This document shows positions 1-41,448 of a stretch of DNA of 41,448 nucleotides, in pieces. Source of the DNA: an uncultured Colwellia sp. (GTDB taxonomy: Bacteria > Pseudomonadota > Gammaproteobacteria > Enterobacterales > Alteromonadaceae); contig CAJWZC010000026.1 in assembly GCA_913049915.1 (NCBI GenBank), forward strand, positions 1 to 41,448, given 5' to 3'. The stretch's first letter is position 1; each line of letters starts with the position of its first letter. The position numbers and the translations under genes are program-made. The notes under the pieces are model-generated. The model had not been told where the DNA came from. It saw nothing but the letters and a program-made list of their open reading frames with translations, and ran no database searches.

Positions 1-893
1 TACTCTTGTAAACGTCTAATTTTACTGCGGACTCTTGATACGCTAGAATCTTTTGCGTAACGACCCTTTTGCACGTGACGAATTTGAAAAACGCCATCGA
101 TATTTAACGGGATACCTTCACTGGAAATTAACCATTTAAAGGCGGTATCTTCATAGGTTTTACGCCAACGGTCGTCTTCTGTTTGAAACATTTTTAATTT
201 TTCGCAATAACCAATAGCACGTGCTACATCACCATGCACGATTTGAAAAGCGCCTTTGGCTTTATCACGAGAGTGTAAGCTAAAACCTTCTGCATCAATA
301 TCGACTAATTGAGGTGCGCTATCTTGACGTAACATAGGATCATCTTGCGCAAGCATTTCTGTGGTGCGTTCTTGCTGGGGGTAGTACAAGCTTTCTTGTT
401 TACCTTGAAGTTTTTCGGCTAATGAATCTAAACAGTTTTCATGAAAGATAATGTCACAGTCGGTAAACCACAACCAGTCCGCTTCAGTGCTACGCGCAAC
501 CATATTTCGGCCAATACCGCGTCTAAATAACTTCCCTTTGGATATAGCTTGGAAATTCCAGGTGACATTTTTAACAATTTTTTTATTGAAAAAATCGACT
601 ACCGATTGGCTTTTAGTATCTTCTTTAGCGTAAAAAACGGTAACTGTAAGGGCACACTTTGTTGGTGGATGATTAACAAAAGAGCTTAATTGATAAGTGA
701 GCATGTTGGAATAGCCCCAACAATGGCTGACTATTTCTAATTTGAAAAAACCCTCAACGGCTTTACGGTCTTTTAGTACCGGCAATGCTGATCTAAACCA
801 AGAAGAAGGTAGTATGCGTGTGATAACTAGACGAAAGAAGTGGATAGCATAAGTATTATACCAGCGAGGAGCGTAAGTTTTGGTCGTTTTCAT
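1..893 (-). CDS. Family 2 glycosyltransferase, 3' end outside the window
   Basis: The minus strand is open from an ATG at 893-891 to the window edge, giving 297 visible codons and no stop, so the C-terminus is missing. The middle of the visible protein reads WLWFTDCDIIFHENC, the acidic DxD-type strand end that binds the nucleotide sugar in GT-A (family 2) glycosyltransferases. It is preceded by RRGIGRNMVARST, the usual 'newly seen residue' stretch before that motif. The role would be sugar transfer at the cytoplasmic face during surface polysaccharide or LPS synthesis; donor and acceptor cannot be read from sequence. The neighbours (Wzi-like protein, two more glycosyltransferases) support an envelope polysaccharide role. 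The family is fairly sure; the specific reaction is unknown. Confidence 0.8.
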   Translation of the reverse strand, partial: MKTTKTYAPRWYNTYAIHFFRLVITRILPSSWFRSALPVLKDRKAVEGFFKLEIVSHCWGYSNMLTYQLSSFVNHPPTKCALTVTVFYAKEDTKSQSVVDFFNKKIVKNVTWNFQAISKGKLFRRGIGRNMVARSTEADWLWFTDCDIIFHENCLDSLAEKLQGKQESLYYPQQERTTEMLAQDDPMLRQDSAPQLVDIDAEGFSLHSRDKAKGAFQIVHGDVARAIGYCEKLKMFQTEDDRWRKTYEDTAFKWLISSEGIPLNIDGVFQIRHVQKGRYAKDSSVSRVRSKIRRLQE

Positions 894-1015
894 TAGCTAG
901 TTCGCTTCTTAGTAATTTATAATTATCGAATGACGAAGTATACCATCATTTTAAATTTTAAATTAGCTGTTAATTATTATTCAGTTAGGTTTATTTTTAT
1001 AACTAATAAATGTTA

Positions 1016-2566
1016 TTAAAAGCGATATTCCCACTTTAGATACGCATCAAATTCAGTTGTATCTTCATAAACATCATCACTGCTTAGGGGGGGAGGATTA
1101 TTAGAAAACGTTGAGTTAGTAACGATAATACCTAGGGTGAAACGAGAATCTAGCGCAATAAATTTATACTGGCCGTCAAACTGTAAAACATCTTCAGCAA
1201 CTTTCGATACTGTATTACCTCTATTTATATCATCAGGGAAACGATCAATATTATCAGTGTTTAATTCTACTTTTCTAAATTTCAATTGCCAGCTATTACT
1301 CGCAGTTGTTTGAATTAAAAAGGTTGCCACTAAGCTTTGTGCATCATTATCATAAGTTGAACCTATAGTATGTTGGTAATAACGATAGCCAGACTTATAA
1401 GTACCATGTTCATAAAAACAGTTGAGTGAAGTTGTGCCTGTGCCACCACAGGCTACTTGCGTATCAGTATATTCTAAGTTTGCCAAAATACGTTGATTAA
1501 ATAAAGTAAAACGACTCTCAATACCATACATAGCAGCTTTATCGGTAATGATACCCGCATTAGGTGAGCCATCTTCACCTATGGTTTGATAATAGAGCGC
1601 ATAAGGTAGATCGAGTACAGTATCTGACCAGCGAATATCATAACCAGCAAGATGATTACCTTGATAAGTATTGAGCTCAGGATTGCAATCTTGTTGGTCA
1701 TTTGCGCATTCTTGGCCACCTAAAAGTATTTTTAAGAAGTCTTTCATTGAGCTAGGCTGACCTTCGCCCGCCCATTGAAATGACCAAGCAGTACCAAGTT
1801 CTAAGCCACGAAAAGGTCGGAAGGTTACACGTGTGCTCCACATCATTGCATCAGGAACCTCACGGTCACCTTCTAATTGCGCCATTTGTGCGGTAAGAGT
1901 CCATGGACCAATCCAGCTTAGCCAAGGCGTTTCAAAAGCGTCAGAGTTATCTCGGGTAATACTGAGCGCAGGTAACGGTCTTGAGTTGGTTGTCATGATT
2001 AAATTGGTATCGATACCAGGACCCCACCAACGTTCTATAGCACCGGCACTTAATACCCAGTTACCTACTTTATAGGCAAGGTAACTGCCATCAATATTGA
2101 GGTCACTTCCTTGCTGTAAATCAGGGTTGTCATCTAACCCCAGACGGTAATTAACTTGTAATTTACCCGCAAGGTTACCAACAAAAAATTCATCAGATAA
2201 TTCAACATTACCTTGGTCAAAATTATCATTGCCATAACTAGTAAAGCGATTAGCACTACTCGCTAGATAAATACTTTTTTTAGTGATATTTTGATGACCA
2301 GCAGCATACTTATAACTAAATCTTACGTGGTTAAGCGCTTGTACTTGTTCATCATTGAGTAAAGCAATATTAGCCGACATGATGTCACCTTTAATGGCAT
2401 TCCACATCAATGGGTAGGTGCTTACGGGGGCAGTAATAACCCCGCTATCAGCAAGTAATTGAATATCATTTCTTAAGGTGAGATCATTTGGTTCTACCCA
2501 AGGGGCGGCAAAGCTTACGTTTAAAAAAAGTAAAGTGAATAGGGCAAAACTAGACTTTAGTAACAT
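1016..2566 (-). CDS. Wzi-family capsule assembly outer-membrane protein
   Basis: A 516-residue protein with a cleavable signal peptide (about residues 1-20, ending SFAA). It continues into WVEPNDLTLRNDIQLLADSG, the typical start of the capsule-assembly Wzi family. The rest alternates short aromatic-rich strands and loops and ends in Tyr-Arg-Phe, the terminal aromatic expected of an outer-membrane beta-barrel. Wzi proteins sit in the outer membrane and help hold or organise surface polysaccharide; that role is family knowledge. AGGA stands about 8 bases before the ATG. It is divergent from the glycosyltransferase starting at 2797, and the interval between them must hold both promoters. The outer-membrane barrel assignment is strong; attachment of this polysaccharide specifically is inferred from context. 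Confidence 0.82.
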   Translation of the reverse strand: MLLKSSFALFTLLFLNVSFAAPWVEPNDLTLRNDIQLLADSGVITAPVSTYPLMWNAIKGDIMSANIALLNDEQVQALNHVRFSYKYAAGHQNITKKSIYLASSANRFTSYGNDNFDQGNVELSDEFFVGNLAGKLQVNYRLGLDDNPDLQQGSDLNIDGSYLAYKVGNWVLSAGAIERWWGPGIDTNLIMTTNSRPLPALSITRDNSDAFETPWLSWIGPWTLTAQMAQLEGDREVPDAMMWSTRVTFRPFRGLELGTAWSFQWAGEGQPSSMKDFLKILLGGQECANDQQDCNPELNTYQGNHLAGYDIRWSDTVLDLPYALYYQTIGEDGSPNAGIITDKAAMYGIESRFTLFNQRILANLEYTDTQVACGGTGTTSLNCFYEHGTYKSGYRYYQHTIGSTYDNDAQSLVATFLIQTTASNSWQLKFRKVELNTDNIDRFPDDINRGNTVSKVAEDVLQFDGQYKFIALDSRFTLGIIVTNSTFSNNPPPLSSDDVYEDTTEFDAYLKWEYRF

Positions 2567-2796
2567 TAAAACATCCTAAAAAGAGCAGTTCGTCGACAAC
2601 AAAAGTGGCAACTGAGAAGAGTACAAGGACTGCTATGCAAAAAATTTTGCAAATTGTACCAGTGTTGACTGATTAACTCATCTATTGTTTGAATTCAGTA
2701 ACAAAAAAAACAGCCATAGGTATTAGAGGAATACGCAATTTTAAGGTAAAATACTTAGCCTTATTAACATCTTTTTATTCTAGGTATTATGCTTTA

Positions 2797-3894
2797 ATGG
2801 AACCGAACTGCGTATTATTTATTCCTGTTTCTTCACCTTCGGGCATTGGTGAATACATGCGTTCTTTGATTATTGCGAAAGCACTGCAATGTCGTTGGCC
2901 TAATGTAAAAATACATTTTATTTTAAATGAGCAAGTTGCTTACTTAAAAGACTGCCCTTACACAGTACATACTTGTAAAGACTCACCGACAAAAGAGTTA
3001 GCAAGAGTTAACCGCCTTATTGGGAATATAAATCCCGACTTGGTGATTTTTGATGCATCGGGTCGCGCTCAGCAGTTTAAGATGGCTAAAACTGTTGGCG
3101 CAAAAGTAGCTTTCATTTCTCAGCATAATAAAAAGCGCACTCGGGGATTAAAACTCAATCGATTACTAAATACTGATGTTCATTGGGTAGTACAACCGGA
3201 CTACTGTATTAAAGCCTTAAGTTATTGGCAGCGAACTAAATTAACTATTTTTGATAAAAAAGCCCCTAAAAATATAGGACCTGTTTTTGAATTAAGTAAT
3301 CAAGACTACCAAGAACAGTTACTTAAGAAGTACGATTTAAGTCCTAATAAGTATTTTATTTTTAATGCTGGCTCCGGTGGGCACAAGATTATAGATGTAC
3401 TTGCGGCAGATATTTATTACCAAGCAGCAAAAGAGTTTTATCAAAAAAACGTGGCTCGAAAAATAAAGGTGAAATGTGTTGTGCTCTTTGGTAGTAACTA
3501 CCCAATAGAACTTCCTAAGAATAACGATATTATTTGTTTGAAAAATATTGAGAATAAAGATTTTATTGCCTTAATATCTAATGCCCAAGGTTGCGTTATT
3601 AGTGCCGGTGATACTTTATTACAATGTATAGCTTTGCATAAAGCTTGTGTGGCGGCTCCTGTTTCACCAGATCAACCTGCGCGATTAAAGTTGTGTCATA
3701 ATAATAATTTAGTGCTTTCTGCAAAGCCTAACTCAGACAGTTTAGTACAGCAGGCACTACTTATGCTTGATGAAGAAAAGTGTAAAAATATGATTAACAC
3801 TATGAAGAATCAAGCACCAGTGAAAGCATTAGAGACCATTGTTGATGATATCGCAGTCCTTTTCTCTGACCCTAAAGAAAATAGTGCTCTGTAG
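2797..3894 (+). CDS. Putative GT-B fold glycosyltransferase
   Basis: The reading frame could begin at a TTG at 2689. I prefer the ATG at 2797, giving 365 residues, because MEPNCVLFIPVSSPSGIGEY is a normal N-terminal Rossmann strand with a glycine turn, while the 36 residues before it are unlike an enzyme start. The C-terminal half contains FIFNAGSGGHK and VISAGDTLLQCIALHKACVA, resembling the nucleotide-sugar binding half of MurG-like GT-B enzymes. No transmembrane segment is evident, so it probably acts at the cytoplasmic face. It is followed after 24 bases by another glycosyltransferase, so the two are likely co-transcribed. The fold is moderately sure; the sugar and acceptor are unknown. 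Confidence 0.65.
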   Translation: MEPNCVLFIPVSSPSGIGEYMRSLIIAKALQCRWPNVKIHFILNEQVAYLKDCPYTVHTCKDSPTKELARVNRLIGNINPDLVIFDASGRAQQFKMAKTVGAKVAFISQHNKKRTRGLKLNRLLNTDVHWVVQPDYCIKALSYWQRTKLTIFDKKAPKNIGPVFELSNQDYQEQLLKKYDLSPNKYFIFNAGSGGHKIIDVLAADIYYQAAKEFYQKNVARKIKVKCVVLFGSNYPIELPKNNDIICLKNIENKDFIALISNAQGCVISAGDTLLQCIALHKACVAAPVSPDQPARLKLCHNNNLVLSAKPNSDSLVQQALLMLDEEKCKNMINTMKNQAPVKALETIVDDIAVLFSDPKENSAL

Positions 3895-3918
3895 CGCTGT
3901 ACCCAGGATGATAATTAA

Positions 3919-5007
3919 ATGAAAAATGTTGCTATAGTAATAGACGGCTTAACCGGTGGGGGCGCTGAACGTGTGATGATTAGTTTAGCTGCTGAGTTGG
4001 TATCCCAAGGACATCAGGTCACTATTTTATCATTAGGCAATCGCTGTGATTATGTTATCCCAGAGGGTATTAACGTCTGTTATCTCTTTGCTCATAAAGC
4101 CTCAAAAGTCGATCGTTTTTGGCAGCTAAAAGCGAGTATTGCCAAACTAGAAGCTTGGTTTACTGAATATCAGTTGCAATCTAGTTCTTTTGATTTGGTG
4201 TTATCTAATTTAGATCGTAGTAATAATTTACTCGCTAAAAGTAATATTAATTCAGTCTTCTATATTGTTCATAACAGTGTAGAAGAAGAGTTACAACGAC
4301 AAAAAAAATTAGGCCCTTTCGCTTACTGGTATTTACTTAGATCGAAAAAGAATCTGTCAGGTAAAAGTTTAATTTCAGTATCAAAAGGGATTGAGCAGGA
4401 AATATGTCAAGGTGAGGTAATATATCCTAAAAATATTCATACTATTTACAACCCATTTGATATTGAAGATATTCAGCAAAAATCTTTAATCGTAGATAGC
4501 AACATACCCAATGATTCTTACATCATTCATGTTGGTCGTTTAGCAAAACAAAAGCGCCATGATATTTTATTTGCAGCATTGGCTCAGGTATCAAAAGAAG
4601 TTAAGTTGGTTTTATTGTGTAATAAGCCAGATAAAGCCCTTAAATTAGCTGAGAAATATGGTGTGGCAGAACGACTCATTTTACCCGGTTTTCAAGCGAA
4701 TCCTTATAATTGGATAAAACGTGCGCAAGCTCTGGTACTTAGCTCTGATTATGAGGGGTTACCTACGGTATTGTTAGAGGCACTTGCTGTTGATACTAAA
4801 GTGGTAAGTACGATATGTCCACATGGACCGGATGAAATATTAACAGGCCCATTAAGTGATTTTTTAGTGCCTAGAAGAGAGCCTAAAGCACTGGCGGAAG
4901 CTATTAATAAGGTATTAAAGACGGAGCTTAATTTAAGTCAGGTGGATATTCTTAGTAAAGTATCAGCTAGAAAAATTACTCAACAATACTTAAACTTAGC
5001 AAAGTAG
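3919..5007 (+). CDS. Family 4 glycosyltransferase
   Basis: A 362-residue protein of normal length for family GT4. Residues 1-20 hold the N-terminal glycine-rich motif IDGLTGGGAERVM. The central linker IIHVGRLAKQKRHDILFAAL starts the C-terminal Rossmann domain. Around residues 275-300, SDYEGLPTVLLEALAVDTKVV is the conserved EX7E-type donor-binding region of retaining GT4 transferases. PHGPDEIL follows, typical of members acting in O-antigen or capsule synthesis. It begins 24 bases after the preceding glycosyltransferase and probably shares its transcript. It converges on ygiM. The family is very secure; the transferred sugar cannot be named. Confidence 0.88.
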   Translation: MKNVAIVIDGLTGGGAERVMISLAAELVSQGHQVTILSLGNRCDYVIPEGINVCYLFAHKASKVDRFWQLKASIAKLEAWFTEYQLQSSSFDLVLSNLDRSNNLLAKSNINSVFYIVHNSVEEELQRQKKLGPFAYWYLLRSKKNLSGKSLISVSKGIEQEICQGEVIYPKNIHTIYNPFDIEDIQQKSLIVDSNIPNDSYIIHVGRLAKQKRHDILFAALAQVSKEVKLVLLCNKPDKALKLAEKYGVAERLILPGFQANPYNWIKRAQALVLSSDYEGLPTVLLEALAVDTKVVSTICPHGPDEILTGPLSDFLVPRREPKALAEAINKVLKTELNLSQVDILSKVSARKITQQYLNLAK

Positions 5008-5036
5008 CACATTTTATTTATAAGTTGAGTTGTTAT

Positions 5037-5065
5037 GAGTACCCTAACACAGTTTTGAGGTACTC
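5037..5065. terminator. Inverted repeat between convergent genes, possible terminator
   Basis: GAGTACC at 5037-5043 pairs perfectly with GGTACTC at 5059-5065 around a 15-base loop. It lies between the converging glycosyltransferase and ygiM stop codons. There is no clear T-run on either side, so intrinsic termination is possible but not shown. Confidence 0.3.
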
Positions 5066-5080
5066 AACGTAGCTTTAGAC

Positions 5081-5686
5081 TTATGACCAGCTATCCATAG
5101 CGCCACGGCGGCGAGAGAATAAGCGTGGTAATATTAAGCCTAATATTAAGCCTACGCCTAACACTAAGGCACCAGTGAAAAACCACTGCTTTTTAATATT
5201 AGTATCTTGGTCTTTAATTTTGGTTTGAGTTTTTGCTAATGTAGCTGTCAATTTTTGAAGCTCTACAGACAGTTTTTTCTTATCATTAGTTAATAAGTTA
5301 ACCTTGCTCTTTAGGTCATTTACTTCACCATCGAGTTGGCTGGTAAAATCACTACTGCGAGCTATTTTTTTATTGAGTGTATCGACAACAAAGCGAAGAC
5401 CTGCTTTAGTACTAACATACTTACTTTCAACCCAAGTTGCTCGATTTTTATCATCAATAACTTCACTATATTCATTCTCTACCGCGCCAGTGATTTTAAC
5501 TTCAGATCCTGCGACGATAGTACCTAAAATTCTATAATTGGTACCAGGTCCAGCATGCATATATATGAATAATTCATCTGAGATATAGCCCTGTTTATAA
5601 TTACTTTCTGCAGCTTGAGCAGATAAAAAAAGCGAGCTAGATAAAGTTATAGCGAGAAATGCTATGACATTAATAACGTTATTCAT
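5081..5686 (-). CDS. ygiM: YgiM-like SH3-domain membrane protein
   Basis: From the ATG at 5686 the protein has 201 residues, close to E. coli YgiM. An upstream in-frame ATG at 5776 would add 30 residues before the signal sequence, so I reject it. A signal peptide (about residues 1-25, ending AQAA) is followed by a bacterial SH3 domain with the conserved LFIYMHAGPGTNYRILGTI. A coiled-coil of about 70 residues follows, then a transmembrane helix near residues 170-190, and a short basic RRR tail in the cytoplasm. The order SH3-coiled coil-TM is that of the SH3 domain protein family (TIGR04211). Its biochemical role is not established. It is divergent from ygiF, its neighbour in E. coli too. Confidence 0.85.
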   Translation of the reverse strand: MNNVINVIAFLAITLSSSLFLSAQAAESNYKQGYISDELFIYMHAGPGTNYRILGTIVAGSEVKITGAVENEYSEVIDDKNRATWVESKYVSTKAGLRFVVDTLNKKIARSSDFTSQLDGEVNDLKSKVNLLTNDKKKLSVELQKLTATLAKTQTKIKDQDTNIKKQWFFTGALVLGVGLILGLILPRLFSRRRGAMDSWS

Positions 5687-5977
5687 AGAAAACCAATGTA
5701 GTAAATAAGCCAAGGAGGACAAGATATTATGTGTTTGCAGCTTTGATGGCAAGCTAAGAATGACTTCATTACACACAAAAATTAGCTTAAGGACTTATAA
5801 AATTTATCTATTTTTGCATGGTATAGCTAATTATTCTTCATACATTAGTAAGTCTTTCGTAGATTTTGTATCGTCATATCTAAGTTTCCAGTAAATAAGG
5901 AAAAACTCCCTATTGGCATATTGATGTACTAACGGTATGCTTGACAAGCGATGAGTAAAACACCTAATTAGGGCACA

Positions 5978-7582
5978 ATGGTTACAGAAATAGAATTAAA
6001 GTATTCTTTACTTGAAAGTAATGAACTAACTACAGTAAAACAAATAAAGACAAATATAAGCCAGTTACTCTCTGAGCATGAGTTAAGCTTTGTTCATCAA
6101 GAGAAGCAGCTGAGTAATCACTATTTTGATACTGCGGATCTTACCTTACGAAAAAATAGAATAGCCTTACGTACTCGTGGTACTCAATGTTATGGTGAAG
6201 CTGAAAGCTTTGAACAAACAATAAAAACCTCAGGTACCATCATTGCAGGTCTACACCAAAGGTCAGAATATAACGTCGATATTGATGATGACAAACCTAT
6301 TATTGCTCTATTTCCCACTATTATTTGGCAGCCCAATACTGATATCAATCAATTACAACAACAGATTGTTGAACTGTTTTCTACCAACTTCACTCGTCAC
6401 ACTTGGCTTGTTAGCTTAGCTGAAGCTCAAATAGAGATTGCCTTTGATTCTGGTGAACTTGCCTGCCAGGGGCATGACAATAAACCACGTATATATGAGA
6501 TAGAGTTAGAATTAGTCAGTGGTGATGCTCAAGCATTATTTGTGTTAACTAAGCTTTTATTTAGTCAATTAGCTTTACGACCAGGGCAATTAACAAAAGC
6601 AGCTCGTGGTTATGCTCTATATCACGAGAGCCGGGCACTAAACGTCAAAATCAAGAATAAACAGACTAATGGCTGTGACATTATTGAACCAATAGCACTT
6701 TCGATGATTGATTTACCAAAGGAAACTCTACTAAATGAAGCCTTCACTCATGGTGTAGAGTTTTCCTTAACTCAGTTACAACGCTGTATTGACAGTTACG
6801 TTAAAGCGCCTTCATTAATTAAGTTAAATAAAGTAAGTGAACTGCTTGTTCTACTCAGGCAAGGTTTCTGGATTTTTAGTGAGCTATTAATAGATGATGA
6901 AATAATACTACGCACCGAGCTTAGTTATTTTATTCGTACGATTCATTGGGTTGACAATGCACGTTATATTCAATCGTTGACCAGTAAAAAAAGCTCATAT
7001 CAAAAAGAAACGTTTATCAATAAAGAATTGATTACTAAGTTGCAGCTATGTCACAACCGTTATCCAACAGAGTCACAAGTACTAGCATTACTGCATAGTG
7101 AACGTTTTAATAATTTACAATTAGAATTACTTTCATTACTACTTAAAAGAAATAATGCTAATCGGGCTATAAATATCAGTTCGCCTTCATTAGGTAAATT
7201 TGCGGCTAAACATTTAACTAATACCACCAAGGTACTGAATATTGAGCTCACTAAATTACAAAAATCACCAGACGCTTCTTCAATTGACTTGTATTTAACT
7301 GTGCATAGTTTACTGATTCGTGCACTGCTGACCACCAGTTGGTTTAGTTGTTTATTCGCTGAGGCAGATAGTGACATAGTTAAGCGCTTCAACATGCCTT
7401 GGCTTGATATTAAGCAAGGCATCAGTGAGTTGCAATCGTTGAACTTATTACAGCAGCAATTAGTACACTTACCCAATCAAGAAAAGAAATTAACGCAGTG
7501 GTTAGCTAATAAAAGTGAAAACTTAATTACAGCACTCGATCAATCTAGGGCTAAAGCCTTAACAATGAAAGCCTACTGGTGA
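5978..7582 (+). CDS. ygiF: CYTH-CHAD inorganic triphosphatase
   Basis: The 534-residue protein begins with a CYTH domain. EIELKY at residues 4-9 is the diagnostic ExExK motif that binds triphosphate through metal ions, and a second acidic strand (IYEIELELV) and NHYFDT are also present. The C-terminal half (about residues 235-530) is helical with scattered basic and histidine residues, consistent with a CHAD domain that may bind polyphosphate. E. coli YgiF hydrolyses inorganic triphosphate, and that activity is predicted here. The gene order ygiM-ygiF-(other genes)-glnE mirrors E. coli, where ygiF lies directly before glnE; here about 7.8 kb separates them. The stop codon lies just before the L,D-transpeptidase start, indicating translational coupling. 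Confidence 0.88.
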   Translation: MVTEIELKYSLLESNELTTVKQIKTNISQLLSEHELSFVHQEKQLSNHYFDTADLTLRKNRIALRTRGTQCYGEAESFEQTIKTSGTIIAGLHQRSEYNVDIDDDKPIIALFPTIIWQPNTDINQLQQQIVELFSTNFTRHTWLVSLAEAQIEIAFDSGELACQGHDNKPRIYEIELELVSGDAQALFVLTKLLFSQLALRPGQLTKAARGYALYHESRALNVKIKNKQTNGCDIIEPIALSMIDLPKETLLNEAFTHGVEFSLTQLQRCIDSYVKAPSLIKLNKVSELLVLLRQGFWIFSELLIDDEIILRTELSYFIRTIHWVDNARYIQSLTSKKSSYQKETFINKELITKLQLCHNRYPTESQVLALLHSERFNNLQLELLSLLLKRNNANRAINISSPSLGKFAAKHLTNTTKVLNIELTKLQKSPDASSIDLYLTVHSLLIRALLTTSWFSCLFAEADSDIVKRFNMPWLDIKQGISELQSLNLLQQQLVHLPNQEKKLTQWLANKSENLITALDQSRAKALTMKAYW

Positions 7583-7590
7583 AAGTTATC

Positions 7591-8502
7591 ATGATACAAG
7601 ACAAACAAAGATTAGCTACTTTACTAAGCCTTTTTATCTTAGTGTTGTCTATTAAACCTTTGATGGCAAAGGTCTATGATTTGGGTCATACGAACAAGCG
7701 CCTTATTGGTACGCCTATGGTACATAAAGTAGTGAAAGGCGATTACTTCCAGCAACTAGCAGAGCAATATGATGTTGGTTTTTTAGCTTTACTCGCTGCT
7801 AATCCTAAGCACGATCCTTTTTTACTTCAAATAGGCATAGAGATAGTTATTCCTAACCAAATGTTACTCCCCTTTATTACACAAACGGGCATAGTCATTA
7901 ATCTACCTGAATTACGGTTGTATTATTTTTTACCTCAAGAAAATAAAGTGCATGTTTTTCCTGTAGGAATTGGTCGACAAGGCTTATCTACACCATTAAC
8001 TAGTAGTGTAATTAGTGAAAAGAGAAAAGATCCTATCTGGCGACCAACCCAAGAGATGCAAGAGCGTCACTTTGCAGAACATGGAAAATACCTTGCTAAA
8101 GAAGTTCCTGCAGGGCCAAATAACCCGTTTGGTAAATATGCCCTACGATTAGGTACCAGTGAATACTTAATTCATGGTTCAAACAAGCGTTTTGGTATAG
8201 GCATGCGCGCTAGTTCAGGTTGCATTAGAATGTATGACAATGATATTAAGTGGCTGTTTGATAATATTCCGTTAAATACTAAAGTAAGAGTAGTTAATCA
8301 GCCAGTAAAAATGTCTTATGAAAATGGTGATAAGCAACTTATAGAAATACATCAACCATTAACTGATCTTGAGGTAACTAAAGGTAATGTTATTTTAACT
8401 AAAGCGATGCAGCGGTTTGTTGGTACTAAGCGTGAGAATTGGCAGCAACTACTACCAATCATCGAAAACCCACAGGGATTAGTAGTAGAACTAGTTAAGT
8501 AA
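7591..8502 (+). CDS. LysM-containing L,D-transpeptidase (YkuD family)
   Basis: The preferred start is the ATG at 7591, 8 bases after GGTGA; an in-frame GTG at 7579 overlapping the ygiF stop is possible. The 303-residue protein has a signal peptide (ending LMA), a LysM-like segment (VHKVVKGDYFQQLAEQYDVG), and a YkuD domain. The catalytic motif is HGSNKRFGIGMRASSGCIRM, with the nucleophile Cys near residue 211. Such periplasmic enzymes of the ErfK/YbiS group make 3-3 cross-links or attach Lpp to diaminopimelate in peptidoglycan. The C-terminal region (VVNQPVKMSYENGD) also matches that group. The next gene, convergent, encodes an Lpp-like lipoprotein, which supports a lipoprotein-anchoring role. 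Family assignment is very secure; the substrate is inferred. Confidence 0.9.
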   Translation: MIQDKQRLATLLSLFILVLSIKPLMAKVYDLGHTNKRLIGTPMVHKVVKGDYFQQLAEQYDVGFLALLAANPKHDPFLLQIGIEIVIPNQMLLPFITQTGIVINLPELRLYYFLPQENKVHVFPVGIGRQGLSTPLTSSVISEKRKDPIWRPTQEMQERHFAEHGKYLAKEVPAGPNNPFGKYALRLGTSEYLIHGSNKRFGIGMRASSGCIRMYDNDIKWLFDNIPLNTKVRVVNQPVKMSYENGDKQLIEIHQPLTDLEVTKGNVILTKAMQRFVGTKRENWQQLLPIIENPQGLVVELVK

Positions 8503-8533
8503 CTTCAAATGACAGATGATAAATTGTAGACAT

Positions 8534-8559
8534 AAAAAAAGCACCTTAGGTGCTTTTTT
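8534..8559. terminator. Bidirectional intrinsic terminator
   Basis: AAAAAAAGCACCT and AGGTGCTTTTTT form a GC-centred hairpin with A/T runs on both sides, so it can end transcripts from both directions. It lies between the convergent L,D-transpeptidase and lpp genes. Confidence 0.85.
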
Positions 8560-8595
8560 ATTATTACTTACTGAATTAATAAGTAATAAGATTAA

Positions 8596-8853
8596 TTATT
8601 TCTTGTAGGAAGCGACAACATTATCAATACGTTCATTCGCTGATTTAGCATCTATTACTGCCTGCTCTGCAGCTACTTTAGCGGCTTGGGCATTAGTTGC
8701 TGTAGACTGTTGTTGTGCTTGTAGGTCAGTAACTTGCGCTGATAAAGCATCAACTTTAGACGTTAATGAAGAAATATTTGCATCAAGTGCATCTGTATTG
8801 GCACAAGCTGTTAGTGCCAAAGCTAGCGTTACCGCGGTAATTATTTTTAACAT
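8596..8853 (-). CDS. lpp: Lpp/OprI-type major outer-membrane lipoprotein
   Basis: An 85-residue protein. The lipobox LTAC gives a mature protein beginning at Cys17. The mature part is one long helix with heptad hydrophobics (ISSLTSKVDALSAQVTDLQ) and then an alanine-rich repeat, consistent with a trimeric coiled-coil. It ends in SYKK. In E. coli Lpp the C-terminal lysine (…YRK) is joined to peptidoglycan by L,D-transpeptidases, so the terminal Lys here is probably the attachment residue. The enzyme gene lies directly opposite (7591-8502). The protein is expected in the inner leaflet of the outer membrane, tethering it to the wall. A shared terminator separates the two genes. Whether lpp has its own promoter in the 118 bases upstream is likely but not proven. 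Confidence 0.85.
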   Translation of the reverse strand: MLKIITAVTLALALTACANTDALDANISSLTSKVDALSAQVTDLQAQQQSTATNAQAAKVAAEQAVIDAKSANERIDNVVASYKK

Positions 8854-8971
8854 AATGATATCCCATATAAAGTTATTATTTGTTCGTATTCATAGCATTA
8901 TTACACAAAAAAACACTTTAACAAAGTAGTTAGCTTTTAAGATTAGATATCGATATTAGTCATTGATATCA

Positions 8972-9310
8972 TTAATTATCTCGATCATCATTTGCCAAAT
9001 TTATATACGTGATTAAGTCATCCATCAACTTTTTTTTGATTTCTAACTGATCCTCGGCTTGTAATTGATATTTGTCAGCAAGAAGTTGGTAGTCACTAGG
9101 AGCCAAGCTCACGGTTAGGCGAGGGCGCTTAGGCCTTTTGTTTATCGGTAAACCTAAAATATCACGAATTTGATCAGACGGACTTAAACCCGCATCGAGC
9201 GCCTGCTTACGAATTGACAGTTGGATCTTTTCGTCCATATCAAAAGCGACTTGTACTGCTTTTATCGCTTTAACAGATGATTGCCATTTCTCAGGTATTT
9301 TTCTCGCCAT
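8972..9310 (-). CDS. Small basic protein, possible tandem ribbon-helix-helix DNA binder
   Basis: A 112-residue protein with GGAAG 5 bases before its ATG. I do not recognise a named family. Two segments each look like a strand followed by two helices: VAFDMDEKIQLSIRKQALD followed by SPSDQIRDIL (about residues 22-52), and RLTVSLAPSDYQLLADKYQL (about residues 63-83). Strand-helix-helix with alternating residues in the strand is the pattern of ribbon-helix-helix (MetJ/Arc) proteins, so a DNA-binding or antitoxin-like role is plausible. The linker NKRPKRPRL is strongly basic. It is the last gene of the PspA/DUF350 cluster, 36 bases after the DUF2491 gene. If it binds DNA, the repeated palindrome upstream of cluster genes is a natural candidate site. 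This is inference. Confidence 0.55.
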   Translation of the reverse strand: MARKIPEKWQSSVKAIKAVQVAFDMDEKIQLSIRKQALDAGLSPSDQIRDILGLPINKRPKRPRLTVSLAPSDYQLLADKYQLQAEDQLEIKKKLMDDLITYINLANDDRDN

Positions 9311-9346
9311 AGTAGCTTCCGAATTCTTTGTGAGTAACCTTAGTGA

Positions 9347-9988
9347 TTAACTTGCTGGATACATATCAGTGATGTCAGTAAGAGGCCTAAATAAAGTTAA
9401 GCAGACTTCAGTATCGCCATCTTGCCAGACTTCAACATCAACACCTTTGCTTTGGTCTTCATTATAGAGGCAGTATAACTCAAATTGCTCACCACTATCT
9501 TTTCCTTCATAGGCTGACAGGTTTTCACTACGATGATCTTTACGGTGAAAAAAGCCAACTTTAGCGAAAACATCTTGTTTATATTGCTTGCTACTCCACA
9601 TAGAGGTAATTTTGGAGTCTGCTTTTTTCTCTAAAAAAGCTTCTCCTGGTTCATCAAATACTTCTGCAAAACGTTCTAAATCGAACAAGGCTTCGACATC
9701 TTCATGGTGAATTTTTAATGATAATTTTAGCTCGGTAATATCATCGACTTCCAATGATAAAAAGATCTCTAAGGCGTTAGTACCAACCAAGGCCCATTCT
9801 GTTTGTATCATGTTTTCAAATTCATAACTATTAACAGCTTTTACTTGAAAATCTTGCCCACGTAATGATTCAGGTAAGGCAAAGCTATCTGTTAAAACAA
9901 TAATATCACCAACTAATAATTGATTAACTTGAGTTAGTTTTCTTGGTTCGTTAGATGATTTATTAAATATTTTTTTAAAAAAATTCAT
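9347..9988 (-). CDS. yjfK: DUF2491 protein, YjfK-like
   Basis: A 213-residue soluble protein with no signal peptide or membrane segment, of normal length for DUF2491 (E. coli YjfK). Family-like features are the early LLVGDIIVLTDSFALPESL stretch and the C-terminal YEGKDSGEQFELYCLYNEDQ, and acidic residues dominate. Its function is not known. In E. coli yjfK follows the PspA-family gene yjfJ, and the same order is found here. The 118-base gap between them contains two hairpins, so expression may be lower than that of the PspA gene. AGG stands 7 bases before the ATG. Family assignment rests on similarity I recognise plus the conserved neighbourhood. Confidence 0.75.
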   Translation of the reverse strand: MNFFKKIFNKSSNEPRKLTQVNQLLVGDIIVLTDSFALPESLRGQDFQVKAVNSYEFENMIQTEWALVGTNALEIFLSLEVDDITELKLSLKIHHEDVEALFDLERFAEVFDEPGEAFLEKKADSKITSMWSSKQYKQDVFAKVGFFHRKDHRSENLSAYEGKDSGEQFELYCLYNEDQSKGVDVEVWQDGDTEVCLTLFRPLTDITDMYPAS

Positions 9989-10038
9989 AAGATACCTGGT
10001 GTGGTGCGGGCGCTAGTTAATACAAAGTAAAAAATTAG

Positions 10039-10056
10039 CTGAGTATATGTACTCAG
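10039..10056. other. Short perfect hairpin in the PspA-DUF2491 gap
   Basis: CTGAGTA and TACTCAG flank a four-base loop (TATG). There is no T-run; it may stabilise the transcript end or act as a protein site. Its function is unknown. Confidence 0.4.
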
Positions 10057-10071
10057 TTAATACTTAGTAAA

Positions 10072-10098
10072 AAGCCAACTAAATTATTTAGCTGGCTT
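10072..10098 (-). terminator. Terminator-like hairpin after the PspA-family gene
   Basis: On the minus strand AAGCCAGCTAAA pairs with TTTAGTTGGCTT (one G-T pair) and is followed by TTT, giving a five-base T-run. It lies directly after the PspA gene stop and before the DUF2491 gene, so it could attenuate read-through within the cluster. Confidence 0.5.
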
Positions 10099-10106
10099 AA
10101 GTCAGT

Positions 10107-10796
10107 TTACTTTTGTTTAGCTTTTAAACGCTCTAGTACTGAATTAGCACTATTGTCTTGTGAACCAATACCAGCGGCTTTTAATTGCGCTTGCAGTGAA
10201 GAATCAGAGTCTTCAGAATCAAGTAATTCAGCTGCCTTCATTTTATCATCAAACTTCTGCTGTTTAGCTTTAATGCGCTCTAATGAATCTTTGGCGCTTA
10301 ATAACTTAGAATTACTTGATGAAAAGTTATCAGTAATTGCTGATGTTGCTTTTTGTACACTTTCCGTGGTTTTAACCATAGAAAGTTGACGTTTATGTTC
10401 AGCAACTTGGCGTTCACTCTTCTTAACTAAGTCTTTCAAACGATCAGCACTACCACTGAAACTATCGTGGGCTTGTTGTTGATCAGCTAAAGTACTTTCT
10501 AAGTTAGCAATTTTTTCTGCGACAGCAAGTGCTAAGGTTTCATCACCCTTTTCAAGTGCTTGTGCAACATAACCTTCATGCTCTATAATTTCACGAGTTA
10601 AGCGATCAATCTCACGTTTTGCTGCCATTTGTTCAGCCATAACGCCAGTTAAATCACGTTTTGCTTTGGTAAGATGATTACCTGCATCACGAATTTCTTG
10701 TTCAAAAATACGGGTTGCATTAGCATCAATGATTGCTTCGCCTGCTTCTGATGCGCCGCCACGAATTGCGGTCATAATTTTTTTAAATATACTCAT
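10107..10796 (-). CDS. yjfJ: PspA/IM30-family protein, YjfJ-like
   Basis: A 229-residue, almost wholly helical protein: MSIFKKIMTAIRGGASEAGE is the amphipathic N-terminal helix typical of PspA/IM30. A long coiled-coil follows to about residue 170 with charged heptads. The C-terminal part (SVLERLKAKQK) is a short separate helix. PspA-family proteins assemble into ESCRT-III-like polymers on the inner membrane and help keep it intact under stress (family knowledge). This is the YjfJ branch rather than the classical pspABC operon member, judged from its neighbours: DUF2170 before it and DUF2491 after it, as in E. coli. A strong AGGAG lies 6 bases before the ATG. No PspF/PspB/PspC genes are present in the window. 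Confidence 0.88.
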   Translation of the reverse strand: MSIFKKIMTAIRGGASEAGEAIIDANATRIFEQEIRDAGNHLTKAKRDLTGVMAEQMAAKREIDRLTREIIEHEGYVAQALEKGDETLALAVAEKIANLESTLADQQQAHDSFSGSADRLKDLVKKSERQVAEHKRQLSMVKTTESVQKATSAITDNFSSSNSKLLSAKDSLERIKAKQQKFDDKMKAAELLDSEDSDSSLQAQLKAAGIGSQDNSANSVLERLKAKQK

Positions 10797-10844
10797 TATT
10801 AACTCCTAACTAGGGTATCAAGTGACTGTAAATTATTTATTTAA

Positions 10845-11258
10845 CTAAAGTAAGTAATCACTCATATCATCAATCACTTCAATGGCATTGTTGCTTAATA
10901 CCGCTAATTCATGTTCAACATCGGTAAAACTTGAACTAATAGATAAAGCGCCAAAGACTACATATTTATCACCAATTTTTGAAAATGATGATAAAGGCAT
11001 TGGGATATTCATTTCTAACATACTTTCATGCATTGCATTAATACAATCGGGTTTAACTTCTTCTGTACCCCATAAGTAACTGATACAAATTATCTGATCT
11101 TCTGTTACTGAAACAAAAATGGGTAACTCTTCACGGCCTAAAATACTAATTTGCAGCACGTCAACTTCGCCAGATATTGGTTGGCAATCAAAGCTCATTC
11201 CTGTGTCTGAATTATCTGCCAAGCTGTTTAAGTGATCGGCTATAGTATGAATATTCAT
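10845..11258 (-). CDS. yjfI: DUF2170 protein, YjfI-like
   Basis: The longest reading frame starts at 11303, but that ATG lies inside a palindrome and lacks a ribosome-binding site. The ATG at 11258, with AGGA 5 bases upstream, gives 137 residues beginning MNIHTIADHLNSL, the family's usual length. It has no membrane segment. Recognisable DUF2170 stretches are REELPIFVSVTEDQIICISYL and the C-terminal half (PLSSFSKIGDKYVVFGALS). The function is unknown; the gene regularly precedes a PspA-family gene, as here, with a 48-base gap. A pair of palindromes lies 40-95 bases upstream and probably contains its promoter and control site. Confidence 0.78.
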   Translation of the reverse strand: MNIHTIADHLNSLADNSDTGMSFDCQPISGEVDVLQISILGREELPIFVSVTEDQIICISYLWGTEEVKPDCINAMHESMLEMNIPMPLSSFSKIGDKYVVFGALSISSSFTDVEHELAVLSNNAIEVIDDMSDYLL

Positions 11259-11298
11259 GTATTTCCTATCCTTCTTTTCTTTAGTGAAAAAGTTAGAT

Positions 11299-11353
11299 GA
11301 CATATTATGTCGTCTGAGTTAAATTTAACATCTTGACATATTATGTCAAGATG
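11299..11353 (-). promoter_or_regulatory. Two palindromic operator candidates upstream of the DUF2170 gene
   Basis: GACATATTATGTC occurs at 11299-11311 and again at 11335-11347. The second copy is the core of a perfect 25-base palindrome (11329-11353; 12-base arms CATCTTGACATA). Its minus-strand arm supplies a consensus -35 TTGACA (11349-11344), with a weaker -10 candidate TAAATT 16 bases on (11327-11322). The first copy would then sit just after the transcription start. This arrangement fits a repressor site. The same 13-mer recurs at 15330-15342. Confidence 0.6.
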
Positions 11354-11463
11354 TTTTTATAAACTAATTGTAATCATTTTATAAATAGTGATTACCGGTA
11401 TTACAAAATAGTACTTATTTAGCTTATCGCAATTATTTTGATTACAACCTTTTAATTCAATCT

Positions 11464-13170
11464 TTAATTTAAGTTTTGTTGGTCTTGCCAAGCCTGTTGA
11501 TGTAACTGATAAATGGTATGGCTACCTAATATATTAATACTAATATTTTCTTTATTTTGATAAAAATTATTAGGAAAAATAAAAGCCGCTTTTAATATAG
11601 CTAAATTTAACCATTGATGAGTTACGGGAAGCTTAGTTAATTTTTTTAATCTCGTTAAGGGGCTAGCGCCACTCTTAGAGGCAATGGTCCAACCCCATTC
11701 GCCAAAACTTGGCACATTATCGTGGTATTGCTCTACATGGGAGAATTTAGCCGCTGCTAAAGTCTTTCCAATAGAAATGAATGAGTCTTTTGCATGATAT
11801 GGGCTAGTTGATTGAATCGCGATTAAACCATCACCTGAGAGTAATAGCTTAAGCCGAGCATAAAAGTTTACCGAATAGAGCTTGTTAAGGTCTGGGTGAC
11901 TTGGATCAGGTAAGTCAACAATAATGGCGTCGAATACTTGTCTATCTTTAAGCAATTGGTTAATGGCAATAAAAGCATCTGCGGGAATAATGGTTACACG
12001 TTCATCCTGCAAACTCTGTTTATTCAAGTGTAATATTTGACTTGCTAAACGAGGATTTACTAGACCTGTTGGCTGCTTAAATATATTAATCAACTCACTG
12101 TCTAAATCGATTAAGGTTACGCTTTTAGGATTATATTTCAAAACATCCCTTAAGGCTAAACCGTCACCACCACCAATAATAAGAATATTTTCATGTCGGG
12201 CTGAGCCTGCCATAACTGGCGCTACAAGATAATCATGATAAATATGCTCATCAATGGACGAAAACTGTAAGCGACCATTTAAATAAAAATTGATTATATT
12301 ATTTTGGTTAAGCCCCATATGACGTTCAGTAAAAGTTAGCTGTTGATAACGCGTTTTATCAGTATGCACAACTTTATCGAGATAAAGTAAGCTATTCATC
12401 TGATTAAGCCAATGATTACCATAATTAAACATTAATACAATGACTAAGGCTAAAGCACAATGTAAAGCGACAAATGTTTTACGCCAATTAAGGTATTGCC
12501 AATAACGTAGAATAAAAAAGGCACCCGCAATAAGATTTAAACTTGCGGTTATTGCCGCGGCCTTGCTGATATCGATACTCAATAAGAAGATAACCCAGAT
12601 AGCAGCGCCGACACCGGCACCAACATAATCTGCGCCATAAATAGTGCCTAAATTATTGGCAAGATGCTGTTTATGAATACTCTCTCGAATACGAGCAATC
12701 AATGGGATCTCCATACCAATAAAAAACCCAAGAATTGCGCCAAAGAAATAGGGACTTTTAAAGGCTAACCAACTTAATTGTTTGAACAGCCCACCCTGTG
12801 GTTTCATATCTGGCGGCAGAGACAACATATCAGCAATTAGCTGTGGAAATGTTTGGGTAATAGCAATTAAACCACCAATAATCAATATGGCTGAGCTACC
12901 TACTAAAGCAATAATTAGCTCTAACCAGACAAAACCATTAAAAGCACAACGCACTTTTCGGGCAGCAAAAGCGCCAAGTCCCATTGACACTATCATTAAT
13001 CCAATCATGGTATAGATAGTGCTTTCCATGACACCTAATACTCGTCCGGCGTAATGAGAGAGTAAATACTCATAAATTAGCCCACAACCAGCTAGCACTG
13101 CCATGGTTAAAATAAGCAGAATGTCGTCAAGTAAGTGAGATTGTTCTTGAGATAAAGTATTTTTTGGCAT
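11464..13170 (-). CDS. Membrane-fused spermidine synthase-like aminopropyltransferase
   Basis: A 568-residue protein in two parts. Residues 15-255 hold about seven hydrophobic helices with small-residue motifs (GADYVGAGVGAAIW). Residues 260-520 are a spermidine/spermine synthase fold with YLNGRLQFSSIDEHIYHDYL, GGGDGLALRDVL (residues 333-344, the decarboxylated-SAM binding loop), VTLIDLDSEL, and VDLPDPSHP at 418-426 where the catalytic Asp is expected. Soluble SpeE makes spermidine from putrescine; membrane-fused members are a distinct branch whose substrate is not settled. Association of such enzymes with DUF350 and PspA-family genes is known from comparative genomics. There is no good ribosome-binding site before the ATG, and a strong hairpin precedes the gene, so its expression may differ from its neighbours. 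Confidence 0.85.
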   Translation of the reverse strand: MPKNTLSQEQSHLLDDILLILTMAVLAGCGLIYEYLLSHYAGRVLGVMESTIYTMIGLMIVSMGLGAFAARKVRCAFNGFVWLELIIALVGSSAILIIGGLIAITQTFPQLIADMLSLPPDMKPQGGLFKQLSWLAFKSPYFFGAILGFFIGMEIPLIARIRESIHKQHLANNLGTIYGADYVGAGVGAAIWVIFLLSIDISKAAAITASLNLIAGAFFILRYWQYLNWRKTFVALHCALALVIVLMFNYGNHWLNQMNSLLYLDKVVHTDKTRYQQLTFTERHMGLNQNNIINFYLNGRLQFSSIDEHIYHDYLVAPVMAGSARHENILIIGGGDGLALRDVLKYNPKSVTLIDLDSELINIFKQPTGLVNPRLASQILHLNKQSLQDERVTIIPADAFIAINQLLKDRQVFDAIIVDLPDPSHPDLNKLYSVNFYARLKLLLSGDGLIAIQSTSPYHAKDSFISIGKTLAAAKFSHVEQYHDNVPSFGEWGWTIASKSGASPLTRLKKLTKLPVTHQWLNLAILKAAFIFPNNFYQNKENISINILGSHTIYQLHQQAWQDQQNLN

Positions 13171-13247
13171 GTAAGTTAATCGTTAATAAGTAGTAGTAAG
13201 TCGTATTGGGAGAAATAGCAGGAAGCTTTAATCGTTTTTAAAAATAA

Positions 13248-13281
13248 ACACCGCCATTGTCTGATAACACGATGGCGGTGT
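13248..13281 (-). terminator. Strong hairpin between DUF350 and aminopropyltransferase genes
   Basis: ACACCGCCAT (13248-13257) and ATGGCGGTGT (13272-13281) form a perfect GC-rich 10-bp stem around a 14-base loop. On the minus strand it is followed by TTATTTTTAAAAA. It could be a terminator or attenuator splitting the cluster into two transcripts. Confidence 0.6.
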
Positions 13282-13308
13282 ATTGAGTTAATTAAATTGA
13301 CAGATAAA

Positions 13309-14211
13309 TTATGCCATAAGTGCCGTTAATATTAAGGCGATAGCAATACTTGTCGCCATTTCTATACTCGCTACACCAATATTATGTTGCTGATCAACTT
13401 CTTCAACTAGATTGATACCCCAAAGCACAATACGTTTAGCCAAGGCGGTAAGTAGAGCTACAATTAGTGTCATAACAACACCAAACACTAACCAACCAAG
13501 TAAATTAACAACTAAAGTTTCAGGGCTATAGGTCAGGAAGTGACTAGCTGCAGTTACTGCTAAGGCTGTACTAATAACCTGGCCACTATAGCGAATCGCT
13601 AACGCAAGCTGGCCATTACTAAATGCTTCTTGCAAACAATCTTCTTGATTATTTTTAGCATATTGCTTCTCACGAAGTCGAGTTACTATGATTAAAACGG
13701 TCTGCGCCACAATAAAACCACTAGTGATAGCGATAAATGTGCTGAAATCTAAACCATCTACCCATAGTAATACTGCACGAATAATTATCGCTGTAGCAAT
13801 AGCACCGGCAGCATCAATAATACCAATAGTGAGGTTTTTTTCTATAATTAGCGCATTTTTATCTAAATGTTGTAGCGCTACTTTATCTTGGATAACACGA
13901 CCAATCTTTATAAGTAATAAACCATAACCGCCGTAAGCGAGCATACCAATAGCTTCCATAGAATAACTACTTGCAGCTTCTCCGGTAATTGCGCCAGTAA
14001 GAACTATACCAAGGGCTAGTACGCTACCAGCAACACTGATACCAAAAGCAAAGTTATCTTCTTTGGCCAATTCTTCTGTACTGTTAACCTTTGCACTGAT
14101 ACCTGAAAGGAATCGCATAGCGCCTAATAACAAAATGGCTATAGAAACATCAATGGCCAAATAAGCGAGTAAGTCTTGATTAACACCAACGAGTTCGATG
14201 AATGTGTTCAT
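13309..14211 (-). CDS. DUF350 integral membrane protein, YjfL-like (duplicated)
   Basis: A 300-residue protein with about eight hydrophobic helices. The DUF350 pattern appears twice: EDNFAFGISVAGSVLALGIV (about residues 50-70) and QQHNIGVASIEMATSIAIAL (about residues 275-293). Each is an acidic-polar entry into a small-residue helix, so the protein looks like two fused four-helix units, about twice the length of single-unit E. coli YjfL. The function is unknown; it is an inner-membrane protein. It is preceded after 42 bases by the lipoprotein gene. AGGAA lies about 10 bases before the ATG. The DUF350 assignment is confident; the duplication is read directly from the repeated motif. Confidence 0.8.
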   Translation of the reverse strand: MNTFIELVGVNQDLLAYLAIDVSIAILLLGAMRFLSGISAKVNSTEELAKEDNFAFGISVAGSVLALGIVLTGAITGEAASSYSMEAIGMLAYGGYGLLLIKIGRVIQDKVALQHLDKNALIIEKNLTIGIIDAAGAIATAIIIRAVLLWVDGLDFSTFIAITSGFIVAQTVLIIVTRLREKQYAKNNQEDCLQEAFSNGQLALAIRYSGQVISTALAVTAASHFLTYSPETLVVNLLGWLVFGVVMTLIVALLTALAKRIVLWGINLVEEVDQQHNIGVASIEMATSIAIALILTALMA

Positions 14212-14253
14212 AATTTTGTTGTTCCTATTCTTTTTTTATAGTCGACTTATTCG

Positions 14254-15246
14254 TTACTTCCCGCGTCTAAAACCGCGTGATGTGTTGCTATTAGAGTTCC
14301 TAAAACTAGAGTTTTTACTATTTTTAGATTTACTGGCGTAATTACTCTTTTTCACATTATTAGTGCGAAAGCGATTAGAACTTGTTTGCGCTGTTTTACT
14401 TTGGCCAGATAAACTCGATGATCCTGTTCTGTTTTTACTATATGGGCTAGTAAATTTTTGTCCGCGACGAGTAAATGATTTTTTAGTACGGGTATCAAGG
14501 GATGTTTGTTTTTTTAACTGGCTCGGAGAGCTGTAACGTGTCCTACCATAATCGTTGTAGTAGCTATAATTACGCTGTCTACCCCAATCATTATAAGAGG
14601 TACGTCGACCAAACATGTCACCCATCATGGAGTACATGCCATACCAAGCCCAAAAAGACATGCCATTACTACCTGTTTGCCAGTTACCATAACTTGGATT
14701 ACCAATTAACTGCTCACCGGTACCAAAGTCTTGAGCATTGTTGGCTTGTTGACTTTGCGATTTCGATAATGAGTTTATACGTGGTAGTTGACCATCAGAC
14801 ATATCAGCCAATACATTAAGAGGATCACTTAATGCATCTGAATATAGAACGGGATCTGCTGCTTGGTAAATATTAAGTAACTCATTGTAAAGCGCCTGTG
14901 AAGATTCAAACATTTTTGGCTGAGTCTTGGCAGTATTAATCCTATCTAATAGCGCTTTATACATAGGGCCATTAGTGGAAGCATCTTTACGGAATTCATT
15001 AATCAATGGCGCTAAATTAGCTTTATTAACCATTATTTTATCAGCATATTGGTTGATTAAGCTGGCATTGCGAACTTGGCCACTATTTAACGCATCACCT
15101 AACTGAGTAACTCTTTGCTCAGTTATTGGTAATTGTTGTTCGATTTGCTCTTTTACTGGATCACCACAGCCAGCTAAGCTAACCGTGGTAATTATGATCA
15201 AGAGTAATAAAAAAGGTGTTTTTAGTAAGTGCATTTCTGCCATCAT
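14254..15246 (-). CDS. Lipoprotein of unknown function with a basic low-complexity tail
   Basis: A 330-residue protein. The start is one of three nearby ATGs (15246, 15243, 15234) after AAGGAG; the choice does not affect the mature protein. A hydrophobic signal ends in the lipobox SLAGC, with Cys27 as the lipid-modified residue. Residues 28-160 are a probably helical domain. From about 170 on the chain becomes Gly/Tyr/Trp-rich (NGMSFWAWYGMYSMMGDMFG) and then a long Ser/Asn/Arg/Lys-rich tail ending RGFRRGK. I do not recognise a family; E. coli yjf clusters carry a DUF1190 lipoprotein in an equivalent role, but this sequence lacks its cysteine pattern. It is the first gene of the cluster, downstream of a consensus-like promoter. 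Retention in the inner or outer membrane is undecided. Confidence 0.72.
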   Translation of the reverse strand: MMAEMHLLKTPFLLLLIIITTVSLAGCGDPVKEQIEQQLPITEQRVTQLGDALNSGQVRNASLINQYADKIMVNKANLAPLINEFRKDASTNGPMYKALLDRINTAKTQPKMFESSQALYNELLNIYQAADPVLYSDALSDPLNVLADMSDGQLPRINSLSKSQSQQANNAQDFGTGEQLIGNPSYGNWQTGSNGMSFWAWYGMYSMMGDMFGRRTSYNDWGRQRNYSYYNDYGRTRYSSPSQLKKQTSLDTRTKKSFTRRGQKFTSPYSKNRTGSSSLSGQSKTAQTSSNRFRTNNVKKSNYASKSKNSKNSSFRNSNSNTSRGFRRGK

Positions 15247-15286
15247 CTCCTTAAAAATGCTATGTTATCGAAATAATTAAATTAAT

Positions 15287-15342
15287 ATTAACGACTAAGC
15301 ATAGACAATTGTCAATTAATACCATTAACGACATATTATGTC
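15287..15342. promoter_or_regulatory. Divergent promoter region of the PspA/DUF350 cluster and glnE, with palindromes
   Basis: On the minus strand, TTGACA (15315-15310) and GTTAAT (15292-15287) are 17 bases apart and lead to the lipoprotein gene. On the plus strand, TTGTCA (15309-15314) and CATATT (15332-15337), also 17 apart, lead to glnE. GACAATTGTC (15304-15313) is a perfect palindrome shared by both -35 elements. GACATATTATGTC (15330-15342), the 13-mer also found at 11299 and 11335, covers the glnE -10 candidate. A protein bound there could affect both genes. Promoter calls are by eye. Confidence 0.5.
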
Positions 15343-15376
15343 TATAGGCAAGGCTTGTTTAATAGAAGGAATTCTT

Positions 15377-18226
15377 GTGACGTTATCATTTTCTCCGCTT
15401 TTAAAACAACAGCAAATAACCCAGTGGCAAAACTTTGTCGAGCAACATAGCACAGTCTGTGATGTATTAGCTGATGAGCAACTTAACGCTTTTAAGCAAG
15501 CAATTACTTTAAGTGACTTTATTCTTAACAGTGCGTTACAAGCTCCTGAACTTGTTATTGAGCTTTTTAGAAAACCTAATAAAGAAGAGCTACCAGACTA
15601 TAAATCCCTATTGCTTGAGCAATTATCTGGTTGCATTGATGAAGCGCAGTTACATCGAATTATTAGACACTTTCGCTTACAACAAATGGTTAAAATTGCC
15701 CTTGATGATTTAGTCTTTAATATTAGTTTAGACATATCATTAAAGCGATTATCTTCGTTAGCGGATGAACTTATTTTAGCTAGCTTACAATGGCTCACTA
15801 ATTTTTGTCAGAAAAAATGGGGCATTCCTACCAATATTGAAGGAGAGCAGCAAATTTTACTGGTTTATGGCATGGGGAAACTCGGTGGTAAAGAGTTAAA
15901 CTTTTCTTCTGATATAGATTTAATTTTTACTTACCCTGAAAGTGGTGAAACTCAAGGATGTCGGCGTAGTATCGACAATCAGCAATTTTTTACCCGCTTA
16001 GCACAAAAACTTATTGCTTCACTACATCAAGTGACTTGTGATGGTTTTGCCTATCGAGTAGATATGCGATTACGCCCTTTTGGTGACAGCGGTCCACTGG
16101 TACTGACTTTCAATGCTATGGAAGATTATTATCAAGAGCAAGGACGTGATTGGGAACGTTATGCCATGTTGAAAGCGAGAGTTATTGGTGAATCAAAATA
16201 CCATGAACAGTTATCAAACATGCTCAGACCTTTTGTTTATCGTCGCTACATTGATTTTAGTGTCATTGATAGTTTGCGTCGTATGAAAATGATGATTGCT
16301 CAGGAAGTTCGGCGAAAGCAATTAGTCAATAATATTAAACTTGGGGCAGGCGGTATTCGCGAAATTGAATTTATTGTACAAGTATTTCAATTGATTCGAG
16401 GCGGACGGGTAAAAGAGCTACAACAGCGTAGTTTATTAACTGTTTTGCCAAAATTGGTTGAGTCTGGTGAAATTAATGAAGCAAATAAAGATGTGCTAGC
16501 AAACGCTTACCGCTTCTTAAGACGTGTAGAAAATATTATTCAGGCCATAGCTGACAAACAAACACAAACATTACCTGATAATGAACTTGATCAGCAGCGA
16601 TTATTAGCCGTACTCTGCATCTATAGCTGGCCTGACTTTCTCATGGAATTAGCCAAACATATGAGTGGCGTTCACCAAGAGTTTGATTTGCTTATTGGAC
16701 TTGATAGTCCAAATCATCAAGCAGCAGATGAACACTGGGTGACACTTTGGCATAGCCGATGGAGTGATGAAGAATCTATCGCTTGGTTGGATCAAGAAGC
16801 CCTTACTTGGCAAAGTAATAAGGTGTGGCAAATACTGTATGATTTTCGAGAAGATACAGGAAAACGTAGTTTAGGTAATCGGGGGCGACAGGTTTTAGAT
16901 AAATTAATTCCGTTACTTTTATGTCGTTTACAGAAAAATAAAATGGCAGAACAAGTGTTAGGTAGAGTTTTGCAAGTATTTAGTAAAATAGTGACACGTA
17001 CCGCTTATCTAGAGCTACTTTTTGAAAATGAAGGCGCGTTAAAGCAACTGATTCATTTATGCCAAGCTAGCAGTTGGGTAACTGATTATATTGCTAAATA
17101 TCCAATCTTACTTGATGAGCTTATTGATCCTAAGTTACTACATAATCCACCACAACTGTCTTCTTATGCGGTAGAGTTGCGTGAACGTATGCTAAGAATT
17201 CCTGAGGAAGATCTTGAAGCGCAAATGGAAGCACTTCGTCAGTTTAAACAATCGCAACAATTACGTATTGCTGCCGCTGAAATTGCTGATGTATTGCCGG
17301 TAGCACAAATCAGTGAGCACTTAACTGCTTTAGCTGAAGCGATTTTATCAGAAGTGATCAACCTTGCTTGGCAACAGGTAAGCGATCGTTTTGGCGTACC
17401 GACTTCTTGCTTAGATGGCTTTAAAGAAAAGGGTTTTGGCGTTATTGCTTATGGAAAAACTGGTGGGGTAGAGCTGGGTTATAGCTCAGATTTAGATTTA
17501 GTATTTGTTCATCATAGTCAGCTTGATGAAGTCACAACTGGAAGTAAATCAGTACCTGCAAGCCAGTTTTATATGAAGCTAGCGCAACGTATTATGCATA
17601 TTTTTAATACGCGTATGAATAGTGGGATTTTATACGAGTTAGATATGCGTCTCAGACCTTCAGGCAATTCAGGTTTGTTGGTAGTACATTTAAATACTTT
17701 TGCTCGATATCAGCATGAAGATGCCTGGACGTGGGAACATCAGGCTTTAGTTAGAGCCCGGATGATATTTGGTAATGATGAACTTCGCCAGCAGTTCGTC
17801 AATGTGCGACAAGATGTTTTATCTCAGGTAAGGGAGTTCAATAAACTCAAAAACGATATTATTACTATGCGGGAAAAAATGCGTAGTCATTTGGATAAAT
17901 CTACTGAATCTATCTTTGATATTAAGCAAGGCACGGGCGGTTTAGTTGATATTGAATTTCTTGCGCAGTTCCTGGTGCTTGCTCACACCAACCAGCATGA
18001 TGATTTAATGCTGTATTGTGACAATTTAGGAATATTCAAACGTTTATTGAAACTTGGATTGTTAGAAGAAGTAGAGCAGCAGCAGCTAAATAATATGTAT
18101 CAGAAACTCAGAGCGTTAGGACATCAAGCGACAATGCAAAATGCAGGACAATTAATTGATAGGGAAAAGGTAGTTGGGCAAAGTGCTATTAGTAATATCT
18201 GGATAAAGTACCTTGTTGATGATTAA
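15377..18226 (+). CDS. glnE: Glutamine synthetase adenylyltransferase/adenylyl-removing enzyme
   Basis: I choose the GTG at 15377, with AAGGA 6 bases upstream, giving 949 residues. The ATG at 15338 has no ribosome-binding site and lies inside a palindrome. GlnE adds AMP to glutamine synthetase and removes it, under control of PII and glutamine. Two nucleotidyltransferase domains are visible: the N-terminal adenylyl-removing domain with YGMGKLGGKELNFSSDIDL (about residues 165-185), and the C-terminal adenylylating domain with YGKTGGVELGYSSDLDL (about residues 691-710). Each keeps the DxD metal ligands. RRVENIIQ and helical linkers match the family. Length and motifs are complete. The gene is divergent from the PspA/DUF350 cluster and convergent with the TcpQ-like gene. 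Confidence 0.95.
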   Translation: MTLSFSPLLKQQQITQWQNFVEQHSTVCDVLADEQLNAFKQAITLSDFILNSALQAPELVIELFRKPNKEELPDYKSLLLEQLSGCIDEAQLHRIIRHFRLQQMVKIALDDLVFNISLDISLKRLSSLADELILASLQWLTNFCQKKWGIPTNIEGEQQILLVYGMGKLGGKELNFSSDIDLIFTYPESGETQGCRRSIDNQQFFTRLAQKLIASLHQVTCDGFAYRVDMRLRPFGDSGPLVLTFNAMEDYYQEQGRDWERYAMLKARVIGESKYHEQLSNMLRPFVYRRYIDFSVIDSLRRMKMMIAQEVRRKQLVNNIKLGAGGIREIEFIVQVFQLIRGGRVKELQQRSLLTVLPKLVESGEINEANKDVLANAYRFLRRVENIIQAIADKQTQTLPDNELDQQRLLAVLCIYSWPDFLMELAKHMSGVHQEFDLLIGLDSPNHQAADEHWVTLWHSRWSDEESIAWLDQEALTWQSNKVWQILYDFREDTGKRSLGNRGRQVLDKLIPLLLCRLQKNKMAEQVLGRVLQVFSKIVTRTAYLELLFENEGALKQLIHLCQASSWVTDYIAKYPILLDELIDPKLLHNPPQLSSYAVELRERMLRIPEEDLEAQMEALRQFKQSQQLRIAAAEIADVLPVAQISEHLTALAEAILSEVINLAWQQVSDRFGVPTSCLDGFKEKGFGVIAYGKTGGVELGYSSDLDLVFVHHSQLDEVTTGSKSVPASQFYMKLAQRIMHIFNTRMNSGILYELDMRLRPSGNSGLLVVHLNTFARYQHEDAWTWEHQALVRARMIFGNDELRQQFVNVRQDVLSQVREFNKLKNDIITMREKMRSHLDKSTESIFDIKQGTGGLVDIEFLAQFLVLAHTNQHDDLMLYCDNLGIFKRLLKLGLLEEVEQQQLNNMYQKLRALGHQATMQNAGQLIDREKVVGQSAISNIWIKYLVDD

Positions 18227-18228
18227 GC

Positions 18229-18245
18229 GCGATTAATAAAATCGC
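18229..18245. terminator. Small hairpin after glnE
   Basis: GCGATT and AATCGC pair around a five-base loop right after the glnE stop. There is no strong T-run, so it is only a weak terminator candidate between convergent genes. Confidence 0.3.
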
Positions 18246-18271
18246 TTGGTCATTTTCATTGCTAAGATAAA

Positions 18272-18970
18272 CTAATAATAACTGTTACCGGTAATAGAGA
18301 TGCATTCCTCATCCAGAAAGGGGTGAGGGCCACTTTCAATAACCACAATAGCGCGTTGACGATTACAAAAGAAAATAGAAAGGCCTGACTCAAAATGTCC
18401 TTCAACGGCTTTAGAAACTTGATAGGTGGTTTTTAAAATATCTTTTTCAATTCTAAATGGGTCTTTCACTATATAATCACGATTTAGCCACCAAATTAAA
18501 TCTATGCCATCCTTTTCAGTATACTCAGCTAGTTTTTGATTTAAGGTTTCACCAGTTCTAAAAGGTCTAGACTCGATACTGCCTCGCCAATTATCTTTAT
18601 AAGGGCGCACCACCATTTCTCTTGCTTGCAATATTTTAACTAAGTCACCTTTTGGGTCAGGCAAGTAAACTATATTATTACGAATCCTAGGACCGTTTCC
18701 ATTCATATCACCATGCAAATTTGCATAAAACTTAGATAAGCCAATAGCTGCCGCATTAGTTGACGTTCTTCCTTGTTGAAACTTTAACGCTTTGCCTTTC
18801 GTTTCTTGAACTTGAGTTTTTAAAGCCGGCTGAGTGTTTTGTTGTATATTTTCATCAACTTTTCCCAAGGATAAATCAAGTGAAAGTAAAAAGTCTTGGT
18901 TCGCTAAAAATATCACTGCTAATGCAGTAAGAAAAATTGCTAAAATAATATTCCGTAGCCAAAAGTTCAT
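18272..18970 (-). CDS. Single-pass membrane protein with a TcpQ-like C-terminal domain
   Basis: A 232-residue protein. An N-terminal hydrophobic helix (about residues 6-30) is a signal anchor, followed by a variable polar linker. The C-terminal 110 residues read FRTGETLNQKLAEYTEKDGI, then DLIWWLNRDYIVKDPFRIEK, and end with FFCNRQRAIVVIE. This resembles the TcpQ C-terminal domain found in type IV pilus and secretin-associated proteins: a 'gesL...L...W' helix, an aromatic strand, and a final 'NR.l.V' strand. No pilus or secretin genes are near, so the partner is unknown. It probably faces the periplasm. The gene has a 45-base convergent spacing to glnE. The domain call is by pattern and is moderate. 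Confidence 0.55.
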   Translation of the reverse strand: MNFWLRNIILAIFLTALAVIFLANQDFLLSLDLSLGKVDENIQQNTQPALKTQVQETKGKALKFQQGRTSTNAAAIGLSKFYANLHGDMNGNGPRIRNNIVYLPDPKGDLVKILQAREMVVRPYKDNWRGSIESRPFRTGETLNQKLAEYTEKDGIDLIWWLNRDYIVKDPFRIEKDILKTTYQVSKAVEGHFESGLSIFFCNRQRAIVVIESGPHPFLDEECISITGNSYY

Positions 18971-19128
18971 CAGTTAATTAACACCCTTGTTATCATCATT
19001 TTAATTATAGTGGAAGTTTAGGTAAAGAATAATATTTATACACATTATCAATTTATTTGAGTAAGACAAAATCTCAAGTTTATCATAGAAAAATAAATGC
19101 ACTGTAGTGTTGAAGCAATCATTTTACC

Positions 19129-20067
19129 TTATTTATATAATGAGACATCTTCTGGATTAGGTCTTGTTTTAAAACGTCTGTGTAGCCACATATATTGTTC
19201 AGGTTGTACTAGAATTTCGTTCTCTAATGTTTGATTTATTTTGATTAAATCTTGTTCATCATTATCAGTCGGAAAATTATCTAATGGTGGTGAAACTTCA
19301 ACGGTATAACCACTATCATCGGTATTTCTACGTGGAATCATCATAACTGTTTTAGTATTCTTTTTACGGGCAAAAATAAGCGTACCTGTAGTGGTAGCTG
19401 TTTCTTTTACTGCAAAAAAAGGCACAAATAAGCTTTGGTTACGCCCATAATCTTGATCGGGAAGATACGCACAAGCGTCTTTATTATGCAGGGCACGTAA
19501 TAAACCTCTTACATCGCGTTTTCCTAACATGTATTTATTAGAGCGACCTCGACCTTTATGCTGAAAAAACTCCATTAAATCATTATTATGAGGTCTATAA
19601 AAAACAACTAACGGATTATCTAATCCAGCACCACGCGCACACATTTCTAAACTTAAGTTATGCATTGATAAAAGAAGCACGCCGTTACCTTGTTTTTGTG
19701 CATCAGTTATATGGTGAGCCCCTATTACTCTTACTTTTCTCGCTACTCGCCAGTTTGGCCACCACCAACCCATACCTGTTTCAAATAGTGCGATACCGGT
19801 ATTCTCAAAATTTTTCTTTAGGATATGTTGAAGTTCTGACTCCTTTTTATCTGGAAAACATAAGCGTAAATTGGTCAATGCTACATGTTTTCGTTTTGAA
19901 GCCATCTTGAATATTAATCGACCTAACACACGGCCCATTGCGAGCTGTAGTTTGAAAGGTAACCAAGAAATACTATAAAGGATAAAAACACCCAGCCAAG
20001 TTAACCAGTACTTGGGTAGTAAAAAAGATAACTTGAAGTTAGGTTGTAACACTTTATTTTTGCTCAA
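19129..20067 (-). CDS. lpxL: Lipid A biosynthesis acyltransferase (LpxL/HtrB type)
   Basis: A 312-residue protein of usual family length. A membrane-associated N-terminal helix (WLTWLGVFILYSISWLPF) is followed by the acyltransferase core. HNLSLE (His136 to Glu141) is the HX4E catalytic motif; YLPDQDYG, VPFFAV and MIPRR are further conserved blocks, and the C-terminus has the conserved YMWLHRRFKTRP. Such enzymes transfer a secondary acyl chain to Kdo2-lipid IVA at the inner-membrane cytoplasmic face, completing lipid A. Whether this is LpxL or LpxM type is not decided by motif; overall sequence looks like LpxL. It is divergent from an LPS core glycosyltransferase, so both genes build LPS. Confidence 0.9.
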   Translation of the reverse strand: MSKNKVLQPNFKLSFLLPKYWLTWLGVFILYSISWLPFKLQLAMGRVLGRLIFKMASKRKHVALTNLRLCFPDKKESELQHILKKNFENTGIALFETGMGWWWPNWRVARKVRVIGAHHITDAQKQGNGVLLLSMHNLSLEMCARGAGLDNPLVVFYRPHNNDLMEFFQHKGRGRSNKYMLGKRDVRGLLRALHNKDACAYLPDQDYGRNQSLFVPFFAVKETATTTGTLIFARKKNTKTVMMIPRRNTDDSGYTVEVSPPLDNFPTDNDEQDLIKINQTLENEILVQPEQYMWLHRRFKTRPNPEDVSLYK

Positions 20068-20214
20068 TGTATTTTCTCTTAAACCTTTAATTTAATAATG
20101 CTTGATTATACGCAAGTTAGTTTGTCTTGGGCAATGAAGTTATTTACCACTTTAGGTTGGTTTTGCAGTAGAATAGCGACCAATAAATTAATAATTGGTA
20201 TTTGAGACTTTTTA

Positions 20215-21309
20215 ATGGAAGTAGTGGTTGGCCAAGAGTTAAGCAATACAGAAATTGAGCTTATCATTGGAAATTCAAAACGGAATTTTTCAGGTATTAC
20301 TTCAACGATGTTGCAGGTGGTAGCTTATCAAAAGGATATGATCCCGCTGCGTATCATGGGGAAGAATAACTTAACCGATACTCGCTTAGCTATCGGTTTT
20401 TGGCAAGTAGTAAAAATGTGCCAAAGCCCTCTCTCCAATGGTAAGTTCCGTGTTTTTCATGCTCGTCGTGTTGATGAAATGATTCAAGGCGTGGTATTAA
20501 AATATTTCTTTAGAGCTAAGATAAAGTTGGTTTTTAGTTCTGCCGCTCAACGTAAACGCGCTAAGTTTACTTGCTGGCTAATAAGACGTATGGATGCTGT
20601 TATTGCTATGTGTAAAGCTTCTGCTACCTATTTGGATAATCCGCCAAGTGCTGTTATCTATCATGGTGTTAATACAAACGCTTACAAGGCAAGTAAAGAT
20701 AAGCAACAAGCTTGGCAATCACTTGATTTATTACCTAATACCCTGGCAAAAGGTAAGCATGGTATTGCTATACTTGGGCGAGTAAGAAAACAAAAAGGTG
20801 TTCACCTATTTGTACAAAGCTGCATTGCTTTATTAAAGGACTACCCTGATTATACCGCTGTTATTGTTGGTGGTGTAGCGGCTAAGCATAAAAAATTCAG
20901 TCAAGAGTTACATGATAGTATCGAGCAGGCAGGTCTAGCTGAGCGTATAATTTTTGTTGGAGAGCAGGATTTTTCTGATATTCCAAAGATCTTTAGTAGT
21001 TTATCCCTTGTAGTAGCCTTAAGTGAAAAAGAAGGTTTTGGCTTAACTATTCTTGAAGCAATGAGTAGCGGCTCAGCAGTACTTGCTAGTGAAGCAGGCG
21101 CATGGCCTGAAGTTATTCGCGAAGGTATTGATGGGTATATTGTGCCAGTAAATGATTTAATGGCAGTAAAAGATAAAATGGCGTTATTATTGAGTGATGA
21201 AAAAAAACTTGTTCAAATGGGGCTATCAGGTCGTCAACGGGTTGAAGAACATTACTCCGCTGAACGAGAAGCAAAAGAGCTTACCAGCTTCATCAAAACA
21301 CTGGTCTAA
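20215..21309 (+). CDS. LPS core mannosyltransferase-like GT4 enzyme (LpcC type)
   Basis: A 364-residue GT4 enzyme. The N-terminal motif KRNFSGITSTMLQVVAYQKD and the block FRVFHARRVDEMIQGVVLKY, with KLVFSSAAQRKRAKFTCWLI and RRMDAVIAMCKASATYLDNP, match the LpcC group described from rhizobial LPS core synthesis. The C-terminal donor half contains GRVRKQKGVHLF and SEKEGFGLTILEAMSSGSAV, the conserved EX7E region. Rhizobial LpcC transfers mannose to Kdo of the inner core; here mannose is a prediction from the group, since GT4 donor specificity is hard to read. It is divergent from lpxL, consistent with a lipid A-core locus, and ends before a very strong bidirectional terminator shared with tolC. 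Confidence 0.8.
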   Translation: MEVVVGQELSNTEIELIIGNSKRNFSGITSTMLQVVAYQKDMIPLRIMGKNNLTDTRLAIGFWQVVKMCQSPLSNGKFRVFHARRVDEMIQGVVLKYFFRAKIKLVFSSAAQRKRAKFTCWLIRRMDAVIAMCKASATYLDNPPSAVIYHGVNTNAYKASKDKQQAWQSLDLLPNTLAKGKHGIAILGRVRKQKGVHLFVQSCIALLKDYPDYTAVIVGGVAAKHKKFSQELHDSIEQAGLAERIIFVGEQDFSDIPKIFSSLSLVVALSEKEGFGLTILEAMSSGSAVLASEAGAWPEVIREGIDGYIVPVNDLMAVKDKMALLLSDEKKLVQMGLSGRQRVEEHYSAEREAKELTSFIKTLV

Positions 21310-21489
21310 TTTTAATCATAGACCAGGTAAGCTTAGTAAACATTTAGCTAATCTCCATCACATATGTCGCTATATTAGACAAATAATCATATGTTTATTA
21401 TCTTGAGGACGAAGTGACACCTTCTTTGGATTAGGTATTTCCATTACATAAAATCGATTCTCTAGGGTCATTTAAGTTGTCAATGTAAA

Positions 21490-21526
21490 AAAAAGCCCTA
21501 AGCAATATTGTTGCTTAGGGCTTTTT
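21490..21526. terminator. Strong bidirectional intrinsic terminator
   Basis: A perfect 16-bp stem (left arm AAAAAGCCCTAAGCAA, right arm its complement) encloses a five-base loop and has A/T runs on both sides. It separates the LpcC-like gene from the convergent tolC. Confidence 0.92.
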
Positions 21527-21556
21527 AATACTTTAATCTGTTAGTTATAAAACAGA

Positions 21557-22915
21557 CTAGTTAGCTGCTATTAAACCAGAGTTGATAGCACTTATGTCTT
21601 CATCAGTAATAGTTCCTGCAGCACGTTTTAATAATAAAACGTTTTGGATATAAGCATAACGAGTTGTAGATAAATTACGTTTAGCATTATATAAATTCTG
21701 CGTGCTATCTAATACATCAACAATAGTACGCGTACCTACTTCAAAACCAGCTTCTGTAGCTTCAAGTGCTTTTTGAGCACTTAGTACTGATTGCTCAAAC
21801 GCTTTGATAGCTGAAATAGCGGCAATAACTGTATTATAAGCATTACGTGTAGTACGAACCACACCACGATGTGTTAAAGATAAGTCTTGGCTGGCAAGTA
21901 CAAAGCTATTTTGTGCTTTACGTACCGAACTTTGAATAGCACCACCAGAGTAAATTGGAATACTCAATTGCACGCCAAGAGAGTAACCATTAACACCAGG
22001 GGCATCTATAGTCGGGTTATCATTGAATGTTGATTCATCATCTTTACCGCTATAATTAGCACCAAAATCTAGCGTAGGATAATGACCAGAGCGGGCAATA
22101 TTAATATTATCCTGTGCTATATCAATACCTACCTTAGCGGTAATTAAATCTAGATTTTTAGCTTCAGCAGTGACTTGCCATTCATCGGCGCTATTTGGCG
22201 TAGGAGTACTAGTACTAAAACGGTCTGTATTTAAAACACTAACATTTTTAGGGTAGGTGTTCGTTATAACACGTAACTCTTCTTCGGCTTGGAAGATAGC
22301 ATTTTTTGCTCGAATCTCTTCTGTAACAGCACTATCAAATTGCGCTTGTGCTTCATAAACATCAGTAATAGCGGTTAAACCTACTGAGAAACGTTGTTTA
22401 GTTTGTTCTAGTTGACGCGCAATGGCATCTTTTTCTGCAGTAGCAAAAACTAAGTCATCTTTAGTGCTGAGTAAATCAAAGTAAGCCTTGGCAACACGGG
22501 TAATTAAATCTTGTTTAGCTACTTGGTAAGTCAAATCACTTTGATGAGCTGCTTTTTCTGCATTACCTAAACGTAACCAACTATCATGATGATAAAGTTG
22601 CATATTTAAGTTGGCGCCATACGTTAAGCTGGAAAACTCAGAGGTCCCTACATAAGCAGGCGAGTTCTCAGGAGTTTGGTAAGAATCTTGCTCACCAGTG
22701 TTATATCCAGCACTTGCCGTGATTTGTGGTAACAATATTGAGCGCGCTTGCACGATATCTTCTTTGACTATCATAAATTGTGCCTGTGCTTTAAGTACCA
22801 CAGGATCGTTTAATAGAGCTTGCTGATATACTGTTAATAAATCATCAGCTTGGGCATGTGTACTGCTAATGGCTGCAGTTATCGCTATAATTAGTGTGCT
22901 TAGTGTTTTATTCAT
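21557..22915 (-). CDS. tolC: TolC-family outer-membrane channel
   Basis: A 452-residue protein with a signal peptide ending AQA. Mature LLTVYQQALLNDPVVLKAQA is the canonical TolC N-terminus. The sequence shows the internal duplication of the family: two halves each with long helices and short strands, e.g. LEQTKQRFSVGLTAITDVYE and ALEATEAGFEVGTRTIVDVLD. The protein would form the trimeric exit duct for type I secretion and RND/MFS efflux. The divergent neighbour is nudF, exactly as in E. coli, so this is the housekeeping TolC rather than an accessory paralogue. AGGAA lies upstream of the ATG. A 47-base repeat element lies in the intergenic region. Confidence 0.95.
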   Translation of the reverse strand: MNKTLSTLIIAITAAISSTHAQADDLLTVYQQALLNDPVVLKAQAQFMIVKEDIVQARSILLPQITASAGYNTGEQDSYQTPENSPAYVGTSEFSSLTYGANLNMQLYHHDSWLRLGNAEKAAHQSDLTYQVAKQDLITRVAKAYFDLLSTKDDLVFATAEKDAIARQLEQTKQRFSVGLTAITDVYEAQAQFDSAVTEEIRAKNAIFQAEEELRVITNTYPKNVSVLNTDRFSTSTPTPNSADEWQVTAEAKNLDLITAKVGIDIAQDNINIARSGHYPTLDFGANYSGKDDESTFNDNPTIDAPGVNGYSLGVQLSIPIYSGGAIQSSVRKAQNSFVLASQDLSLTHRGVVRTTRNAYNTVIAAISAIKAFEQSVLSAQKALEATEAGFEVGTRTIVDVLDSTQNLYNAKRNLSTTRYAYIQNVLLLKRAAGTITDEDISAINSGLIAAN

Positions 22916-22941
22916 GAGTAAGGAATTCCTTGGACTACTCT

Positions 22942-22988
22942 TATACCTGTTCTATTTAAAAAGGCAGGATACAACCGGAACGGGTATA
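22942..22988. repeat. Short palindromic repeat related to the MITE-like element
   Basis: The ends TATACCTGTTC and GAACGGGTATA are near-perfect inverted repeats. The first 40 bases match the left end of the 27886-28152 element at about 26 positions. It lies between tolC and nudF and may be a shortened copy. Confidence 0.5.
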
Positions 22989-23096
22989 TGCTTTATTTAT
23001 TGATATTCGCTGATAGGGTATCCTACATGGATTTTTAAATTAACCAAATAAAATAACTGTTTACTAGTGTAACAAATTATTATTAAAAAGAGACAA

Positions 23097-23744
23097 ATGA
23101 TGAAAAATGATATGAACAAGCCGTTATCAATGTTGAAATTCAATAATGAACAGGTATCAGTGCACTCTATTAAAACTAAGTATCAGGGTTTTTTTAAGAT
23201 GAATGAATACTCACTACAACACAAGCTTTTCTCAGGAGAACAAAGTCAGCTATTCACCCGCGAAATATTTGAACGTGGTGATGCTGTGGTTGTTATGCCC
23301 TACGATGCAAAATTAGATAAGTTGTTGTTGATTGAGCAATTTCGACCTGGCGCCTTAAGGGGGGATGACAGCCCTTGGTTATTAGAGTTTATTGCTGGAA
23401 TGTTTGATGCTAATGAAAGCCCTATTGAGGTAGCAATACGAGAAGCTAAAGAGGAAGCTGATTTAACGCTTCGCAGTAATGATCTAGTCCCTATTATGCA
23501 ATACCTCTCTAGTCCTGGCGGCATGAGTGAGCGTATTCATCTATATTTAGCGTATTTTAACAGTGATAAAGTTGAAACAGGGGCAGTTTATGGCTTACCT
23601 GAAGAAAATGAAGACATCTTGCTACATCTAGTCAGTCGAACTCATGCTCTAGATTTATTAGCTCAAGGTAAAATCACTAACGCAGCCACAATTATCGGGT
23701 TACAATGGCTGGCAATGAACTACCAATCGCTCTTTATTAAATAA
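23097..23744 (+). CDS. nudF: ADP-ribose pyrophosphatase (Nudix)
   Basis: A 215-residue protein. The Nudix box runs GMFDANESPIEVAIREAKEE then ADL, giving GX5EX7REXXEE; the usual glycine in the last part of the box (EExG) is Asp here. The catalytic glutamates (REAKEE) are all present. Upstream, VVVMPYDAKLDKLLLIEQFR is the family core, and SSPGGMSERIHLYLA is the NudF-specific loop. The enzyme splits ADP-ribose into AMP and ribose-5-phosphate. It is the first gene of nudF-yqiB-cpdA-yqiA-parE, the E. coli order. Several start ATGs are close together (23097, 23100, 23112); the first follows GAGA. Confidence 0.92.
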   Translation: MMKNDMNKPLSMLKFNNEQVSVHSIKTKYQGFFKMNEYSLQHKLFSGEQSQLFTREIFERGDAVVVMPYDAKLDKLLLIEQFRPGALRGDDSPWLLEFIAGMFDANESPIEVAIREAKEEADLTLRSNDLVPIMQYLSSPGGMSERIHLYLAYFNSDKVETGAVYGLPEENEDILLHLVSRTHALDLLAQGKITNAATIIGLQWLAMNYQSLFIK

Positions 23745-23808
23745 TACAAGTATTAAAGGTACAAGTACTTTAGGTAGTCATTCTTACAATGATGGTTAAG
23801 AGGCACTC

Positions 23809-24303
23809 ATGAGTTTTTTCCCTAATAGGACATTGGTTAACGGCACTAGAAAAAATTATCGTCCTAATTTAGTTAGTTTGATGACCTTGTGTGCGAACAA
23901 CTATATGTTATTACTTAAAGTCTTGGCGAGTAAAACCGCGCTCGGAGAAACACGTCATTTTTTTATCAGTGATTTTCTCGTATATAGTGTAACGATAAAG
24001 GAAGTCACTCCCTATACCTCGGTCATTAGCTTTGAGCAAGAAAGCTTAAGTTATTCACTTAAAAACATTCCAGGCATTGTTGTCAGCGCGTTACATCCTC
24101 GTATGACTATTCGTTTATATCATGATGCTCGAATGGCTGAAGTATTGTCTACGCAAGATATCAGGCAAGTGAAACCGCGCTACGATTACCCAAATAGTCA
24201 AATGCATCAGCAAGATGAAAAGCAGCAAACGAATCAATTTTTAAATGAATGGTTACATCTCTGTTTGCGTTTAGGGCAAGTAAATCTTGAGTTGCAATAC
24301 TAA
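23809..24303 (+). CDS. yqiB: DUF1249 protein YqiB
   Basis: A 164-residue soluble protein recognised from its C-terminal block YDYPNSQMHQQDEKQQTNQF and LNEWLHLCL, highly conserved in DUF1249. Also RPNLVSLMTLCANNYMLLLK near the start. Its function is unknown. It lies between nudF and cpdA, 64 bases after nudF and 18 bases before cpdA, matching the order in E. coli and relatives. GAGGC precedes the ATG. Confidence 0.9.
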   Translation: MSFFPNRTLVNGTRKNYRPNLVSLMTLCANNYMLLLKVLASKTALGETRHFFISDFLVYSVTIKEVTPYTSVISFEQESLSYSLKNIPGIVVSALHPRMTIRLYHDARMAEVLSTQDIRQVKPRYDYPNSQMHQQDEKQQTNQFLNEWLHLCLRLGQVNLELQY

Positions 24304-24321
24304 TTTATGAAGTATTAACTA

Positions 24322-25113
24322 ATGAACTCGATTGAACCTTGCTCTGTAAACAAAAAACCTATCGTAATAGCACAAATCACAGATAGTCATTTATTTTCAT
24401 CTCCAGATGGCCTACATCACGGGTATAACGTACTCGATAATCTTCGAGAGGTTTTACTGAGTGTTGGTAACAACGCCCAAATAGACTTCGTCGTTTTTAC
24501 TGGTGACTTAACTCAAGATCATACTGAGCAGTCTTACCAGAATTTTGTTGATTGTGTGCATGAATGCTCTATTACCGTGCCTATTTATTATTTGGCCGGC
24601 AATCATGATGAGCCTGAGCTATTGACAAAGTATTTTTCAGTGTCGCCATTTTTAGCAGATAAAGAAATCAACCTACCTCAATGGCAAGTTCAGCTCGTCG
24701 ATAGTAAAAGTGCGACACCAGCAGGTTACGTTACTGAAACAGCATTAGAAAAGTTAAAAAGTGCTATCCAGCCAAATAAAAATCAGTTACTTATGATGCA
24801 TCATCACCCTATTGATGTGGGATACTTTATTGATAAACATGGCTTACAAAATAAAGCTGATTTCTGGCAAGCGATAAAGGGTTATAATAATATAAAAGCT
24901 ATTGCTTGCGGCCATGTCCATAGTGCTATGCAGTTGACCCAAACACCAAACGAAAAAATTAAAGAACAATTAGTTTTATACACTTGTCCAGCTACATCAA
25001 TACAGTTTGACCCGAACGTTGATGGTGTTGCTGCTTTAGTGAAAGGGCCGGGATATAGAATTTTTTATTTACATGTCGATGGTCAATTAAGTACTGACGT
25101 TATAAAGTTATAA
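24322..25113 (+). CDS. cpdA: 3',5'-cyclic-AMP phosphodiesterase
   Basis: A 263-residue class III metallophosphoesterase. All the metal-binding motifs are present in order: ITDSHLF (DxH), FTGDLTQD (GDLTxD), LAGNHDE (GNHD), MMHHHP, and CGHVHS (GHxH). YYLAGNHDEPELL and TSIQFDPNVDG near the C-terminus are typical of CpdA. The enzyme hydrolyses cAMP and limits CRP-dependent transcription; two metal ions are expected. The gene follows yqiB closely, as in E. coli. Confidence 0.93.
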   Translation: MNSIEPCSVNKKPIVIAQITDSHLFSSPDGLHHGYNVLDNLREVLLSVGNNAQIDFVVFTGDLTQDHTEQSYQNFVDCVHECSITVPIYYLAGNHDEPELLTKYFSVSPFLADKEINLPQWQVQLVDSKSATPAGYVTETALEKLKSAIQPNKNQLLMMHHHPIDVGYFIDKHGLQNKADFWQAIKGYNNIKAIACGHVHSAMQLTQTPNEKIKEQLVLYTCPATSIQFDPNVDGVAALVKGPGYRIFYLHVDGQLSTDVIKL

Positions 25114-25233
25114 CAATTAGCACTAACATTACTTTAAAAAGTGAGCTTTTTATGGTTTTGTTGCCAAAATAGCACCGTTGTTTAACAACTAAAATTACTA
25201 ACGTAAATAAATAATAACTATAAAAGCTTACTA

Positions 25234-25857
25234 ATGAAAAAATACATTCTCTACATTCATGGTTTCAACTCTTCGCCGCTGTCATTAAAAGCAGAACAAA
25301 CCCGTAAATATTTAGCACAGTATTATCCATACGTCACATTCTTCTGCCCGCAATTGGCATCAACGCCCGCGAAAGCAATTATTCAATTAGAGCAACTTAT
25401 TGAAAAACATAGCTCAAAGGCAAATAACTCAAAGACAAACAGTTCAAATACACAATGGCATTTAATTGGTTCTTCATTAGGCGGCTATTTCTCTTGTTAT
25501 CTAGCAGAAAAATATAACTGCTCAGCGGTCTTGGTGAACCCAGCGATAAGGCCTTATGAATTATTGAATGACTATATTGGCGAGCAAGTTAATCCTTATA
25601 CCGAAGAAGTGTATCAAGTCACGGAAGATCATATCCAGCAGTTGCAAGCGATTGAGCAAAGGGCACCAACCATTGATGGTAAGGAAAAAAATAATTACCT
25701 AGTTATGGTACAAACGGGTGATGAAGTGTTAAATTACCAACAAGCTGTGGAAAAATATCAACATTGTCGATTAATAGTACAAGAGGGGGGAGATCATAGC
25801 TTTATCAACTTTGATAGTTGCTTACCTACCATCAGTGACTATTTTCAACTTGATTAA
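25234..25857 (+). CDS. yqiA: YqiA-type alpha/beta hydrolase (esterase)
   Basis: A 207-residue protein. YIHGFNSSPLSLKA carries the oxyanion-hole HGFxS motif. GSSLGGY contains the nucleophile Ser, TGDEVLNY a likely catalytic Asp, and GGDHSF the catalytic His: a complete triad. E. coli YqiA has esterase activity on short acyl-CoA-like and ester substrates; the natural substrate is not known. It has a 120-base gap from cpdA and 89 bases to parE, so parE may have its own promoter. A run of Ser/Asn/Lys (about residues 66-75) is a variable insertion. Confidence 0.9.
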   Translation: MKKYILYIHGFNSSPLSLKAEQTRKYLAQYYPYVTFFCPQLASTPAKAIIQLEQLIEKHSSKANNSKTNSSNTQWHLIGSSLGGYFSCYLAEKYNCSAVLVNPAIRPYELLNDYIGEQVNPYTEEVYQVTEDHIQQLQAIEQRAPTIDGKEKNNYLVMVQTGDEVLNYQQAVEKYQHCRLIVQEGGDHSFINFDSCLPTISDYFQLD

Positions 25858-25946
25858 ATATATCAAATCTACTCTGTTTTATAAGCTGTCGCACATATTA
25901 ATAAATAATACTTAGACCTTTTAACCACGATTAAATTGAGTTTCAA

Positions 25947-27833
25947 ATGACTGACCAATACAACTCCGATTCTATTGAAGTACTTAGTGGCTTAGAACCC
26001 GTTCGTCGCCGTCCGGGTATGTATACTGATACCACTCGACCAAACCATTTAGGTCAAGAGGTCATTGATAACTCTGTTGATGAGGCACTTGCCGGTCATG
26101 CACAAAATATTAGTGTTATTTTATATGCCGATCAATCACTTGAAATTATCGATGATGGCCGTGGTATGCCTACTGATATTCATCCTGAAGAGGGCGTGTC
26201 AGGTGTTGAACTTATCTTTTGTAAGTTGCATGCGGGTGGTAAATTTTCAAATAAAAGCTACCAATTTTCAGGTGGTTTACATGGTGTTGGTATTTCTGTC
26301 GTTAATGCTTTATCCACTCGTGTTGATGTCAGTATTAGACGAGACAGTAAAGTCTATGAAATGGCGTTTGAAAATGGCGATAAAGTTGAAGAACTACGAG
26401 AAACTGGCACGGTAGGAAAACGAAATACCGGCACCAGTGTTAAATTTTGGCCTGATGCTAGCTATTTTGATACCGCTAAATTTTCGGTACGCCATCTTAC
26501 GCATTTATTGAAAGCTAAAGCGGTATTATGCCCTGGTTTAACGCTAAAGTTTCACGATAAAATTGAAGATAAAAAATATGAGTGGTGTTATGAAGATGGC
26601 CTGGTTGATTATTTAAAAGAAGCGGTAAAAGGTTATGTATCATTACCAGAACAGCCTTTTGTCGGTAGTTTTTCCTCACAACTTGAAGCGGCTGATTGGG
26701 CTATTACTTGGTTACCGGAAGGTGGCGAAAGTATTGGTGAAAGTTACGTAAATTTAATTCCAACCATCTCTGGAGGTACCCATGTTAACGGTATGCGTCA
26801 AGGGCTACTTGAATCGATGCGAGAATTTTGTGAATTTCGAAATATAATACCGCGTGGCGTCAAATTAACCCATGATGACATATGGGATAAGTGTAGTTAT
26901 ATCTTATCTATCAAAATGCAAGACCCGCAATTTGCCGGACAAACCAAAGAGCGTTTATCATCACGTCAATGTGCTGCTTTTGTTACTGGTGTGGTCAAAG
27001 ATGCCTTTAGTTTATGGCTAAACGAGCACACAGATAAAGCTGAATTATTGGCAGACTTTTGTATCAACAACGCACAAAAACGTATGCGTGCTAGTAAAAA
27101 AGTAGTACGAAAGAAGATCACTCAAGGACCGGCTTTACCAGGTAAATTAACGGATTGTGGCAGTCAAGATTTAGCCCGAACCGAACTGTTTTTAGTGGAG
27201 GGTGACTCTGCTGGCGGTAGTGCTAAACAAGCAAGAGACCGAGAGTTTCAAGCTATTATGCCACTGCGCGGTAAAATCCTAAACACTTGGGAAGTCGACT
27301 CAGGTCAAATTCTTGCTTCACAAGAGGTACATGATATATCTGTCGCGTTAGGCATTGACCCAGATAGTGACGATTTATCTGAATTACGTTACGGAAAAAT
27401 TTGTATTTTAGCGGATGCCGATTCCGATGGCCTTCATATAGCGACCTTGTTATGTGCGTTATTTATGCAACACTTTTTACCGCTAGTAGAAGCGGGCCAT
27501 GTTTACGTTGCTATGCCGCCTTTATACCGTATTGATATAGGTAAAGAAGTGTTCTACGCATTAGACGAAGCTGAAAAAGACGGTATTTTAGATAGAATTG
27601 AAGCAGATAAAAAACGTGGTAAGGTAAACGTGCAGCGCTTTAAAGGCTTGGGTGAAATGAACCCACCACAATTGCGTGAAACAACCATGGATCCTAATAC
27701 ACGTCGATTAGTGCAGTTAACGATTGATGAGCACAGTGAAACCATGGAGCTTATGGATATGCTGTTATCTAAGAAGCGCAGTCCAGATAGGAAAATTTGG
27801 CTGCAAAGTAAGGGTGATATGGCGATTGTTTAA
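25947..27833 (+). CDS. parE: DNA topoisomerase IV subunit B
   Basis: A 628-residue protein, the usual ParE length. The GHKL ATPase motifs are present: NSVDEALAG, DDGRGMP and GGLHGVGISVVNALS. The TOPRIM domain has EGDSAGGSAKQARDREFQAI and DADSDGLHI, the metal-binding DxD. The C-terminal QRFKGLGEMNPPQL is the conserved tail. With ParC it decatenates daughter chromosomes. The length and the QARDREFQAI sequence distinguish it from GyrB, which carries a large insert. In E. coli parC lies a few genes away; here 8 kb of accessory DNA separates them. Confidence 0.96.
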   Translation: MTDQYNSDSIEVLSGLEPVRRRPGMYTDTTRPNHLGQEVIDNSVDEALAGHAQNISVILYADQSLEIIDDGRGMPTDIHPEEGVSGVELIFCKLHAGGKFSNKSYQFSGGLHGVGISVVNALSTRVDVSIRRDSKVYEMAFENGDKVEELRETGTVGKRNTGTSVKFWPDASYFDTAKFSVRHLTHLLKAKAVLCPGLTLKFHDKIEDKKYEWCYEDGLVDYLKEAVKGYVSLPEQPFVGSFSSQLEAADWAITWLPEGGESIGESYVNLIPTISGGTHVNGMRQGLLESMREFCEFRNIIPRGVKLTHDDIWDKCSYILSIKMQDPQFAGQTKERLSSRQCAAFVTGVVKDAFSLWLNEHTDKAELLADFCINNAQKRMRASKKVVRKKITQGPALPGKLTDCGSQDLARTELFLVEGDSAGGSAKQARDREFQAIMPLRGKILNTWEVDSGQILASQEVHDISVALGIDPDSDDLSELRYGKICILADADSDGLHIATLLCALFMQHFLPLVEAGHVYVAMPPLYRIDIGKEVFYALDEAEKDGILDRIEADKKRGKVNVQRFKGLGEMNPPQLRETTMDPNTRRLVQLTIDEHSETMELMDMLLSKKRSPDRKIWLQSKGDMAIV

Positions 27834-27885
27834 TTTGTTTTCTTAATATGAACGGGTAATAGGTAGAGTAATTTACGCTTACTTT

Positions 27886-28152
27886 TATACCCGTTCCTCT
27901 TGAAGGTGCAGGTTTTAGCTGGAATTATAAACGTCTTTAGGCAAGGCATTGATTGAAGAGAATAGTTATTCTATTGTCGAAATCAATAACGCAGTAGAAA
28001 GCGTTTATAAACTAGTCCTTTGGGGAAGTCTGAGCAAAACATGCTCGTCGTTACATTTGTTTTTAAGGGAGTGACCCTTAACAAAAATATGTGTCTTGGT
28101 TATGATTCGCTCAGGTTTCCTGAAACGAGCATCTTTAGGTGGAGCGGGTATA
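27886..28152. repeat. MITE-like element with terminal inverted repeats
   Basis: The region between parE and the DUF3302 gene starts TATACCCGTTCC and ends GGAGCGGGTATA. Aligning the left end with the complement of the right end matches about 25 of the first 33 positions, so the termini are inverted repeats. Internal pairs include TTATAAACG (27925-27933) with CGTTTATAA (28002-28010), and TAAGGG with CCCTTA (28064-28080). There is no reading frame of note. TA flanks each end, consistent with a TA target duplication, though this cannot be proven here. A shorter relative lies at 22942-22988. Confidence 0.6.
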
Positions 28153-28185
28153 TAACAAAAACAACATAAAAAATAGGGACGTAAA

Positions 28186-28572
28186 ATGAGTGCAGAACAG
28201 ATTCCTGGATATTTAGCTGGTGCTAATAGTGATCCTTTAATGGTCGTCATGGCTATTATTCTTATCGTGTTAGTTTTATTAGCAGGTGTTTTTTACTTTA
28301 AATTACATGCGATACCTGAGCATCTTGCCCACGGTAAAAATCATACCCAAATACAACTGATCACAATCTTAACTATTTTAGCCTTGTTTACCCATAATAA
28401 TATTTTTTGGGTGGCGGCATTAGTGTTAGCTGTTGTTGAATTACCTGATTTTTTAGCACCGTTAAAATCTATCGCCAAGTCTTTAGAAATTATAGCGGCA
28501 AATAAGCAAGAAAAAGTACAGGTAAATACTGTAGATCAAGAAGAGATTATTAAGGGAAATAACGAATGTTAG
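28186..28572 (+). CDS. DUF3302-like small inner-membrane protein
   Basis: A 128-residue protein with two hydrophobic helices (about residues 18-38 and 60-88) joined by LHAIPEHLAHGKNHTQIQL. The pattern LHxIPxxxAxxxxH followed by LFT is that of DUF3302 (E. coli YiaW/YibI). In E. coli these genes are paired with an HlyD-like membrane-fusion gene (YiaV/YibH), as here: the stop overlaps the next start by a few bases, so the two are translationally coupled. The function is unknown, presumably in export across the inner membrane. The family assignment is moderate. Confidence 0.65.
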   Translation: MSAEQIPGYLAGANSDPLMVVMAIILIVLVLLAGVFYFKLHAIPEHLAHGKNHTQIQLITILTILALFTHNNIFWVAALVLAVVELPDFLAPLKSIAKSLEIIAANKQEKVQVNTVDQEEIIKGNNEC

Positions 28573-29807
28573 AAATTCTACTTTGTTCTCTTATCACTAT
28601 TTTACCAGATTATTTATTCCGAAAATATCGTCAAGGTAAAGTCTGGGGGAAAGAAATTACTTTTTTTAGCGTGTGGTATGAATTGCGATGGGGTATCTCA
28701 GCCTGTGCTGTTTTATCGATTTCATTAGTCACGTTAATTTTTTATTACCACCCATCAACTACCAATGCAGCACCACTATTTAGAACGGTCTCTATCATGC
28801 CAGAAAAGAGTGGTAGAGTTGAGAGTGTTTTTGTGAAAAATCATCAGGAAATTAAAGCAGGTACTGCTATTTTTAGCATGTATGATGAATTTCAGATAGT
28901 AGCTATTGAGCAAGCAGAAGCACAAGTTAAGCAAGTTGAAGCTGAATTTTCTACTGCTTACGCACAACTAGCGGTAGCTACAAGTAATGTCGAAAAATCG
29001 AAAAGTGCTTATATGCGTTCGAAGAATGAATATGATCGTAAGAAGGCGTTATCACTCAAAGGCATAAATATTATTAGTGAAAGCGAAGTACAAAAAATAG
29101 CTGATACTGTGGCGATGAATAAAGCGGGCTTATCCGCCTCTTTAGCGAATAAAACGTCAGCGCAAGCCGTAATCGATAATGTTTTGCCAGCTAAAAAAGC
29201 GAGTGCTATTAAAGCTTTAGATAAAGCCTTAGTTGATGAAGATAAACGTACCGTCTATGCCCATATTGATGGTCAATTGCAGCAGTTTTCTCTGCAGTCA
29301 GGAGATTTTGTCAACCCGATGATTCGTACTGCTGGTATAATAGTTCCTTCCTCTGGAGAGGCTTCTGGAAAGGAGGCTGTTCAAGCTGGCTTTAACCAGT
29401 TAGCAGCAAGTGTTATTAAAGTAGGTTCTTTTGCTGAAATTACCTGTTTATCTAAACCGTTCACCATTATCCCGATGAAAGTAGCGAGTATTCAAAGTGT
29501 TATTGCAACAGGTCAGATTCGAACTAATGAAGCCTTGTTAGATGTTCAAGACCTCGTAAAGCCAGGTACGTTAACAGTAAAGTTGGTACCACTTTATGAA
29601 GGTGGTCTTGATGGCGTTATTCCAGGAACAAAATGTATTGCTAATGCATACAGCTACCATCATGAATTAATTGCTAGCGGAATGCTCAGTACTACGGAGA
29701 GTCTTTATTTACACATAGTTGACACGGTAGGTGTTGTTCATGCCATTATCCTGCGTATACAAGCGTTGTTACTACCGGTTAAAGTACTAGTATTTTCAGG
29801 GCATTAA
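28566..29807 (+). CDS. HlyD-family membrane-fusion protein (YiaV/YibH-like)
   Basis: A 413-residue protein. The N-terminal LPDYLFRKYRQGKVWGKEIT and FFSVWYELRWGI is the conserved start of the HlyD proteins paired with DUF3302, followed by a transmembrane helix (about residues 40-60). The biotinyl-lipoyl-like half-motif GRVESVFVKNHQEIKAGTAI then appears, a coiled-coil hairpin (about residues 115-205), and the returning half YAHIDGQLQQFSLQSGDFV. This is the usual order of membrane-fusion proteins, which bridge an inner-membrane pump to an outer channel. No ABC or MFS pump gene is directly adjacent. A near-consensus ribosome-binding site AAGGGA lies 8 bases before the ATG. Confidence 0.82.
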   Translation: MLEILLCSLITILPDYLFRKYRQGKVWGKEITFFSVWYELRWGISACAVLSISLVTLIFYYHPSTTNAAPLFRTVSIMPEKSGRVESVFVKNHQEIKAGTAIFSMYDEFQIVAIEQAEAQVKQVEAEFSTAYAQLAVATSNVEKSKSAYMRSKNEYDRKKALSLKGINIISESEVQKIADTVAMNKAGLSASLANKTSAQAVIDNVLPAKKASAIKALDKALVDEDKRTVYAHIDGQLQQFSLQSGDFVNPMIRTAGIIVPSSGEASGKEAVQAGFNQLAASVIKVGSFAEITCLSKPFTIIPMKVASIQSVIATGQIRTNEALLDVQDLVKPGTLTVKLVPLYEGGLDGVIPGTKCIANAYSYHHELIASGMLSTTESLYLHIVDTVGVVHAIILRIQALLLPVKVLVFSGH

Positions 29808-29873
29808 GCACATAAGTTACTGTGATCAATGCTTGTCATTTAGATGTCACAAAGTGGTAATATAGTTAATTTG

Positions 29874-29900
29874 AAAAATCCTCTTTTTTAGAGGATTTTT
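29874..29900 (+). terminator. Intrinsic terminator upstream of the GAPDH gene
   Basis: AAAAATCCTC and GAGGATTTTT form a perfect 10-bp stem with a seven-base loop. It probably ends the HlyD transcript. It overlaps the far-upstream ATG at 29902, which argues against that start. TATAAT, a perfect -10 sequence, follows at 29908-29913. Confidence 0.75.
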
Positions 29901-29967
29901 TATGTCTTATAATATGAATTCAATTGAAGTCTTAACACTAACAACAGATGAAATAAGAGTTAATAAA

Positions 29968-31053
29968 ATGACAATTAAAGTAGGTATAAACGGCTTTGGT
30001 CGTATTGGAAGATTAATTTTACGGGCTGCATGGCATTGGCCAGGAGTGAAGTTTGTGCAAATTAATGACCCTGCAGGTGATGCGCCAACGCTGGCGCATT
30101 TACTTAACTTTGACTCTATTCATGGTCGTTGGCAATATGAGGCAACAGCTGAAAATAAACTTATGCATATTGATGGTAGTAGGTTAACGGTAAGCCAAAA
30201 TGGTGATATAGCAGCAACAGATTGGTCTGGATGCGACCTTGTTATTGAAGCATCTGGTGTTATGCGTGATAAAGAAAAGTTACAAGCTTACTTTACTCAA
30301 GGTGTTCAAAAGGTACTTGTTACTGCACCAATGAAGTTAGCCGGTGATGATTCGGATAGTGACATGGTGAATATCGTCATGGGTGTTAATCAGCACTTAT
30401 ATCAAGTTGATGAGCATAGTATTGTTACTGCCGCTTCATGTACAACTAACTGTTTGGCGCCAGTTGTTAAAGTATTGCAAGAGTCGGTAGGTATTAAACA
30501 TGGCAGCATGACCACCATTCACGATATTACTAACACCCAAACCATATTAGATGCTCCACATAAAGATTTACGCCGAGCACGTGCTTGTGGTCTGTCTTTA
30601 ATTCCAACGACTACCGGCTCAGCTAAAGCGATTACTGATATATTCCCTGAATTAATAGGAAAATTAAACGGTCATGCGGTTAGAGTGCCACTGGCAAACG
30701 CCTCATTAACTGACTGTGTTTTTGAAATGCAGCGAGATGTCACTATTGAAGAAATCAATCAGTTAATGTCTGATGCCGCTGAAGGTGAACTCAAGGGGAT
30801 TTTGGGCTATGAAACTAAGCCTTTAGTATCGGTTGATTATAAAACAGATGCTAGATCCTGTGTTGTTGATGCACTATCGACCATGGTGATTAATGGCAGC
30901 CAACTAAAAATGTATTTATGGTATGACAATGAATGGGGTTATGCGAATCGTACCGCTGAGCTGATGACCTTAATAGCAAATAGTTTAAGTAGTAAAGCCG
31001 GGTCGAGTATTTCCAATGGCTGCATTGTTGAAGCTAAGCTTAACGAGTTATAG
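29968..31053 (+). CDS. ArsJ-associated glyceraldehyde-3-phosphate dehydrogenase
   Basis: I choose the ATG at 29968 because [20 protein letters not shown] is the family N-terminus; the ATG at 29902 lies just after a terminator and before a TATAAT box. The protein has 361 residues. The NAD-binding GxGxxGR is intact, and [11 protein letters not shown] carries the catalytic Cys158. The typical C-terminal [11 protein letters not shown] is present. It is followed, with coding overlap, by arsJ. In Pseudomonas aeruginosa such a GAPDH makes 1-arseno-3-phosphoglycerate from arsenate, which ArsJ exports; that activity is inferred here. There is no nearby glycolytic gene, so this is unlikely to be the main gapA. 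Confidence 0.85.
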
Positions 31054-32275
31054 TTTGGCTTCATTTAGTTCACTATCGCAATCAGTAAAAAAATACAGTG
31101 CAATCACCGCTAACTATTGGGCATTTACCCTAACAGATGGCGCATTGCGCATGTTGGTGTTGTTGTATTTTTATCAGTTAGGTTATAGCCCTTTTGCGTT
31201 AGCGACATTATTCATTCTTTATGAAGTCTTTGGTGTCATCACAAATCTTGTTGGTGGTTGGCTTGGTGCTCGTATTGGTTTAAACAAAACCATGTTAATT
31301 GGTACCGCTATCCAGGTTTCAGCCCTGTTGATGTTAGCGCTACCAAGTGAATACTTAAGTGTTGCTTATGTCATGTTTGCTCAAGCATTGTCGGGTATTG
31401 CTAAAGATCTTAACAAAATGAGTGCTAAGTCGAGTATTAAGTTACTGGTAAATAAAGTAAATAGTGAAGAGTCAGACAACAAACTATTCAAATGGGTAGC
31501 TTTACTCACGGGTTCAAAAAATACGTTGAAAGGTGTTGGTTTTTTTCTTGGTGGCTTGTTACTGACTACTTTTGGCTTTCAATTATCAGTACTATTGATG
31601 GCCATTGCATTAGTCATTGTTGCTTTGAGTGCTTTTCCTATGTTACGTGGTGATATCGGTAAAACAAGTTACAAAGCCAAATTTAGTCAGTTATTTTCAA
31701 AAAACACATCATTAAATTATTTATCCGCGGCGCGTCTGTGCCTGTTTGCTGGTCGTGATGTCTGGTTTGTCATTGCTTTACCTGTATATTTGGCAAGTCA
31801 ATTACAGTGGCAACATCAAGCAATAGGTACTTTTCTCGCTTGTTGGATTATCTTTTATGGCATCATTCAAGCGAATGCACCAAGAATACTCAGACTTCTT
31901 AGCGCTAGTGAAAAAAACACCTCACATCAGCAAGTTATACTCTGGTCAGTATTACTTGCGCAGGTGACTTTAATTCTATGTCTCGCTATCTACCTTTTTC
32001 CGCAAAATAATGAAATACTGATTATCGGCCTTTTTATATTCGGTACTGTTTTTGCGATGAATTCATCACTGCATAGTTATCTTATTGTAGCCCTTGCTAG
32101 GGATGAAGGTGTTTCTATGGATGTTGGCTTTTATTATATGGCTAATGCCATGGGGCGATTACTTGGTACTGTACTATCAGGACTAATTTATCAGCAAGTC
32201 GGTTTACTCGCCTGTATATCTTTTGCCTTCATATTCACTTTACTAGCCAGTTATTTTGTTCGAAAAATGGCATGA
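31016..32275 (+). CDS. arsJ: ArsJ-type major-facilitator efflux protein
   Basis: A 419-residue protein with about 12 membrane helices. The ATG at 31016 lies inside the GAPDH gene; an in-frame TTG at 31055, giving a start [10 protein letters not shown], is also possible. The stretches [59 protein letters not shown] and [20 protein letters not shown] match ArsJ closely. ArsJ exports the unstable arsenate-phosphoglycerate made by the partner GAPDH, conferring arsenate resistance. The overlap with the GAPDH gene implies coupling. No arsR or arsC is seen in the window. Confidence 0.88.
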
Positions 32276-32373
32276 ATAAGTAAATATTACGGTTTAACTC
32301 TCAGGTAAAATAGTTTTATACTGCCTTAATCAAATTTTCGTAAATACTGAGCTGCTTATTAAGGAATTACTGT

Positions 32374-34290
32374 TTGTTATGCTTTATTAAAAAAAACTCT
32401 CAAGCGATCAAAGTCTTTATTACTATTGCCTTTCTACTATTACCAATGCTTAATGTTGCTCAAGAAATAGTCGACCTGAAACAGTTTAACCGTGTGGCAG
32501 AACAGGTCAAAGAACTTAAAAAAACTGATTTAGCCCTCTCTCTCAAACAACTTACTATTTATGAAAACCGTCTTAATGCGCTAACTATCGAACAAAACTT
32601 ACTTTATTTTAAGTTACTCACTGAGATATATCTTGATAAAAATAAATATAGCATAGCTAAAAAAACGGCTGATCAAGGACTCAGTATAGCGAGAAGACTT
32701 GCCAGTCCAAGTATAATTATTAGCGAATTATTATACTTAAAAGGTTTTGCTCTCGAGAGTTTAGGGGATATTAGCCAGGCCACAAAAGAATACAAAAAGG
32801 GCTTGGAAGTTGCAGAGTCTTTGCACAATAAAATACAAGTTGCTTCAGGCCTTATTAACTTAGGCGCGATTGCTTATCTTACCGATGACTTAAAACGTTC
32901 TTTAGTTTTACTTAATGATGCCTATAAAATTGCTCGACAAACCGATGATGAAGAGCTTAAAGGTACTGTCAATACTGAATTAGGCATTGTCTATTCACAT
33001 CTACTACAAGATGAACAATCAATGGACTATTATCAGCAATCGTATTTGCATTTTAAAAAAGCTGGTATGTTATTAGCCGCACATAACAGCCTAAATAACA
33101 TTGCCAATACCCATATCTATAATAAGGATTATCAGCAAGCGATAGCCGTATTTGAAACCATCATTGCAGAGTCAAATAAAGACACCCCAAGTGACAATAT
33201 GTTTACTGTTTATTCAGGTCTGTCTTGGGCACACTTAACCAAACCTGAGAGTAATCCCGATATTGCCTATCAATATTTATTGATGGCCAAGCAGCATTTA
33301 CAGTTTACTGAAAAACTCGATTTTCACTTACAGTTTTATTTTGATGAAGCTAATGTTTTATATGATTTAGATCGCTTTGATGAAGTATTAGTAAGTATAG
33401 CGCGTATTGAAAAAATACTTACTAATCAACAGGATATGCCTCTGATAAAAAAGAAGAATTATACCAGTATCATCAACCTAAAAGCGGCTGTTTTTTATAA
33501 AAAAGGCCTATTTCAGCAAGCTTATGAAACAAAGTCTAGAGTGATTTTTTTAACAAATAAGTTATATGAAAATGAAGATAACCGTTCTATTACGCAAGTT
33601 CGCCTTAGGCTTGAAGCAGAAAAAGCAGATAGAGAAAGTGAGCTATTAAACAATCAACAAGTGCGGCATGAAGACAATTTTCAGCAAGCAAATTTAGAAA
33701 ACAAAGAGCAACGTTTTTACCTCATTATTAGTGCTCTAGTCACTTTAGCTTTTGCTTGGGTTTTGGTGAAATTAATTCAAAATCAGCGCCAGCTTAAAAT
33801 TGCCTCCAGCATTGATATACTGACTGGAGCGGTCAATAGACGTAGTTTAATGATCAAATCTCAAGAGGCTTTTAAGTTTGCACAGGTAAGGCAACTTCCT
33901 TTGAGCATATTGATGATAGATGTCGATCGCTTTAAAAATATTAATGATAGGTTAGGTCATAATGCCGGCGATAAAGTATTAGCGCAAGTGTCTTATCTTG
34001 GCGCTAATATGATACGAAAAAGTGATGTTTTTGGTCGCTTTGGCGGTGAAGAGTTTATGGTTTGTTTACCGAAGACTACGATAATATCGGCACTAGAAAT
34101 TAGTGAGCGTATTCGTATGAGTATTGATGAATATACATGGCAGTTTAGCAAGGTGGATAACCTTAATATTAGTGTCAGTATTGGTGTAGCGACCTTAGAT
34201 CATGATAACGATTTAAGTAGCTTGATAAAAAGAGCTGATGAGCAGCTTTATCAAGCAAAAGCATCAGGAAGAAATAAGGTGTGTGGCTAA
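32374..34290 (+). CDS. TPR-containing membrane diguanylate cyclase
   Basis: The start is a TTG at 32374, with AAGGA 8 bases upstream; no in-frame ATG is close. The 638-residue protein has a signal sequence (about residues 10-28), then five or so tetratricopeptide-like helix pairs (e.g. YLKGFALESLGDISQATKEY) in the periplasm, a transmembrane helix near residues 450-470, and a C-terminal GGDEF domain. The signature is GGEEF (residues 557-561), and RKSD five residues before it is the product-inhibition I-site. It should make c-di-GMP, sensing something via its TPR region. The next gene encodes a second cyclase, overlapping by one base. Confidence 0.88.
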   Translation: MLCFIKKNSQAIKVFITIAFLLLPMLNVAQEIVDLKQFNRVAEQVKELKKTDLALSLKQLTIYENRLNALTIEQNLLYFKLLTEIYLDKNKYSIAKKTADQGLSIARRLASPSIIISELLYLKGFALESLGDISQATKEYKKGLEVAESLHNKIQVASGLINLGAIAYLTDDLKRSLVLLNDAYKIARQTDDEELKGTVNTELGIVYSHLLQDEQSMDYYQQSYLHFKKAGMLLAAHNSLNNIANTHIYNKDYQQAIAVFETIIAESNKDTPSDNMFTVYSGLSWAHLTKPESNPDIAYQYLLMAKQHLQFTEKLDFHLQFYFDEANVLYDLDRFDEVLVSIARIEKILTNQQDMPLIKKKNYTSIINLKAAVFYKKGLFQQAYETKSRVIFLTNKLYENEDNRSITQVRLRLEAEKADRESELLNNQQVRHEDNFQQANLENKEQRFYLIISALVTLAFAWVLVKLIQNQRQLKIASSIDILTGAVNRRSLMIKSQEAFKFAQVRQLPLSILMIDVDRFKNINDRLGHNAGDKVLAQVSYLGANMIRKSDVFGRFGGEEFMVCLPKTTIISALEISERIRMSIDEYTWQFSKVDNLNISVSIGVATLDHDNDLSSLIKRADEQLYQAKASGRNKVCG

Positions 34291-35567
34291 TGATGTTTAT
34301 CAGTCGAATTATCATGAGTTTTTTATTTATACCATTGATTTTATCTTGTTTTTTTTCTATTTGTCAGGCAGATGAGTCGGTAAATGTGTCCACAGAAGTA
34401 AAAGCAACAATCAGTAAAAATAAGGCATTGAATTTACCCGTAATAAAAATATTACCTATAAATACTGATTTACTTACCCTCATGGCTAAACTAAAAGAAA
34501 CAACGACCAATAGCCATAAAATTCAACTAGCAGTCGCACAACTGACTTTATCGAAAACGCCCCTCAATGCAGCAGAGCAGTACTTACTTTTGGTTGCTCA
34601 AGCATTGTTAAAGATAAATTCGATGGGAAAAAATATTGATAGTGCAAATATTGTCACTCTTTTGCAACCAGTAGATAAATTATCGAAACAAATATCAGAG
34701 CAGCAATTAGCTCAACCTGAATTTTTACAACTGCATTTACTATTAGCTGATCACTACGCCAGACAAAAACAATATGAACCAGCATATTTAGAGAAAAAAG
34801 CGTATCTGAATAAATATTATATTTATCGTAAAAATAAGCGTTTGGCTATGATTGCTTCTTTAGAGCAATCATTTGAGGTAAATGATAAAAAAGCCAGTAA
34901 TGCTTTGTTAGAAAGTCAAAATAAGTTAAAAATTCGTCGAGTTGCTGAAGTCCAAGGTGAAAAAGTAGCGCAGCAATATAATATCACTCTGATTATCTTT
35001 ACCGCTATCGTTTTTGTTTTACTTTTCTTCCAACAGTTAAGAATACGCAATACACTGCTCCGTTTGACTCGCACAGATGATTTAACGGGCCTGCCAAACC
35101 GCAGTGCTTTGTTTGGATGGGGAGAAAAAATGGTGTTAAGTTTTGCTTCACATCCAACTGAATTATCGGTGCTATTAATGGACTTAGACCATTTTAAAAA
35201 AATTAATGACAACTTTGGTCATCAGATAGGTGACCAAATCTTAATGACAATGTCTCAGTTAATTAAAGAGACTATGCGCTCTCGCGATGTGTTTTCTCGT
35301 TTAGGTGGAGAGGAGTTTGTCGCATTATTACCTTTTGCAGACAGTAATAAAGCGAAAGCAATTGCCATGCATATTAATAATAAAATTTCACAATATGACT
35401 TCTCAGCATTAATGTTGCAAAGTAAGGTAACTATCAGTATTGGTGTCGCTACCATGAACGATAATAAAATGAGTTTTGATGATTTATTACATCGAGCAGA
35501 TTTAGCTATGTATCAAGCGAAAGAACAAGGTCGAGATAAAGTCGTTTATTATCAGGATATTGTCTAA
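34290..35567 (+). CDS. Second membrane diguanylate cyclase
   Basis: The ATG at 34290 overlaps the preceding TAA stop (TAATG), so the two are coupled; an in-frame GTG at 34281 is less likely. The 425-residue protein has a signal peptide ending CQA, a helical periplasmic region of about 200 residues resembling a shortened sensor of the previous gene, a transmembrane helix near residues 230-250, and GGDEF with GGEEF at 339-343. RSRD five residues earlier is the I-site. The catalytic residues look complete. This and the previous gene may be a duplication with divergence, or partners that work together; sequence alone cannot decide. Confidence 0.87.
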   Translation: MMFISRIIMSFLFIPLILSCFFSICQADESVNVSTEVKATISKNKALNLPVIKILPINTDLLTLMAKLKETTTNSHKIQLAVAQLTLSKTPLNAAEQYLLLVAQALLKINSMGKNIDSANIVTLLQPVDKLSKQISEQQLAQPEFLQLHLLLADHYARQKQYEPAYLEKKAYLNKYYIYRKNKRLAMIASLEQSFEVNDKKASNALLESQNKLKIRRVAEVQGEKVAQQYNITLIIFTAIVFVLLFFQQLRIRNTLLRLTRTDDLTGLPNRSALFGWGEKMVLSFASHPTELSVLLMDLDHFKKINDNFGHQIGDQILMTMSQLIKETMRSRDVFSRLGGEEFVALLPFADSNKAKAIAMHINNKISQYDFSALMLQSKVTISIGVATMNDNKMSFDDLLHRADLAMYQAKEQGRDKVVYYQDIV

Positions 35568-35811
35568 GTATTAGATGTACAGCCTAATACCTATTGTATT
35601 TAAATAAGCTCTATTTTTTCGCTTTTAATTTTCCCTGTATGGGAAATCACTTATTAGACTTAATATTATTAAAGCTTTTGTGACTTTATCTATTTTGTCT
35701 AAGAGCATAATCAGATAAGCTATAGTTTCAGGTTGTGGTTGGCTGCCCTAGTCAAAGCTATAACCTTAAAAATGCAAATAATTAGACTCGACATATCAGG
35801 AAAACCAATTC

Positions 35812-38112
35812 ATGTCAGATGCGCTCGAATATAGCCTTGATGGAGTAGAACAAGTCCCATTAAGGCGTTTTACTGAAGAAGCTTATTTAAACTATTCCAT
35901 GTACGTCATTATGGATCGTGCATTGCCACATATTGGTGATGGCTTAAAGCCGGTACAAAGACGTATAGTTTATGCAATGTCAGAGCTTGGTTTATCTGCG
36001 ACGGCTAAATATAAAAAATCTGCACGTACTGTTGGTGACGTATTAGGTAAATTTCATCCCCATGGTGATAGTGCTTGTTATGAAGCTATGGTGCTGATGG
36101 CACAACCTTTTTCTTATCGTTACCCGTTAGTAGATGGTCAAGGAAATTGGGGGGCACCCGATGATCCTAAATCATTTGCCGCAATGCGTTATACTGAGTC
36201 TCGATTATCACGTTTTAGTGAAGTATTGCTTGCTGAATTAGGGCAAGGCACCGTTGATTGGCAGCCAAATTTTGATGGCACTATGCAAGAGCCAAAAACG
36301 CTACCTGCGCGGTTACCTCATATTTTACTCAACGGTATTACCGGTATTGCTGTTGGTATGGCAACCGATATTCCTCCGCACAATGTCCGTGAAGTAGCTG
36401 ATGCTTGTGTGCATTTAATTGAAAACCCTAAAGCAGAAGTGAGTGACTTACTCGACTTTGTTAAAGGACCAGATTACCCAACAGACGCAGAAATAATTAC
36501 TCCAAAAGCAGAGATTGAAAAAATTTATCAAACAGGGCGTGGTAGTATAAGAATGCGCGCTGTATATGATGTAGAACAGGGAGATATTGTTATTACCTCT
36601 CTGCCTCATCAAGCCTCTGGCGGTAAAATATTAGAACAAATTGCTGGACAAATGACAGCGAAAAAGCTACCCATGGTAGTTGATCTTCGTGATGAATCAG
36701 ATCACGAAAATCCAGTACGTCTTGTCATTATTCCACGTTCAAATCGTGTTGATGTTGAACAATTAATGCAGCATTTATTTGCTAGTACTGATTTAGAAAA
36801 AACCTATCGCGTTAATATCAACATGATAGGTTTAGATAATCGTCCAGCGGTTAAAAATTTGCTAGTCATTTTATCTGAATGGCTTGAATATCGTCGTGAA
36901 ACGGTCCGCCGTCGCTTACAGTATCGCTTAGATAAAGTATTGGCTAGATTACATATTCTTGATGGCTTATTAGTTGCCTACTTGAATATTGATGAAGTCA
37001 TTGAAATCATCCGTGGCTTTGATAACCCTAAAGCAGAATTGATGTCTCGATTTTCCTTATCAGATACCCAAGCGCACTCAATTTTAGAGATTAAATTACG
37101 TCAACTTGCCAAACTTGAAGAAATAAAAATTCGTGCAGAGCAAGATGAATTACGTATTGAACAAGAATACTTAGAAAAAATACTTAACTCAAAAGCGCGT
37201 ATGAGTACGCTGATGAAAAAAGAGATTCTTGAAGCCGCAGCACTGTATGGTGATGATCGTCGTTCTCGATTAGTTGAACGTAGCGAGTCAAAAGCATTAA
37301 CTGAAAAAGATTTAGTACCAAGCGAGCAGGTAACTGTGGTGGTATCTGAAAAAGGCTGGGCCCGTTGTGCTAAAGGTCATGACATTGACCCGACCAGCTT
37401 AAGTTATAAAGCAGGTGATAGTTACTTATGCGCCTCAAAAGGCCGAAGTAATCGTCCTGTAGTATTTATTGGCTCTGATGGCCGTGCTTTTACTACAGAC
37501 GCGCATACATTACCAACTGCTCGCTCTCAAGGGGAGCCTTTAACTGGGCGCTTCAATATTTCTCCAGGTAAATCTTTTGTCCATAGCTTAATGTCGGATG
37601 ATGATGCTAAGTACTTGTTAGTCAGTGATGCCGGTTATGGCTTTGTCAGCAGCTTTGCCGATATGGTTAGTCGAAATAAAAATGGTAAAGCATTAATTAG
37701 CTTACCAGAAGCCGCGAAAGTGATAGCGCCAACTTATATTAATAATATTGAAAATGACAATTGCCTTACAATTACCAGCGAAGGACGTATGTTAGTTTTT
37801 CCAGTTAAAAACTTACCAGTACTGAGTAAAGGTAAAGGTAATAAGATTATCAACATTCCTTCGGCACGATCGAAAACACGGGAAGAATTTGTTAGTTTAC
37901 TTTGTATCATCCCTGAAGGGACTGCCATTACCTTGCATGCTGGAAAGCGTAAGCTTACTTTAAAGTCTGCTGATATTGAGCACTATAAAGGTGAACGTGG
38001 TCGTCGTGGCAATAAGCTCCCTAGAGGTTTACAGCGGGTTTCAAAAATAGAGGTTGAATCAGGACAAAAAAATAGTGATTCAACTAATGAGGCAGATGCC
38101 GAAAGTAGCTAA
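35812..38112 (+). CDS. parC: DNA topoisomerase IV subunit A
   Basis: A 766-residue protein. [20 protein letters not shown] is the conserved winged-helix start. The catalytic tyrosine is in [11 protein letters not shown] (Tyr127). The quinolone-resistance region reads [15 protein letters not shown], with the wild-type Ser87 and Glu91 (E. coli Ser80 and Glu84), so no common resistance substitution is visible here. The C-terminal half is the beta-pinwheel that contacts DNA, e.g. [13 protein letters not shown]. The protein cuts and passes DNA with ParE. AGGA lies about 10 bases before the ATG. A hairpin terminator follows. Confidence 0.96.
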
Positions 38113-38146
38113 TTTATTCATCTCTAATAATAGCTACGTCATATAT

Positions 38147-38177
38147 AAAAGCCAGTTACTGCACAGACTGGTTTTTT
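38147..38177 (+). terminator. Intrinsic terminator of parC
   Basis: AAAAGCCAGT and ACTGGTTTTTTT form a stem with one G-T pair, a ten-base loop, and a run of seven T. It lies shortly after the parC stop. Confidence 0.75.
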
Positions 38178-39034
38178 TATACTCATGATTAACACAATAT
38201 ACTTATGGCTAAGGTCATCCTAAAATAGGTAGCCCATAGATATCATTTTAATATTTGCTTGTAGATAACTAGTACGTGGAAATATTAAGCTATCTTTTGT
38301 CGGTCGATAAGAAATACTGTCACTCCTTGGCATCGACTTCAACGGTAACCTAACCAAGGGGGGGAAATGTCATTATTGATAGCAAACGATGCTAATTTAT
38401 CATAGTCAGTAGAGGATTATTAATAAAAAGCATGATCATTAGTCCATGGATACAGCATATTTAAATAATCATCACCTATTACGTTTTCGTCATGCTGCTT
38501 GCTATCATTACGCCGTATCGTGCACCATCAAAAGTTAGATGCTTTGTGGTAGAATAAAAAATATTAATACTATAAATATCTGTATGTTGTTTACTCATGG
38601 TGGTTTTCATCGAGCCTAGCGACTAAGCAGGGCCGCTTAGTTGAAATAAATATCGTTTCAAAAGCAGCCTAATAAAGGCTGAGTTTGATAAGCCACGTGA
38701 AGGCAGGACAAAGTACTTACATAAAACGAATAGTCCAATCTGGTCTTGTGGTTACTTTGTTTCTAATTACCCTAAAGACTCTAAAAAAAGGACAATGGTA
38801 CGACTTCCAAAGAAATTGATTTACTGCTCAAAAATTTAGTTGTTGGTCACACCTCATAAAAGCAAATAGAAACGCGCTATAAAGGGGAGGTTACAGCGAT
38901 AGATTTGAGCATTAAACGTGGTAATTACGGTGAAACACTATTTATTGATAGGGTAAGTAATGGCGCGATAGTTTGAGTGGTAAAGTACTACCGTTATATC
39001 ATCGGTAAGTTATTATTCTTTGTTTCACTAAGAT
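38178..39034. other. About 0.86 kb without an intact gene
   Basis: No plausible coding frame of useful length is present. The region contains small hairpins (ACTAAGC with GCTTAGT around 38621-38643; AGCCT with AGGCT around 38667-38683). Near 38900-38976 one frame reads a short protein-like run, IDLSIKRGNYGETLFIDRVS, before a stop, and another reads LKKGQWYDFQRN near 38785-38820. These could be remnants of dead genes, but neither is a recognised family and both may be chance. Confidence 0.4.
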
Positions 39035-39072
39035 AAAAAAAGCCAATATTACAAATAACATTAGCTTTTTTT
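39035..39072 (-). terminator. Intrinsic terminator of the yebC-type gene
   Basis: AAAAAAAGCCAAT and ATTAGCTTTTTTT form an imperfect hairpin (one mismatch) with A/T runs on both strands, just after the minus-strand gene stop. Confidence 0.75.
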
Positions 39073-39121
39073 ATTTTTATATTACTTCATTACTTAAGCA
39101 ATATAAGGAATATAAGGAATA

Positions 39122-39847
39122 TTAATCTTTAATTTCAGCATTATGGTAAACATGTTGAACATCATCACAGTCATCTAACATGGCGATAAATTTTTCAAAG
39201 TTTTCTAAATTGTCTTCGCCTTCAAGCTCAATATAGTTTTGTGGTACCCAAGAAAGCTCTTCAACTTCTAACTCATAGTCAGGCATTGAATTAGTAAACT
39301 CAGTTTTAATTTTGAAAAACTCAGTGTGGGGAGCGTAAACAGTAATAATACCGTCTTCTAATTCCACATCAGTTACATCAATATCAGCCATCATCAGTGT
39401 TTCTAAAACTGTTTCATCATCTTCACCTTTAAAAGCAAAAACAGCTTGATGATCAAACATATGTGATACAGAGCCTGAAGTACCTATTTTAGCATTTGTT
39501 TTATTGAAACATTGACGCACATCTTTAATGGTACGGTTACCATTATCTGTTAAGCAATCAATAATTACTACACAGTTACCAGGGCCGTAACCTTCATAAC
39601 GGGCTTCTACGAAGTCTTCACCACCAGCACCTGACGCTTTTTTAATGGCATTGTCGATAACGTGAGTAGGTACTTGATCTTTCTTTGCACGATCAATTAA
39701 ACCACGTAAAGAAAGGTTACCATCGGGATCAACACCACCAGTTTTAGCACAAACGTAAATTGCTTTACCGTACTTAGAGTAAACTTTAGTTTTGGCCCCT
39801 GCGGTTTTTGCCATAGATAATTTACGGTTTTGGTATGCTCTGCCCAT
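39122..39847 (-). CDS. YebC/PmpR-family regulator, YeeN type
   Basis: I choose the ATG at 39847, giving [20 protein letters not shown], the family start; the longer reading frame from 39904 adds 19 unrelated residues. The 241-residue protein shows [39 protein letters not shown] and the acidic C-terminal domain of the YebC/PmpR family. It resembles E. coli YeeN rather than YebC by its N-terminus. Family members have been described as transcription factors and, more recently, as helpers of translation through proline-rich stretches; which applies here is unknown. The gene stands alone, divergent from a broken DUF2235 gene. Confidence 0.9.
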
Positions 39848-40218
39848 CTCAATGTCTTCTTTTATGTTCAATAAATATAATAGGTTGGATTCTATCAGCC
39901 ACACAGGGGCGTTGACTAGTGTTCATGCTTAGAAATTAGTAATAAACTGTTCTGTAGCGTCTCATTTAAATGAGATGATTTGAATAACTAATTGAGCTTG
40001 ACTAGCTAAAATAAATACTTGCTATTGATGATTTGTTATACTTTTCATAACTATTACCTTTGTTAGTTAGCGCGATAGTATTACTGATGTTTATTATTAA
40101 GTTACCGCAGCTTTTTAATAGTCAAAGAATAATTTATCAATCTAATTAATGAAACGTTTACTCAGAGAAGTAAGCTCATAACTCTAAGTATTATTAATAA
40201 ATAAGTCAGGAATTTAAT
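39848..40218. other. 371-bp divergent intergenic region
   Basis: It separates the YebC-type gene and the DUF2235 pseudogene and should carry both promoters. CTCATTTAAATGAG at 39961-39974 is a perfect 14-bp palindrome, a possible regulator site. No open frame or RNA gene is recognised. Confidence 0.5.
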
Positions 40219-41211
40219 ATGAAAACCCTCATCTTTTGCTTTGATGGTACTTGTAACAATTCCGAAGATGTTAGTGACTTTTTTGATGATGAGAGTATTA
40301 GTAATATTTTAAACTCCACATCTTATTGGGTAGAAAACTGAGTCCATACAACGATAAATTAGAATTAACTCCAGCTCAACATAGCTTTTATTACAGTGGT
40401 ATTGGTAATAGAGGTAATTGGTTACTACGTGTTATTAATGCGGCCTTTGCACCAACTTATGGTGAAATGGATGATATTCTCAGCGAGGCTCATGAGGATT
40501 TAGTAGGCATTATACTATTCGCGCTCAAGTCTATATTTTTGGCTTTACCCGAGGTGTCGCAATTGCCCGAATGTTTGCTACACATTTGACTATGCCTATT
40601 AAATTTTTAAGTGTTTTTGATACAGTTGCAGTTACTCGTGGTTCCTTGGATTTAGATCCTGAAAGCTTTCCTGCCAGTAGTATTGTTTTTGAAAATAATA
40701 TTTTAGCGCCACACATCGAACGAGCGATACATATTCTTGCCCTTGATGAAAAGCGATTATGGTTGCAACCCACGTTATTTAATCAGGATACTCGGGTAAC
40801 TGAAGTTTGGTTTGCCGGTAATCATAGTGATATTGGTAGTGGCTACTGGTTTGATGGTTTATCAGATATTTCTTTGCAGTTTATGTTAGATAATATTGCC
40901 GATGAACTCACTGCGTTACCTTTGTCAGTATTGGATTACTCAGTACTTAACATATTAAATTTTAACGATAAAATCACTTTTGATGATATTGTAATAAAGC
41001 CCATCGTTAATGGTGAAATGCACGGTCAATTAACTACTTATGGCCATTATTCAATCATACAGAGCGGCGAGTGCGAATTAATGTTGCTCAATGTATTCAA
41101 CAACTTGTTGAATACCGTCCTCACGCTTTGCGTAATGTAAATTATAAATTACTTGATGAACAATGATACTTAACGGAAGAGCGTTACGGTATTTCAGGTT
41201 TAGCAAAATAA
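40219..41211 (+). pseudogene. Frameshifted DUF2235 alpha/beta hydrolase gene
   Basis: The ATG at 40219, with AGGA 8 bases before it, starts MKTLIFCFDGTCNNSEDV, typical of DUF2235, but the frame closes at 40341. The rest continues in two other frames and returns to the first. Frame 2 contains the nucleophile elbow YIFGFTRGVAIARMF and WFAGNHSDIGSGYWFDGLSD, both conserved in the family. Restoring one base at three A/T runs (near 40313, 40511 and 41053) joins all pieces, e.g. NILKLHILLGRKLSPYND. A TGA at 41164 lies in the last frame; read-through would end at 41211. DUF2235 proteins include type VI secretion phospholipase effectors, but no secretion genes are near. It is dead as read, unless the shifts are sequencing errors. 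Confidence 0.82.
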
Positions 41212-41448
41212 CTGTTTACAAGCTAAAGCTGGAAATAATCTTAATTATAGTATTTTTATCTAATCTCTCTATTCGGTAATTTCAGTTCAACAGACTTTAC
41301 TACTGCTCACCAGAGTTCATGATATTTAGAAAATGTTCGATAAACTTAGGTTTAGCTAATACCTAGGCCTGAGACACTTGACGACCATAAATTGTTTCTC
41401 GCTAGCTTGCTGAGGACTTAAGACTGAACATTTAGTCGCGTAAATAAT
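41212..41448. other. Window end, no intact gene
   Basis: On the minus strand from about 41447 to 41300 a frame reads protein-like (ETIYGRQVSQA, then VLAKPKFIEHFLNIMNSGEQ before a stop at 41300-41302) but is broken by two TAG codons. This may be the decayed 3' end of a gene lying to the right; no family is recognised. The call is weak. Confidence 0.3.

Follow-up and report, generated by a model that had tools for sequence, protein, structure and literature searches.

A conserved 13-bp inverted repeat at a Colwellia DUF2170-PspA operon is very probably bound by a small regulator that the cluster encodes in its last gene

Gene organization and promoter elements of the cluster

The window, a contig stretch of 41,448 bases from an uncultured Colwellia sp., contains a gene cluster on the minus strand in which the DUF2170 and PspA genes are adjacent, together with three copies of a 13-mer inverted repeat, termed here operators A, B, and C. 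The features of the locus are as follows:

8972..9310, minus strand: candidate regulator of 112 amino acids, last gene of the cluster; proposed operator-binding protein, and a ribbon-helix-helix (RHH) factor according to PMC11237479 on operons of this kind and to the database name of one homologue
9347..9988, minus strand: DUF4178-like protein (Pfam E 0.0088, below cut-off)
10107..10796, minus strand: PspA/IM30 family protein (Pfam PspA_IM30, 1e-37)
10845..11258, minus strand: DUF2170 protein (Pfam 3e-38) of the YjfI type, CesT/Tir-like according to PMC11237479
11299..11311, minus strand: operator B, immediately 3' of the predicted -10 box, at about the inferred start of transcription
11322..11327, minus strand: predicted -10 box TAAATT (promoter scan)
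11335..11347, minus strand: operator A, GACATA-N-TATGTC, whose GACA ends the -35 box of the DUF2170-pspA promoter
11344..11349, minus strand: predicted -35 box TTGACA (promoter scan)
11464..13170, minus strand: membrane protein with a spermine/spermidine synthase domain (Pfam)
13309..14211, minus strand: DUF350 membrane protein (Pfam)
14254..15246, minus strand: first gene of the cluster, lipoprotein-like by our reading, without Pfam match
15330..15342, minus strand: operator C, between the first cluster gene and glnE
15377..18226, plus strand: glnE, divergent neighbor, for which we chose a GTG start

The first ATG of the DUF2170 open reading frame (11303) is located inside a 13-mer site, and the start was taken as the ATG at 11258 because the alignments of homologues begin there. 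The promoter scans, which covered sigma-70-like elements, predicted a DUF2170-pspA promoter with 10 of 12 matches, a 16-nt spacer and a TG before the second hexamer; the scan alone proves little, since three promoter-like sites were called against 1.8 in shuffled sequences. In agreement with the preliminary description, the third copy was located in the divergent region between cluster and glnE, where operator C ends 34 bp before glnE. Read toward the cluster, it overlaps a TAGACA followed 17 nt on by TATTAA (15316-15321); this pair was recognized by eye and was not called by the promoter scan, which called another pair on the plus strand.

Occurrence of the 13-mer in the window and in the genome

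The search of the window for GACATATTATGTC, in which the arms GACATA and TATGTC flank one central base, returned exact copies at 11299-11311, 11335-11347, and 15330-15342 and none elsewhere within the 41,448 bases, as first described. The view that this is unlikely to be chance was confirmed by Markov models of order 1-3, which expect 0.0007-0.0016 copies in the window against the three found. The word had been called a palindrome: its arms do mirror each other, but with an odd length and a central T/A it is not strictly its own reverse complement. Its confinement to one cluster was true of the window but not of the 3.8 Mb genome, where two further copies occur. The word is nevertheless not scattered, as GACATAWTATGTC was found five times in the whole genome (3.8 Mb) and its reversed control not at all. 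Perfect 6-1-6 palindromes numbered 22 in the window, with 19 distinct arms, among which the GACATA arm alone occurs three times. The exact word alone stands out, since matches with up to three mismatches showed no excess in the window (16 found against 16.6 expected); one-mismatch sites in the same genome (8 against 5 for the control) were barely above background and uninformative as a set.

The copy at 11335 lies inside a longer perfect inverted repeat (11327-11355; 29 nt with 14-nt arms), which was not common to the aligned relatives, a single terminator-like hairpin was called by a scan at 11293-11317 on the plus strand, where it covers the other copy, and arms of 11-21 nt were found at 8 of 98 sites examined. 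These observations would suit a role of the inverted repeats as RNA hairpins or terminators. This reading is very improbable and was rejected, given that the perfect arms end at 6 nt in 74 of the 98 sites, that pairing beyond the arms (0.24-0.40 by position) showed no excess next to the core, and that the sites overlap promoter elements at the cluster.

Conservation of the sites in related bacteria

Comparison of 80 named loci, mostly from Colwellia and Thalassotalea, showed that DUF2170-pspA is preceded by two exact copies, at a distance of 35-39 bp, in 78 loci and by a single copy in another one. The word is thus present upstream of the orthologous genes in 79 of 80, to which further families are added. 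An exact site was also present within 400 nt upstream of the first cluster gene in 74 of the 80 loci. In the genus survey, all 39 genomes had the word, with 2-8 copies each, and the control matched in one of them; a locus of 63% GC from outside the order showed two exact sites 15 bp apart before DUF2170-pspA-regulator. One locus among the closest relatives by protein (L158) had no site upstream of DUF2170. The exact word was missing in 7 of the 50 genomes of the order with the regulator gene, all of them from one genus (g18), and in an eighth genome of this genus it was found only inside an unrelated open reading frame. In the g18 promoters, the operator positions are taken by GACATATAATGNC and GACATTWAATGTC. 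All 8 sampled g18 genomes have the latter variant at the operon; elsewhere it was found in 22 of 140 genomes, about as frequently as its reversed control (17 of 148). The low genome count and the conservation upstream of orthologues support the earlier proposal of a strong candidate operator and, judged from sequence, the 13-mer appears to be a conserved operator.

The outer copy forms a TTGACA -35 box in all 78 two-site loci, and, across 13 families, 32 of the 41 tabulated loci have a TTGACA that overlaps a site. Sites abutting or overlapping the -35 box are also used by activators, so that the position of operator A could suit a protein that activates rather than represses. We consider this unlikely: a promoter with the consensus hexamer TTGACA, as seen in all 78 two-site loci, does not require an activator, and operator B is placed downstream of the -10 box.

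Co-occurrence of the word with the regulator gene

The association between word and gene was analyzed in 148 genomes of the order, 50 with and 98 without the regulator gene, of which 68 have DUF2170. The word was present in 43 of 50 genomes with the gene and in 8 of 98 without it (43/7/8/90; Fisher 9e-22, shared descent ignored), and the sites totaled 191 in the former and 12 in the latter, whereas the reversed control was found in 2 of 148 genomes. Within the 68 DUF2170 genomes, the respective values were 43 of 50 and 2 of 18 (43/7/2/16; 2e-8, shared descent again ignored). In the family of this Colwellia, 5-7 sites were counted in each of the four sampled genomes with the gene and none in the four that have DUF2170 but not the gene. 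Among eight sampled genomes of another genus, a single one (G160) has the regulator gene and is also the only one with sites, both located at a DUF2170-pspA-regulator operon extended by a YqiJ-like gene; DUF2170 is likewise missing from the remaining seven. The word therefore follows the 112-amino acid last gene (8972-9310) and not the cluster itself. This co-occurrence supports the idea of a dedicated regulator, specifically the small cluster protein, and the 13-mer is very probably its binding site. DUF2170 or PspA as the DNA-binding partner is disfavored, as 16 of 18 DUF2170 genomes without the last gene have no site.

It could be argued that another transcription factor, encoded elsewhere, binds the sites and that the last gene is merely co-inherited, considering that seven of the 98 genomes without the gene have one or two sites and another (G149) has four, and that the DNA-binding role of the 112-amino acid protein is itself deduced, with a weak RHH match. 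This explanation appears improbable, because the sites are missing in those same 16 of 18 genomes, and the association extends to other orders (word in 5 of 8 genomes with the gene and in 3 of 263 without it). The exceptional G149 is 88% complete, and its contig breaks off within the DUF4178 gene, short of the position where the regulator gene normally follows.

Two genomes depart from the common arrangement: in G417 no site within two mismatches and, in the 8 kb fetched, no DUF2170 was found, and in G061 the regulator gene is separate from DUF2170, with no site within two mismatches at either locus. Autorepression and the DUF2170-PspA-regulator triad are therefore not universal.

Fold of the candidate regulator

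The ribbon-helix-helix repressors MetJ, Arc, and CopG are small proteins that exert autorepression through short palindromes. The candidate regulator resembles them in its small size and proposed autorepression, but the sequence similarity is too weak for membership. No RHH family exceeded the Pfam cut-off in 43 members of the 112-amino acid protein family, four of which gave a NikA-like match below it (best E 0.015). Profile comparison with RHH_1, into which 7 of 30 fetched RHH_1 loci entered, was weak: E 0.004 at a probability of only 8.5%, where the reversed control gave E 0.059. No firm match to the RHH fold came from Pfam, from a sequence search of the PDB, from profile comparison, or from distant homologues. 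By our reading of the sequence, the single repressor chain may comprise two RHH-like units; comparison of its halves gave E 0.0015 and a probability of 16.5%, in a register that does not support two units.

Sites outside the cluster

Fetched sites outside the cluster numbered 90, of which 53 were located at recurrent families, namely SPFH/band-7, HtpX, NhaA, NfeD, a second PspA, and YqiJ-like genes, seen in up to seven genera and with representatives identified by Pfam; the remaining 37 loci fell outside these families. One of the one-mismatch sites of this Colwellia genome (L289) precedes an antiporter gene; a close relative of that gene in a second species (L108, assigned to Proton_antipo_M by Pfam) carries an exact site. 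Thus, the 13-mer appears to mark envelope and ion-balance genes elsewhere in the genomes of related marine bacteria. Neither a uniform -10 box nor a fixed -10 spacing was found behind the extra-cluster sites.

Since operator A contains the -35 box, the 13-mer might be kept only as a strong sigma-70 element (TTGACA plus AT-rich spacer) and not as a protein-binding palindrome. This was rejected as scarcely credible, for it leaves unexplained the right arm TATGTC, the other copy that follows the -10 box, the copies without a fixed -10, and why genomes lacking the regulator gene are almost devoid of the word.

Comparison with known systems

The phage-shock (Psp) response is controlled by PspF and sigma-54. 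A PspA-family effector and the theme of envelope stress are common to both systems, whereas the cluster has a sigma-70-like promoter with operators. No pspF adjoining the pspA of the cluster was found, the only PspF over cut-off in the genome being on contig C33 and the window on C26.

The gene set corresponds to the second-group operon of Ravi et al. (2024; PMC11237479), in whose available text a DUF2170 (CesT/Tir)-PspA operon includes a spermine-synthase membrane protein, DUF350, a lipoprotein, and DUF4178, with an RHH-domain transcription factor as the final gene in some such operons. The DUF2170/PspA adjacency, the spermine synthase, and DUF350 were all found here, but the DUF4178 match is below cut-off (E 0.0088) and the lipoprotein-like gene has no Pfam match. 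The main text of that article, as available, gives no binding site and contains the word "operator" zero times; what is added here is the operator, its link to the regulator, and a broader regulon. The bac operon of Pseudomonas aeruginosa (PMC10948618) likewise combines DUF2170 and PspA-type genes but, according to the accessible text, differs in a sigma-54 site proposed upstream of bacA and in the reported lack of a spermidine synthase homologue within or near the operon. Similarly, yjfIJKL of Escherichia coli (PMC12492005) unites DUF2170 and PspA-like genes with YjfL; it was upregulated in heat-evolved strains, with a promoter deletion predicted as the cause, and no regulator of the present kind is described in the text available. 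The operator or regulon was absent from the accessible parts of PMC11237479, PMC12492005, PMC10948618, PMC3223726, and PMC5343134, and searches of the openly accessible literature returned no report of either. The only paper whose accessible text held the letters of the word was an unrelated plant study.

Proposed regulation and its significance

From the sites, their positions, conservation, and co-occurrence with the gene, and the gene families beside them, all of which are read from sequence, we infer binding, repression, and an inducing signal. The 13-mer is likely to be the operator of a 112-amino acid repressor of its own operon and of a scattered envelope and ion-balance regulon. The repressor would bind operator A with its embedded -35 box and, over the start region, operator B, and so autorepress the DUF2170-pspA-DUF4178-regulator operon; operator C would similarly overlie the -35 region that serves the upstream half of the cluster. 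This repressor would also shut the scattered SPFH/band-7, HtpX, NhaA, NfeD, second PspA, and YqiJ-type genes, and envelope stress or stress on the proton/sodium gradient would lift the repression. Relief perhaps occurs via a PspA or DUF2170 partner, which is proposed because most of the reduced operons seen retain all three of DUF2170, a PspA-like coil, and the regulator. More speculatively, and with doubt on our part, these three could form the minimal switch of a second, PspF-independent Psp-type response in several gammaproteobacterial families, in which the coil and the DUF2170 chaperone sense the membrane and antagonize or release the repressor, also over the SPFH, HtpX, NfeD, and Na+/H+ antiporter genes.

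The regulation of DUF2170-PspA operons is largely open in the literature found, as far as its accessible text extends, and a conserved candidate operator of 13 bp together with a named regulator candidate would make it testable. The putative targets HtpX, SPFH, NfeD, and NhaA would connect these operons with quality control of the membrane and with ion balance in marine bacteria, and the 13-mer may serve as a genome-searchable mark for giving functions to unknown envelope proteins.

Occurrence of the palindrome

The preliminary description regarded a 13-bp palindrome (GACATA-N-TATGTC) at two promoter regions of one cluster as the candidate operator of a dedicated regulator. An exact search placed GACATATTATGTC at 11299, 11335 and 15330 with no further exact copy in the window; Markov models predict 0.0007-0.0016 copies of GACATAWTATGTC for a stretch of this length and composition. 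The sites and the cluster genes are:

11335-11347: operator A, upstream of DUF2170-pspA
11299-11311: operator B, upstream of DUF2170-pspA
15330-15342: operator C, between the first cluster gene and glnE
minus strand: lipoprotein-like gene
minus strand: DUF350 gene
minus strand: spermine-synthase membrane protein gene
minus strand: DUF2170 gene
minus strand: pspA
minus strand: DUF4178-like gene
8972-9310, minus strand: gene of a 112-aa protein, the putative regulator
divergent neighbour: glnE

Genome-wide, the assembly of origin (3.8 Mb, 178 contigs) contains five copies versus none of the reversed word, counted as control, and relatives in the genus contain 2-8 copies in 39/39 genomes, with a non-zero control in 1/39. 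Of the two copies outside the window, one precedes an SPFH-type gene by 96 bp (stretch L004), and the other, also exact (L005, 1501-1513), covers the start codon of a gene read as an rhlE-like helicase, where it may work or may be a chance occurrence. One-mismatch sites were also seen in this genome upstream of a membrane gene read as BI-1/YccA-like (L286) and of an antiporter gene resembling that of stretch L108 (L289).

Across 98 sites (96 extra-cluster and two of the cluster locus L261), perfect arms stopped at 6 nt in 74, and no pairing excess was found in the flanks next to the core. Longer perfect inverted repeats with 14-21-nt arms, absent from most sites, have an operator at their centre in the window (repeat at 11327-11355) and in L004, L085, L089, L091, L100 and L110; in L004, L085, L089 and L110 the repeat lies between genes read as ilvA and SPFH. 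Such operators are perhaps a terminator and an operator combined.

Promoter geometry

The operators recur at orthologous loci. Named genomes yielded 386 relatives, of which the best 80 were kept; their titles mostly point to Colwellia, Thalassotalea and relatives. A pair of exact sites was present in the 250 nt preceding DUF2170 in 78 of the 80, the exceptions having one site (L204) or none (L158). The two sites were spaced by 35-39 nt and the outer one formed TTGACA in 78/78; the first cluster gene had an exact site within 400 nt upstream in 74/80. A promoter scan of the window called TTGACA (11349-11344) with TAAATT (11327-11322), 10/12 matches, and gave 3 promoter-like sites versus 1.8 in shuffles; at operator C the scan made no such call, and the promoter pair proposed there comes from alignment by eye.

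When 41 loci were tabulated, five of them from the Colwellia sp. family, TTGACA overlapped a site in 32, usually followed at 16-18 nt by a -10-like hexamer (TAAATT, TATCTT, TAAAGT) and then by the second copy downstream. The nine loci lacking this overlap comprise three of family f25 with a single one-mismatch site, four of the five f15 loci, where a single exact site accompanies TAGACA or TGGACA, and two of f102 with a CCCATA-N-TATGTC pair. At eight loci of genus g18 (family f11), GACATATAATGNC and GACATTWAATGTC occupy the two promoter positions; this shifted word, GACATTWAATGTC with GACATATAATGNC upstream of DUF2170 (L079-L081, L145-L149), is, judged from sequence, a natural case of operator drift. 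In other orders, some loci have two sites 15-18 bp apart.

Co-occurrence of the palindrome and the 112-aa gene

Among 148 genomes of the order (raw counts, shared descent ignored), the 112-aa family occurred in 50, the palindrome in 51, DUF2170 in 68 and the reversed control in 2. Kinship ignored, 43 genomes had both palindrome and gene, 7 the gene only, 8 the palindrome only and 90 neither. All seven gene-only genomes belong to g18, which has the variant word. The 43 include an eighth g18 genome with the palindrome only within an unrelated ORF (L260), and three f25 genomes whose single exact copy lies between htpX and its neighbouring gene, not at the cluster (L138-L140; htpX itself not called in L138). 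DUF2170 was present in 50/50 gene-bearing genomes, and the palindrome occurred in 2/18 genomes with DUF2170 but without the gene: G149, 88% complete, whose cluster contig stops inside DUF4178, short of the gene's usual place, and G140, with one copy. Gene-bearing genomes held 191 sites, versus 12 in the 98 without the gene, four of these in G149.

The word-gene contrast holds inside one family, f1, where each of four gene-bearing genomes has 5-7 sites and six without the gene have none, four of these carrying DUF2170. In genus g14 the gene is present in 1/8 genomes and sites in that one alone, the other seven also lacking DUF2170. In a class sample of 274 genomes, three from this order, the gene occurred in 10, the palindrome in 10 and both in 7; outside the order, the palindrome was found in 5/8 genomes with the gene versus 3/263 without (kinship ignored). 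The latter three have one copy each, lying within a gene or at its start, and none of these genes was recognised as a regulon member.

The cluster gene set agrees with that of the second group of DUF2170-PspA operons in PMC11237479, according to which the final gene is in some cases an RHH-domain transcription factor. One source name for P0048, a homologue of the 112-aa protein, says ribbon-helix-helix/CopG. No RHH family exceeded the Pfam cut-off in 43 members, hhalign of the family to RHH gave E 0.004 and a probability of 8.5%, and a PDB sequence search with the regulator returned no relevant match. No report of the operator was found in the open-licence literature, searched by its letters and by genes and regulon.

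Operon variants

In G160 and G424 the operon is reduced to DUF2170, PspA and the regulator, the proposed minimal unit, with a YqiJ-like gene added behind the regulator in G160. In f15 and f25 the place of PspA is taken by a short coiled-coil protein, read as PspA-resembling at its C-terminal end. Two such genes, read as degenerate, lie between DUF2170 and the regulator in two lineages:

L142, 7344-7910: short PspA-like coiled-coil protein
L068, 1454-2077: short PspA-like coiled-coil protein

Two genomes run counter to this unit. In G061 the regulator stands beside DUF4178, apart from DUF2170-PspA, with no site within two mismatches at either locus and a site pair 36 bp apart at another pspA gene. 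In G417, the 8 kb surrounding the regulator contained neither DUF2170 nor a site. In G363, two exact sites 18 bp apart (L329, 466-496) lie at the start of what we read as a further DUF2170-like gene, preceded by what we read as a spermine-synthase-like membrane gene.

Putative regulon and its regulation

The extra-cluster sample comprised 90 stretches among the sites listed (L004, L005, L085-L141 and L254-L285 except L261), of which L141 belongs to a genome lacking the gene. Mutual BLAST placed the start of a recurrent-family gene near the site in 53/90, family names resting on a Pfam check of representatives.

Recurrent gene families near extra-cluster sites (loci of 90)
Band-7/SPFH: 12
M48 peptidase (HtpX): 12
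NhaA: 10
YqiJ-like: 9 (two groups: 3 with YqiJ Pfam domains, 6 with a Pfam-negative representative)
NfeD: 7 (4 also counted under SPFH, the SPFH gene being next)
Second PspA: 6
Cluster-type PspA: 1

The target is ambiguous at the NhaA sites of g1, g7 and g8 and at several HtpX sites of g13 and g22, because the site is shared with a divergent gene, of Lrp/AsnC type and of an S51 peptidase, respectively. The second pspA, which has an operator in relatives (L087, L092, L105, L109, L114, L117), is preceded by a gene for a small protein of about 100 aa; the genome of the window also encodes PspF. Sites also lie near genes for carbonic anhydrases (3 loci), a Mrp/complex-I-type antiporter (1), YbjQ (2), and M16 (2) and M17 (2) peptidases; the rest of the 37 loci outside the recurrent families have unrelated genes or no family assigned, and some will be chance occurrences.

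One candidate site contains the -35 box and another lies downstream of the -10 box; at an intrinsically good promoter, this layout fits repression. Since its gene lies inside the operon, the regulator would repress its own operon wherever sites are present. PspA-PspF offers an analogy for a partner-controlled regulator. From this analogy and the retained triad we infer both the signal and a role of PspA or DUF2170 in releasing the putative repressor. The content of the putative regulon points to envelope and proton/sodium-gradient stress.
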